Source of the DNA: Alphaproteobacteria bacterium
GTDB lineage: Bacteria; Pseudomonadota; Alphaproteobacteria; Micropepsales; Micropepsaceae
Direction: 5' to 3'
Assembly (NCBI GenBank): GCA_947473475.1
Contig: CANJBZ010000032.1
Span: 1 to 43,444 of the forward strand
DNA length: 43,444 bases
The notes under the pieces were generated by a model. It was given only the letters and a program-made list of their open reading frames with translations, had not been told where the DNA came from and made no database searches. Shown here piece by piece: positions 1 through 43,444 of this stretch. Position numbers and translations under genes: made by a program. How positions within the stretch are numbered: position 1 is the first letter of the stretch; the number at the start of each line of letters is the position of its first letter.

Positions 1-1
1 A

Positions 2-235
2 AAAGCGGTTCGAGCTGCCATCAGAGCCGCGAAAGCGCATCTCTTTTTCCTGCCGCCATACAGCCCCGATCTCAATCCCATCGAGCAAGTCTTCTCCAAG
101 CTCAAAGCGTTGGCCCGAAAGGCTGATACCAGAACTGCCGAGGCAACCTGGCAGCACATCGGAACGCTGATCGACGGCTTTTCCCCAACAGAATGCGCTA
201 ACTACATCGCAAATTCCGGGTACGCTTCCACCTAA
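2..235 (+). CDS. IS630-family transposase, C-terminal fragment (partial at left edge)
   Basis: The reading frame is open from the window edge and ends with TAA at 233-235. It encodes about 77 residues with the hallmark PPYSPDLNPIEQ stretch of the IS630/Tc1-mariner DDE_3 domain. The Glu in NPIEQ is the third catalytic acidic residue. The two catalytic Asp residues and the DNA-binding domain lie outside the window, so it cannot be judged whether the element is intact. The stop is followed after about 15 bases by CTCTA. IS630 elements duplicate TA, so the right end is probably near 248-250. The next gene downstream is convergent and begins its own terminator at about 318. Confidence 0.85.
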   Translation, partial: KAVRAAIRAAKAHLFFLPPYSPDLNPIEQVFSKLKALARKADTRTAEATWQHIGTLIDGFSPTECANYIANSGYAST

Positions 236-250
236 CTCAAACGTGCTCTA
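236..250 (+). mobile_element. Probable right end of the IS630-type element
   Basis: These few bases lie between the transposase stop and the unrelated terminator region. IS630-family elements insert at TA and leave a TA duplication, and the TA at 249-250 fits such a boundary. The matching left inverted repeat is outside the window, so the boundary is an inference. Confidence 0.35.
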
Positions 251-274
251 GCAGCAAAATTTCGGGCATGCGCG

Positions 275-318
275 GCAAAAAACAAAAAGGCGGCAGACCA
301 ATGCCCGCCGCCTTTTGC
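275..318 (-). terminator. Rho-independent terminator of the cytochrome/beta-propeller gene
   Basis: Read on the minus strand, an AAAAGGCGGCG arm (318 downward) pairs with TGCCGCCTTTTT, followed by a T-rich run at about 287-275. It lies 20-60 bases past the stop of the minus-strand gene at 340. Stem and T-tract are both visible, so this is a classical intrinsic terminator. It also shields that gene from the IS630 remnant. Confidence 0.85.
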
Positions 319-339
319 AATCATGACTAACAAATGTTT

Positions 340-2511
340 TCAGTGCGCCAACGGATCGGGACGCAATTGGAAATGCGCCGCCAGCGGCTTGGTCCCTTTG
401 CCGCCTTCGATGAGCCACGGCGTGCGATCGCCATTGGCCATCCACAGACCGCGGCCTTTCCAGCCGCCATTGGGATCGTCGATGCGGCCATCGAATCCTT
501 TGCCGTACCAGCCCATCGGATAAGGCACGCGCAGCATCACCATCTTACCGCCGGAATACGCAACGAGGCCGTCGTTCAGATTGGCGGTCGACATCGGTGT
601 GTTGTCGCCGAGCCCGAACGTGTTGTGCTGATCCACCCAGGAATAATAGCTCGACTCGGCGCTGTTCGGACCGATGCCGTCGAAGCCCGGGCCCGGATAT
701 TGATGCATCGTCCAACCTTCCGGACAATGATCGCCGGTGGCCTTTGGACCGTTCAACGGACCTTTGCACTTGCGGCGGTCGAACTCACCCATATGGCCGC
801 TCGCCAGCGACACCCACACGACGCCGTTGGTGTCGATGTCGGCGCCACGTACGCCAAATCCTGGCGCAGGCACGTTGAAGACTTCCGTCAGCGCCGTTTC
901 CGAAGGATTGGCCCCCGGCACGACGCGAACGACGGCGCCGGGATTGCCGCGATAGGAGCCCCAGATGGAGCCGTCCACGGGATTGACCATCACCGCGTAG
1001 AACCCGACCGACATGCGTTTGTCCTTCGTCGGATCGACCGGCTGATTCGGCTCGACCCAGCCGGCATCGCGCTTGCCGTTACCGTTGGTGTCCAGAACGA
1101 ACGGCGTCCAGCCCTGCGATTTTACCGCGTCGCCCGTCTCATCGAACATCTTGGTGTTGAGCCAGCCGACGACCTGACCGCCGCCGCTCGCCCACACCGT
1201 TTCGTTCGCGTCGTAGGCGAAATTCAGATGGTGAGTGCCGAAGCAAGTGTCGACGAATTTGTAGTCTTTGGTCTTCGGATTATAGACCGTGATCGAGCGA
1301 TTGTTGCGCGCAATCGGAAACACCTTCGCGGACGGATGATCCGAGCCGGTCTTGCAGAACGCCGGATTGTCGGGCTTGCGGAACGTCGCCGCCAGCCACA
1401 CGCGCCCATCGCGGCCGATCATCGAATTATGATTGTTGACGCGCGTGTCCCAGATCGTCTCCTCGCCCCAATAGGCGGACGGAAGCAACGCGTGATCGCC
1501 GGCAACATGGCCAGGGCCAAGCGCAAGAGGCGCATCCTTGTCACGCACGGGCATGCGGAACACAGTCGCGGTGTTCTTCACCGGGTCCAGAATCGGCATG
1601 TCGTTGGAGCTGTATTCCGGCGAGCCGAAAAGCGGTCCGTTGGCGTTCACCGTCGGATAGCGGCGGTCGGTGGCGACGAGATCGTGCAGATATTGCTTGT
1701 CGTTCATCCAGTCGCGGAGCGTCACGACGATGTTGCGCTCCGCGCCTTGCGGGCGCTGCGGCTTGTTCTTCGGAAGCTCGCCATTTTCGACGCGCTCCGT
1801 CCAATCGCCGAGATATTTGAAGGCCGCGCCGCCGAGATCGCCGGCGCCGACCTGAATCATGGGCATGCCGCCCTGCCCCGACTGAATGCGGCGCAGCCAC
1901 ATGTCGGCGTGGTTGTGCTGTTCTTCCTTGAACAAGCCGGGGATGGTGCGGGTGGAAAGCTGTCCGAGCTGGTGGCAGCCGACGCAGCCATTGCTCTTCA
2001 TGCTGTTGAGATATCCCTGCTGCGTCAGGCGTGCGGGGATTTCCGGGTCCTTGCCACCGAACTGTTCCTTCGCGGGAATCTTCATCATCGAATACCAATA
2101 GATCGCCGGATAATAATTGGCGGCGGCCTTCTCATTGGGCGCCGGCACGGCGGCGATGGTGACGGTCTTGCCCGGCTGGCTGGTGGTCTTGGCCGAATCG
2201 ACCAGACCGTAGCCGCGCGCCCAGACCTGGTAATTGGCTTGCGGCAGATCGGGAATGACAAAGCGGCCCTGATCGTCGGTGACGACGATCTTGATGAAGC
2301 GAACCGCAAGATCGTGGCTTTCGGCGATCACCCACACGCCGGCTTCCGGCTCACCGGCCGGGTTGCGAACCACCCCGCCAATGTCGTCCTTGTCGATGGC
2401 AACCGCGGCGTCCGCGGCCATGGCAGCATTTGTGCCGAACATGCCGGGGGCGACAGCCGCGGCGAGGCACAGGCTCGCACCACCCAGCAGGAAATCTCTA
2501 ATGCGCTTCAT
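340..2511 (-). CDS. Exported CarboxypepD_reg / c-type haem / beta-propeller protein
   Basis: The protein has 723 residues. An N-terminal signal peptide (MKRIRDFLLGG..., cleavage near AAMA-ADA at 32-33) directs it to the periplasm. Residues about 45-110 resemble a carboxypeptidase regulatory-like (transthyretin-type) domain. A single c-type haem motif CVGCH follows at 176-180. The rest has repeated Trp/Gly/Asp-rich blades reminiscent of virginiamycin-B-lyase or NHL-type propellers (for example VWVSLASGHMGEFD). The ATG at 2511 is preceded by GGGAGAGGG, a clear ribosome site. Families with this layout are known in alphaproteobacteria but lack an established substrate. Covalent haem suggests electron transfer or an oxidoreductase role, which is inference. 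The gene is co-oriented with the hydrolase upstream (90 bases apart). Confidence 0.8.
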   Translation of the reverse strand: MKRIRDFLLGGASLCLAAAVAPGMFGTNAAMAADAAVAIDKDDIGGVVRNPAGEPEAGVWVIAESHDLAVRFIKIVVTDDQGRFVIPDLPQANYQVWARGYGLVDSAKTTSQPGKTVTIAAVPAPNEKAAANYYPAIYWYSMMKIPAKEQFGGKDPEIPARLTQQGYLNSMKSNGCVGCHQLGQLSTRTIPGLFKEEQHNHADMWLRRIQSGQGGMPMIQVGAGDLGGAAFKYLGDWTERVENGELPKNKPQRPQGAERNIVVTLRDWMNDKQYLHDLVATDRRYPTVNANGPLFGSPEYSSNDMPILDPVKNTATVFRMPVRDKDAPLALGPGHVAGDHALLPSAYWGEETIWDTRVNNHNSMIGRDGRVWLAATFRKPDNPAFCKTGSDHPSAKVFPIARNNRSITVYNPKTKDYKFVDTCFGTHHLNFAYDANETVWASGGGQVVGWLNTKMFDETGDAVKSQGWTPFVLDTNGNGKRDAGWVEPNQPVDPTKDKRMSVGFYAVMVNPVDGSIWGSYRGNPGAVVRVVPGANPSETALTEVFNVPAPGFGVRGADIDTNGVVWVSLASGHMGEFDRRKCKGPLNGPKATGDHCPEGWTMHQYPGPGFDGIGPNSAESSYYSWVDQHNTFGLGDNTPMSTANLNDGLVAYSGGKMVMLRVPYPMGWYGKGFDGRIDDPNGGWKGRGLWMANGDRTPWLIEGGKGTKPLAAHFQLRPDPLAH

Positions 2512-2601
2512 AACCCTCTCCCGTTAACAGTGGCGCGTACCATAGCACTGAGGCTAGGTGTATGCGCGAGGCGAGCCGCGCTCAACCCCTCGTGATGAGA
2601 C

Positions 2602-3648
2602 TCATTTCCCAGGCGGCAGCGTTAACTCGCCGGCGCCGAGCGGCTGAAAATACCGTTCGATGTCCGCATCCGAAACGTCCTCAATCGCCGCAGGCCGCCA
2701 TTGAGGCTTCTGGTCCTTATCGATGATGGCGGCCCGGACGCCCTCGTACAGGTCGTGGCCGTCCAGAGCGCGCATGGTCAGCCGGTATTCCATCCGCATG
2801 CATGAGTCGAAATCCAGATCGCGGCCTTCCCGCATGGCCCGAAAGGTGAGCTTCAGGCTCGTTGGCGAGCGCCTCCGCAACACCGCCACCGTCTGCTGGC
2901 CCCACTCGCCCTCCACCATTAAGACGTCAAGAATCGCCTCCACCGACGGAGCCGCAAAGGCGCGATCTATGGAATCGCGGAACTCCGCAAGCGGCGCGGG
3001 TCCTGGATTTGCTGTCAGCGAGTCCAGGATAGATTGGGGCGCTTCCCCGGCAGCCAGCCGATCAGCCATCGCGCCGTAGGCCTCCGCCCGGATGAAATGC
3101 GTCGCCACGCCCGCATACATCATGTCGGAGGGCCCGATGCGCCCACCCGTCAGCGCCAGATACATGCCGATTTTGCCCGACAGCCGCGGCAGCGCATAGG
3201 TCCCGCCCACATCCGGAAACAGGCCGATCGCCGTTTCCGGCATCGCGAAGACCGCGTTCTCGCTGATGACCCGGTACGGCCCGTGGATCGAAATCCCTAC
3301 CCCGCCGCCCATGACGATGCCGTCGATCAGCGATATGTAGGGCTTCGGGAAATGTTTGACCGCTGTGTTGAGACTGTACTCGGTGGCGAAGAATGCTTGC
3401 GCGCCACCATCGCGCCGCTTTCCCATATCGTGGATCGAACGGATATCGCCGCCGGCGCAGAACGCCCGCCCCGGCGCCGCGTCCAGCACGACCGCATGCA
3501 CGGCCGGGTCATTCGCCCAAGCCGCCAACTGCGCCAGCATTGCCGCGCACATATCGTGCGTCAGGGCGTTCAGCGCCTTGGGGCGGTTGAGCGTAATGCG
3601 CCCGATAGAGCCTTCCCGCCGAAACCAGATGTTTGGATCGCTGCTCAT
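2602..3648 (-). CDS. 3-hydroxyisobutyryl-CoA hydrolase (enoyl-CoA hydratase/isomerase family)
   Basis: The protein has 348 residues, the usual length for bacterial HIBYL-CoA hydrolases, which release 3-hydroxyisobutyrate from its CoA ester in valine degradation (EC 3.1.2.4). The crotonase fold is visible in the N-terminal half: ITLNRPKALNAL, the CoA/oxyanion segments FCAGGDIR and DGIVMGGGVGIS, then ETAIGLFPDVGGTY. This last stretch, with the long C-terminal extension, separates this subfamily from plain enoyl-CoA hydratases. The start at 3648 gives MSSDPNIWF with a weak GGTGA upstream. The gene is divergent from the toxin-antitoxin pair. No other valine-pathway genes are present nearby. Function by family is firm; the exact acyl-CoA preference is inferred. 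Confidence 0.88.
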   Translation of the reverse strand: MSSDPNIWFRREGSIGRITLNRPKALNALTHDMCAAMLAQLAAWANDPAVHAVVLDAAPGRAFCAGGDIRSIHDMGKRRDGGAQAFFATEYSLNTAVKHFPKPYISLIDGIVMGGGVGISIHGPYRVISENAVFAMPETAIGLFPDVGGTYALPRLSGKIGMYLALTGGRIGPSDMMYAGVATHFIRAEAYGAMADRLAAGEAPQSILDSLTANPGPAPLAEFRDSIDRAFAAPSVEAILDVLMVEGEWGQQTVAVLRRRSPTSLKLTFRAMREGRDLDFDSCMRMEYRLTMRALDGHDLYEGVRAAIIDKDQKPQWRPAAIEDVSDADIERYFQPLGAGELTLPPGK

Positions 3649-3677
3649 CGCGTCACCGCTTGTTATGGAGGATCAAA

Positions 3678-3694
3678 GTCACTACTGTAGTTAC
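3678..3694. promoter_or_regulatory. Candidate operator palindrome upstream of the toxin-antitoxin pair
   Basis: A 17-base near-palindrome (GT-c-ACTAC-T-GTAGT-t-AC, one mismatched pair) sits 19 bases before the antitoxin start at 3714. Phd/YefM antitoxins normally repress their own promoter by binding such palindromes, so this is a reasonable autoregulatory site. A weak promoter TTGTTA (3660-3665) with TACTGT (3683-3688), spacing 17, would overlap it. The binding role is inference. Confidence 0.5.
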
Positions 3695-3713
3695 AAGAGC
3701 TGTGGAGCCAGAT

Positions 3714-3956
3714 ATGCGCACCGTGGGAGCCCGCGAAGCAAACCAGCAATTTGCCCGTCTTTTGCGCGAAGCAGAAGGTGGCGAGGAAATCATCATCACG
3801 CGCAACAGCCTGCCTGTGGCGCGTCTCAGCCCGATTGATTCCAAACGAGACGAAAAGCGGCGCGACGCGGCGTGGCGGCGTTTGGAGAAACTGATGGAAC
3901 AAGGTCTCGATCTTGGTGGCCGGCGCTGGACCAGAGAAGAAATGCATGACGATTAG
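3714..3956 (+). CDS. Type II antitoxin, Phd/YefM family
   Basis: The product has 80 residues. The N-terminal part (MRTVGAREANQQFARLLRE... ITRNSLPVARLSP) matches the Phd/YefM DNA-binding fold. The basic C-terminal tail would wrap the toxin. The ATG at 3714 is chosen because GTGGAG lies just upstream and because it starts directly at the conserved fold; longer in-frame starts exist but add unrelated sequence. Its 3' end overlaps the toxin start by 11 bases, which implies translational coupling. The role, neutralising the PIN toxin and repressing the operon, follows from the family. Confidence 0.87.
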   Translation: MRTVGAREANQQFARLLREAEGGEEIIITRNSLPVARLSPIDSKRDEKRRDAAWRRLEKLMEQGLDLGGRRWTREEMHDD

Positions 3957-4397
3957 GTTTTCGTTCGACACCAATGTTTTAATTTACGCGATTGATACGA
4001 GCGCGGGGCACAAAAGGCTCTTAGCGAGGGAATTGCTAAACGGTGCGCGGCTCAATTCTGTTGGTTTCATCCCGGAGCAAAGTATCGTTGAATTCCTCCA
4101 TGTCGCCACGCGAAAAATGGGAGTGCCGCTGGCACAAAGTGTCGCTTTCATTCGCGATCTCCTGGAGATTTTCGATCTTTTGCTCGCCCGCCAGGATATC
4201 ATTATGCGGACGCTTGAGCTTCTCTCAAGCCACCGCTTGAGCGTTTGGGACGCCAGAATGTTGGCGCTGTGTGGCTCTCACTCTTGCGCCGTGCTCTTTA
4301 GCGAGGATATGCAGGACGGAGCCACCTATGACGGTGTGCGCGTGGTCAATCCTTTTTCCCATGCAAATCGAGCAATCCTGAACGAGATCGTAAACTC

Positions 4398-4401
<4 letters not shown>
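3946..4401 (+). CDS. Type II toxin, PIN-domain ribonuclease (VapC-like)
   Basis: The product has 151 residues. PIN-domain acidic residues are visible: Asp8 in RFSFDTNVLIYAID, Glu49 in EQSIVEFLHV, Asp102 in LSVWDARMLAL and Asp121 in LFSEDMQDG. These would bind divalent metal for RNA cleavage. The ATG at 3946 lies inside the antitoxin's last codons. The closest-fitting subgroup is PIN toxins paired with Phd-type antitoxins; RNA targets cannot be read from sequence. All four acidic positions are present, so it is probably active. The stop TGA (4399-4401) overlaps a small ORF start as ATGA. Confidence 0.87.
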
Positions 4402-5470
<1,069 letters not shown>

Positions 5471-5515
5471 CCAGATTTGCCAAACCGGCATTGTCTCCAG
5501 CGGTTTCAGCGCCAG

Positions 5516-5956
5516 CTAATCGCATGAAAGGCTGGTTTTAATTTCGTACTCAATTCCATCGGTATCAGGTGTGTAACCGCTCCGTTTATTTAGGAGCATC
5601 AGAGTGGGAACACCTCGCCCAATAGTAACATACCCCTCCGTAGAGCCCTCGTTCGCGGCAGGATCGATGTAGTAGTGTGCGATAACCTTGAATTCATCTG
5701 GAACAGGACTGGACGTGTTTCTAAGAACACTGAGCAGACGAACCTTCCAAACCGCCGATGCCATAAATTGTTTCGGCGGAGGCTCCTCATATTGCATCTC
5801 AACGATAACGACCGCGTCCGCCGCTTTCTCGAACTCTGGATTAGAAAAAAAGCCTCGTATTTGTTCGCAACGGTCATAAGCATCGGACGCACAGCCACTA
5901 AGTGACAGGCACATTCCGATAAGCAACGCAGGGCCGATACGCAGTGGTCCGTACAT
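5516..5956 (-). CDS. Hypothetical lipoprotein
   Basis: The product has 146 residues with a signal peptide and the lipobox LSGC (Cys at about residue 22), so it is probably a lipid-anchored envelope protein. The mature part contains a beta-rich stretch (AVVIVEMQYEEPPP, KVIAHYYIDPAA, GVPTLMLLNKRSG). No family is recognised with confidence. It lies 4 bases downstream of another small exported-protein gene and converges on hemB (45 bases). Base composition is somewhat more AT-rich than its neighbours, which may indicate an acquired gene. Confidence 0.6.
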   Translation of the reverse strand: MYGPLRIGPALLIGMCLSLSGCASDAYDRCEQIRGFFSNPEFEKAADAVVIVEMQYEEPPPKQFMASAVWKVRLLSVLRNTSSPVPDEFKVIAHYYIDPAANEGSTEGYVTIGRGVPTLMLLNKRSGYTPDTDGIEYEIKTSLSCD

Positions 5957-5960
5957 CGCT

Positions 5961-6221
5961 CTAAAGTTCGCTTCTGCCTTTGCGCAGCGCGTCGATCTGT
6001 TCGCGCACCAACGTCAGAAACGCGAGGGCGCGCATATTGGCCGAGCCGTTGGAGTTGCGCGCCCGCTGCATATGGATGATCGCCTCATCCACCGCATCTT
6101 GCGCGGCCACAAGTTCCGGATCGGGCCCCCGGTTGGGCAAGGTGACCTGAGCGGCGGCAACGCCCGCCGCGAATGTCAGAGCAAAACCTGCGCAGACGAG
6201 AACGGTTTTTGTGCGGGCCAT
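5961..6221 (-). CDS. Small exported protein of unknown function
   Basis: The product has 86 residues from the ATG at 6221: MARTKTVLVCAGFALTFAAG then VAAA as a signal peptide with likely cleavage before QVTLPNRG. The remainder is a short helical segment (DAVDEAIIHMQRARNSNGSANMR). An earlier ATG at 6242 would add seven residues, but GGGAG lies about 11 bases before 6221 and the signal peptide starts there. It sits 57 bases downstream of the TetR gene and 4 bases before the lipoprotein, so co-transcription is likely. No family recognised. Confidence 0.6.
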   Translation of the reverse strand: MARTKTVLVCAGFALTFAAGVAAAQVTLPNRGPDPELVAAQDAVDEAIIHMQRARNSNGSANMRALAFLTLVREQIDALRKGRSEL

Positions 6222-6278
6222 TCCAGCTTCAGCTCCCGGCATTTCCGCCGGAAGACTAACACAAGCGAATGACCGTCT

Positions 6279-6866
6279 CTAAGTCTTCGACATCTCGATC
6301 AGGCTGCGCAGGAGAATTTCCGCGCGCGAAGGCGCCACGGCCAGCCCGGCCTGCTTCTGTCCGAGGTCGATCACATCGTCCAGAATAAGCATCGCCAGCC
6401 CGTGTACGGCCGCCCACAGGGCAAGGCCTCCGGCGGAATCGTCCAAGGCACGACCGATTTCCTCGCCGATCAGCGCGGTTGCCTCCGCCACGGCCGGAAA
6501 GTCGCTGCGGTTTGGGAGTTCCGAACCGAACATCAGTCGCAACAATCCTTCGTGCCGGGTGGCAAAGCGCAAATAGGCGCCACCGATCCGCACCATGCGC
6601 TCCGCCCGGTCGCCTTCTGCGGAACCTGCTTGCGCCAGCTCGGCACGCAATTGCGCCAAGCCTTCGCAGGCTACGTCCGCCAACAGAGCTTCGCGGCTTG
6701 CATAATGGCGGTATGGCGCTGCGTGGGACACGCCAGCACGGCGCGCGACAGAGCGCAGCGAAAGCGCCTGCAGGCCTTCCGTTTCCAGGATCTCCTGCGC
6801 GGCGCGGCGCAAGGTCGGCCCCAAGTCACCGTGATGATAGCGTTTGTCTTCTACGGGAGTGCTCAT
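6279..6866 (-). CDS. TetR-family regulator with WHG-type C-terminal domain
   Basis: The protein has 195 residues. The helix-turn-helix reads SLRSVARRAGVSHAAPYRHY near residues 38-57. The ligand-binding part carries WAAVHGLAMLILDD, the motif of the WHG (TetR_C_33) domain. The start at 6866 gives MSTPVEDKRYHHGDL, a typical opening for this subgroup; an upstream ATG would run into the chaperone gene. The start lies 4 bases after the stop of the YcnI-PCuAC fusion gene, so it is co-transcribed with the metal genes and is a candidate repressor of the unit. The effector is unknown. Confidence 0.88.
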   Translation of the reverse strand: MSTPVEDKRYHHGDLGPTLRRAAQEILETEGLQALSLRSVARRAGVSHAAPYRHYASREALLADVACEGLAQLRAELAQAGSAEGDRAERMVRIGGAYLRFATRHEGLLRLMFGSELPNRSDFPAVAEATALIGEEIGRALDDSAGGLALWAAVHGLAMLILDDVIDLGQKQAGLAVAPSRAEILLRSLIEMSKT

Positions 6867-6870
6867 GATG

Positions 6871-7773
6871 TCAGTGATGATCCATTCCCGGCATGGCGGC
6901 GGATGGCCCGCGCGCGCCAATCCCCTCCACGGTTATTTCGACCTGCACCGGCCCGGCTTTGGCGAAGGTCAGCGTCGCGGGAATGCGCGTTCCCTTCGTC
7001 AGCGGTTCCTTCAGACCGGACAGCATGACGTGATAGTCAGCCTGCGGACCAAGTGTGATCGTGCTTCCAGCGGCAAGCGGTATGCCGGTCGCAATCGGGC
7101 GCATGCTCATCACACCATTCGCGCGTGACATCTGATGAATTTCCAATTTCCCGGCAACGGCCGTTGAACCGCCGAGCAGCGTATCGGGCTGATTGCCGTG
7201 GTTCATGATGGTCGCATAGATAGCGGCCGTCGTGGCGCCGCCGGGTGTGGCCGGGCTCCACACCGCATTAACCATCATGTTTCCAGCCATAACGGGCGCC
7301 GGAGCGCCTGCGGCCGTCACTTGCAGCACCGGCGCCGGATGCGGAACATCGCGCCACGCCTGACCTGCGGCCGGAATATCGGTCCAGCGCGTCTCGCCCT
7401 TTTCGCATTCCTGCACGGTGGGAAAATAGAGCGGTCCGGTTTTGGCCGGCAGTTTCAGCAACAGTCCGAACTGATCGGATGCCTTTGCCTCAAGCCGCCC
7501 ATGCCAGGTAATTTCCGTCAGGGCCTCTTTGCTCCGTTGCGTTTCCACTTTCCAGCCTGTCTTCTCAGGCATCTGAAGAATAGAAACGCCGTCTGGAATC
7601 TGCACCCGAAGCGCGACCGTGGGTGATCCGTCGCAGCCGTGCTCGACTTTGAAGAAGGCCGCGTAATTCTGCCCCGCTTCGAAACTCGGCTGCGAAAGCA
7701 CAATGTGAGCGGATACGGGGTTCACGGCCATCGCCAGAAGCGCGGCGGCGAACATTGCTCCAGCCTTGTTCAT
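6871..7773 (-). CDS. Periplasmic copper chaperone: YcnI (DUF1775) - PCuAC (DUF461) fusion
   Basis: The protein has 300 residues. The signal peptide (MNKAGAMFAAALLAMAVNPV, then SA) is followed by mature HIVLSQPSF, where the N-terminal histidine is the copper ligand expected for YcnI domains. That domain spans to about residue 160. A PCuAC domain follows with the copper-binding pattern EIHQM ... GVMSM ... DYHVML (His/Met ligands). The C-terminus is Met/His rich (AMPGMDHH). ATG 7773 is chosen because it begins the signal peptide; a GTG/ATG upstream adds only ten residues. Fusion of the two domains implies copper capture and transfer in the periplasm. It lies 31 bases after the TonB receptor stop. 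Confidence 0.9.
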   Translation of the reverse strand: MNKAGAMFAAALLAMAVNPVSAHIVLSQPSFEAGQNYAAFFKVEHGCDGSPTVALRVQIPDGVSILQMPEKTGWKVETQRSKEALTEITWHGRLEAKASDQFGLLLKLPAKTGPLYFPTVQECEKGETRWTDIPAAGQAWRDVPHPAPVLQVTAAGAPAPVMAGNMMVNAVWSPATPGGATTAAIYATIMNHGNQPDTLLGGSTAVAGKLEIHQMSRANGVMSMRPIATGIPLAAGSTITLGPQADYHVMLSGLKEPLTKGTRIPATLTFAKAGPVQVEITVEGIGARGPSAAMPGMDHH

Positions 7774-7804
7774 CCTAAACTCCTTCGCGGTCACGCAGAC
7801 CACG

Positions 7805-10099
7805 TCAGTACCTGTAGGTCAATTCCAGAATCGCGGAACGCTGTGGAAACGGGTGGAACAGGAAGTATTTCCGGTTGTTCAGATTGTCGATGCCGAGCGC
7901 GGCAGTCCAATGATCGTCGATCCGGTAGCTTACTCTTGCATCCACCACGAAGTAAGGATCGAAGCCCTGATAGGTGTGCGTGACGATGTCGGTATTGTCG
8001 ATCGTCGCATAGACGCGGGAGCTGTAACGGACCGCCACCGAATAGGTCCAGACATCGTCGGGGCTGTACGTCGCAACCAAGGTCCCACGCCACGCCGGGA
8101 TTTGCGGTATCCGCTTTCCCACGGCGGAGGCAAACGCGGGATCTGAGACGATCCGTGGATCGACATAGGTCACGCTTCCCTGGAAGGACAATCCGGGGAT
8201 CACGACATCCCGCTGCTCGAATGCCGCTTCCACGCCATAGGTGCGGTCGTGGTCGATATTCTGCACATAATTGAACAGCGTGGTGGAGCCGGTCACCAGC
8301 GGCGCACTCTGGGAGATGAGCGCATCCGATATGTTCTCCGCGAACAGCGACAGGCGCAGTTTGCCATCGTCCGTCCTGCGCTCGATCGCCAACTCCGCCG
8401 ATTGCGCATGCTCCGGTTTCAGATCGGGATTTGGCACGGTCAGAACGGAGCCGGTGGTAATCGCCTGATACAGCTCCGTTACTGTCGGAAAGCGGTAGGC
8501 ATCGCCATAAGACGCCGTCACCGACCATGGCCCGGACGCTTGCCACGTGAGAGATGCTTTGGGCGAAAGCGCTGTCTCATCTTCTTTGGGCTGTGCGACC
8601 GACAAGGCCGGTGAAAGCGAATAGTTGAATCCATTATACGCGCGCCAGGATTCGTAACGCGCACCTACTGTCAGCTTCAAATCGGTGGTTACGCGCCAGA
8701 CATCTTGCAGCCAGAACGCATACGTCTGCGTCTTGCCGCGCGCTGTATTCGCGATAGGGCCATCGCTGACCGAAATCCAGTTCACCACGTTGAAACGATT
8801 GTTCGACAGCGTGTAGCGGTCGGCATGGGCGCCGAAGCTCAGCTCGTTCGCTCCACCCATTCCATAAGGGCGGAACACGCCCTTGGCATCGAGGGTCTGC
8901 CATCCCGTGCCGCCCATATCCGTGATGCTGCCCGCACCGCCTGCGAACGCACCGGGAAACGCACCACTTGGAATGCGCTGCTTATCCTCAGCGAAATCGT
9001 AGAGGCTTCCGATAAGGCTCCAATCCCATTCGCCGCCCGTGCCGCTTGTCAGGGCGAGGCTGTGCATCCAATGCGTCTCTTCCAGACGGTAGACATTGTT
9101 GGAGAACGCGCTTGCCGCGACCGAATAATTGTAACCGCCAATGTTCAGGCTGCCGGAATAGACCGGCGCGCCGGCCGCGTTGCGCAGGTATGTCTGCACC
9201 CCGGCTTTGTCGTCGTTGAGAAACAGCCCTGCCGTATAGGCAATGCTCGCGCCCGGCATGATGTCGTAGGCGAGCTTCAGCGTGAGATTGTCCTGCCGCT
9301 GCTGTTCAAGCCCGCCCGCGCCAAGTTCCGCGATGGCAGCGCCGGTGCGGTTCAAGTCGGCAAAGGCGCCGGTAACCGGCGTTCCGGACGAACTCGGCGA
9401 TGCGGGGCGTGTGGCCGTCACGTACGCCAGCGGCTGACTGCGCGAATAGAGATGATTGACACTGGCGCGCCAGGAAAACCGCCCGGACCGGTCACCGATC
9501 AGTCCGCTAAGCTGAAAAGCCGGATACCCCGAATGCGTCGAGTATTGATCGAAATCCTGGACGACAGTTTGCACACTCCCTTGCGCGACAAATGCATCGG
9601 GCATGCGCGTCGTGATCTCGATCACCGCCCCGATGGAGTTGCCCGCATATTGCGCGGCAAACGGCCCGTATAAGACGTCGATCCGTTGGATCTCGTTGGG
9701 CGCGACCATGCCCCAACGCGGACTGGCGAAAGAATTGTTGTTGCCGATCAGCGCCGACAGCAGAACGCCGTCCGCAAAGATGAGGCTGCGGGCACTGGAG
9801 CCCACACCGGAGGTTCGCGTGGTAACCGGCGCCTGCGTGTCGCCGATGTGCCGTTTGCGGACAAACAGATCGGGCAGATATTTCAGCGCGTCCTCGGTGT
9901 TGGTGAGGTTTACGCTGCGGTTCAAATCGTCAATCGTAACGCTTTCGATGGTAGCCGGCAGCAAATCCCGCTCGGCCACGGAACGCGTGCCTTCAATAAC
10001 CACCCGCTCCGGGGTGCTGTTCTGTGAATAGGCAACGGCCGGTACAAATACGGCAATGGTGACGCCCGCCATGAGGCGCGCGCGAAATTGCGACGGCAT
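7805..10099 (-). CDS. TonB-dependent outer-membrane receptor
   Basis: The protein has 764 residues with a signal peptide ending near VAYSQ. A TonB-box-like ERVVIEG follows, then a plug domain (residues about 50-165, IQRIDVLYGPFAAQYAGNSIGAVIEITTR) and a 22-stranded-type barrel ending in ELTYRY, with the usual terminal aromatic residue. The start at 10099 has AGGAGC upstream. The substrate cannot be read directly. Co-transcription with a copper chaperone fusion and a DUF2946 protein suggests copper or a copper chelate, as in OprC-type receptors; this is inference. A siderophore or other chelate remains possible. Confidence 0.9.
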   Translation of the reverse strand: MPSQFRARLMAGVTIAVFVPAVAYSQNSTPERVVIEGTRSVAERDLLPATIESVTIDDLNRSVNLTNTEDALKYLPDLFVRKRHIGDTQAPVTTRTSGVGSSARSLIFADGVLLSALIGNNNSFASPRWGMVAPNEIQRIDVLYGPFAAQYAGNSIGAVIEITTRMPDAFVAQGSVQTVVQDFDQYSTHSGYPAFQLSGLIGDRSGRFSWRASVNHLYSRSQPLAYVTATRPASPSSSGTPVTGAFADLNRTGAAIAELGAGGLEQQRQDNLTLKLAYDIMPGASIAYTAGLFLNDDKAGVQTYLRNAAGAPVYSGSLNIGGYNYSVAASAFSNNVYRLEETHWMHSLALTSGTGGEWDWSLIGSLYDFAEDKQRIPSGAFPGAFAGGAGSITDMGGTGWQTLDAKGVFRPYGMGGANELSFGAHADRYTLSNNRFNVVNWISVSDGPIANTARGKTQTYAFWLQDVWRVTTDLKLTVGARYESWRAYNGFNYSLSPALSVAQPKEDETALSPKASLTWQASGPWSVTASYGDAYRFPTVTELYQAITTGSVLTVPNPDLKPEHAQSAELAIERRTDDGKLRLSLFAENISDALISQSAPLVTGSTTLFNYVQNIDHDRTYGVEAAFEQRDVVIPGLSFQGSVTYVDPRIVSDPAFASAVGKRIPQIPAWRGTLVATYSPDDVWTYSVAVRYSSRVYATIDNTDIVTHTYQGFDPYFVVDARVSYRIDDHWTAALGIDNLNNRKYFLFHPFPQRSAILELTYRY

Positions 10100-10155
10100 A
10101 AAAATGCTCCTGCATCAATGGGATTTGAGGCGCTTACGCGCCTGCTAGTGCGCTC

Positions 10156-10563
10156 TTAGAAACGGACGAGCGGCGGTCCCCGTGTGATGTAGGGCGAGAA
10201 AAAGCGCGGCGGGACATGTTGCGCCGGCAGCAGGATTGTAGCGGCCGAGACAAGGCGGAACGGCTCTGAGACGCGGATCGGTGTCGGCAGAAGGAAACCG
10301 CCTGCCACCTGACAGTCCGAACAACAGTCCTGAATGTTCGCGGAAGCCTTACCCGTTACGGCATTGCCTTCGGCATCCACGCGCACGGTTTGAAATCCGT
10401 GCGCGGTACAAATGACAACGGACTCGCCACCGCGTGCGGGGCCAGCCACCGCCGCATAGGCCGGCGCCAGGCTTTGTACCATCAGCGCAAACAACCCCAG
10501 CCAGAGCGCAATGGCGCGCGCGGCGTTACGGTTCTTTGCGGAAATGGCAGTCAGCAATTGCAT
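10156..10563 (-). CDS. DUF2946-family cysteine-containing protein
   Basis: The product has 135 residues. A signal/transmembrane segment (AIALWLGLFALMVQSLAPAY) is followed by VVICTAHGFQTV and DCCSDCQVAGGF. The Cys-Thr-Ala-His-Gly motif and the later Cys-x-x-Cys are typical of DUF2946 proteins, which are often found beside copper-related TonB receptors. It starts the minus-strand run and ends 56 bases before the receptor. The nearest Shine-Dalgarno sequence (AAGGAG) is 19 bases upstream of the ATG, unusually far, so the start is less certain. Metal binding by the cysteines is inference. Confidence 0.75.
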   Translation of the reverse strand: MQLLTAISAKNRNAARAIALWLGLFALMVQSLAPAYAAVAGPARGGESVVICTAHGFQTVRVDAEGNAVTGKASANIQDCCSDCQVAGGFLLPTPIRVSEPFRLVSAATILLPAQHVPPRFFSPYITRGPPLVRF

Positions 10564-10642
10564 CGGCCCAAGCTGTTTGAGTCTCCTTCTACCAATTTGC
10601 AGGCGGAAGGGAAACGCGACGGAACGTCCGCGGTATATAGAT

Positions 10643-11117
10643 TTATTCCATCGCGATGTTTTCAGTGCTTACAGTTTGGGCGCGCGGGCGCTTCATAAAG
10701 AACAGCAGCGGCAGCAGCGGCAGGCAGACATAGAACATCAGCATGAAGTCATTGGCATACGCGGACACCAGCGCGTGGTAACGCACCTGGGCTTCGCTTC
10801 CGTGCACGCCGAACGGCGTTATGGGTCCCATGAACAGGCCGGTCGCTCCGGACTGGAGCGCGCGATTGAAGGGCGTGATCTGCTCCGCATACTGAGAATG
10901 CAGAGTCTGCACATTGGCCGCCAGCAACGCCGGCGCCCAGGATGAGCGTCATTACGGAGAGCTGCCACACTCTGACGTCTGGTGTCCTTTGCGTCATGTC
11001 CCACATCGCCCAGGCGATGCAGCACACCCCAAACCCCATCGGCAACCGTAGATCGCAGCCCATCATCAGGGCGCGATGGGGGCTGACCAGCGCTCCGCCG
11101 GCTACGACAGCAGTCAT
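10643..11117 (-). pseudogene. DHA2-type MFS drug-efflux permease remnant, frameshifted and deleted
   Basis: Two frames carry pieces of one protein. The downstream 94-codon frame (10927-10643) matches the C-terminus of EmrB/QacA-like permeases: SQYAEQITPFNRALQ, then a last transmembrane helix FMLMFYVCLPLLPLLFFMKR. In another frame, about 11117-10923, LMMGCDLRLPMGFGVCCIAW and TPDVRVWQL resemble an earlier transmembrane pair. The segment that normally joins them (roughly 40 residues) is missing at the frame junction near 10925-10945. The N-terminal half is absent. It is therefore a decayed gene just upstream of the DUF2946 gene. Confidence 0.7.
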
Positions 11118-11257
11118 CGGAACAGGTCGCTTAATTTGCGAGTGTGATGCGTGTCGCTGTCGATGCTGGTGCTGTGTCCCCCGCGCGCTGCCATCGTATC
11201 GTCGTTGGGATCGAATTGCCTCTCGGATTTTCAGGCGGCAGCACCGAAATGCGCTTG

Positions 11258-11283
11258 CAGTTCCCTCTAAACTGACCACAGTT
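11258..11283. promoter_or_regulatory. Clustered CAGTT/AACTG half-sites before the acylase gene
   Basis: Three copies of a five-base half-site occur at 11258-11262 (CAGTT), 11270-11274 (AACTG) and 11279-11283 (CAGTT). The last two form a perfect inverted repeat with a 4-base spacer, 47 bases before the acylase start. This spacing would suit a small dimeric regulator, but no regulator is identified and chance is possible. Confidence 0.25.
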
Positions 11284-11329
11284 ACCGCCGCCTCCGCGCG
11301 CGCCCAAAGCAAAGACAAGGCTTGGCAGT

Positions 11330-13723
11330 TTGAAGAAGTGGCTGAAACGGATCGGTATTGGCGTTGCGGCGGTGATCGTGCTTGCGGCAGTGCTTCTCGT
11401 GGATTTCGTGCGCTCGTTTCAGCGTTCTGTCCCTAGCTACGACGGAGCCGCCACCGTTGCGGGGCTGACCGCGCCCGTGCAAATCCTGCGGGACCGCTAT
11501 GCCGTCCCCCATATCATCGCCCCGGCACTGCCCGGCGCAGCATTCGGACTGGGCTATGCCCATGCCCAAGACCGGCTGTGGCAGATGGAGACGGCGCGCC
11601 GCTACATCCAAGGACGGCTCTCGGAATTATTTGGCGGATTGACCGTCGAAACCGACGCGATGATGCGCGCCCTCAATCTTTACGGCGCCGCCGAAGAAGC
11701 GGTGAAGCATTTGTCACCGGAGGCGCGGCGCGTGCTGGACGCTTATGCGGCCGGCGTCAACGCTGCCATGAAAGCCCGTAAGGGCCCCTGGCCCATGGAG
11801 TTCGTTCTCGCCGGCGATACGCCGCCCGAGCCGTGGACGCCCGCCGACAGCATTGCGGTGCTGAAAGGCATGGCGATGCAGCTCTCCGGCAACGCCTACA
11901 CCGAAGCGGCCCGCGCGGCGCTTGTCCCCGTTCTCGGCCGCGCGAGCGTACAGAACTTTTTCCTGCCCTTCGGCGATGTGCCTCTGCCCGCCTATCTCGA
12001 CAGCTTCTATGGCCTCACGCAGACGGGGCAGGCCGATGCTGTTCCCGATACGACGGCGTCGGACAATTGGGTGGTGGACGGCGCCCATTCGCAAACGGGC
12101 AAGCCGCTGCTTGCCAACGATCCGCATTTGGGATTTTCGATTCCCTCGGTGTGGTACCTCGCGCATTTGTCGCTGCCGGATGACGATCTGGTTGGCGGAA
12201 CGCTTGCGGGCCTTCCCGTGATCGTGGCCGGTCGCAACCGGCATGTCGCCTGGGGCGAGACCAATACCGGGCCGGACACGCAGGATCTCTATTTCGAGAA
12301 ACTCAATCCGGACAATCGCCGCGAATATCAGGTGCCCGGCGGCTGGGCCGAATTTGAGAACCGGCTGGAGATCATAAAGGTTCGCTTCGGCAGAGACCGC
12401 CGCGTTCTGGTGCGTTCTACGCGGCATGGCCCGGTCATGCCGGACAGCTCAGCCTTGGGACGCGCTGCTCCTTCCGGCTATGTGAGTGCGCTGGCTTGGA
12501 CGGCGTTGGCTTCGGACGACACGTCGTTTGACGCGGTGCTCGGCATCAATCGCGCCACTTCGGTGGAGGGCATCAAAGCGGCAGGCAAGTTCTTCGTCAC
12601 GCCCATGCAGAATTTCGTCTTCGCCGACGATCAGGGCCACATCGGATTGATGCTGCCCGGCCGCGTGCCGCTGCGTTCCCAGCGCAACGATTCCTATGGC
12701 CTTGTGCCGTCCCCCGGATGGGACGGGCGTTACGACTGGCAAGGCTTCATCCCGTCTGAGGATATGGTCTTTGTCGAAGATCCGCCCAGCGGCCATATAG
12801 CGACCGCCAACAACGATACGCAGCCGGAAGGCTATCGCTACTCGCTGTCGCGGGAATGGGATGCGCCCTACAGGTTCGGACGTATCGAACAATTGCTGAG
12901 CGCAACCGGCAAACACTCCGTAGCCAGCTTCAAAGCCATTCAGACCGATCCGGTCGATACTTACGCGCTGGAGTTAAAGCGGCGTCTCATCGCGGCAGGT
13001 CCCTTCCCTGGGAACGAGGACCAAGCCGCAAAGCTCATCGCGCAATGGAATGGAGAAATGTTGGCGGGCCGTTCCGAGCCGCTGATCTTCGCGGCCTGGG
13101 CGCGCGCGTTGGCGCGGCGCATTTATGGCGACGAGCTGGGACCGCGGTTTGCAAACTTCTGGGCTTACCGCCCGGAATTTACGTTGCGCGTGCTCGACAA
13201 TGTGGAGGGCCAATCGCGCTGGTGCGACGACCGGGGCACACCAGGTGAGGAAGACTGCGCCTCGCGCATAGAGTTGGCGCTGCAGGATGCCGTCACGGAA
13301 TTGAGCCAGGCCTATGGCGCGGACATGACGCGCTGGCGCTGGGGAGATGCCCACAAAGCGACGCATACGGCCGAACCGTTCGGCGCCTTTCCGGTTATCG
13401 GCAGCTGGTTCAATCGCGAAATCGAAATGGATGGCGGCCCCTTCACCCTGCTCCGGGGGGATCACTCCATGCGCAGTGAGCGTCCCTATGCCGCCATTCA
13501 TGGCGCGGGCTATCGGGGGATTTACGACCTCGCCGACCCGGACCGCTCACAGTACATCATCTCCACGGGCCAGTCCGGCAATCTCTATTCCCCGCACTAT
13601 GACGATCTCATCGGCCTTTGGGCGCGCAAGGACTACATCGCCATTCCCACCGCGAAGCCCGCGATGGAGGCCACAGCGGTCAACCGCCTTAGCCTTCAAC
13701 CCGCAACGCGGGTGCCGAATTGA
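11330..13723 (+). CDS. Penicillin acylase-family N-terminal nucleophile amidohydrolase
   Basis: The protein has 797 residues and one N-terminal membrane/signal segment (GIGVAAVIVLAAVLLVDFV). An alpha-subunit region carries GAAFGLGYAHAQDRLWQME. The autoprocessing site is SDNWVVDG with Ser244 as the expected nucleophile, followed by a beta-subunit region (GKPLLANDPHLGFSIPSVWY). The precursor should cleave itself before Ser244 into two chains in the periplasm. Substrates in this family include acyl-homoserine lactones, penicillins and other amides, and cannot be told apart here. The start is TTG at 11330, with AAGG about ten bases upstream. It is monocistronic. Confidence 0.9.
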   Translation: MKKWLKRIGIGVAAVIVLAAVLLVDFVRSFQRSVPSYDGAATVAGLTAPVQILRDRYAVPHIIAPALPGAAFGLGYAHAQDRLWQMETARRYIQGRLSELFGGLTVETDAMMRALNLYGAAEEAVKHLSPEARRVLDAYAAGVNAAMKARKGPWPMEFVLAGDTPPEPWTPADSIAVLKGMAMQLSGNAYTEAARAALVPVLGRASVQNFFLPFGDVPLPAYLDSFYGLTQTGQADAVPDTTASDNWVVDGAHSQTGKPLLANDPHLGFSIPSVWYLAHLSLPDDDLVGGTLAGLPVIVAGRNRHVAWGETNTGPDTQDLYFEKLNPDNRREYQVPGGWAEFENRLEIIKVRFGRDRRVLVRSTRHGPVMPDSSALGRAAPSGYVSALAWTALASDDTSFDAVLGINRATSVEGIKAAGKFFVTPMQNFVFADDQGHIGLMLPGRVPLRSQRNDSYGLVPSPGWDGRYDWQGFIPSEDMVFVEDPPSGHIATANNDTQPEGYRYSLSREWDAPYRFGRIEQLLSATGKHSVASFKAIQTDPVDTYALELKRRLIAAGPFPGNEDQAAKLIAQWNGEMLAGRSEPLIFAAWARALARRIYGDELGPRFANFWAYRPEFTLRVLDNVEGQSRWCDDRGTPGEEDCASRIELALQDAVTELSQAYGADMTRWRWGDAHKATHTAEPFGAFPVIGSWFNREIEMDGGPFTLLRGDHSMRSERPYAAIHGAGYRGIYDLADPDRSQYIISTGQSGNLYSPHYDDLIGLWARKDYIAIPTAKPAMEATAVNRLSLQPATRVPN

Positions 13724-13831
13724 GACAACTTGGCCGAAACGGAACTTAAAGGGCTTTCAGGCACTCTCAGGCCCCAGAATTGAGCGAGCCGGTCCCTTAA
13801 CAAGCCGCGCCGCCAGGGTATGGGTGCGCGA

Positions 13832-14764
13832 ATGGCTGACGGCAATATCGTCATTAAAAAGGTTAAGAAGGGCGGCCATGGCGGCCACCACGGCGGCGCC
13901 TGGAAGGTGGCCTATGCCGACTTCGTGACCGCCATGATGGCCTTCTTCCTGCTCATGTGGCTGATCAATACGACCACGCCCGAGCAGAAGCGCGGCATCG
14001 CCGACTATTTCGCCGCCCAGAATATCTCAAAAACCACATCCGGCGCCGGCGGGGTCCTGGCGGGCAAAGTCTTTGGCCAGGAGGGCGCTCGCGCGGGCGG
14101 AGCCATGTCGGCCATCAACAAACAGGCACCGCCCAAACCCAAGGAAGACGACCACTCCCAGACTGCGGGTCAGCAGAAGGGCGGCGCCAATGAAACCCAA
14201 GGCGCGTCCGATCAAAGTCAGAACAAGAGCGATGACAATTTGGAGGGTCAGCGCAATTCCCAGGAACACGGGAATTTCGAGCAGGCGCAGGTTTCGCTGC
14301 GGCAGGCGATGGCGCAGATGCCGGATATCGCGGAACTTTCCCACAGCGTGATGATGACCGAAACCTCGCAGGGACTGAACATCCAACTTATCGACGAAAG
14401 CGGCCAGCCCATGTTCCAACCGGGAACCGCAAATCTGTACCCGCGCACACGCGTACTCTTGCAGCAGGTGGCCCGCATCGTCGACCGGTTGCCCAACCGC
14501 ATATCCATTACCGGCCATACCGACGCGGCACAGTTTGTCGGGGCCGGCGGGAGCACCAACTGGGAACTTTCGGCCGCACGGGCCAACGCCGCCCGGGCCA
14601 TCCTCGCGGGTGAAGGAATTCAATCGGACCGGATCTTTGAAGTTTCGGGCAAGGCGGGAACCGACCCTCTGCTGCCGGACGACCCTTACGCCTCGTCAAA
14701 CCGCCGCATCAGCATCCTGCTGATGCGGGAAGCGCCCGTTGTTCCGCCGGGACTTAGACTTTAA
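13832..14764 (+). CDS. motB: Flagellar motor stator protein MotB
   Basis: The protein has about 310 residues. The N-terminus IVIKKVKKGGHGGHHGGAWK leads into the single transmembrane helix VAYADFVTAMMAFFLLMWLI, which contains the proton-carrying Asp of MotB. A Gln/Asn/Lys-rich linker follows, then an OmpA-type peptidoglycan-binding domain (ISITGHTDAA, NWELSAARANAARAIL, NRRISILLM). ATG 13832 gives MADGN; ATG 13820 would add four residues, and neither has an ideal ribosome site. MotB anchors the stator to peptidoglycan beside MotA. No motA or other flagellar gene is in the window, so it is an orphan copy here. Confidence 0.88.
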   Translation: MADGNIVIKKVKKGGHGGHHGGAWKVAYADFVTAMMAFFLLMWLINTTTPEQKRGIADYFAAQNISKTTSGAGGVLAGKVFGQEGARAGGAMSAINKQAPPKPKEDDHSQTAGQQKGGANETQGASDQSQNKSDDNLEGQRNSQEHGNFEQAQVSLRQAMAQMPDIAELSHSVMMTETSQGLNIQLIDESGQPMFQPGTANLYPRTRVLLQQVARIVDRLPNRISITGHTDAAQFVGAGGSTNWELSAARANAARAILAGEGIQSDRIFEVSGKAGTDPLLPDDPYASSNRRISILLMREAPVVPPGLRL

Positions 14765-14781
14765 CGCGCAAAATCCATTGG

Positions 14782-14834
14782 CGCGGAGCGGGCTTCCTGT
14801 TCATACTTGGTCCTTATTCGCGGCGCGCTCCGCG
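14782..14834. repeat. Inverted repeat between motB and bpt
   Basis: CGCGGAGCG at 14782-14790 pairs with CGCTCCGCG at 14826-14834, nine perfect pairs with a 35-base loop. It lies 17 bases past the motB stop and ends 26 bases before the bpt start. There is no T-run after it, so it is not a standard terminator. Confidence 0.4.
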
Positions 14835-14860
14835 ATTACGTTTAGCCTGCGGCGGGGACT

Positions 14861-15601
14861 TTGACAGAACACTATCTTTCACGCCTTCCGCAGTTTTTCC
14901 TCACGCCGGGGGGCGCATGCCCGTATCTGCCCGGCAAGGTGGAGCGCAAAGTCTTCGCGCGTCTGATGGGGCCGCATGCCGCGCCGCTCAACGATGCGCT
15001 GACACATTCCGGGTTTCGCCGCAGTCAGATGATTGCATACCGCCCGGCCTGCGATGGCTGTACGGCCTGCGTTTCGGTGCGTGTTGTCGCGCAGGAATTT
15101 ACGCCGACCCGCACGATGCGCCGCATGGAGCGGCAGAATTCCGATCTCATTCGCACGATTGTTCCGCCCGAAGCCACACGCGAACAATTTGCACTGCTGC
15201 AAAACTATCTCGCAAGCCGCCATGCCGGCGGCGGAATGTCGGACATGGGCCTGTTCGACTACGTCGCCATGGTCGAAGAAACACCCGTCGAAACGATGCT
15301 GGCCGAATACCGCGTCCGGCAACCCGATGGCAGCGCAGGTCCGTTGATCGCGTGCGCGCTGACCGATGTGCTGCAGGATGGGCTGTCGATGGTCTACAGC
15401 TTCTTCGATCCGTCGCTCGCCGATCGCAGCCTTGGCACGCATATGATTGCCGACCACGTGTACGCCGCAAGCGCGAAGCGGCTGGCTTATGTTTATCTGG
15501 GCTATTGGGTGCGGAACAGCCGTAAGATGGATTACAAAACCCGCTTCCAGCCGCTCGAAATGCTCGGTACCTCCGGCTGGAAACGCATGGCGGCGGAGTA
15601 A
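14861..15601 (+). CDS. bpt: Aspartate/glutamate leucyltransferase (N-end rule aminoacyl transferase)
   Basis: The protein has 246 residues, matching the bacterial Bpt/ATE family that transfers leucine from Leu-tRNA to N-terminal Asp or Glu, marking proteins for ClpS/ClpAP. The N-terminal cysteine region ([16 protein letters not shown]) and the C-terminal GNAT-like part ([33 protein letters not shown]) are characteristic. The start is TTG at 14861, with GGGGA a few bases upstream. The spacing is short, so the start is the best visible choice rather than certain. It is followed by a palindromic repeat. Confidence 0.88.
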
Positions 15602-15602
15602 A

Positions 15603-15642
15603 TTCCCTCTCCCCCATCGGGGAGAGGGATAGGGTGAGGGGG
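15603..15642. repeat. C/T-rich palindromic intergenic repeat, copy 1
   Basis: CCCTCTCCCCCATCGGGGAG continues into GGATAGGGTGAGGGGG. It has a self-complementary head (CCCTCTCCCC / GGGGAGAGGG) and a G-rich tail. It begins 2 bases after the bpt stop. It is the reverse complement of the copy at 15723, so the two face each other across about 80 bases. Confidence 0.85.
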
Positions 15643-15722
15643 CGGTGCCTGAAATATCCTCGCCCCCTATGTGTTCCTGATTCAACCTGCAAATTGACTA
15701 AAAGTCCGTGGGCTGACTAAAA

Positions 15723-15769
15723 CCGCCCCCTCACCCTACCCTCTCCCCGAAAAGGGGAGAGGGCTTCCC
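15723..15769. repeat. C/T-rich palindromic intergenic repeat, copy 2 (inverted to copy 1)
   Basis: CCGCCCCCTCACCCTACCCT continues into CTCCCCGAAAAGGGGAGAGGGC. Same family and opposite orientation to copy 1. It lies just past the stop of the minus-strand creatininase-like gene. Copies 1 and 2 can pair with each other, giving a long hairpin between the convergent genes that may act as a bidirectional transcription barrier (inference). Confidence 0.85.
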
Positions 15770-15772
15770 ACT

Positions 15773-16573
15773 TTACCGCGTCGCGACTGCTTTTTTGATG
15801 AGGTCGATGGTGCGCACGATGTTGCGTTCGTTCAGTATACGGCCGATCTCGGCGGTGGCGTGACGTGGATCGCCTTGCACGCCGTTCTTGCCATCGCCAT
15901 TTTCCAACCGGTTCATCCGCACCATTGTGGGATCGACGGCAAGCATTTCCGATGTGTCGCGGACGTCGGCGTGGTTGTCGATTTCCTCGGGCTTGATTCC
16001 GCGCTTCATCATCTCGGCCTTCTCGCCCGCTGGATCGGCGCGGTAATAGCCGGTGACCGCATGCACGCGCGTATTGGTGCTCGCCCATTCGGCATTTAGT
16101 TTCTTGGCAACGTCTTCCTGCGGCTTCTGGTTCGGGCCGCTATCGCCGATAAAGACGATGTCCCGGACACCATGCAGTTTCAGGCTACGGGCAATATTTT
16201 CCAGCACGGCAGCGAAGACGGCTGGGGGAAGGTTGATCGTGCCTGAAAATCGCATGTGCCCGGACGGCGGATCGATATTGCCTTCCGGCGTATAAGGCAC
16301 CACCGGCGCAACCAACGCGTTGCCGAGACGGCGGGCAATGGCGTCCGCGTTGGAGGCAATGCGTACATTGTGCTTGCCCAGGGCCATGTGCGGGCCGTTC
16401 TGTTCGGTGCCGCCGGTCGGCACGATAACCGTGGTTTTCCCCGCGGCGATGGCGTCGCGGATTTCCGGCGAGGTCAGCTTTTCCATGAAAACCGTGTCGG
16501 GCGTCTGCGCGATGGCCGCCTCAGCCAGGAACAGCGCCATAAAGGCCAGGAAAAACGCTCTGAATTGCGACAC
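15773..16573 (-). CDS. Exported creatininase-family protein
   Basis: The protein has 266 residues starting at GTG 16573: MSQFRAFFLAFMALFLAEAA then IAQ as a signal peptide. GGAG lies 7 bases upstream, and the longer open frame upstream lacks sense as protein. The creatininase-type fold is suggested by VIVPTGGTEQNGPHMALGKH, VAPVVPYTPEG and IVFIGDSG. In classic creatininases the first motif reads TEQHGPH...D. Here the first His is Asn and the Asp is His, so metal coordination must differ. A periplasmic amidohydrolase or mannose-isomerase-like role is possible; the substrate is unknown. It is divergent from the gene at 16677. Confidence 0.78.
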   Translation of the reverse strand: MSQFRAFFLAFMALFLAEAAIAQTPDTVFMEKLTSPEIRDAIAAGKTTVIVPTGGTEQNGPHMALGKHNVRIASNADAIARRLGNALVAPVVPYTPEGNIDPPSGHMRFSGTINLPPAVFAAVLENIARSLKLHGVRDIVFIGDSGPNQKPQEDVAKKLNAEWASTNTRVHAVTGYYRADPAGEKAEMMKRGIKPEEIDNHADVRDTSEMLAVDPTMVRMNRLENGDGKNGVQGDPRHATAEIGRILNERNIVRTIDLIKKAVATR

Positions 16574-16676
16574 GCGCCCACTCCGTCGATCAGCTTCGGG
16601 CAGAACCGTAGGGGCCGCTCCTTTTCGGGTCAATCGGAGCGTGGCATATAGCTTCACCCTCATGGAGGACATGCAC

Positions 16677-17570
16677 GTGCGGCGACAACTTCTGTTTTGG
16701 GCGGCGTTGATGGCCGCATCACTTGCGGCGCCTGCGCAAATTTCTGCCGTCGAGTCGCCCGCGAAAATTCCCGATTTTTCAGGTGTCTGGTCGCATCCGT
16801 TTCTAACGGGCTTCGAGCCGCCGGCCTCTGGGCCAGGTCCGGTGCTAAACCAGTCCCGCCGCCGCGACGGACGCGCCAATTTCCAGACGCTTGTCGGCGA
16901 CTATAAAAACCCGATCCTGAAGCCCGAAGCGGCCGCTACGGTAAAGCGGTACGGCGATCTTTCGCTTGCCGGCAAAGGCTACACGACGCCCAGCAATCAG
17001 TGCTGGCCCGGCGGCGTGCCCTATGTGTTCTGGGATTTTCTGGTGCAGATGTTCCAAACGCCCGATCACATCTACATCGTCTACCGGCAAGGCGCGGAGT
17101 TGCGCCGCGTACGCATGAACCAGCGGCATCCGGCCAAGGTTACTCCGTCCTGGTACGGAGATTCCGTGGGTCACTACGAAGGCGATACGCTGGTGATCGA
17201 TACCGTCGGCGTGAAAAAGGGTCCGTTCGCCATGCTGGACATGTACGGCACCCCCTTCTCGGACAAACTGCACGTCGTCGAACGCTACCGGCTCGTCGAT
17301 TACGATCAGGCGAAGGACTCGATCGAGCGTAACGACAAGGAAAACATTCACGCTGGACTCGGCTGGGACTTCGATCCGGACTATCGCGGCAAGGTCCTGC
17401 AGATGCAGTTCACAGTCGAGGATGACGGCGTGTTCACCGCACCGTGGAAATCCAGCATCACGTACCGGCCCTCGGTCGATCCGTGGACAGAGCTTATTTG
17501 CGCCGAGAATGCGCGGGACTTTGACCTGAAAGAGTCGCAGATACCGGAGGCCGGGAAGCCTGATTTTTAA
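16677..17570 (+). CDS. Exported protein of unknown function
   Basis: The protein has 297 residues from GTG 16677 and begins with the signal peptide MRRQLLFWAALMAASLAAPA. GGAGG lies 8 bases upstream of this GTG; ATGs at 16671 and 16662 are in frame but badly spaced. The mature part has conserved-looking blocks: IPDFSGVWSHP, SNQCWPGGVPYVFWDF, VTPSWYGDSVGHYEGDTLVI, MYGTPFSDKLHVVERYRL. I recognise the type from other alphaproteobacterial and sphingomonad genomes as an uncharacterised secreted protein, but no function is known to me. It is followed by a repeat and convergent metG. Confidence 0.72.
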   Translation: MRRQLLFWAALMAASLAAPAQISAVESPAKIPDFSGVWSHPFLTGFEPPASGPGPVLNQSRRRDGRANFQTLVGDYKNPILKPEAAATVKRYGDLSLAGKGYTTPSNQCWPGGVPYVFWDFLVQMFQTPDHIYIVYRQGAELRRVRMNQRHPAKVTPSWYGDSVGHYEGDTLVIDTVGVKKGPFAMLDMYGTPFSDKLHVVERYRLVDYDQAKDSIERNDKENIHAGLGWDFDPDYRGKVLQMQFTVEDDGVFTAPWKSSITYRPSVDPWTELICAENARDFDLKESQIPEAGKPDF

Positions 17571-17587
17571 TCCAAGGAACGGATAGA

Positions 17588-17635
17588 CCGCCCCCTCACC
17601 CCAACCCTCTCCCCCTGCGGGGGCGAGGGAGATTT
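17588..17635. repeat. C/T-rich palindromic intergenic repeat, copy 3
   Basis: GACCGCCCCCTCACCCCAAC then CCTCTCCCCCTGCGGGGGCGAGGGAGA. It sits between two convergent genes and reaches the metG stop codon. Same design as the copies at 15723 and 28901: a CCCCTCACCC tail plus a CTCTCCCC...GGGGCGAGG hairpin. Confidence 0.8.
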
Positions 17636-19371
17636 CAAGACGTGCCGCCGAAGCGTTGTTCCCAGGCGGCGATTTGTTCGTCTGTCAATTTCGCGAACAG
17701 CACATCGGACGGCTGGATCGGCTGTCCCGGCGTCAAGCCGTCGAGGAATTGCGCCATCGGCTGATCCGGCCAGGGAATGAGATCGGGCGCTGCCATCACC
17801 GCTCCATGGATTTTCTTCGCGGACGATGGAATGAACGGCGCCGACAAATGCGCGAACAGACGCACAAGGTTCAGGCCCATGCGCACGCTGACCGCCGCGC
17901 GGTCGCGATCGGTCTTGATTGCCGTCCACGGCGCGGCTTTTGTCAGATACTCGTTTCCTAAAACCCAAATGGCGCGAAGCTCCGCCGTGCTCTTGCGAAA
18001 CTCCATCGCCTCCATGTAGTCCGTATACGCGGCAATGCGCCGGTCGAGTTCCGCCGCAAGCGCCGCCTCTTCCGGACCATAGGCGCCGCCTTCCGGCACG
18101 ATTCCATCGAAGCGCGCCGCGCAGAACCGCGTTACACGATTGACGAAATTGCCGAGCACATCGGCCAAATCCTTGTTTACCGTCCCGGCGAAATGCTCCC
18201 AGGTGAAATTGGAATCCGCGCTCTCGGGCGCGTTGGCCATCAGGTAGTAGCGCCAATAGTCGGCCGGCAGAATCTCCAACGCCGCATCCATGAACACGCC
18301 GCGCTTTTGACTGGTCGAGAATTTGCCGCCGTAATAATTGACCCAATTGAATCCCTTAAGACGGTCGACCAGCTTCCATTTGCGGCTGGCGCTGTCATTC
18401 ACGCCCAGGAGGGTGCAAGGAAATCCGACCGTGTGGAACGGCACGTTGTCCTTGCCCATGAATTCGACATAAGAGGTTGTCGCATCCTCATCCCACCAGT
18501 CGCGCCACACATCTCCCTTGCCGGTCGCGTTGGCCCATTCCCATGTGGCGCCGATATATTCGATGGGGGCGTCGAACCAGACATAGAAGACTTTGCCTTT
18601 GAGTTGGCCGTCCCCGATGTCGTCAGGCACCGGCACACCCCAGGCCAAATCGCGCGTGATGCCGCGATCCTGCAAACCTTCATCCAGCCATTTGTACGCA
18701 ATCGAGGTGACGAGCTGCGGCCACTCATCCTTCTTGCTGTCGATCCAGGTGCGCAAGCGGCCCGCGAAGGCCGATTGTTTCAGGAACAAATGCGCGCTGT
18801 CGCGAATCTCGATGTCCGGCGAACCGGATAAAGCCGAACGCGGATTGATGAGATCGGTAGGGTCCAAAACCCGCGTACAGTTTTCGCACTGGTCCCCGCG
18901 CGCGCGGTCATAGCCGCAATGCGGACAGGTGCCGATGACGTAGCGGTCCGGCAGGAAGCGGCCATCGGCGTTGGAATAAACCTGGCGGGTGGTGCGCACA
19001 TCAAGATGGCCGTTGCGCCACAAGTCCCGCGCAAACTCCTGCGTCAGCTGCCGGTTTTCGGGGCTGGAGGAACGTCCAAAGTAATCCCAGGACAGATCGA
19101 ACCCGGCTCCAAGATTTTTCTGAATCTCGTGCTGTTCGCGGCAATAGACGTCCACGGGTTGGCCGGCATCGAGCGCCGCCAGTTCCGCCGGCGTGCCATG
19201 CTCATCGGTCGCGCATATGAATAGTGTCTCGCGGCCCCTCGCCCGCTGAAAGCGCGCGTAAATATCAGCCGGGAGCATCGAGCCAACCAGGTTACCCAGG
19301 TGCTTGACACCGTTGATGTAGGGAAGCGCGCTGGTGATGAGAACGCGCGAAACGCTGGAATTCGGGGGCAT
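17635..19371 (-). CDS. metG: Methionyl-tRNA synthetase
   Basis: The protein has 578 residues and charges tRNA-Met with methionine (EC 6.1.1.10). Class I signatures are visible: the HIGH-like HLGN in [12 protein letters not shown] and the KMSKS-like [10 protein letters not shown] zinc-binding insertion carries [17 protein letters not shown]. An anticodon-binding helical domain follows. The C-terminal EMAP/tRBD domain of longer MetG proteins is absent, consistent with the short form. The start at 19371 lacks a good ribosome site. The 210 bases upstream also hold the terminator of the preceding minus-strand gene. Confidence 0.95.
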
Positions 19372-19477
19372 GCGGAAAGACCACGGTTTGCAGAAACGTT
19401 GGGGTGGCGGACATTAGACCAGCGTCCCGTCCGTTGCACTCCATAACATCCAGCAGCGGTTCCGCAGGACTGCGCCA

Positions 19478-19516
19478 TAAAAAAACAGCAGGCGGGGAGC
19501 CCCCCGCCTGCTGTGC
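19478..19516 (-). terminator. Rho-independent terminator of the outer-membrane barrel gene
   Basis: On the minus strand, CACAGCAGGCGGGGG pairs with CCCCGCCTGCTGT around a CTC-type loop, followed by TTTTTTTAT (19485-19477). It lies about 70 bases past the stop at 19582. Stem (about 13 pairs) and T-run are both strong. Confidence 0.92.
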
Positions 19517-19581
19517 TTCCGAAGAAGCGAGTCGCTTCGACTGAAATAACATCCGTCCAACCGGACGGGTACTGATGAGCT

Positions 19582-20433
19582 TTAACGGCCGAGCGTGCCG
19601 ACACCCGGCAGCCACGGGTTCAAGTTGCCGTTGCGGTGGCGATCCATGAGCGAACCGCCGCCCGTGTACCAACGCAGCCCGATGCGGAATGCATTGTCAT
19701 CACTGTCGCTATTGCCGAAGCTCACGCTGCCGTGCGCATAGCTGGCAAAACCGGCAACGCCATAGTCCTGCGAGAAGAGGTACTCTGCTGCGATTTCCAG
19801 TTCCGTGATACGCGTGCCATCACGGCCGCACGTTGCACAAATCAAGGGGTTCGATGAAACGCCGCTAACCTGGTTGGAATATTCAACGCCACCCGTCAGA
19901 GCCAAGTCCGGCATGAAGTATCCGCTTATGGCTGCACCGATAAAGGTGCCGTGCCCACCGCCTCTGTTTCCAGAGGTGCTGATCATGCCCGCTTTAGCCA
20001 TGCCCGTGACATTGCCGAAGTACCACTCACCGATGGCGCCATAATTCGTGAAGCTCCTGTAATTTCTACCTGTCGGCACATTGTTCAGGTTCAGGTAATT
20101 GACATTGACGCCAATGCGCCCGTCATTATTAGCCCAGAACACGCTGCCGCCGAGGTTCCAAACTTCCTCAGCCTGATGGTTCGCCCATTCGTGGGCGTAA
20201 GATGCGTCGAACTGGAAGTTCAGGTTCGGTAGATCGTTGAGCGGACCGGCAACACTGCCGCCGAGAAGCCAATTCTTCATCGTATCCGAACCCGCGGAAT
20301 CGTCGTCGACCTGGCCGTAGCTGGTCGTCACGTTTCCGGCAAACCCGGTCAGCGTGGCTGCCGCCGCCGGTACAGCCGCGAGCGCCATCCCAAGAACGCA
20401 GGCCGTCCCCAAATATGTTGTACGTTTAGACAT
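19582..20433 (-). CDS. Outer-membrane beta-barrel (porin-like) protein
   Basis: The protein has 283 residues from the ATG at 20433, with AAGGAG seven bases upstream. The signal peptide is MSKRTTYLGTACVLGMALAA then VPAAA. The mature protein alternates short aromatic/Gly-rich strands and Asn/Asp-rich turns (FGNVTGMAKAG, LGGSVFWANNDGRIGVNVNY), as expected for an outer-membrane barrel. Two cysteines occur in a loop (LICATCGRD). A strong own terminator suggests high, independent expression. The exact family and solute are not recognised. Confidence 0.7.
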   Translation of the reverse strand: MSKRTTYLGTACVLGMALAAVPAAAATLTGFAGNVTTSYGQVDDDSAGSDTMKNWLLGGSVAGPLNDLPNLNFQFDASYAHEWANHQAEEVWNLGGSVFWANNDGRIGVNVNYLNLNNVPTGRNYRSFTNYGAIGEWYFGNVTGMAKAGMISTSGNRGGGHGTFIGAAISGYFMPDLALTGGVEYSNQVSGVSSNPLICATCGRDGTRITELEIAAEYLFSQDYGVAGFASYAHGSVSFGNSDSDDNAFRIGLRWYTGGGSLMDRHRNGNLNPWLPGVGTLGR

Positions 20434-20601
20434 CGCAATCTCCTTCGTTTCCATGCGAAACCGCTTTTTCTTGTTTTGGAAAAACGGCCGCTTTGGCGGC
20501 GTCGAAGCGACTCCCCCACGCGCGCTATTATCATACTTCCCCTAGGGGCTGTAGCCTTTGAGGACCAAGGCACACCCGCGCGCGCAATTCCCTTGGGGGG
20601 C

Positions 20602-20702
20602 GTAACCTTGCTGCAACAGGATGGTTACCGCATTGGCAAATAAGGGCGGTTTTTCGTTGCATCGGGACCACGCATGCGACTCTGGGTAAAAAGTTCCGCC
20701 TT
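20602..20702. ncRNA. Candidate structured RNA / stacked inverted repeats in the barrel gene - bfd gap
   Basis: Two hairpins follow each other in a 424-base gap. First: GTAACC (20602-20607) pairs with GGTTAC (20623-20628). Second, nested: AAGGGCGG (20642-20649) with CCGCCTT (20696-20702, one bulge), UUUUU (20650-20654) with AAAAA (20688-20692), and GTTGCAT (20656-20662) with ATGCGAC (20674-20680) around an 11-base loop. No ORF of note covers it. It could be a small RNA or a leader or operator structure; strand and function are unknown, and no known RNA family is recognised. Confidence 0.35.
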
Positions 20703-20800
20703 AAATAGCTCTGTTGGCGGCCGCGCACGGAGGTGGGTTACGGGTTATGCCCGAATCAGTGCCAAGCATCGCTTATCGGCCAGGCCGCGCTGACACGATA

Positions 20801-20829
20801 TTGACAATCATTCGCATCTAGGAGATATA
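20801..20829 (+). promoter_or_regulatory. Promoter of bfd-bfr with iron-box-like operator
   Basis: TTGACA (20801-20806) and GATATA (20824-20829) are separated by 17 bases, ideal for a housekeeping sigma factor. The 15 bases 20802-20816 (TGACAATCATTCGCA) match the 7-1-7 Fur consensus at 11 of 14 informative positions and overlap the -35 box. Iron-dependent control would make sense for bacterioferritin genes. Whether Fur, Irr or another regulator binds is inference. Confidence 0.6.
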
Positions 20830-20834
20830 TCTCC
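20821..20834. promoter_or_regulatory. Perfect 14-base palindrome over the bfd -10 box
   Basis: GGAGATATATCTCC is perfectly self-complementary and covers the -10 hexamer at 20824-20829. It lies 24 bases before the bfd ATG. It may be a second operator. It matches no consensus I recognise. Confidence 0.4.
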
Positions 20835-20857
20835 CGTCATCTCGTCGGTTAGCTTTG

Positions 20858-21046
20858 ATGATCGTTTGCGTCTGCAATAGGCTGAGTGAAGCGAAGATTC
20901 GGCACGCGATTTCGTCCGGCGCCGAATCGCCCGAACAAGTCTATGCCCATAGCGGGTGCCGAAAGGTCTGCGGAACATGTCAGGAAACGATAACAACAAT
21001 GCTCCAGGAGCAGGCGGAAGCGGAAATGCTCCAGGCGGCGGAATAG
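20858..21046 (+). CDS. bfd: Bacterioferritin-associated ferredoxin
   Basis: The protein has 62 residues, the normal Bfd length. The [2Fe-2S] ligands are visible as Cys4 and Cys6 (MIVCVC) and Cys38 and Cys41 (RKVCGTCQE); an extra Cys34 is present. Bfd passes electrons to bacterioferritin to reduce and release stored iron. ATG 20858 is preferred over TTG 20855 because it gives the canonical MIVCVCN start. Its last 70 bases, from codon 40 onward, overlap the start of bfr in another frame. Confidence 0.9.
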   Translation: MIVCVCNRLSEAKIRHAISSGAESPEQVYAHSGCRKVCGTCQETITTMLQEQAEAEMLQAAE

Positions 21047-21570
21047 GTAAGCCCGGTGCTTCGGCCCTCCGCAACGATCCCAAAACGATCGAACATCTGA
21101 ACCGCATCCTCAAGAACGAACTGACGGCCATCAATCAGTACTTCCTGCATTCGCGCATCCTCGCGAGCTGGGGCGTCTCGGAACTTTCCAAAAAGGAATA
21201 TGAAGAGTCGATCGACGAGATGAAGCACGCCGATTCGCTGACCCAGCGGATCCTGTTCCTGGGCGGGCTCCCCAATCTGCAATATCTCGACAAGCTGCTG
21301 ATCGGCGAGACAGTCGAGGAAATTATCTCCTGCGACCTGACCTTCGAATACAAGGCGCTGGCCGATTTGCGAGAAGCCATCGCCTATGCCGAATCGATCC
21401 AGGATTTCGGCACCCGCGCGCTCTATGTGAGCATCCTGAAGAGCGAAGAAGACCACATCGATTACCTGCAGACGCAGCTTCGGCTGATCGGAACGATTGG
21501 GCTGGCCGATTACATTCAGGTCCAGACCCAGCCAAACGCGGCCTATGCCCTCGCCCCGCCGGGCGATTGA
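20977..21570 (+). CDS. bfr: Bacterioferritin with N-terminal low-complexity extension
   Basis: The protein has 197 residues. The bacterioferritin fold begins around residue 33 (RNDPKTIEHLNRILKNELTAINQYF), where usual family members begin. Ferroxidase and haem residues are present: Glu in NELTAINQ, the DEMKHAD segment with the haem-ligand Met, and EEDHIDYL. Residues 1-30 are a Gly/Asn/Pro-rich tail (SGNDNNNAPGAGGSGNAPGG) mostly encoded inside the bfd 3' end. No ATG, GTG or TTG lies in frame between 20977 and the fold, so the extension is probably real. AAAGG lies about 10 bases upstream of ATG 20977. It stores iron as a 24-mer with haem. Confidence 0.9.
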   Translation: MSGNDNNNAPGAGGSGNAPGGGIGKPGASALRNDPKTIEHLNRILKNELTAINQYFLHSRILASWGVSELSKKEYEESIDEMKHADSLTQRILFLGGLPNLQYLDKLLIGETVEEIISCDLTFEYKALADLREAIAYAESIQDFGTRALYVSILKSEEDHIDYLQTQLRLIGTIGLADYIQVQTQPNAAYALAPPGD

Positions 21571-21576
21571 CGCAGC

Positions 21577-22980
21577 CTACTGGGCGCCGATGTGATCGGC
21601 GAGTTCGTTGGCCTTAACGAATCCCGTCGAGCTTTTCGGATCGATCGGCAGCATGCTCGCGTTCCAGGCGCTCCATTCCGCGGCCAGCCGGTCATAGATA
21701 TCCTTGCGCCGCTCCTTCAGGTTGCCCCGTTCCATCGGATCGTCGGCGACGTTGAACAGGAACGTGTTGTCGCGAATCTTCAGATATTTGAAATCGCCGT
21801 CGCGCATCGCGGCCTGGGCATTGGCCTTGTAGCGCCAGAACAGTTTGCGTGGGACGGGCGCCCTGCCCTCCGCCAGAAACGGGAGCAGGTTCATGCCGTC
21901 TGGCCGGAATGCCGGATCGGGCTGCGTGCCGGCCGCGGCGAGCAATGTCGGTAGCCAATCCATGCTGATGGCCACCTGATCGGAGGTCCGGCCTTCGGGA
22001 ATGTGGCCGGGCCAGGACATGATCGTTGGGATTCGCAGGCCGCCTTCGAGCAGTTCTGTTTTGCGTCCGGTAAACGGCCAAGTGTCCGCAAAGCGTTCGC
22101 CGCCATTGTCGCTGGTAAAGATAACGATGGTGTTCCCGCGCAATCCATTGGCGGTGAGCGCCTCAAGAACGCGGCCGACCTGAATATCCATCGCCTGGAT
22201 CATACGCTGATAATTGCGCTGCGTGCCGCCGTCGTAATGCTGCAACGCGCGGGTGCGCAGCCGTTCGGATTCGGCCTCGTCCTCGGTGGTCTCCCAGGGC
22301 CAATGCGGCGCATTGAAATGCAGACTTAGAAAGAACGGCTGACGTGCCCGCGCATAACCATTGATGACGTCGACGGCATGCTGTCCGAACAGTTCCGTCG
22401 TGTATCCGGTCTGCCGAATGGCTTCGTCGTTGTTCCAGAAGTCATCCTTATGATCCGTACCCTGATGGTTGAAATAATCTATAGCGCCGCCGCGAAATCC
22501 GTAAAAGTGGTCGTATCCACTTTTTAGCGGGCCGAAATTCGGCAGCGTGCCAAGGTGCCACTTGCCGATCAGCGTCGTGCCGTAACCGGCTTTCTTGAGC
22601 AGCGAGGGCAGTGTCGGATGGTCCGGCGGCAGACCAATCTCCGGCTGCCCCGTGGGCAAGGGTTCTTCCAGGCCGATACGAAGACGATATTGGTAGCGGC
22701 CCGTGATGAGGCCCGTGCGCGTCGCCGAACAAACCGCGGAATTGGCGTAACCCTGAAGCAAGCGCACGCCGCGCGCCGCGATACTGTCGATATTCGGCGT
22801 CTGCAGGTCGGGCCGGCCGTAACAGGACACGTCCGCGTACCCCATATCGTCCGCCATAATGAAGACGATGTTGGGTTTTGCCTGTTGTGCCAGAGCACCC
22901 GCGCTGCCTCCGCTTAGGATGACGGAACCAGCAGCCCCCTTCAGCAGCGTGCGGCGATTTAGCCTGTGCGTCTTAGCCAT
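21577..22980 (-). CDS. Tat-exported sulfatase (type I, formylglycine-dependent)
   Basis: The protein has 467 residues. A twin-arginine signal (LNRRTLLKGAAG) ends near GALAQQA. The metal-binding start NIVFIMADDMGYADVSCYG and the catalytic CSATRTGLITG (Cys84, Arg88) identify an alkaline-phosphatase-superfamily sulfatase. The Cys should be converted to formylglycine. Further ligands appear as GKWHLG and FTSDNGGERF. The second position after Cys that is often Pro is Ala/Thr here (CSATR), which also occurs in the family. The ribosome site is GGGGGAG. It begins 33 bases after lpd in the same direction, so read-through from the pyruvate dehydrogenase operon is possible. The substrate is unknown. Confidence 0.9.
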   Translation of the reverse strand: MAKTHRLNRRTLLKGAAGSVILSGGSAGALAQQAKPNIVFIMADDMGYADVSCYGRPDLQTPNIDSIAARGVRLLQGYANSAVCSATRTGLITGRYQYRLRIGLEEPLPTGQPEIGLPPDHPTLPSLLKKAGYGTTLIGKWHLGTLPNFGPLKSGYDHFYGFRGGAIDYFNHQGTDHKDDFWNNDEAIRQTGYTTELFGQHAVDVINGYARARQPFFLSLHFNAPHWPWETTEDEAESERLRTRALQHYDGGTQRNYQRMIQAMDIQVGRVLEALTANGLRGNTIVIFTSDNGGERFADTWPFTGRKTELLEGGLRIPTIMSWPGHIPEGRTSDQVAISMDWLPTLLAAAGTQPDPAFRPDGMNLLPFLAEGRAPVPRKLFWRYKANAQAAMRDGDFKYLKIRDNTFLFNVADDPMERGNLKERRKDIYDRLAAEWSAWNASMLPIDPKSSTGFVKANELADHIGAQ

Positions 22981-23013
22981 TGCGCTCCCCCCATTCTGGA
23001 GGCGCAGTCTACA

Positions 23014-24411
23014 TCAAATATGCAGCGGGCGTCCGTCGGCGGCGAGAACGGCTTCGTGCATCATCTCCGACAATGTGGGATGCGGGAAGATCACCGTCTG
23101 CAGATCGGCATCGGTGCCTTCCAGCGTCCGCGCGATGCCATAACCCTGGATCAGCTCGGTGACTTCCGCACCGATCATATGCGCGCCCAAAAGCTCACCC
23201 GTATCGGCGTCGAACACCGTCTTGATGAAGCCTTCGACTTCGCCGAGCGCGATGGCCTTGCCGTTGCCGATGAAGGGAAATTTGCCAACCTTGATCTTGC
23301 GGCCGGTTTCGCGCGCTTTGGCTTCCGTCATGCCGACGGATGCGACCTGCGGCCAGCAATAGGTGCATCCCGGTATTTTCGAGGTGTCGAGCGGGTGAAC
23401 GCCTTTTACCCCGCCAATGCGCTCGGCGACGATGACGCCTTCGTGCATCGCCTTGTGCGCCAACCAGGGCGGGCCGGTCAGATCGCCGATAGCGTAGACG
23501 CCGGGCACGCCCGTTTCACACCATTGGTTGACGACGACGTGCGTCTTCTCAACTTTGATGCCCGCCTGTTCGAGCCCGATATTTTCGACATTGCCGACAA
23601 TACCGACCGCCAGGACGACACGGTCGACGGTGATCGTCTCGACCTTCCCGTCCTTGGCTTTCAACGTCGCGGTGACGTTGCTGGCGCCCTTCTGCAGCTT
23701 CTCGACAGTGGTAGCCGTCTTGATGACCATGCCCTGCTTCTGAAACGCTTTCTGTGCCGCGGCGGAAATCTCCGCATCTTCCACCGGCAGCACGCGGTCC
23801 AGAACTTCAACGACGGTTACGTCCGCGCCAAGCGTGCGATAGAAGCTGGCGAATTCGATGCCGATGGCGCCCGAACCGACGACCAGCAAGGATTTCGGAA
23901 ATTCCTTCGGCACCATGGCGTGCCGGTAGGTCCAGATCAGATTGCCATCGGCTTCGAGGCCCCGAAATTCGCGCGCGCGAGCACCAGTCGCCAGCACGAT
24001 GTTTTTCGCTGAATATTCCGTGGTCTGACCGTTCTTGACGACCGAGATCGTGCCTTTGCCCTTCAGCTTGGCCTCGCCGTCGATGACCGCGACCTTATGC
24101 TTCTTCATCAGGCCTTTGACGCCGTTCGAAAGCTGCGCGGCAACTTTGCGCGAACGCTCGACGATTTTCGTCAGGTCGAATTTGATGTTGTCGGCCGAGA
24201 AACCGAACTCGTCCAGCCGGTGCATCAGATGCCATATTTCCGAGGACCGCAGCAGCGCCTTGGTCGGAATGCAGCCCCAATTCAGGCAAATGCCGCCGAG
24301 ATTTTCACGCTCCACAACGGCGGTTTTCAACCCGAGCTGTCCGCAGCGGATGGCGCAGACATAACCGCCCGGCCCGCCGCCAACCACGATAACGTCAAAC
24401 GATTCAGCCAT
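23014..24411 (-). CDS. lpdA: Dihydrolipoyl dehydrogenase (E3 of pyruvate dehydrogenase)
   Basis: The protein has 465 residues and reoxidises dihydrolipoamide with NAD+ through FAD (EC 1.8.1.4). The FAD-binding VVVGGGPGGYVCA, the redox pair GGICLNWGC (Cys42, Cys47), an NAD-binding GSGAIGIEFASF and the C-terminal active-site base HPHPTLSE are all visible. It is the fourth gene after pdhA, pdhB and pdhC. A short palindromic repeat fills the 74 bases between it and pdhC. It may also serve other 2-oxoacid dehydrogenases. Confidence 0.95.
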   Translation of the reverse strand: MAESFDVIVVGGGPGGYVCAIRCGQLGLKTAVVERENLGGICLNWGCIPTKALLRSSEIWHLMHRLDEFGFSADNIKFDLTKIVERSRKVAAQLSNGVKGLMKKHKVAVIDGEAKLKGKGTISVVKNGQTTEYSAKNIVLATGARAREFRGLEADGNLIWTYRHAMVPKEFPKSLLVVGSGAIGIEFASFYRTLGADVTVVEVLDRVLPVEDAEISAAAQKAFQKQGMVIKTATTVEKLQKGASNVTATLKAKDGKVETITVDRVVLAVGIVGNVENIGLEQAGIKVEKTHVVVNQWCETGVPGVYAIGDLTGPPWLAHKAMHEGVIVAERIGGVKGVHPLDTSKIPGCTYCWPQVASVGMTEAKARETGRKIKVGKFPFIGNGKAIALGEVEGFIKTVFDADTGELLGAHMIGAEVTELIQGYGIARTLEGTDADLQTVIFPHPTLSEMMHEAVLAADGRPLHI

Positions 24412-24420
24412 GGATAAGAA

Positions 24421-24478
24421 TTCCCCTCCCCGAACCCGGCTACGCCGGGGTTCGACCCTCCCTCAAGTGGAGGGTGGG
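24421..24478. repeat. Short palindromic repeat between pdhC and lpd
   Basis: Two hairpins: CGAACCCGGC / GCCGGGGTTCG (about 24432-24455, one bulge) and CCCTCC / GGAGGG around CTCAAGT (about 24457-24474). Related in style (CCCTCC, GGGG) to the C/T-rich repeats elsewhere but with a different core. It lies inside the operon, where it could influence relative expression. Confidence 0.6.
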
Positions 24479-24485
24479 CTTAATA

Positions 24486-25859
24486 TTACAACAGCATCGA
24501 GGCTGGTTCCTCGATGAAGACTTTCAATGTTTGAAGGAAGCGCGCGCCGGTTGCGCCGTCGATGACGCGGTGATCGCACGACATGGTCAGCGTCATGACC
24601 GTGGCGGCCACGATCTTGCCGTCGCGAACAACCGCGCGTTCTTCACCCGCCCCGACCGCAAGAATGGCGCTCTGCGGCGGGTTGATCAGCGCCGTGAACT
24701 GGCGAATGCCGAACATGCCGAGATTGGAAATCGAAAAACCGCCGCCTTCAAACTCGAACGGCTTCAGCTTCTTTGCTTTGGCGCGTTCGGCTAACGATTT
24801 CGTCTCGTTAGAGATTTCTAACAGGCCTTTGGTTTCCGCCTTAAACACGAGCGGCGTAATCAGTCCCGGGTTGAGATCGACGGCGATCCCAATGTCAGCG
24901 TGCTTGTGATGCAGGATCGCCGCGTCGGTCCAACTGGCATTCACATCCGTATGCTTCATCAGCGCCATGGCCGAGGCTTTGATGACAAAGTCGTTGACGG
25001 ACAGTTTGTAAGCGCCCTCGCCTTTCAGCGATTTTTCGTTCAGCCGTGCGCGCAGAGACATCAATGCGCCGATGTCGCAATCGATGGTCAGATAGTAATG
25101 CGGGATGAGCGTCTTGGCCGAAGCGAGCCGGCGCGCGATGGTCTTGCGCATCGAGTCGTTCGGCACCGCGTCGTATTCGCCTTCCCTGAAAAACAGACGC
25201 GCATCCGGAAGCGGCATGATCCCCGACAATGTCGCCGGTGCTTCTGCAGCAGGGCGCGGGACTTGTTGCGCGGCGGGTGTCGCGGCTTTCGCAGGCGCTT
25301 TTTGTACACTGCCCTTGGCAGCCGCTTCGACATCGGACTTTACAATGCGCCCGCGCGGGCCAGAGCCGTGCAGATTGCCAATATCGATACCGGATTGCTG
25401 CGCAATGCACCGGGCAAGCGGTGACGCAAACACCCGATTTTCCGTATGCGGATCAGCGCCGTTGGCTTTCTGCACCTCTCCTTTAGGAGGCGTGGAAGCC
25501 GCCTTCGGCGCTTCGGGGAGGGGAGCCTTTAGCGCAGGCGCCGCCACTGCCGGAACGATGGCATCGCGGATCGCCTGCATGGTCGAGGAAATATCCTTCG
25601 GCGCGGGCGCGCTGTCCCCTTCCATTTCCAAAACGGCGATGGGCTGATTGACCTTCACGCCTTCCGCGCCTTCCGGCACGAGGATCTTCCCGATGCGGCC
25701 CTCATCGATGGACTCGAATTCCATCGTCGCCTTGTCGGTTTCGATCTCGGCCAGAACGTCGCCGGCCTTCACGGTATCGCCTTCTTTGACGTGCCATTTG
25801 GCTAGCTTGCCCTCTTCCATCGTGGGCGAGAGAGCCGGCATAAGAATCTGAGTGCTCAT
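24486..25859 (-). CDS. pdhC: Pyruvate dehydrogenase E2, dihydrolipoamide acetyltransferase
   Basis: The protein has 457 residues. One N-terminal lipoyl domain carries the lipoylated lysine at position 43 ([12 protein letters not shown]). After an Ala/Pro-rich linker comes the peripheral-subunit-binding domain ([20 protein letters not shown]), a second linker and the catalytic domain ending in [20 protein letters not shown], with the HxxxDG active-site motif. It transfers acetyl groups to CoA (EC 2.3.1.12) and forms the complex core. Start at 25859 with AAGGGGAG upstream. Confidence 0.95.
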
Positions 25860-25869
25860 TTTCTCCCCT

Positions 25870-25965
25870 TAACTGTCATGCCCCGCAAACGCGAGCCATC
25901 CAGGTGGGCGTAGGATTCGTCGCGCGCATAGAGACGATACAAGGGTGACTGCAGTGCCCCAGCGC
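25870..25965 (-). repeat. Probable dispersed repeat between pdhB and pdhC
   Basis: The 117-base gap between pdhB and pdhC is large for this operon. On the minus strand it contains CACCTGGATGGCTCGCGTTT and GCGGGGCATGACAG. The translated pattern YAHLDGSRLRGMTV is one I have seen in spurious short ORFs of alphaproteobacterial genomes. I take it as a decayed dispersed palindromic repeat; this rests on memory, not on a second copy in the window. Confidence 0.4.
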
Positions 25966-25976
25966 CCGCCATAAGA

Positions 25977-27338
25977 CTAATTCCGGTAGAGCGCAGATTT
26001 CGCCGCCGCCACGATTTCATCGACCGTAGGCAACGCCAAGCGTTCGAGGTTGGCGGCGTAGGGCATCGGTACGTCCTTGCCGGTAATGCGTAGCGGCGGC
26101 GCGTCCAGATAATCGAACGCCTGATCCACGACCACGGCGGCAATCTCCGCGCCGATGGAACACACCGGCCAGCCCTGCTCGACGGTGACAATGCGGTTGG
26201 TCTTCTTGACCGACTCCACAACCGTATCCGTATCGAGCGGACGCAATGTCCGCAGATCGATCAATTCCGCTTCGATGCCTTCCTTCGCCAGCACATCGGC
26301 CGCTTCCATGATGAGTCCCACCGAAATGGAATGCGCCACCAAGGTAATGTGCGAGCCCTGACGGATCACACGCGCCTTGCCGATCGGCAAAACGAAATCG
26401 TCCATCTTCGGTACGGGGAACGAGCGCCCATACACGATTTCGTTTTCCAGGAACACGACAGGGTTCGGATCGCGAATGGCCGCCTTCAGAAGCCCTTTCG
26501 CGTCGGCTGCAAAGTAAGGCGAAATCACTTTCAGGCCCGGAATCTGCGCATACCACGCGGAAAAATCCTGGCTGTGCTGCGCGGCGACGCGCGCGGCCGG
26601 ACCGTTGGGCCCGCGGAAGACGATCGGACAACCCATCTGGCCGCCCGACATATAGAGCGTCTTAGCCGCGGAATTGACGATCTGGTCCATCGCCTGCATG
26701 GCGAAATTGAACGTCATGAATTCTATGATCGGCTTCAAACCGCCGAACGCCGCGCCGACGCCAAGCCCCGCGAAACCCTGCTCCGTGATCGGCGTATCGA
26801 TCACGCGCCGCTCGCCGAACTCTTCCAAAAGGCCCTGGCTGATTTTGTAGGCGCCCTGATATTGGGCGACTTCCTCACCCATCAGAAAAACGGTGTCGTC
26901 GCGGCGCATCTCTTCAGCCATGGCATCGCGCAAAGCATCGCGCACCGTCATGGTGACCATTTCCACGCCTTCTGGAATTTCCAGCCCCGCCGCGTGGCCG
27001 TTACTTTTCGGCGCTACCGGGAGCGGAGCTTTCGCAGCAGGTGTTTCAACTTTTATCGCCACAGCAGCCGCGCGTGCCGGCGGCGCATCGGAGACTTCGC
27101 CTTCCTGTGTTAATTCCGCGATGGGCTCGTTGACTTTCACGCCTTCGGCGCCCTCCGGCACCAGGATTTTCGCAATCCGCCCTTCATCGACGGCTTCGAA
27201 TTCCATCGTGGCCTTATCGGTCTCGATTTCCGCCAGGATGTCGCCGGCTTTAACGGCATCGCCTTCTTTGACGTGCCACTTGGCGAGTTTGCCCTCCTCC
27301 ATTGTCGGAGAGAGCGCGGGCATCAATATCTGGGTCAT
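25977..27338 (-). CDS. pdhB: Pyruvate dehydrogenase E1 beta subunit with lipoyl domain
   Basis: The protein has 453 residues, longer than a plain E1 beta of about 330, because it begins with its own lipoyl domain (lysine 42 in [13 protein letters not shown]). A linker ([14 protein letters not shown]) joins this to the transketolase-like body ([40 protein letters not shown]). This arrangement is typical of alphaproteobacterial pyruvate dehydrogenase. The start overlaps the pdhA stop by one base (TAATG), implying translational coupling. With E1 alpha it decarboxylates pyruvate on thiamine diphosphate (EC 1.2.4.1). Confidence 0.95.
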
Positions 27339-28372
27339 TATTTCAGAACGTCCGTATACAGCTCGTCCGGCCCTGGCTCGGGCGATTCCGTCGCAAATTC
27401 GGCGGCGCGGTTGATGATCTGGCGAACATCGCGGTCGAACGCCTTAAGGTCTTCTTCGCGCACGATGCCATCGCGCACCAGCCGCACACCAACCGTATCG
27501 ATGGGATCGTGCTGCTCGCGCATTTGCTGCACCTCTTCACGGGTGCGGTATTTGGCGGGATCCGACATGGAATGACCGCGATAGCGATAGGTCTTCATCT
27601 CAAGGATGTAAGGACCGTTGCCGGAACGCGCCCACTCGACCGCTTTACGCCCCGCCGCGTAGACCGCTTCCACATCCATGCCATCGACGGCTTCGCCTGG
27701 GATGTTGTGCGCGGCGCCGCGCTTGTACATGTGGACCTCGGACGTGGACCGTTTGACCGCGGTGCCCATGGCGTACTGGTTATTTTCGATAATGTAGATG
27801 CAGGGCAGCTTCCACAGCTCAGCCATGTTGAAGGATTCGAACACCTGGCCCTGATTTGAGGCGCCATCGCCGAAATAGGTCAGGCAGACCGCGCCGTTGT
27901 TTTTATAGCGGTTGGCGAAGGCGAGGCCCGTTCCGATGGGAACATTGGCGCCGACGATGCCGTGCCCGCCGAAGAAGTTCTTCTCCTTGCTGAACATGTG
28001 CATGGAGCCGCCCTTGCCGCGGGAATAACCCGAGGCCCGGCCCGTCAGTTCGGCCATCACGCCGCCGGGATCCATCCCGCACGCCAGCATGTGGCCGTGA
28101 TCGCGATAGGTGGTGATGACCTGGTCTTCCGGTTTCAGCGCCGCCTGCATGCCGACCACAACGGCTTCCTGGCCGATGTAGAGATGGCAGAAGCCACCGA
28201 TCAGACCCATGCCGTAGAGCTGGCCCGCCTTCTCCTCGAAGCGGCGGATCAGCAGCATATCCCGGTAGAATGCTTTCAGGCGTGCGGCAGCAGCGGGGTC
28301 CTGATTGGTCCCGTTCGCCGGCCGGTGCTCTACATCATTCTCGGCGGCTGCCGCCGCTTCCGCACGCGCCAT
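27338..28372 (-). CDS. pdhA: Pyruvate dehydrogenase E1 alpha subunit
   Basis: The protein has 344 residues. The thiamine-diphosphate motif is visible as [10 protein letters not shown] followed by ENNQYAMG. The phosphorylation-loop-like [15 protein letters not shown] and the E1-alpha opening [20 protein letters not shown] fit the family. It is the first gene of pdhA-pdhB-pdhC-lpd. The 109 bases upstream to ftsB must hold the promoter, but no strong consensus is evident. The N-terminal 25 residues are an Ala-rich, poorly conserved extension. Confidence 0.95.
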
Positions 28373-28481
28373 GTATCACCCTTGGCTACATCTACAGCCC
28401 ACACGATACCATCGCGAGCTTTCGCCGCTTATGGCAAGGCTGAATTGTCCTTGGCAAGGCTCAACTTAACCCTAAGAATTC

Positions 28482-28799
28482 CTAACGCTTTTCGCGGGGG
28501 ACCGCTACCTCGTCGGGGCGGTTGTCCAGAAGCAGGCCGCGCGCCACCTCCTCCAGAAGATCAGGGTCGATGGCCTTCCCGTCAAGAAGGGCGATGCGAT
28601 GGGCCAATGCCTCGCGTTTGACACGCAAGTCCGCCAGATCGTGCTGCGCGATTCGGAGCCGATCCTGGGTTTCGCGCCATGCCACGATGCCGCGTTCGCC
28701 GAAAATGAAGGTATAGCCAAAATAGCCGCTGACCGCGCAGCAAATAGCCGGCAGAAGAATCAGGCTGGCATTTCGTCCGAAACGGCGACGCAATCGCAT
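28482..28799 (-). CDS. ftsB: Cell division protein FtsB/DivIC-type septum initiator
   Basis: The product has 105 residues. A short basic cytoplasmic N-terminus (MRLRRRFGRN) precedes a transmembrane helix (ASLILLPAICCAVSGYFGYT) and a coiled coil (RETQDRLRIAQHDLADLRVK). It ends with the DPDLLEEVAR-type motif of FtsB-like proteins. The location before pdhA is conserved in alphaproteobacteria. The start is uncertain: ATG 28799, or GTG 28808 three codons upstream; neither has a strong ribosome site. It bridges FtsL and FtsQ in the divisome. Confidence 0.82.
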   Translation of the reverse strand: MRLRRRFGRNASLILLPAICCAVSGYFGYTFIFGERGIVAWRETQDRLRIAQHDLADLRVKREALAHRIALLDGKAIDPDLLEEVARGLLLDNRPDEVAVPREKR

Positions 28800-28900
28800 A
28801 GGCGTCACGGAATCACATCCCGATTCAGCGGGCAAGCAAATTCATTAAGGTTACGAATTTGTTTGCCGCGCGAAGCGATTGAATTGTTGGAAGGGAAAGA

Positions 28901-28950
28901 GCTCCCCCTCACCCCGGCCCTCTCCCCCTCCGGGGCGAGGGAGATTTCTT
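28901..28950. repeat. C/T-rich palindromic intergenic repeat, copy 4
   Basis: AGCTCCCCCTCACCCCGGCC then CTCTCCCCCTCCGGGGCGAGGGAGAT. Same family as the copies at 15603, 15723 and 17588. It abuts the stop of the cupin gene, again at a gene 3' end. Confidence 0.8.
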
Positions 28951-29425
28951 AGTAAGGCGTGCCGTCTTTGCGGGTGAATTTGCGGGTGCCGTCGGGTGTT
29001 TTGATCGCGACGATATCGTCATCGGGATACGAGGCTTCATCCCCGAGTGTGCGGTCGCCGATCTCGATGTAGACAACATCCGTTGCGCCACGATTGACGA
29101 GATGGTGCGCATCGCCCGTGCCGCATGGGAAGCCGGCACACATGCCCGGGCTCAATACAGTCTCGCCCGCGTCCGTAATCAGTGTGGGCGTGCCTTCCAG
29201 AATGTAGACGAACTCATCCTGTTTGGTGTGGGCGTGGCGCATTGCCGACATAGCGCCCGGCGGCAGAGTGGTCAGATTGACGCCGAAAATGGTCAAGCCG
29301 AATTGGTCGCCCAAGGGCCGCTTCATGCGCTCACCCAGCCGCGGCACAAATTCCGGCGGATACGCGCTACGGGTCTTACGCACCGGGATGTCCGCTGCGA
29401 CCAGCGCGACAGGTTTCTTATCCAT
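28949..29425 (-). CDS. Cupin-domain protein
   Basis: The protein has 158 residues from ATG 29425, which has GGAGG five bases upstream. A double-stranded beta-helix cupin is visible: MRHAHTKQDEFVYILEGTPTL with the HxH...E metal motif, then GMCAGFPCGTGDAHHLVNRG with the second-motif His. The C-terminal DGTRKFTRKDGTPY is a usual tail of this subgroup. It is probably a metal-binding enzyme or sensor of small molecules; the substrate is unknown. It lies after a strong terminator, so it likely has its own promoter or receives read-through. Confidence 0.82.
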   Translation of the reverse strand: MDKKPVALVAADIPVRKTRSAYPPEFVPRLGERMKRPLGDQFGLTIFGVNLTTLPPGAMSAMRHAHTKQDEFVYILEGTPTLITDAGETVLSPGMCAGFPCGTGDAHHLVNRGATDVVYIEIGDRTLGDEASYPDDDIVAIKTPDGTRKFTRKDGTPY

Positions 29426-29437
29426 GGTTGCCTCCAT

Positions 29438-29476
29438 AAAGAAAAAAGGCCAGGGCGTTTGACGCGCCCTGGCCTT
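29438..29476 (-). terminator. Rho-independent terminator after the NHL-propeller gene
   Basis: On the minus strand, AAGGCCAGGGCG pairs with CGCCCTGGCCTT around a GCGTCAAA-type loop, followed by TTTTTTCTTTAT. It lies 20-60 bases past the stop at 29497. Long GC-rich stem and T-run are both visible. Confidence 0.92.
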
Positions 29477-29496
29477 CGTTGATCGTGGCGAGCGCG

Positions 29497-30612
29497 TTAC
29501 CGGTTGTTTTCGGCGCGCTGCTGATTCGTGGGATGCAGCGTCAGCTTCTGCACGCGCCACGAGAGCAACTCACCGACATACAGCGTGTTCTCGTTCGGGC
29601 AGGCCATTTCGTGAATCCAGGCGAACTTGCCGGGGGCACGGCCGCCATCGCCGATGCTGCCGAGCAGCTTGCCGTCCAGCGTCAGCTTGTAAATCTTCCC
29701 AGGGTAAGAATCCGACGCATACAGCACTTGGTTCGGACCGGGCGTAATGCAAAGCGCCCAGGGCGAACCCGGCAATTGATTCTTGTTCTCGACATTATAG
29801 TTGGTCGGAATATTGCCGATGATTGGCTGCTGTGTCGCCGGAGGGCGCGGAACGTCGATGGAGAACATGCGAACCGGCTGTCCCGTGCCGTTGAACACCT
29901 GAATGCGGCGGTTACCGCGGTCGGCGACATAGATGTTGCCCTGGTTGTCCGAGGCAATCGAGTGCGGCGTGTGCAGTTGGCCCTGAGCGGTCCCCCGGTC
30001 ACCCCACTGCATAATCCAGGTGCCGTCTTTGTCGAATTTCGCAACACGCGAATTGACGTACCCATCGCTGATATAGGTGTTGCCGGCGGCATCCCATGTC
30101 ATGTCCGTCACCTGACGAAACAGGCCGTTGACGGCCGGAAGCGGCGGGTTCGGATGCTCGAGCGGGTGGGCGAATTCATCCGATGCTTCCGGCTTACGGC
30201 CGAGCATCATGACGGGCTTGCCAGCGGGCATCTGGAATTTGATGACCATGTCCGAGCCCTTGTCGGCGACCCAGACATTGTCGTCGCGGTCGACACGGAC
30301 CGTGTGAGCATAGGACCAAGCGTAAAGATTCTTGCCGATTTCACGGACGTAAGCGCCGTTCTGGTCGAACTCAAGCAATTGCGCCGCGGCAGCGCCGTAG
30401 GCGGGACCGGTCGTTGTGCCGCGATGGAAGACGAAGACGTGATTTTGCGAATTGACCGCCACGCCCGACACTTCGCCCAGATACATGTTTGCGGGCATCT
30501 TCAGGAAATTCACGTCGAAGTCGTACGGAATGGCAGGCGGTGCTGCCGGTTCCGCGGCCATTGCAGCGGGCGCTGCCGCGAGCATCAGCAACCCAATCAA
30601 ACCAAATTTCAT
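29497..30612 (-). CDS. Exported NHL-repeat beta-propeller (amidating-lyase-like)
   Basis: The protein has 371 residues from ATG 30612, with GGGAGGA upstream. The signal peptide is MKFGLIGLLMLAAAPAAMAA. At least five NHL-like blades are visible: GVAVNSQNHVFVFHRG, TVRVDRDDNVWVADKGSDMV, DMTWDAAGNTYISDGYVNSR, SIASDNQGNIYVADRGNRRI and ITPGPNQVLYASDSY. The set resembles peptidyl-alpha-hydroxyglycine alpha-amidating lyase-like proteins. Bacterial members have no proven reaction known to me, so a periplasmic binding or lyase role is inference. It sits between eno and ftsB in an otherwise conserved block. Confidence 0.82.
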   Translation of the reverse strand: MKFGLIGLLMLAAAPAAMAAEPAAPPAIPYDFDVNFLKMPANMYLGEVSGVAVNSQNHVFVFHRGTTTGPAYGAAAAQLLEFDQNGAYVREIGKNLYAWSYAHTVRVDRDDNVWVADKGSDMVIKFQMPAGKPVMMLGRKPEASDEFAHPLEHPNPPLPAVNGLFRQVTDMTWDAAGNTYISDGYVNSRVAKFDKDGTWIMQWGDRGTAQGQLHTPHSIASDNQGNIYVADRGNRRIQVFNGTGQPVRMFSIDVPRPPATQQPIIGNIPTNYNVENKNQLPGSPWALCITPGPNQVLYASDSYPGKIYKLTLDGKLLGSIGDGGRAPGKFAWIHEMACPNENTLYVGELLSWRVQKLTLHPTNQQRAENNR

Positions 30613-30691
30613 GTCATCCTCCCATTGGCGCGGTCCCCTCGGACACGCTTGACTGAGGCCAGAGAATAAAGAGCGGCAGAGCCAATGACAA

Positions 30692-30729
30692 TTGCGGCGC
30701 CTGCAAGGCATCCCTCGCAAGCGCCGCAA
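30692..30729. repeat. Inverted repeat after the PepSY-like gene
   Basis: TTGCGGCGC (30692-30700) and GCGCCGCAA (30721-30729) are perfectly complementary over nine bases with a 20-base loop, 20 bases beyond the stop at 30750. There is no T-run, so it is a possible mRNA 3' stabiliser or a factor-dependent end. Confidence 0.45.
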
Positions 30730-30749
30730 AACTTCGCGATCCAGCGAGA

Positions 30750-31088
30750 TTAGAACGGGCTGACGTCGACAACTTCGCCCGTGTCGGCATTCACTTCGAT
30801 GAGCAGAGCACGCTTCGGCGCGGAAGGATTCTTCGGATCGGCGACCGCCTGCGAAAGCACCGTCCAGACCTCGCCATGGCCCGTCGCTCTAAAGGGGCGC
30901 GCGTCGGCAAGCTTTGCAGCACCGCCGATCATTTCAAGCACCTTCGGCGATTTTTCGACAAACGATATGGCATCGGCTTCCTTTTGAATTTTCTTGGCTT
31001 CGTTCACTTGCGCGGCGGCTGGATAAGCAAGCGCGGCGGCAGCAGAAAACGCGATGGCAAAAAGCGCGGAACGGCGTTGGATCTTCAT
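30750..31088 (-). CDS. Small exported PepSY-like protein
   Basis: The product has 112 residues with a signal peptide (MKIQRRSALFAIAFSAAAAL then AYPAAA). The C-terminal RALLIEVNADTGEVVDVSPF resembles the end of a PepSY-type fold, in which a strand with DTGEV closes the domain. The rest (EKSPKVLEMIGGAAKLADAR) is helical. PepSY proteins often modulate peptidases or serve in redox membranes; no partner is visible. It is 100 bases downstream of eno on the same strand. Confidence 0.6.
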   Translation of the reverse strand: MKIQRRSALFAIAFSAAAALAYPAAAQVNEAKKIQKEADAISFVEKSPKVLEMIGGAAKLADARPFRATGHGEVWTVLSQAVADPKNPSAPKRALLIEVNADTGEVVDVSPF

Positions 31089-31188
31089 CGGGCTACTCCA
31101 ATCGGAAAGAGCCTCAAGGGCTAAACGGTTTTTTGGGCCAGAATTGGGCGTTTCGCAAATCCTATCACAACAAATTTATCCCCAGAAA

Positions 31189-32493
<1,305 letters not shown>

Positions 32494-32584
32494 CTAGGGG
32501 AATGAGCCGCGCTCCTGCAAGCAGAACGGGACCTCGTCTGCAAAAGCGGTTAAGGTCCAGGCGATACCCTTACCGAGGCTTAAC

Positions 32585-32971
32585 ATGCCGTTGCCCTATT
32601 ACCTTGCCGCTCTGGACACGATCCTGGCGGTCGTCCTCACGATGGGCCTAGGGGGTTATGTCGGTTATCTGCGCGGCAAGCTGAAAGTCCCGGCTCCCGC
32701 CACCACCGGTCACCCGCTCTTCGAGCAGGGCTTCCGGGCCCATATGAACACCATCGAAAACCTGGTTCTCATGCTGCCCCTCTTGTGGGTGGCGAGCGTC
32801 TTCTTCGGCGGGCAGATTCCATTCTGGATGGGCTTGACCTGGGTAATCGGCCGCATCGTCTTTGCGGTCGGCTATATGCAGACCGATCCGCGTTGGCGCG
32901 AGCCCGGCTTCGGCATCAGCTTCCTGGCGCTGCTCGGCCTTCTCGGCCTGTCTATCCTCGGGGTACTTTGA
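32585..32971 (+). CDS. MAPEG-family membrane protein, first copy
   Basis: The product has 128 residues and four predicted transmembrane helices (YYLAALDTILAVVLTMGLGG; NLVLMLPLLWVASVFFGG; FWMGLTWVIGRIVFAVGY; ISFLALLGLLGLSILGVL). FRAHMNTIENL is the MAPEG glutathione/eicosanoid-family motif. Bacterial members may act as glutathione transferases or peroxidases. Its stop TGA (32969-32971) directly abuts the stop of the convergent second MAPEG gene. Confidence 0.83.
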   Translation: MPLPYYLAALDTILAVVLTMGLGGYVGYLRGKLKVPAPATTGHPLFEQGFRAHMNTIENLVLMLPLLWVASVFFGGQIPFWMGLTWVIGRIVFAVGYMQTDPRWREPGFGISFLALLGLLGLSILGVL

Positions 32972-33385
32972 TTAGCCCTGGCGCGCGAGACCGGCGGAAA
33001 TCAAACCGATTAGAATGAGGAATATCCCGGTGGTGGCGGCGCCCCAGGCGATGGACCGGATGTAGCGCACGCCCAACGCATATAGCGGGATGTAGATCAC
33101 GCGGGCGGTAACGTAGAGCACCGCGCCCCACACGATAAGGCTGTTATGGACATTAGCCGCCTGCGCGGCGAGCACGGCTGCGACGAAGAAAACAAACGTC
33201 TCAAGATAGTTCTTAAGGGCCCTCTCCAGACGGCCGGCAACGCCCGTCAGTGGCGGCAATACTTCATCGCGCGGTCCTGCGTTCCATTCGAGGCTGCGCT
33301 GCATGTTCATCGTGTGCGCTTGCAGGATGATGTGTACGAAACCGATGATGATTGCCGCTACCAGGCACCAGAGTTCGACGGTCAT
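32972..33385 (-). CDS. MAPEG-family membrane protein, second copy
   Basis: The product has 137 residues from ATG 33385, which overlaps the kdsA stop by 4 bases (ATGA-type coupling). Helices include LWCLVAAIIIGFVHIILQAH, ETFVFFVAAVLAAQAANVH and SLIVWGAVLYVTARVIYIPL. The MAPEG core appears as RLERALKNYLETFVFF. The sequence differs substantially from the first copy, so this is not a recent duplication. Translational coupling to kdsA ties its expression to lipopolysaccharide synthesis genes. Confidence 0.82.
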   Translation of the reverse strand: MTVELWCLVAAIIIGFVHIILQAHTMNMQRSLEWNAGPRDEVLPPLTGVAGRLERALKNYLETFVFFVAAVLAAQAANVHNSLIVWGAVLYVTARVIYIPLYALGVRYIRSIAWGAATTGIFLILIGLISAGLARQG

Positions 33386-34230
33386 GCGTTCGCCCCCATT
33401 CGCCTTTTGGCGATGCGATCGAGCTCGACCAGCTCCGAAAGCAGCGCGGGCATATCCTTCAGCTTTATCATATTGGGGCCATCGGACGGCGCGCTGTCCG
33501 GGTCCTGATGCGTCTCCATGAACACGGCCGCAACGCCGATGGCGACCGCGGCGCGCGCGATGTAGGGCGCCATCTCGCGGTTGCCGCCGGAGGACGTCCC
33601 CTGCCCGCCCGGCTTCTGCACGGCATGCGTCGCATCCATAACAATCGGCGCGCCGTACTTCGCCATTTCCGGCAACGCGCACATATCGACCACCAGCGTG
33701 TTGTAGCCGAAGGACGAACCGCGTTCCGTCACCAGCACATTGGAATTGCCGGCTTCGATCACTTTGGCGATGACGTTTTTCATATCCCAGGGCGCTAAAA
33801 ACTGGCCCTTCTTCACATTCACCACGCGGCCGGTTTCCGCGGCAGCCACGAGCAGATCGGTTTGACGGCAGAGAAAGGCCGGGATTTGCAGGACGTCAAC
33901 GACTTCCCCGACCAATGCGCATTGTTCGCGCTCATGAACATCGGTCAGGACAGGCACGCCGATACGCTCGCGAATTTCGGCAAAGATCGGCAGCGCCAAA
34001 TCCAATCCCAAACCGCGCCTCGAATTCGAGCTGGTGCGGTTGGCTTTGTCGAAGCTCGTTTTGTAGATGAAACCGACGCCGGCCTTGGCGGCGATTTCCT
34101 TCAGCGCCGATGCCATTTCCAACGCATGATCGCGCGATTCCATGGCACACGGACCGGCGATGATGGTCAGCGGCTTGTGGTTGCCGATTTCGACACTGCC
34201 AACGCGAACGACGGAATTGGGTGCTGCCAT
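33382..34230 (-). CDS. kdsA: 3-deoxy-8-phosphooctulonate synthase (KDO-8-P synthase)
   Basis: The protein has 282 residues and condenses phosphoenolpyruvate with arabinose-5-phosphate for lipopolysaccharide KDO (EC 2.5.1.55). Family motifs: IIAGPCAMESRDHALEMA, FIYKTSFDKANRTS, VNVKKGQFLAPWDMKN, LVTERGSSFGYNTLVVDM and MDATHAVQKPGG. The Asn in VNVKKG marks the metal-independent-like subgroup position, but the metal class was not tested. ATG 34230 is chosen over TTG 34236; it lies 2 bases past the stop of the RraA-family gene, suggesting coupling. Confidence 0.95.
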   Translation of the reverse strand: MAAPNSVVRVGSVEIGNHKPLTIIAGPCAMESRDHALEMASALKEIAAKAGVGFIYKTSFDKANRTSSNSRRGLGLDLALPIFAEIRERIGVPVLTDVHEREQCALVGEVVDVLQIPAFLCRQTDLLVAAAETGRVVNVKKGQFLAPWDMKNVIAKVIEAGNSNVLVTERGSSFGYNTLVVDMCALPEMAKYGAPIVMDATHAVQKPGGQGTSSGGNREMAPYIARAAVAIGVAAVFMETHQDPDSAPSDGPNMIKLKDMPALLSELVELDRIAKRRMGANA

Positions 34231-34232
34231 CT

Positions 34233-34922
34233 TCAATTCTTCGACGATTTGCCGTCATTGCGCGGCATCGGCGCAAGATCGGGCAACGCCACCCCTCGCT
34301 TGATTTGATCTATCTGCCATTTGTCGAGATGCTCCTGCTCCATGCCGAGCACCACCACCTCTTCCAAGAACGCCTGCGGGATCACCATCACCCCATCGGA
34401 ATCGCACATGATAATGTCATCCGGGAAAACCGCGACGCCGCCACAGGCGATCGGCTGCTGCCAATCGGCCAGCATCAGACTTGCGGCTGGAGGCGGCGCG
34501 GTGATGCCACTCATCCAGATCGGCATGCGGCTCGCCAGAAGGCCCATGCGGTCGCGCACCGCGCCATCCGTAACGATACCGGCGACGCCGCGCTTCACCA
34601 TGCGCTCGACGACAATGTCGCCAAACGTGGCCGCATCGCGGATCGAACGCGCATCGGCAATCGCGATGCATCCTGGCGGCATCATTTCCACCGCATCACG
34701 GTTCACCGGCATTTTGCGCGGCACGGCGCCTTCGACGGCTTCACGCGCGGGAATGAACCGCATCGTAAAAGCGCGGCCGACGGTGCGCGGAAAATCCACG
34801 CGCATCGGCATCGGTCCGCGTACCCACTGATTGCGCAGCCCCTTCTTCAAAAGCACGCCCGCGACGGAATCCGTCGAAATCTTGCGCAGATTGTTGAAGA
34901 GAACCGTTTCATCGTTCGACAT
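34233..34922 (-). CDS. RraA / HMG-aldolase superfamily protein
   Basis: The protein has 229 residues, longer than classic RraA (about 160). The core motif is visible as GDIVVERMVKRGVAGIVTDG followed by AVRDRM, with a catalytic-type Arg-Asp pair. The tail carries PDDIIMCDSDGVMVIPQAF. Members include the RNase E inhibitor RraA, 4-hydroxy-4-methyl-2-oxoglutarate aldolases and oxaloacetate decarboxylases. The D-G..V-R-D arrangement favours an aldolase/decarboxylase-type enzyme, but this is inference. It sits between pyrG and kdsA, and kdsA starts 2 bases after its stop. Confidence 0.82.
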   Translation of the reverse strand: MSNDETVLFNNLRKISTDSVAGVLLKKGLRNQWVRGPMPMRVDFPRTVGRAFTMRFIPAREAVEGAVPRKMPVNRDAVEMMPPGCIAIADARSIRDAATFGDIVVERMVKRGVAGIVTDGAVRDRMGLLASRMPIWMSGITAPPPAASLMLADWQQPIACGGVAVFPDDIIMCDSDGVMVIPQAFLEEVVVLGMEQEHLDKWQIDQIKRGVALPDLAPMPRNDGKSSKN

Positions 34923-35017
34923 TGCTGCTGTTCTTCTTTTGGCAATCGTTACAGAGACGATTAGCGGACACGGGCGAACCCGTCCAGCCGCGCAGCTTGG
35001 TCCAAGCGGCGAGCGAC

Positions 35018-36646
35018 CTAAACCAGACGGCTTTGCTGAACGGCCGCGCCGACAAAGGACGCGAACAGCGGGTGCGGATCGAGGGGCTTGGACTTCAGCT
35101 CAGGATGAAACTGCACGCCGATGAACCAGGGGTGATCGGTGATTTCCACGATTTCCGGCAGAATGCCGTCGGGCGAAAGGCCGGAAAACACCAATCCGTG
35201 CTCTTCCAATTGCCGCTGGTATTCGATGTTGACCTCGTACCGGTGACGGTGCCGTTCGCTGATGGTGGTCGTGCCATAAATTTCGGCGACCCGGCTTCCT
35301 GGGCGGAGCGTCGCGTCATAGGCGCCCAGGCGCATGGTGCCGCCCAAATCGGTGTCTGAGTTACGCCGTTCGACGTCGTTGCCTTTGGTCCATTCGGTCA
35401 TCAGCGCGATGACGGGATGGCGCGGCTGGCCGAATTCCGTCGAACCGGCCCCCGTCAATCCTGCGAGATTGCGCGCGGTTTCGATGACCGCCATCTGCAT
35501 GCCGAAGCAGATGCCGAAGAAGGGCACGCCACGTTCGCGCGCGAATTTTACCGCTTCGATTTTGCCTTCGCTGCCGCGCTCACCGAAGCCGCCCGGAACG
35601 AGAATGCCGTTTCGATCTTCCAGATAAACGGCAGCGTCGCCCTTTTCGAAGACTTCCGATTCGATCCAATCGATATTGACCCGCACATTGTTGGCCAGCC
35701 CGCCGTGAATCAGCGCCTCGATCAACGATTTGTATGAATCTTTGACCTGCGTGTACTTGCCGACGACGGCGATCTTGACCTCGCCCTCGGGCTTCAGCGC
35801 ACGATCCACGACCGCACGCCAACGTGACAAATCGGGCTCCGGCGCATCCTTGATGCCGAAGACTTCCAGCACTTGCGTGTCGAAGCCTTCGTTGTGATAC
35901 GCGATCGGCGCGTTGTAGATCGTATTCAGATTCAGCGCGGGGATGACGCGCTCAGCACGCACGTTGCAGAACAGCGCGATCTTCCGCCGGTCGTCTGAGC
36001 TGATCTCCATATCCGAACGGCACAGCAGGATATCCGGCTGAATACCGATGCTGCGCAGTTCCTTGACCGAGTGCTGGGTCGGTTTGGTCTTCAGCTCGCC
36101 CGCGGAGGTAATATAGGGCACCAGCGTCAGGTGCACGAAGCAGGTGCGGTCGTGTCCGAGATCGTTCCCAAGCTGACGAATCGCCTCGAAGAACGGCAGT
36201 CCCTCAATGTCGCCGACCGTGCCGCCGATTTCGCAGAGCAGGAAATCGATGCCGTCCAGACCGGCAATGACGAATTCTTTGATCAGATCGGTGACATGGG
36301 GAATTACCTGAACGGTGCGGCCGAGATAAAGCCCCTGCCTCTCTCTGGAGAGGATGTTCTGATAAATCCGGCCCGCGGTGACATTGTCCGACCGCGATGA
36401 GGCGACGCCGGTAAACCGCTCATAATGACCGAGATCGAGATCGGTCTCTGCCCCGTCATCGGTGACGTAGACTTCGCCATGCTGATAGGGACTCATCGTC
36501 CCCGGATCGACGTTGAGATACGGATCGAGCTTGCGCAAACGCACGCTGTAGCCGCGCGCTTGCAAAAGCGCACCGAGTGCCGCGGAAGCCAAGCCTTTTC
36601 CCAGGGAAGAGACCACGCCGCCGGTGATGAAGATCAACCGCGCCAT
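35018..36646 (-). CDS. pyrG: CTP synthase
   Basis: The protein has 542 residues and makes CTP from UTP with glutamine and ATP (EC 6.3.4.2). The N-terminal synthase domain begins [20 protein letters not shown]. The C-terminal class I glutamine amidotransferase domain shows [14 protein letters not shown] with the nucleophilic Cys, and the His/Glu pair near [17 protein letters not shown] 36646 starts at the conserved N-terminus; the upstream ATG at 36658 adds four residues. It supplies CTP that the KDO pathway downstream of kdsA uses. Confidence 0.96.
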
Positions 36647-36744
36647 GGAAGCGCACAATGGCTCAAGGTCTCGCCTCGCTCAAGCGATATTCCTGCGCTG
36701 CTAACAGGTTCATGACAATTACAATGCTTGTTCTTATGCGCCAC

Positions 36745-37128
36745 TCAGCGCGTCGGCGGAACGGCGGGCAATTGCGGCACAGCCGGAGCCGCCGGAGCGG
36801 CGCCAGGCGCCGCCGGCGGTGCGGCAGGTCCGCGCGATGGCAACGCGCCGGGTGCGCCTTGCTGTGATGCGGGCGCCAGCAACGAGCTTGGCTGACGCGC
36901 GCCGAGAGACAGCAACGTGAGGGTCATGCTGGTCACGAAGAACACCAGCCCCAAGATCGCCGTTGTGCGGCTCAACGTGCTGGCCGCTCCACGCGGTGAA
37001 AACAACCCGCCAATGCCGGAACCGCCACCGCCCATACCGAGCGCGCCGCCTTCGGAACGCTGCAGCAGCACAACGCAGATCAGCGCCATGGCGACCAAAA
37101 GATGAATGATAATAAGTACCGCTTGCAT
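36745..37128 (-). CDS. secG: Preprotein translocase subunit SecG
   Basis: The protein has 127 residues. Two transmembrane helices flank the cytoplasmic Gly-rich loop: MQAVLIIIHLLVAMALICVV, then LLQRSEGGALGMGGGGSG, then TTAILGLVFFVTSMTLTLLS. The C-terminal 50 residues are Ala/Pro-rich (PAAPPAAPGAAPAAPAVPQL), a disordered tail common in alphaproteobacterial SecG. It assists SecYEG. The gene order with tpiA and pyrG is conserved in the class. Confidence 0.92.
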   Translation of the reverse strand: MQAVLIIIHLLVAMALICVVLLQRSEGGALGMGGGGSGIGGLFSPRGAASTLSRTTAILGLVFFVTSMTLTLLSLGARQPSSLLAPASQQGAPGALPSRGPAAPPAAPGAAPAAPAVPQLPAVPPTR

Positions 37129-37290
37129 GGACTGCCGGTGCCGGGTTCCTGGGATGAGGGGATATCGATACGCCGATGACCCGCGTCAATAGACGAATTC
37201 GGCCGGGCGGAAAACAGAAATCGGCGTCACCCACGAGGGAAGCCTGCGGCTAAATGCAAAATGCCCGCGATTGCAGGCAGTTACCTTGGC

Positions 37291-37315
37291 TAGAACATGA
37301 TCCGATCATGCTCTA
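37291..37315. repeat. 25-base near-palindrome upstream of secG
   Basis: TAGAACATGATC-CG-ATCATG then CTCTA reads almost identically on both strands (one mismatched pair). The GAGCATGATC core resembles dispersed palindromic repeats of alphaproteobacteria, here without the usual AAAAGTGG loop. It lies in the 248-base gap between secG and the response-regulator gene, the only notable element I see in that gap. Confidence 0.55.
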
Positions 37316-37376
37316 GATTCCTTGAATTGCCGCGCAACTTACCGGCGAACCGGCGTCCACTTCGCCGGATTGCGCT

Positions 37377-38345
37377 CTAAGCGGCGGCAAAGCGGGCAGA
37401 ACGCCGGGTCACTAACTCGTCCAACGCAACCAACTGAGCCGGTTCGACCTCTTCAGCAGCAAGCATCCGGCCCAGCGACATGGCGGTATGCCCCAGCATC
37501 CCAAGGGGCGCTTTGCGCCGCGCATCCCCGTCCGGCGCGGCGGCCCGTGCCAATTCCAGCAGCGTCCGAACGGAGTCTTCGATGCTGTCGCACCACCCCG
37601 GAACGGCGTCCTGGCGCAGAAGCAAAGCGCGGTTCTTGATCTCCGACGCCACCTGGCCGATCCGCCCCAGAATCTCGGCATAATCATGGGCATCGGACCG
37701 CCGGCGTTCGAGCATGTGCCACTGCAGGCACAGCTGCACCGCATCGCGCCGGACTTTCTCGGTGTTCAATTTTTTCTTGCCCGCCGCCACACTCTGGGCG
37801 ATTCGGCGGACGATTTCGTCGTCCGTGGCGGTGTCCGAAGCGCGCAGCTTCAACAGGTTTGGCACGTCCATGCCGGGCGCATCGCCCGGACGCGGCACCC
37901 GCCGGCGGTCCGGGCCGATATAGTCCGACGTCACGACAAAAGCTTTGCGGCGCTCGACGTGCAGGCGAATTCGTTCGCCCAGGAGGCCGGTCGAAACGGG
38001 ACGTGCCATCAGATCGTCGGCTCCCGAATTCACCGCCTGGGTGATAATGGAGGCATCGCGCCGCCATGTCGTAGCCAAAACCACGATGAACGGATTGTCG
38101 CCCAAGACGCCACGGCGGACGCTTTGAATAGCCTCGCAAATTTGCGGGTCCCCGCCCGAAACCTCCGCCAACAGCAGATCCGGGGGTGCGTCGCGCAAGC
38201 GTGCGCTTAGAATATCAAGGGTTGGGGCGGCCGCGACTTTGCGGTAACCGAGCGAAAGCAGCGAAGCACGGGTGGCATTGCGGTTGGCGGCCACTGGATC
38301 GTAAATCAGAATCTCTGCTGTTTCGAGAAATCGCCTGGAGATCAT
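37377..38345 (-). CDS. Response-regulator-like protein with altered phosphorylation site
   Basis: The protein has 322 residues from ATG 38345. Residues 10-125 form a receiver-like fold (EILIYDPVAANRNATRASLL; NPFIVVLATTWRRDASIITQ). At the phosphoacceptor position the usual Asp is Glu61 (LLLAEVSGGD), and the conserved Lys after the last strand is Arg115 (MARPVS). Asp16 and Thr92 remain. A YIGPDRRR motif follows at about residues 140-150, then a long helical C-terminus without a DNA-binding domain. It may act without phosphorylation, locked by Glu (inference). It is not next to any kinase gene. Confidence 0.75.
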   Translation of the reverse strand: MISRRFLETAEILIYDPVAANRNATRASLLSLGYRKVAAAPTLDILSARLRDAPPDLLLAEVSGGDPQICEAIQSVRRGVLGDNPFIVVLATTWRRDASIITQAVNSGADDLMARPVSTGLLGERIRLHVERRKAFVVTSDYIGPDRRRVPRPGDAPGMDVPNLLKLRASDTATDDEIVRRIAQSVAAGKKKLNTEKVRRDAVQLCLQWHMLERRRSDAHDYAEILGRIGQVASEIKNRALLLRQDAVPGWCDSIEDSVRTLLELARAAAPDGDARRKAPLGMLGHTAMSLGRMLAAEEVEPAQLVALDELVTRRSARFAAA

Positions 38346-38450
38346 ACCGGTGCCTCGCCTCCTGGACACCTATCATGGTGCGCCTTAAAGCCTGGTGCCG
38401 CATTGCGAAGGCAATTGTCTCAAATTTGACGAAACGTCTTTGTCCCGCAT

Positions 38451-39200
38451 TCACCGCCGCGGTACAGCCCGGATAATAGCCAGGAAATCCGCAGCCTTCA
38501 GGCTGGCCCCGCCCACGAGAGCGCCGTCAACATTACGGACCGCAAGGATTTCAGCCGCATTATCCGGCTTCACCGAGCCGCCATAAAGAATGCGGATCGT
38601 CTCTCCGGCGGCGGAAAATCGTGCGGCCAGCGTCTCCCGGATGGCGGCATGCATCTCGGCGATTTCCGCAATGGTCGGCGTTTTCCCCGTGCCGATGGCC
38701 CAGATGGGTTCATAGGCGATGGTGAAATCGCCAGCTTCCACACCGGATGGAATGCTCGCCTCCAGTTGCCCGGTTACCACCGCGACCGCCTGCCCCGCCT
38801 CGCGCTCACGTTCCGATTCGCCCACGCAGAGAATGGCCATCAGCCCGGCACGGCGCGCAGCCGTCATTTTCCCGGCGACCGTCAGATTGGTTTCACCATG
38901 ATATTGCCGCCGCTCCGAATGGCCCAGAATCACGGCTGTGGCGCCGGCATCGCGAAGCATCTCGGCCGACATTTCCCCCGTAAAGGCGCCCGACGCCTTT
39001 GCATGGCAATCCTGTCCGCCCACCGACATGGGGCCTTCTTCGACGACTCGTGCGGATTCCATGATCAAAGTCGCGGGTGGACAAATCAGCACGTCCGCGC
39101 GTGCCGGCTCATCGGCAAGGCCCCGCTTCAAGGACCGGATTTCGGCCAAAGCGGTCTTTAACCCATTCATTTTCCAATTGCCGGCCAGAAGCATACGCAT
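38451..39200 (-). CDS. tpiA: Triosephosphate isomerase
   Basis: The protein has 249 residues (EC 5.3.1.1). Catalytic residues are visible: Lys in MLLAGNWKMN, His in LGHSERRQYHGE, Glu in AYEPIWAIGTGKT, with the phosphate loop near ILYGGSVKPDNA. The start at 39200 gives MRMLLAGNWKMN; ATG 39194 is an alternative two codons later. Divergent from ppiD with 121 bases between the start codons, a conserved alphaproteobacterial arrangement. Confidence 0.95.
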   Translation of the reverse strand: MRMLLAGNWKMNGLKTALAEIRSLKRGLADEPARADVLICPPATLIMESARVVEEGPMSVGGQDCHAKASGAFTGEMSAEMLRDAGATAVILGHSERRQYHGETNLTVAGKMTAARRAGLMAILCVGESEREREAGQAVAVVTGQLEASIPSGVEAGDFTIAYEPIWAIGTGKTPTIAEIAEMHAAIRETLAARFSAAGETIRILYGGSVKPDNAAEILAVRNVDGALVGGASLKAADFLAIIRAVPRR

Positions 39201-39321
39201 ACAACATCACCACCCGCGAATTGCTGATCGCGCCCCGGCCGTCCCTTTTGGGGAAAGCCTTGCCGCGTCCGTCCCCTCTCCCTATCATCCGCGGCCCTTT
39301 CAGACTATTTGGTTTTTTACC

Positions 39322-41211
39322 ATGCTGCAGCAGCTTCGAGTCGCGTCCAAATCCTGGGTTGCCTCTGTCATCATAGGCATCCTGGTCCTGGCCTTTGCCC
39401 TTTGGGGCGTCGCGGATATTTTCCGCGGCGGCGCCGACAATGTCGTCGCCGACGTTGGAAGCACGTCCATCACCGATACCGAATTCGACCTTCAGCTGAA
39501 GACCGAGTTGCGGCAGATTTCGGCCCAAACGCGAACAGAGCTTACGATGGAACAGGCCAAAGCGATTGGCCTGGACAAGACGGTTCTGGATACGGTGATC
39601 AGCCGCACGGCCCTGGACGAACAGGCCAAAAAGCTCGGCCTGATCGCCTCGCAACAAACTGTCGAAACCCAGATCAAGACCGCCGATGCCTTCCGCGGCG
39701 CCGACGGTGCGTTCGACTTTGCCCGTTTCGCGCAGGCGCTGCGGGACAGCAATATGACGGAGCAGATGTTCGTTGCCGCCACGGGAAAAGACATCGCCCG
39801 TGCGCAATTGCTGGACGCCTTGACCGACGGCGTTGCGGCCCCGCCCGGACTGGCGCGCCTGCTCTATGATTTCGTCAGTGAGGAGCGCGTCGCGGAATAT
39901 TTGATCGTGACGCCGGAAGAAGCCGGCCAAGTCCCCGAACCCACGCAGGCTGAGCTTGAGGCGTTCCACAAAGCGCATGGGACGCAGTTCAGCTCGCCCG
40001 AATATCGCGCATTGGATTACGTGCAGATCGTGCCCGACCAAGTGAGCGGTGAGATTCAGGTGTCCGATGCGGACCTGAAGGCCGAATTTGACGCCAACAA
40101 AGCGACGTATGAAAAAGCCGAGCAGCGCGAAATCGAACAGCTCGCTTTCCCGAGCAAAGACGCCGCGGACACCGCCGCGATGAAGATCAAAACCGCCGCC
40201 GACTTTGCCGCGGTCGCCAAGGAGCGCGGACTTAAGGACCAGGACGTGAAGCTCGGCACGCTGGCCGCGAACGGTTTGGATCCGAAACTTTCGGCAGCGG
40301 TTTTCGCCTTGCCCGAAGGCGGGGTCACCTCCCCGGTACAAGGTCCCTTCGGCTGGGTGATTCTGCACGCCGCCAAAGTTATTTCCGGTGAGACAAAGAC
40401 ATTCGAGGACGTCAAAGACCTGCTCAAGACCAATCTGACCAAGTCTCGCGCGGCAGCCAAGCTCACCGAGATTGCCAATAAGTTCGAAGACGGCCGCGGC
40501 AGCGGTGATTCGCTTGCGGAAGCGGCCATGAAGGAAGGGCTGATGGTTCATCATGTCGCCGCCACCGACCGGCAGGGCATGACGCCGGAGCGCAGCGAAT
40601 CGGAAGTGGCGAAAATTCCGCTTTTGCTGGAGCGTGCTTTTCAAACCGAGACCGGCGAGGAAAGCGATCTCTTCCAGAGCGAAGACGGTCTGTATTTCGC
40701 GCTCAAAATGGACGGCGTTACGCCGCCGGCGGTTCGTCCGCTGGAATCGGTGCGAGAGGAAGTGCGCGAAGCGTTCGTTGCCGAGAAGCGCAACCAGCTC
40801 CTGGCGGCCAAAGTAAAGACGCTGGCCGACGAGGCAACCAAAACCAAAAGCCTTGCCGCCGCCGGAAAGTCACTCGGCCGCGCGCCGCTGACAAGCCAGC
40901 CGCTGAAGCGCAATGAAATGAGTGAGGTGTTTTCGGCGCAGCTTCTCAACCAGCTCTTTGGCAATCCTTCGGGCGTCGCCGTTACGGCGCCTGCCGCCTC
41001 AGGCAAAGGCGTTGTGATCGCGCAGGTCAACAAGGTGCTGCATCCCGAGCCGGATCTTTCGAGCGCGGCCTATGTCAACTTCCGCCGCTCGGCTGCCCAG
41101 CAGCTTGGGTTAACGACCGTCGATACCGTTGCGGCGGCAGCGAAGAAGCAGGCCGGCGTCACCATTCACCAGGATACCCTTCAGCGGGTCCTCGGCGACA
41201 ATCAGCAGTAA
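39322..41211 (+). CDS. ppiD: Peptidylprolyl isomerase, PpiD/SurA-type periplasmic chaperone
   Basis: The protein has 629 residues. A single N-terminal transmembrane helix (SWVASVIIGILVLAFALWGV) anchors it with the rest in the periplasm. A SurA_N-like chaperone region (about residues 35-160) precedes a parvulin-type rotamase domain (about 255-365; KLSAAVFALPEGGVTSPVQG then PFGWVILHA). A C-terminal chaperone part ends in QQ. ATG 39322 is the first start matching the PpiD N-terminus; upstream frame sequence is antisense to tpiA. It helps fold proteins leaving SecYEG. trpE starts 11 bases later. Confidence 0.92.
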   Translation: MLQQLRVASKSWVASVIIGILVLAFALWGVADIFRGGADNVVADVGSTSITDTEFDLQLKTELRQISAQTRTELTMEQAKAIGLDKTVLDTVISRTALDEQAKKLGLIASQQTVETQIKTADAFRGADGAFDFARFAQALRDSNMTEQMFVAATGKDIARAQLLDALTDGVAAPPGLARLLYDFVSEERVAEYLIVTPEEAGQVPEPTQAELEAFHKAHGTQFSSPEYRALDYVQIVPDQVSGEIQVSDADLKAEFDANKATYEKAEQREIEQLAFPSKDAADTAAMKIKTAADFAAVAKERGLKDQDVKLGTLAANGLDPKLSAAVFALPEGGVTSPVQGPFGWVILHAAKVISGETKTFEDVKDLLKTNLTKSRAAAKLTEIANKFEDGRGSGDSLAEAAMKEGLMVHHVAATDRQGMTPERSESEVAKIPLLLERAFQTETGEESDLFQSEDGLYFALKMDGVTPPAVRPLESVREEVREAFVAEKRNQLLAAKVKTLADEATKTKSLAAAGKSLGRAPLTSQPLKRNEMSEVFSAQLLNQLFGNPSGVAVTAPAASGKGVVIAQVNKVLHPEPDLSSAAYVNFRRSAAQQLGLTTVDTVAAAAKKQAGVTIHQDTLQRVLGDNQQ

Positions 41212-41222
41212 GTTCATTTCGT

Positions 41223-42743
41223 ATGGATATCTCTCCGGGCTTCTCTCAATTCGCATCCGTATATGAGCAGGGCCAGCCGCAGGCACTCTACGCTCGGCTT
41301 ATCGCGGACCTGGAGACGCCAGTCTCCGCCTTCCTGAAACTGGCGGAGGGGCGCGCCAATGCGTTCCTGCTTGAGAGCGTGCAAGGCGGCGAGGCACGCG
41401 GGCGCTATTCCATCATCGGTTTGAAACCCGATGTCATCTGGCGCTGCCGCGACGGCAAGGCCGAGATAAACCGCGATGCCCAAACGGACCCCGAACGGTT
41501 TTCCCCCGACGACGATGCGGACAAACCTCTGGTCGCGCTGAAGCGGCTTATCCGCAGCGTCCGCATGGAGCTGCCGCCAGAACTGCCGCCGATGGCCACG
41601 GGGCTGTTTGGGTATATCGGCTATGACATCGTGCGGCAGATGGAGCGGCTTCCCTCGCCTCCTCCCGATGTGCTGGGGCTTCCCGAAGCGTGCATGCTGC
41701 GGCCAACCATCACGGCGATTTTCGACAGCATCCGCGATGAGATTATTGTCGTAACGCCGGTTTGGCCGGACAAGGCTGTGAGTGCGCGCGCCGCCTATGA
41801 ACGCGCAGCGGAACGGCTGGAAAGCACGATCGCCGATTTGGAGCGCAGCACCGTTCCGGCGCCGCCTTCAGACGTGAAAGCCGCGGTCGGGCCAGCGCAA
41901 TCGAACACCAGCCATGCGGATTATCTGGCCATGGTCGAAACGGCCAAGGAATATATCCGCGCCGGCGACATCTTCCAGGTCGTCCCGAGTCAGCGATTCC
42001 GGCGCACCTTTACGCTGCCGCCGCTTGCGCTCTACCGGGCCTTGCGGCGGCTCAATCCGTCGCCGTTTCTGTACTTCCTGAATTTTCCCGATTTCGCGAT
42101 TGTCGGTTCGAGCCCGGAAATTCTGGTTCGTTTGCGCGATGGCGTGGTGACCATCCGTCCCATCGCCGGAACCAGGCCGCGCGGAAAAACGCCGGAGGAA
42201 GACCAGCGCCTGGCCGGCGAATTGATGGCCGATCCCAAGGAGCGCGCCGAGCACCTGATGTTGCTCGATCTTGGCCGCAACGATGTCGGCCGTGTCGCAC
42301 AAATCGGCAGTGTGCGGGTTACCGACCAATTCTTCATCGAGCGCTATTCGCATGTGATGCATCTGGTTTCGAATGTGGAAGGCCAGATCAGGCCTGATTA
42401 CGACGCCGTCGATGCGCTGGTCGCTGGGTTTCCGGCGGGTACGCTGTCCGGCGCGCCCAAGGTGCGGGCGATGGAAATCATCGACGAGTTGGAAAAGGAA
42501 AAACGCGGCGTTTATGCGGGCGCCGTCGGCTACTTCGCCGCTGACGGCACCATGGACACCTGCATTGTCCTGCGCACGGCCATCGTTAAAGACGGCATGA
42601 TGTATGTGCAGGCCGGCGGCGGCGTCGTGGTCGATTCCGATCCGGAGGCCGAGTATCAGGAAACTGTAAACAAGGCGAAGGCGCTGATGGCAGCGGCAGA
42701 CGAGGCCGTGCGCTACGCCGCAGCTTCGAAACGCGGGCAATAA
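41223..42743 (+). CDS. trpE: Anthranilate synthase component I
   Basis: The protein has 506 residues and makes anthranilate from chorismate with glutamine-derived ammonia supplied by TrpG (EC 4.1.3.27). The tryptophan feedback motif LLESVQGGEARGRYSIIG is present. The chorismate-binding domain shows FQVVPSQRF, IVGSSPEILVRL, PIAGTRPRG, DLGRNDVGRV and AGTLSGAPKVRAMEII. It is 11 bases after ppiD, so the two are probably co-transcribed. trpG normally follows in alphaproteobacteria, but a PqqD-like gene and an IS21 end follow here. Confidence 0.95.
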   Translation: MDISPGFSQFASVYEQGQPQALYARLIADLETPVSAFLKLAEGRANAFLLESVQGGEARGRYSIIGLKPDVIWRCRDGKAEINRDAQTDPERFSPDDDADKPLVALKRLIRSVRMELPPELPPMATGLFGYIGYDIVRQMERLPSPPPDVLGLPEACMLRPTITAIFDSIRDEIIVVTPVWPDKAVSARAAYERAAERLESTIADLERSTVPAPPSDVKAAVGPAQSNTSHADYLAMVETAKEYIRAGDIFQVVPSQRFRRTFTLPPLALYRALRRLNPSPFLYFLNFPDFAIVGSSPEILVRLRDGVVTIRPIAGTRPRGKTPEEDQRLAGELMADPKERAEHLMLLDLGRNDVGRVAQIGSVRVTDQFFIERYSHVMHLVSNVEGQIRPDYDAVDALVAGFPAGTLSGAPKVRAMEIIDELEKEKRGVYAGAVGYFAADGTMDTCIVLRTAIVKDGMMYVQAGGGVVVDSDPEAEYQETVNKAKALMAAADEAVRYAAASKRGQ

Positions 42744-42866
42744 CGGGCAGCCGCCGTTGCGCCGTTAATGAAATTCCCACCACCGGATAATAGTCTCCAG
42801 GCCATCGCGAGATGGGGCGAGCGCAACGTCCGCACCGTCCCGCAAATTTCAGGGATTTGCCCGGAC

Positions 42867-43304
42867 ATGGAAGATCAATCGACAAATGCCGTTGTGCCGG
42901 ACCTCGTCCTGTTGCCGTTGGACGATGAGTTTGTCGCTTTTTCGGAAATGGCCCAAAGCATTGTCGGCCTCAATGCTGGCGCGGCCGCCATTGTGCAGTC
43001 CCTGCAGGCCGGCCGAACGTCATCGGACATTGTGAGGAGCCTCTCCTCCGAGGCCGCCGCCGAAGCAAATCAAGCGCAAGAATGGCTGGATTCCGTTCTG
43101 CATGTGCTGGGCGCCGGCGGAATGCTGGCTGGTAAGAGCGCCAGGCGTCACGCTTTGCCCGAACCCATCGATGAAGACGAAGGGCCGAAGAATTTACCCA
43201 GAGACATGCCCGCCCTTACGCCCTTCGAACCTGCGTTCGCACGCCGCTACCGGCTGCTCGACACCTGCGCCCTGATCCGCTTCCAGGAGCGCGCTCAGGT
43301 ATAA
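42867..43304 (+). CDS. PqqD-like protein, probably truncated by the IS21 element
   Basis: The product has 145 residues from ATG 42867, with AGGGA about 11 bases upstream; an ATG at 42768 would add 33 residues without a ribosome site. The N-terminal half (LVLLPLDDEFVAFSEMAQSI, GLNAGAAAIVQSLQAGRTS) fits the PqqD/RiPP-recognition winged-helix fold. The end, FARRYRLLDTCALIRFQERA, resembles the opening of HprK-related kinase domains that follow PqqD domains in fusion proteins, then stops at 43302, 10 bases before the first IS21 repeat. I infer a kinase fusion cut by insertion; the similarity is from memory. Confidence 0.55.
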   Translation: MEDQSTNAVVPDLVLLPLDDEFVAFSEMAQSIVGLNAGAAAIVQSLQAGRTSSDIVRSLSSEAAAEANQAQEWLDSVLHVLGAGGMLAGKSARRHALPEPIDEDEGPKNLPRDMPALTPFEPAFARRYRLLDTCALIRFQERAQV

Positions 43305-43313
43305 ATCGCGGGA

Positions 43314-43444
43314 GCAAAGTGTACCACTGAACCGGCTTTGATTTGGCTGCTGGAAGGCGGCGGCAAAGTGTACCGGTCCTGCTAGGCCGTCTTTATGTCT
43401 TGAAGGGCATGGAGGGGCTGGAAGGATGTTCACAGTGGAACTTT
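43314..43444 (+). mobile_element. IS21-family element, left end (partial at right edge)
   Basis: A direct repeat GCAAAGTGTACC occurs at 43314-43325 and 43363-43374, as in the multiple subterminal repeats of IS21-family ends. An istA-type reading frame starts shortly after. The precise first base is uncertain, between about 43305 and 43320. The rest of the element is outside the window. Confidence 0.7.
43426..43444 (+). CDS. istA: IS21-family transposase IstA, first codons (partial)
   Basis: ATG at 43426 is preceded by GGAGGGG and encodes MFTVEL before the window ends. IS21-type IstA proteins commonly open MFTVELYAR..., so the identification rests on six residues plus the terminal repeats just upstream. 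Confidence 0.6.

Follow-up and report, generated by a model that had tools for sequence, protein, structure and literature searches.

The survey of 338 genomes that Palleja and co-workers published in 2008 reports, in the text of it that was accessible (PMC2478687), no real co-directional overlap longer than 60 nt, and the longest that it accepted is 56 nt. According to the same excerpt this longest real case is holD-rimI of the Enterobacteria (up to 56 nt), which like the bfd/bfr overlap described here is co-directional and conserved across species, whereas bfd/bfr spans 61–79 nt and lies above the 60-nt line of the survey. The rnpA-rpmH pair of Thermus is likewise a same-strand, out-of-frame overlap from which both proteins are made (PMC9841429, partial text). 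In that case, however, one gene is wholly contained within its partner and a single initiation site serves both starts, whereas bfr starts late in the upstream gene, within its cluster-ligand motif. Long real overlaps are already known; what is new at this locus is a conserved case above 60 nt with a start inside a cluster-ligand motif. Among titles and abstract openings, a search that covered few subscription papers, we recognised no report of a bfd-bfr overlap or of an N-terminal arm on a bacterioferritin.

With regard to the proteins themselves, the nearest comparison is BfrB-Bfd of P. aeruginosa, and BfrB is among the best PDB matches to the Bfr studied here. The Bfr core is 57–60% identical to its Pseudomonas counterpart over the fold. 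The solved BfrB chains, in contrast, begin at what is residue 31 of this Bfr and have no arm, and the P. aeruginosa Bfd contact residues Y2 and L5 (accessible text of PMC12261321) correspond in the clade defined below to Ile2 (37/37) and Val5 (36/37). Ordinary bfd-bfr pairs, as in Marinobacter, Pseudomonas, Aeromonas and other alphaproteobacteria, have the same gene order and the same families where a Bfd is found, but their bfr starts at the fold and mostly after the bfd stop.

The window, by which we mean the whole 43,444-nucleotide stretch of DNA that was analyzed, carries on its forward strand bfd, encoding a bacterioferritin-associated ferredoxin of 62 aa (20858–21046, ATG to TAG), and bfr, encoding a bacterioferritin of 197 aa with an N-terminal arm (20977–21570, ATG to TGA). 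The two genes share 70 nt (20977–21046, forward strand) comprising 23 full codons read in two frames. The codon preceding Bfd Cys4 (TGT, 20978–20980) ends in the A of the bfr ATG (20977–20979), and a Shine-Dalgarno-like GAAAGGT belonging to bfr is located within bfd codons at 20961–20967 of the same strand. Bfd scored 44.3 bits against Pfam PF04324 Fer2_BFD (cut-off 26) and retains all four cluster cysteines, arranged as C-x-C and C-x-x-C. Against the NCBIfam equivalog NF007803 (PRK10509) it reached 19.7 bits, below the cut-off of 75, and we thus refer to it as a Bfd-domain protein adjoining bfr and outside that equivalog. Bfr matched TIGR00754 with 206.5 bits (cut-off 125.55) over residues 32–184.

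In an AlphaFold2 model, residues 31–185 of Bfr superposed on 5zur_B with a Z of 26.3 and an rmsd of 0.9 over 155 residues. Because residue 31 of this predicted structure superposes on residue 1 of solved bacterioferritins, Bfr would carry a 30-residue arm ahead of the start used by its relatives. By structural alignment to solved Bfrs, the place of the ordinary start Met (residue 1) is taken by CTC (Leu31, 21067–21069), and the arm codons that are read only as Bfr, past the bfd stop and ahead of that place, occupy 21049–21066 (both forward strand). A scan in the bfr frame found no ATG, GTG or TTG in the window from 20977 to the fold; upstream of the ATG by 7 codons there is an in-frame GTG at 20956. 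The sequence-only reading of this DNA had proposed a 70-base overlap, the lack of any other bfr start codon before the conserved fold, and an extension of about 30 residues with 23 of them coded over the Bfd C-terminus. These proposals all stood, and the arrangement proved to be conserved.

In order to define how widely the junction occurs we examined 96 genomes of the family, of which 60 gave a match, in some cases to no more than a distantly related ferritin-like protein; a search of the order saw a single family. The genus of the window (4 genomes) and its sister genus (33) form the clade used throughout and contribute 37 intact junctions, the window included. In every one of the 37 the bfr ATG sits at −1 of the Bfd Cys4 codon (NNA TGY) in the identical frame. 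The overlap measures 67 nt in 17 loci, 70 in 9, 73 in 5, 61 in 4, and 64 and 79 in one each. Both frames are conserved across these species, as is expected of a real co-directional overlap. In 30 of the 37, the bfr frame runs from its ATG within bfd into the fold without a further start-type codon, indicating that translation begins inside bfd. The other 7 have one at the ordinary place (ATG in 4, GTG in 2 and TTG in 1), and a short form of Bfr is possible there. In 29/37 loci a TTG or GTG lies in frame 3 codons upstream of the ATG, and the true bfr start could precede the ATG; we favor the ATG because it is invariant and is kept by rare codons.

Two loci were left out of the junction counts, one (L122) at a contig edge and one (L141) whose bfr frame is interrupted by a string of Ns, with the ATG, Cys4 and arm nevertheless present; a junction identical to that of L003 (L031) was counted once. 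The sole true exception is L131 (G116), with ACG in place of the ATG, Arg in place of Cys4 and an upstream in-frame TTG that remains. Its bfr may start at that TTG or may be damaged, and the one-base change may be either an error of sequencing or, in what is a small genome, a genuine loss of both features.

The codon preceding Bfd Cys4 must end in A for the bfr ATG to exist, and it does so in 37/37 loci (CGA in 30, ACA in 3, CAA in 2, TCA and AGA in 1 each). Codon usage across these two genes (6,895 codons) predicts 2.3 of 37. The naive probability of such an outcome is ~10^-45, a value that overstates the case because the species are related, and for the same reason none of the clade counts given here are independent trials. 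Among 13 control Bfds without the overlap, A is present at that site in only one (L012). That locus was kept among the controls, and L023 was dropped from the codon and Shine-Dalgarno controls as the wrong ORF had been picked. Judged by this codon bias, the bfr start codon is under selection.

A similar picture was obtained for the ribosome-binding site. The duplex energies of the clade Shine-Dalgarno sequences range from −5.1 to −10.3 kcal/mol (−7.6 in the window), as calculated with a generic anti-Shine-Dalgarno, which was used because a pattern search of the assembly did not recover the 16S end. At the equivalent place the 13 control Bfds gave −0.9 to −4.1 kcal/mol. In 14 family loci with an ordinary bfr start the values were −4.0 to −10.0 kcal/mol, a strength range that includes the signals of the clade. 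Only 0.4–8.6% of random synonymous codings were as strong as those of the clade. The Arg upstream of the bfr ATG is mostly coded AGA or AGG in clade Bfds. The Shine-Dalgarno sequence thus appears to be under selection and to be written in unusual Bfd codons.

Synonymous divergence in bfd was compared before the signal, within it and in the overlap. The 68 close pairs gave 0.429, 0.074 and 0.292, respectively. Two more distant bins gave 0.589/0.403/0.457 and 0.647/0.503/0.591, and so the drop in the signal region weakens with distance. When the comparison was made on 9 independent, non-overlapping pairs the values were 0.377 before the signal, 0.179 in it and 0.219 in the overlap.

We then asked how the arm evolves. 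The stretch between the bfd stop and the ordinary start has a pN/pS of 0.15 in the Bfr frame (bootstrap 0.07–0.23), as measured on 12 independent pairs and 98 codons, all from the sister genus; the genus of the window has 4 divergent members, too few for this test. Of the differences, 52/66 fall at third positions, and the other two frames gave a pN/pS of 2.19 and 4.25. Including two further codons, from the ordinary start onward, raised the value to 0.24 (0.15–0.35). Since the constraint is observed in the Bfr frame only, this stretch appears to be translated as Bfr in the sister-genus species. Between the two genera the arm pN/pS is ~1.0 (126 most distant pairs) and the sequence is not conserved. 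A motif near the arm end, G-P-x-P-x-A-[SG], occurs in 32/33 sister-genus members; its G-P-x-P-x-A portion was found in 0/4 members of the window's genus. Arm length is 25–34 residues in all 37 loci, and the arm, with a pLDDT of 52–54, is predicted to be disordered. All clade arms contain Gly, and their net charge runs from −1 to +5. The tail had been described as Gly/Asn/Pro-rich; this holds for the arm of the window (net charge +1, two basic residues) but not for the clade, where the majority of arms are rich in Arg, Gly and Pro and have a mildly basic character.

The remainder of the protein is conserved. The ferroxidase residues E18, E51, H54, E94, E127 and H130 (P. aeruginosa numbering; residue list from the accessible text of PMC13136788) are identical in 37/37. 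The same is true of Met52 in that numbering. We take this residue to be the heme Met. Judged from these residues, the iron chemistry of Bfr looks ordinary. Within the Bfd-docking set of P. aeruginosa BfrB, as given in the excerpt of PMC12261321, L68, P69, N70, Q72, G80 and E81 are invariant in 37/37 while positions 78 and 79 vary. The conserved Bfr docking residues suggest that Bfd docking itself is probably intact.

Collectively these data make it very probable that bfd and bfr form a genuine conserved overlap in which bfr starts within bfd, is initiated on its own and yields a protein with a 25–34-residue arm that would form an outer flexible strand. The mechanism that we propose is as follows. 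Ribosomes would initiate bfr at the ATG made by the codon preceding Bfd Cys4, guided by the Shine-Dalgarno sequence placed in unusual Bfd codons. Because the clade does not preserve a start codon at the ordinary place by the fold, Bfr would be made with the arm. Ribosomes would bind this site of bfr's own on a shared bfd-bfr mRNA with no need for termination on bfd, such that both partners come from one mRNA and probably from one iron-responsive promoter. The arm would lie as a flexible strand outside the 24-mer near the Bfd-docking face, where it may tune the interactions of the shell and leave its iron chemistry unchanged.

Upstream of bfd we observed the element TTGACAATCATTCGCAT at 20801–20817 (forward strand). 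A TTGACAATCANTCGCAA-like 17-mer is present upstream of bfd in 37/37 clade loci with 0–4 mismatches, 23 of them with none, relative to a pattern that was drawn by eye from the same loci. The TTGACAATCATTCGCA-like element resembles a Fur box and overlaps a −35-like hexamer.

Where the ordinary bfr start is retained could be seen by comparison with other lineages. An ATG or GTG stands at the ordinary place in 13/13 loci from other genera of the family and in 24/24 loci from other families of the class, and outside the family one stands at or within three codons of it in 85/85 loci among the matches listed, with the caveat that the 85-locus and 24-locus sets may share genomes. The loci outside the family derive from a contig search across genomes, which returned at least 80 loci, and from a class search of 385 genomes drawn from a larger group, for which the 24 newly returned loci were read. 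Relatives in which bfr starts directly ahead of the fold and lacks an extension, which would have spoken against the earlier reading had they occurred within the clade, were found only outside it. In four control loci of the family (L022, L023, L026 and L142) the ordinary start is preceded by further in-frame ATGs.

The Bfrs that bear the arm group together in a single clade of 39 rows (support 100/97). Label changes on the tree number three rather than one because L131 and L122 sit in this clade unlabelled, and we infer a single origin of the arrangement. Likely the ordinary bfr start was lost and an upstream one used, and loss of a start codon followed by 5' extension is a described route to overlaps (accessible text of PMC3887535). 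As other genera of the family have another Bfr lineage, the arm-type pair may have come by acquisition in the ancestor of the two genera. Two further loci were observed in the course of this comparison. One genome of the window's own genus (G002) carries a different, ordinary bfd-bfr pair (L012) that groups with a Rhodospirillales sequence, either through horizontal transfer or through assembly contamination. In another genus of the family (G012, locus L028) an overlap arises by the opposite route, with a Bfd of 77 residues whose gene extends 34 nt beyond an ordinary start of bfr.

The described route of start loss and 5' extension is also what would be expected if the overlap arose neutrally, with the ordinary start lost by chance, the upstream ATG captured, and an arm without function for which selection merely keeps the frame open. 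The wide difference in arm sequence between the two genera agrees with such an origin. The near-universal sister-genus motif, the pN/pS of 0.15 and the steady arm length across the clade do not, and we regard a functionless arm as a serious possibility that is nonetheless somewhat disfavored. This is the strongest of the alternatives to our reading.

An overlap of two genes whose products work together raises the possibility that its chief role is to couple their translation, fixing the Bfd:Bfr ratio by opening of the bfr start or by re-initiation, with the arm a tolerated by-product. The two genes are adjacent on one strand behind one conserved upstream element, and according to the accessible part of PMC10666635, gene pairs whose stop and start are −8 to +10 nt apart more often encode members of the same complex. 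That same text, however, places termination-reinitiation within this range of about −8 to +10 nt. The bfd/bfr overlap of 61–79 nt lies outside it in 37/37 loci, and a ribosome that had finished bfd would need to move back by 60–80 nt. Moreover, the bfr start has its own Shine-Dalgarno sequence, and its start region is more open in the clade (mean fraction unpaired 0.53) than are coding controls (0.42, SD 0.11). The purifying selection on the sister-genus arm past the overlap further argues against an arm that is only tolerated. The window itself has a fairly paired start region (0.30 unpaired, the most paired of 37) that translating ribosomes could open. Considering both sides, we find a chiefly coupling role unlikely, and the earlier claim that the overlap couples the translation of the two proteins was not upheld. 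We separately considered a hairpin that would mask the bfr start before translation of bfd; as a clade-wide feature it was not supported, given the openness of the start region relative to the coding controls, while such a hairpin is possible in the window.

Returning to our preferred reading of independent initiation with an outer arm, the arm could also be a working part of iron release. In ferritins the subunit N-termini lie on the outside of the shell, and helix A begins close to the L68-bearing end of helix B. With this geometry, an effect of the arm on Bfd docking is possible. In its strongest form this proposal has 24 arms round the docking clefts that tune Bfd binding or link shells, together with a genetic lock between the partners, as one change at the shared C-x-x-C/ATG site would disable both the ferredoxin cluster and the ferritin start. 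L131 seems to be an example of such a change. We hold this full proposal only tentatively and consider it improbable as it stands. Two other roles for the arm were considered. Encapsulin targeting as a general role was set aside because the encapsulin family PF04454 is present in 4/96 family genomes (G063, G065, G072 and G079), only three of which (G063, G072 and G079) have an arm-bearing Bfr. For the window, a Dps-like DNA-binding arm was not supported, its net charge being +1 with two basic residues, although such a role is possible in relatives.

It could alternatively be argued that the ordinary place (residue 31) serves as the Bfr start with a non-standard codon and that the upstream frame is not translated. 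The residue there is Leu, Ile, Val or Met in 35/39 loci, with CTG in 7/39 and ATT, ATC or ATA in 8/39. This is contrasted by 17/39 loci, including the window, that have CTC, CTT, GTC, GTT, CCG, CGG, CGC or CAG there. In addition, of the three frames of the upstream codons only that of Bfr shows protein-like evolution in the sister genus, and the ATG and Shine-Dalgarno sequence in bfd are kept by rare codons, leaving a non-standard start very improbable. That a sequencing frameshift or a wrongly extended bfr 5' end created the overlap, errors to which the 2008 survey ascribed 715 co-directional overlaps longer than 60 nt (409 of them as extended downstream 5' ends; excerpt of PMC2478687), is hardly credible since the same junction recurs in 37 assemblies, including ones of 1–3 contigs (G062, G103, G104 and G105), with both frames conserved.

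At this junction selection would act simultaneously, on a single stretch of DNA, to maintain a ligand of a metal cluster, the start codon and ribosome-binding site of a gene, and segments of two proteins. The junction also provides a natural N-terminal arm on a bacterioferritin, the role of which in iron release is open to direct test. There is a consequence for annotation as well. Prodigal permits at most 60 nt of overlap between same-strand genes (PMC2848648, partial text), a rule under which the program would be expected either to omit bfd or to shorten bfr when such genomes are annotated.

With respect to the surroundings of the pair, a sulfatase-like ORF with a Tat-type signal sequence, named by eye, lies on the reverse strand at 21577–22980, convergent with bfr and six bases past its stop. 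It is followed by a pyruvate dehydrogenase complex cluster at 23014–28372, also on the reverse strand, in which Pfam matches identify E3, E2, a lipoyl-bearing E1 beta and E1 alpha. Enolase (31189–32463) and CTP synthase (35018–36658) are also encoded in the window.
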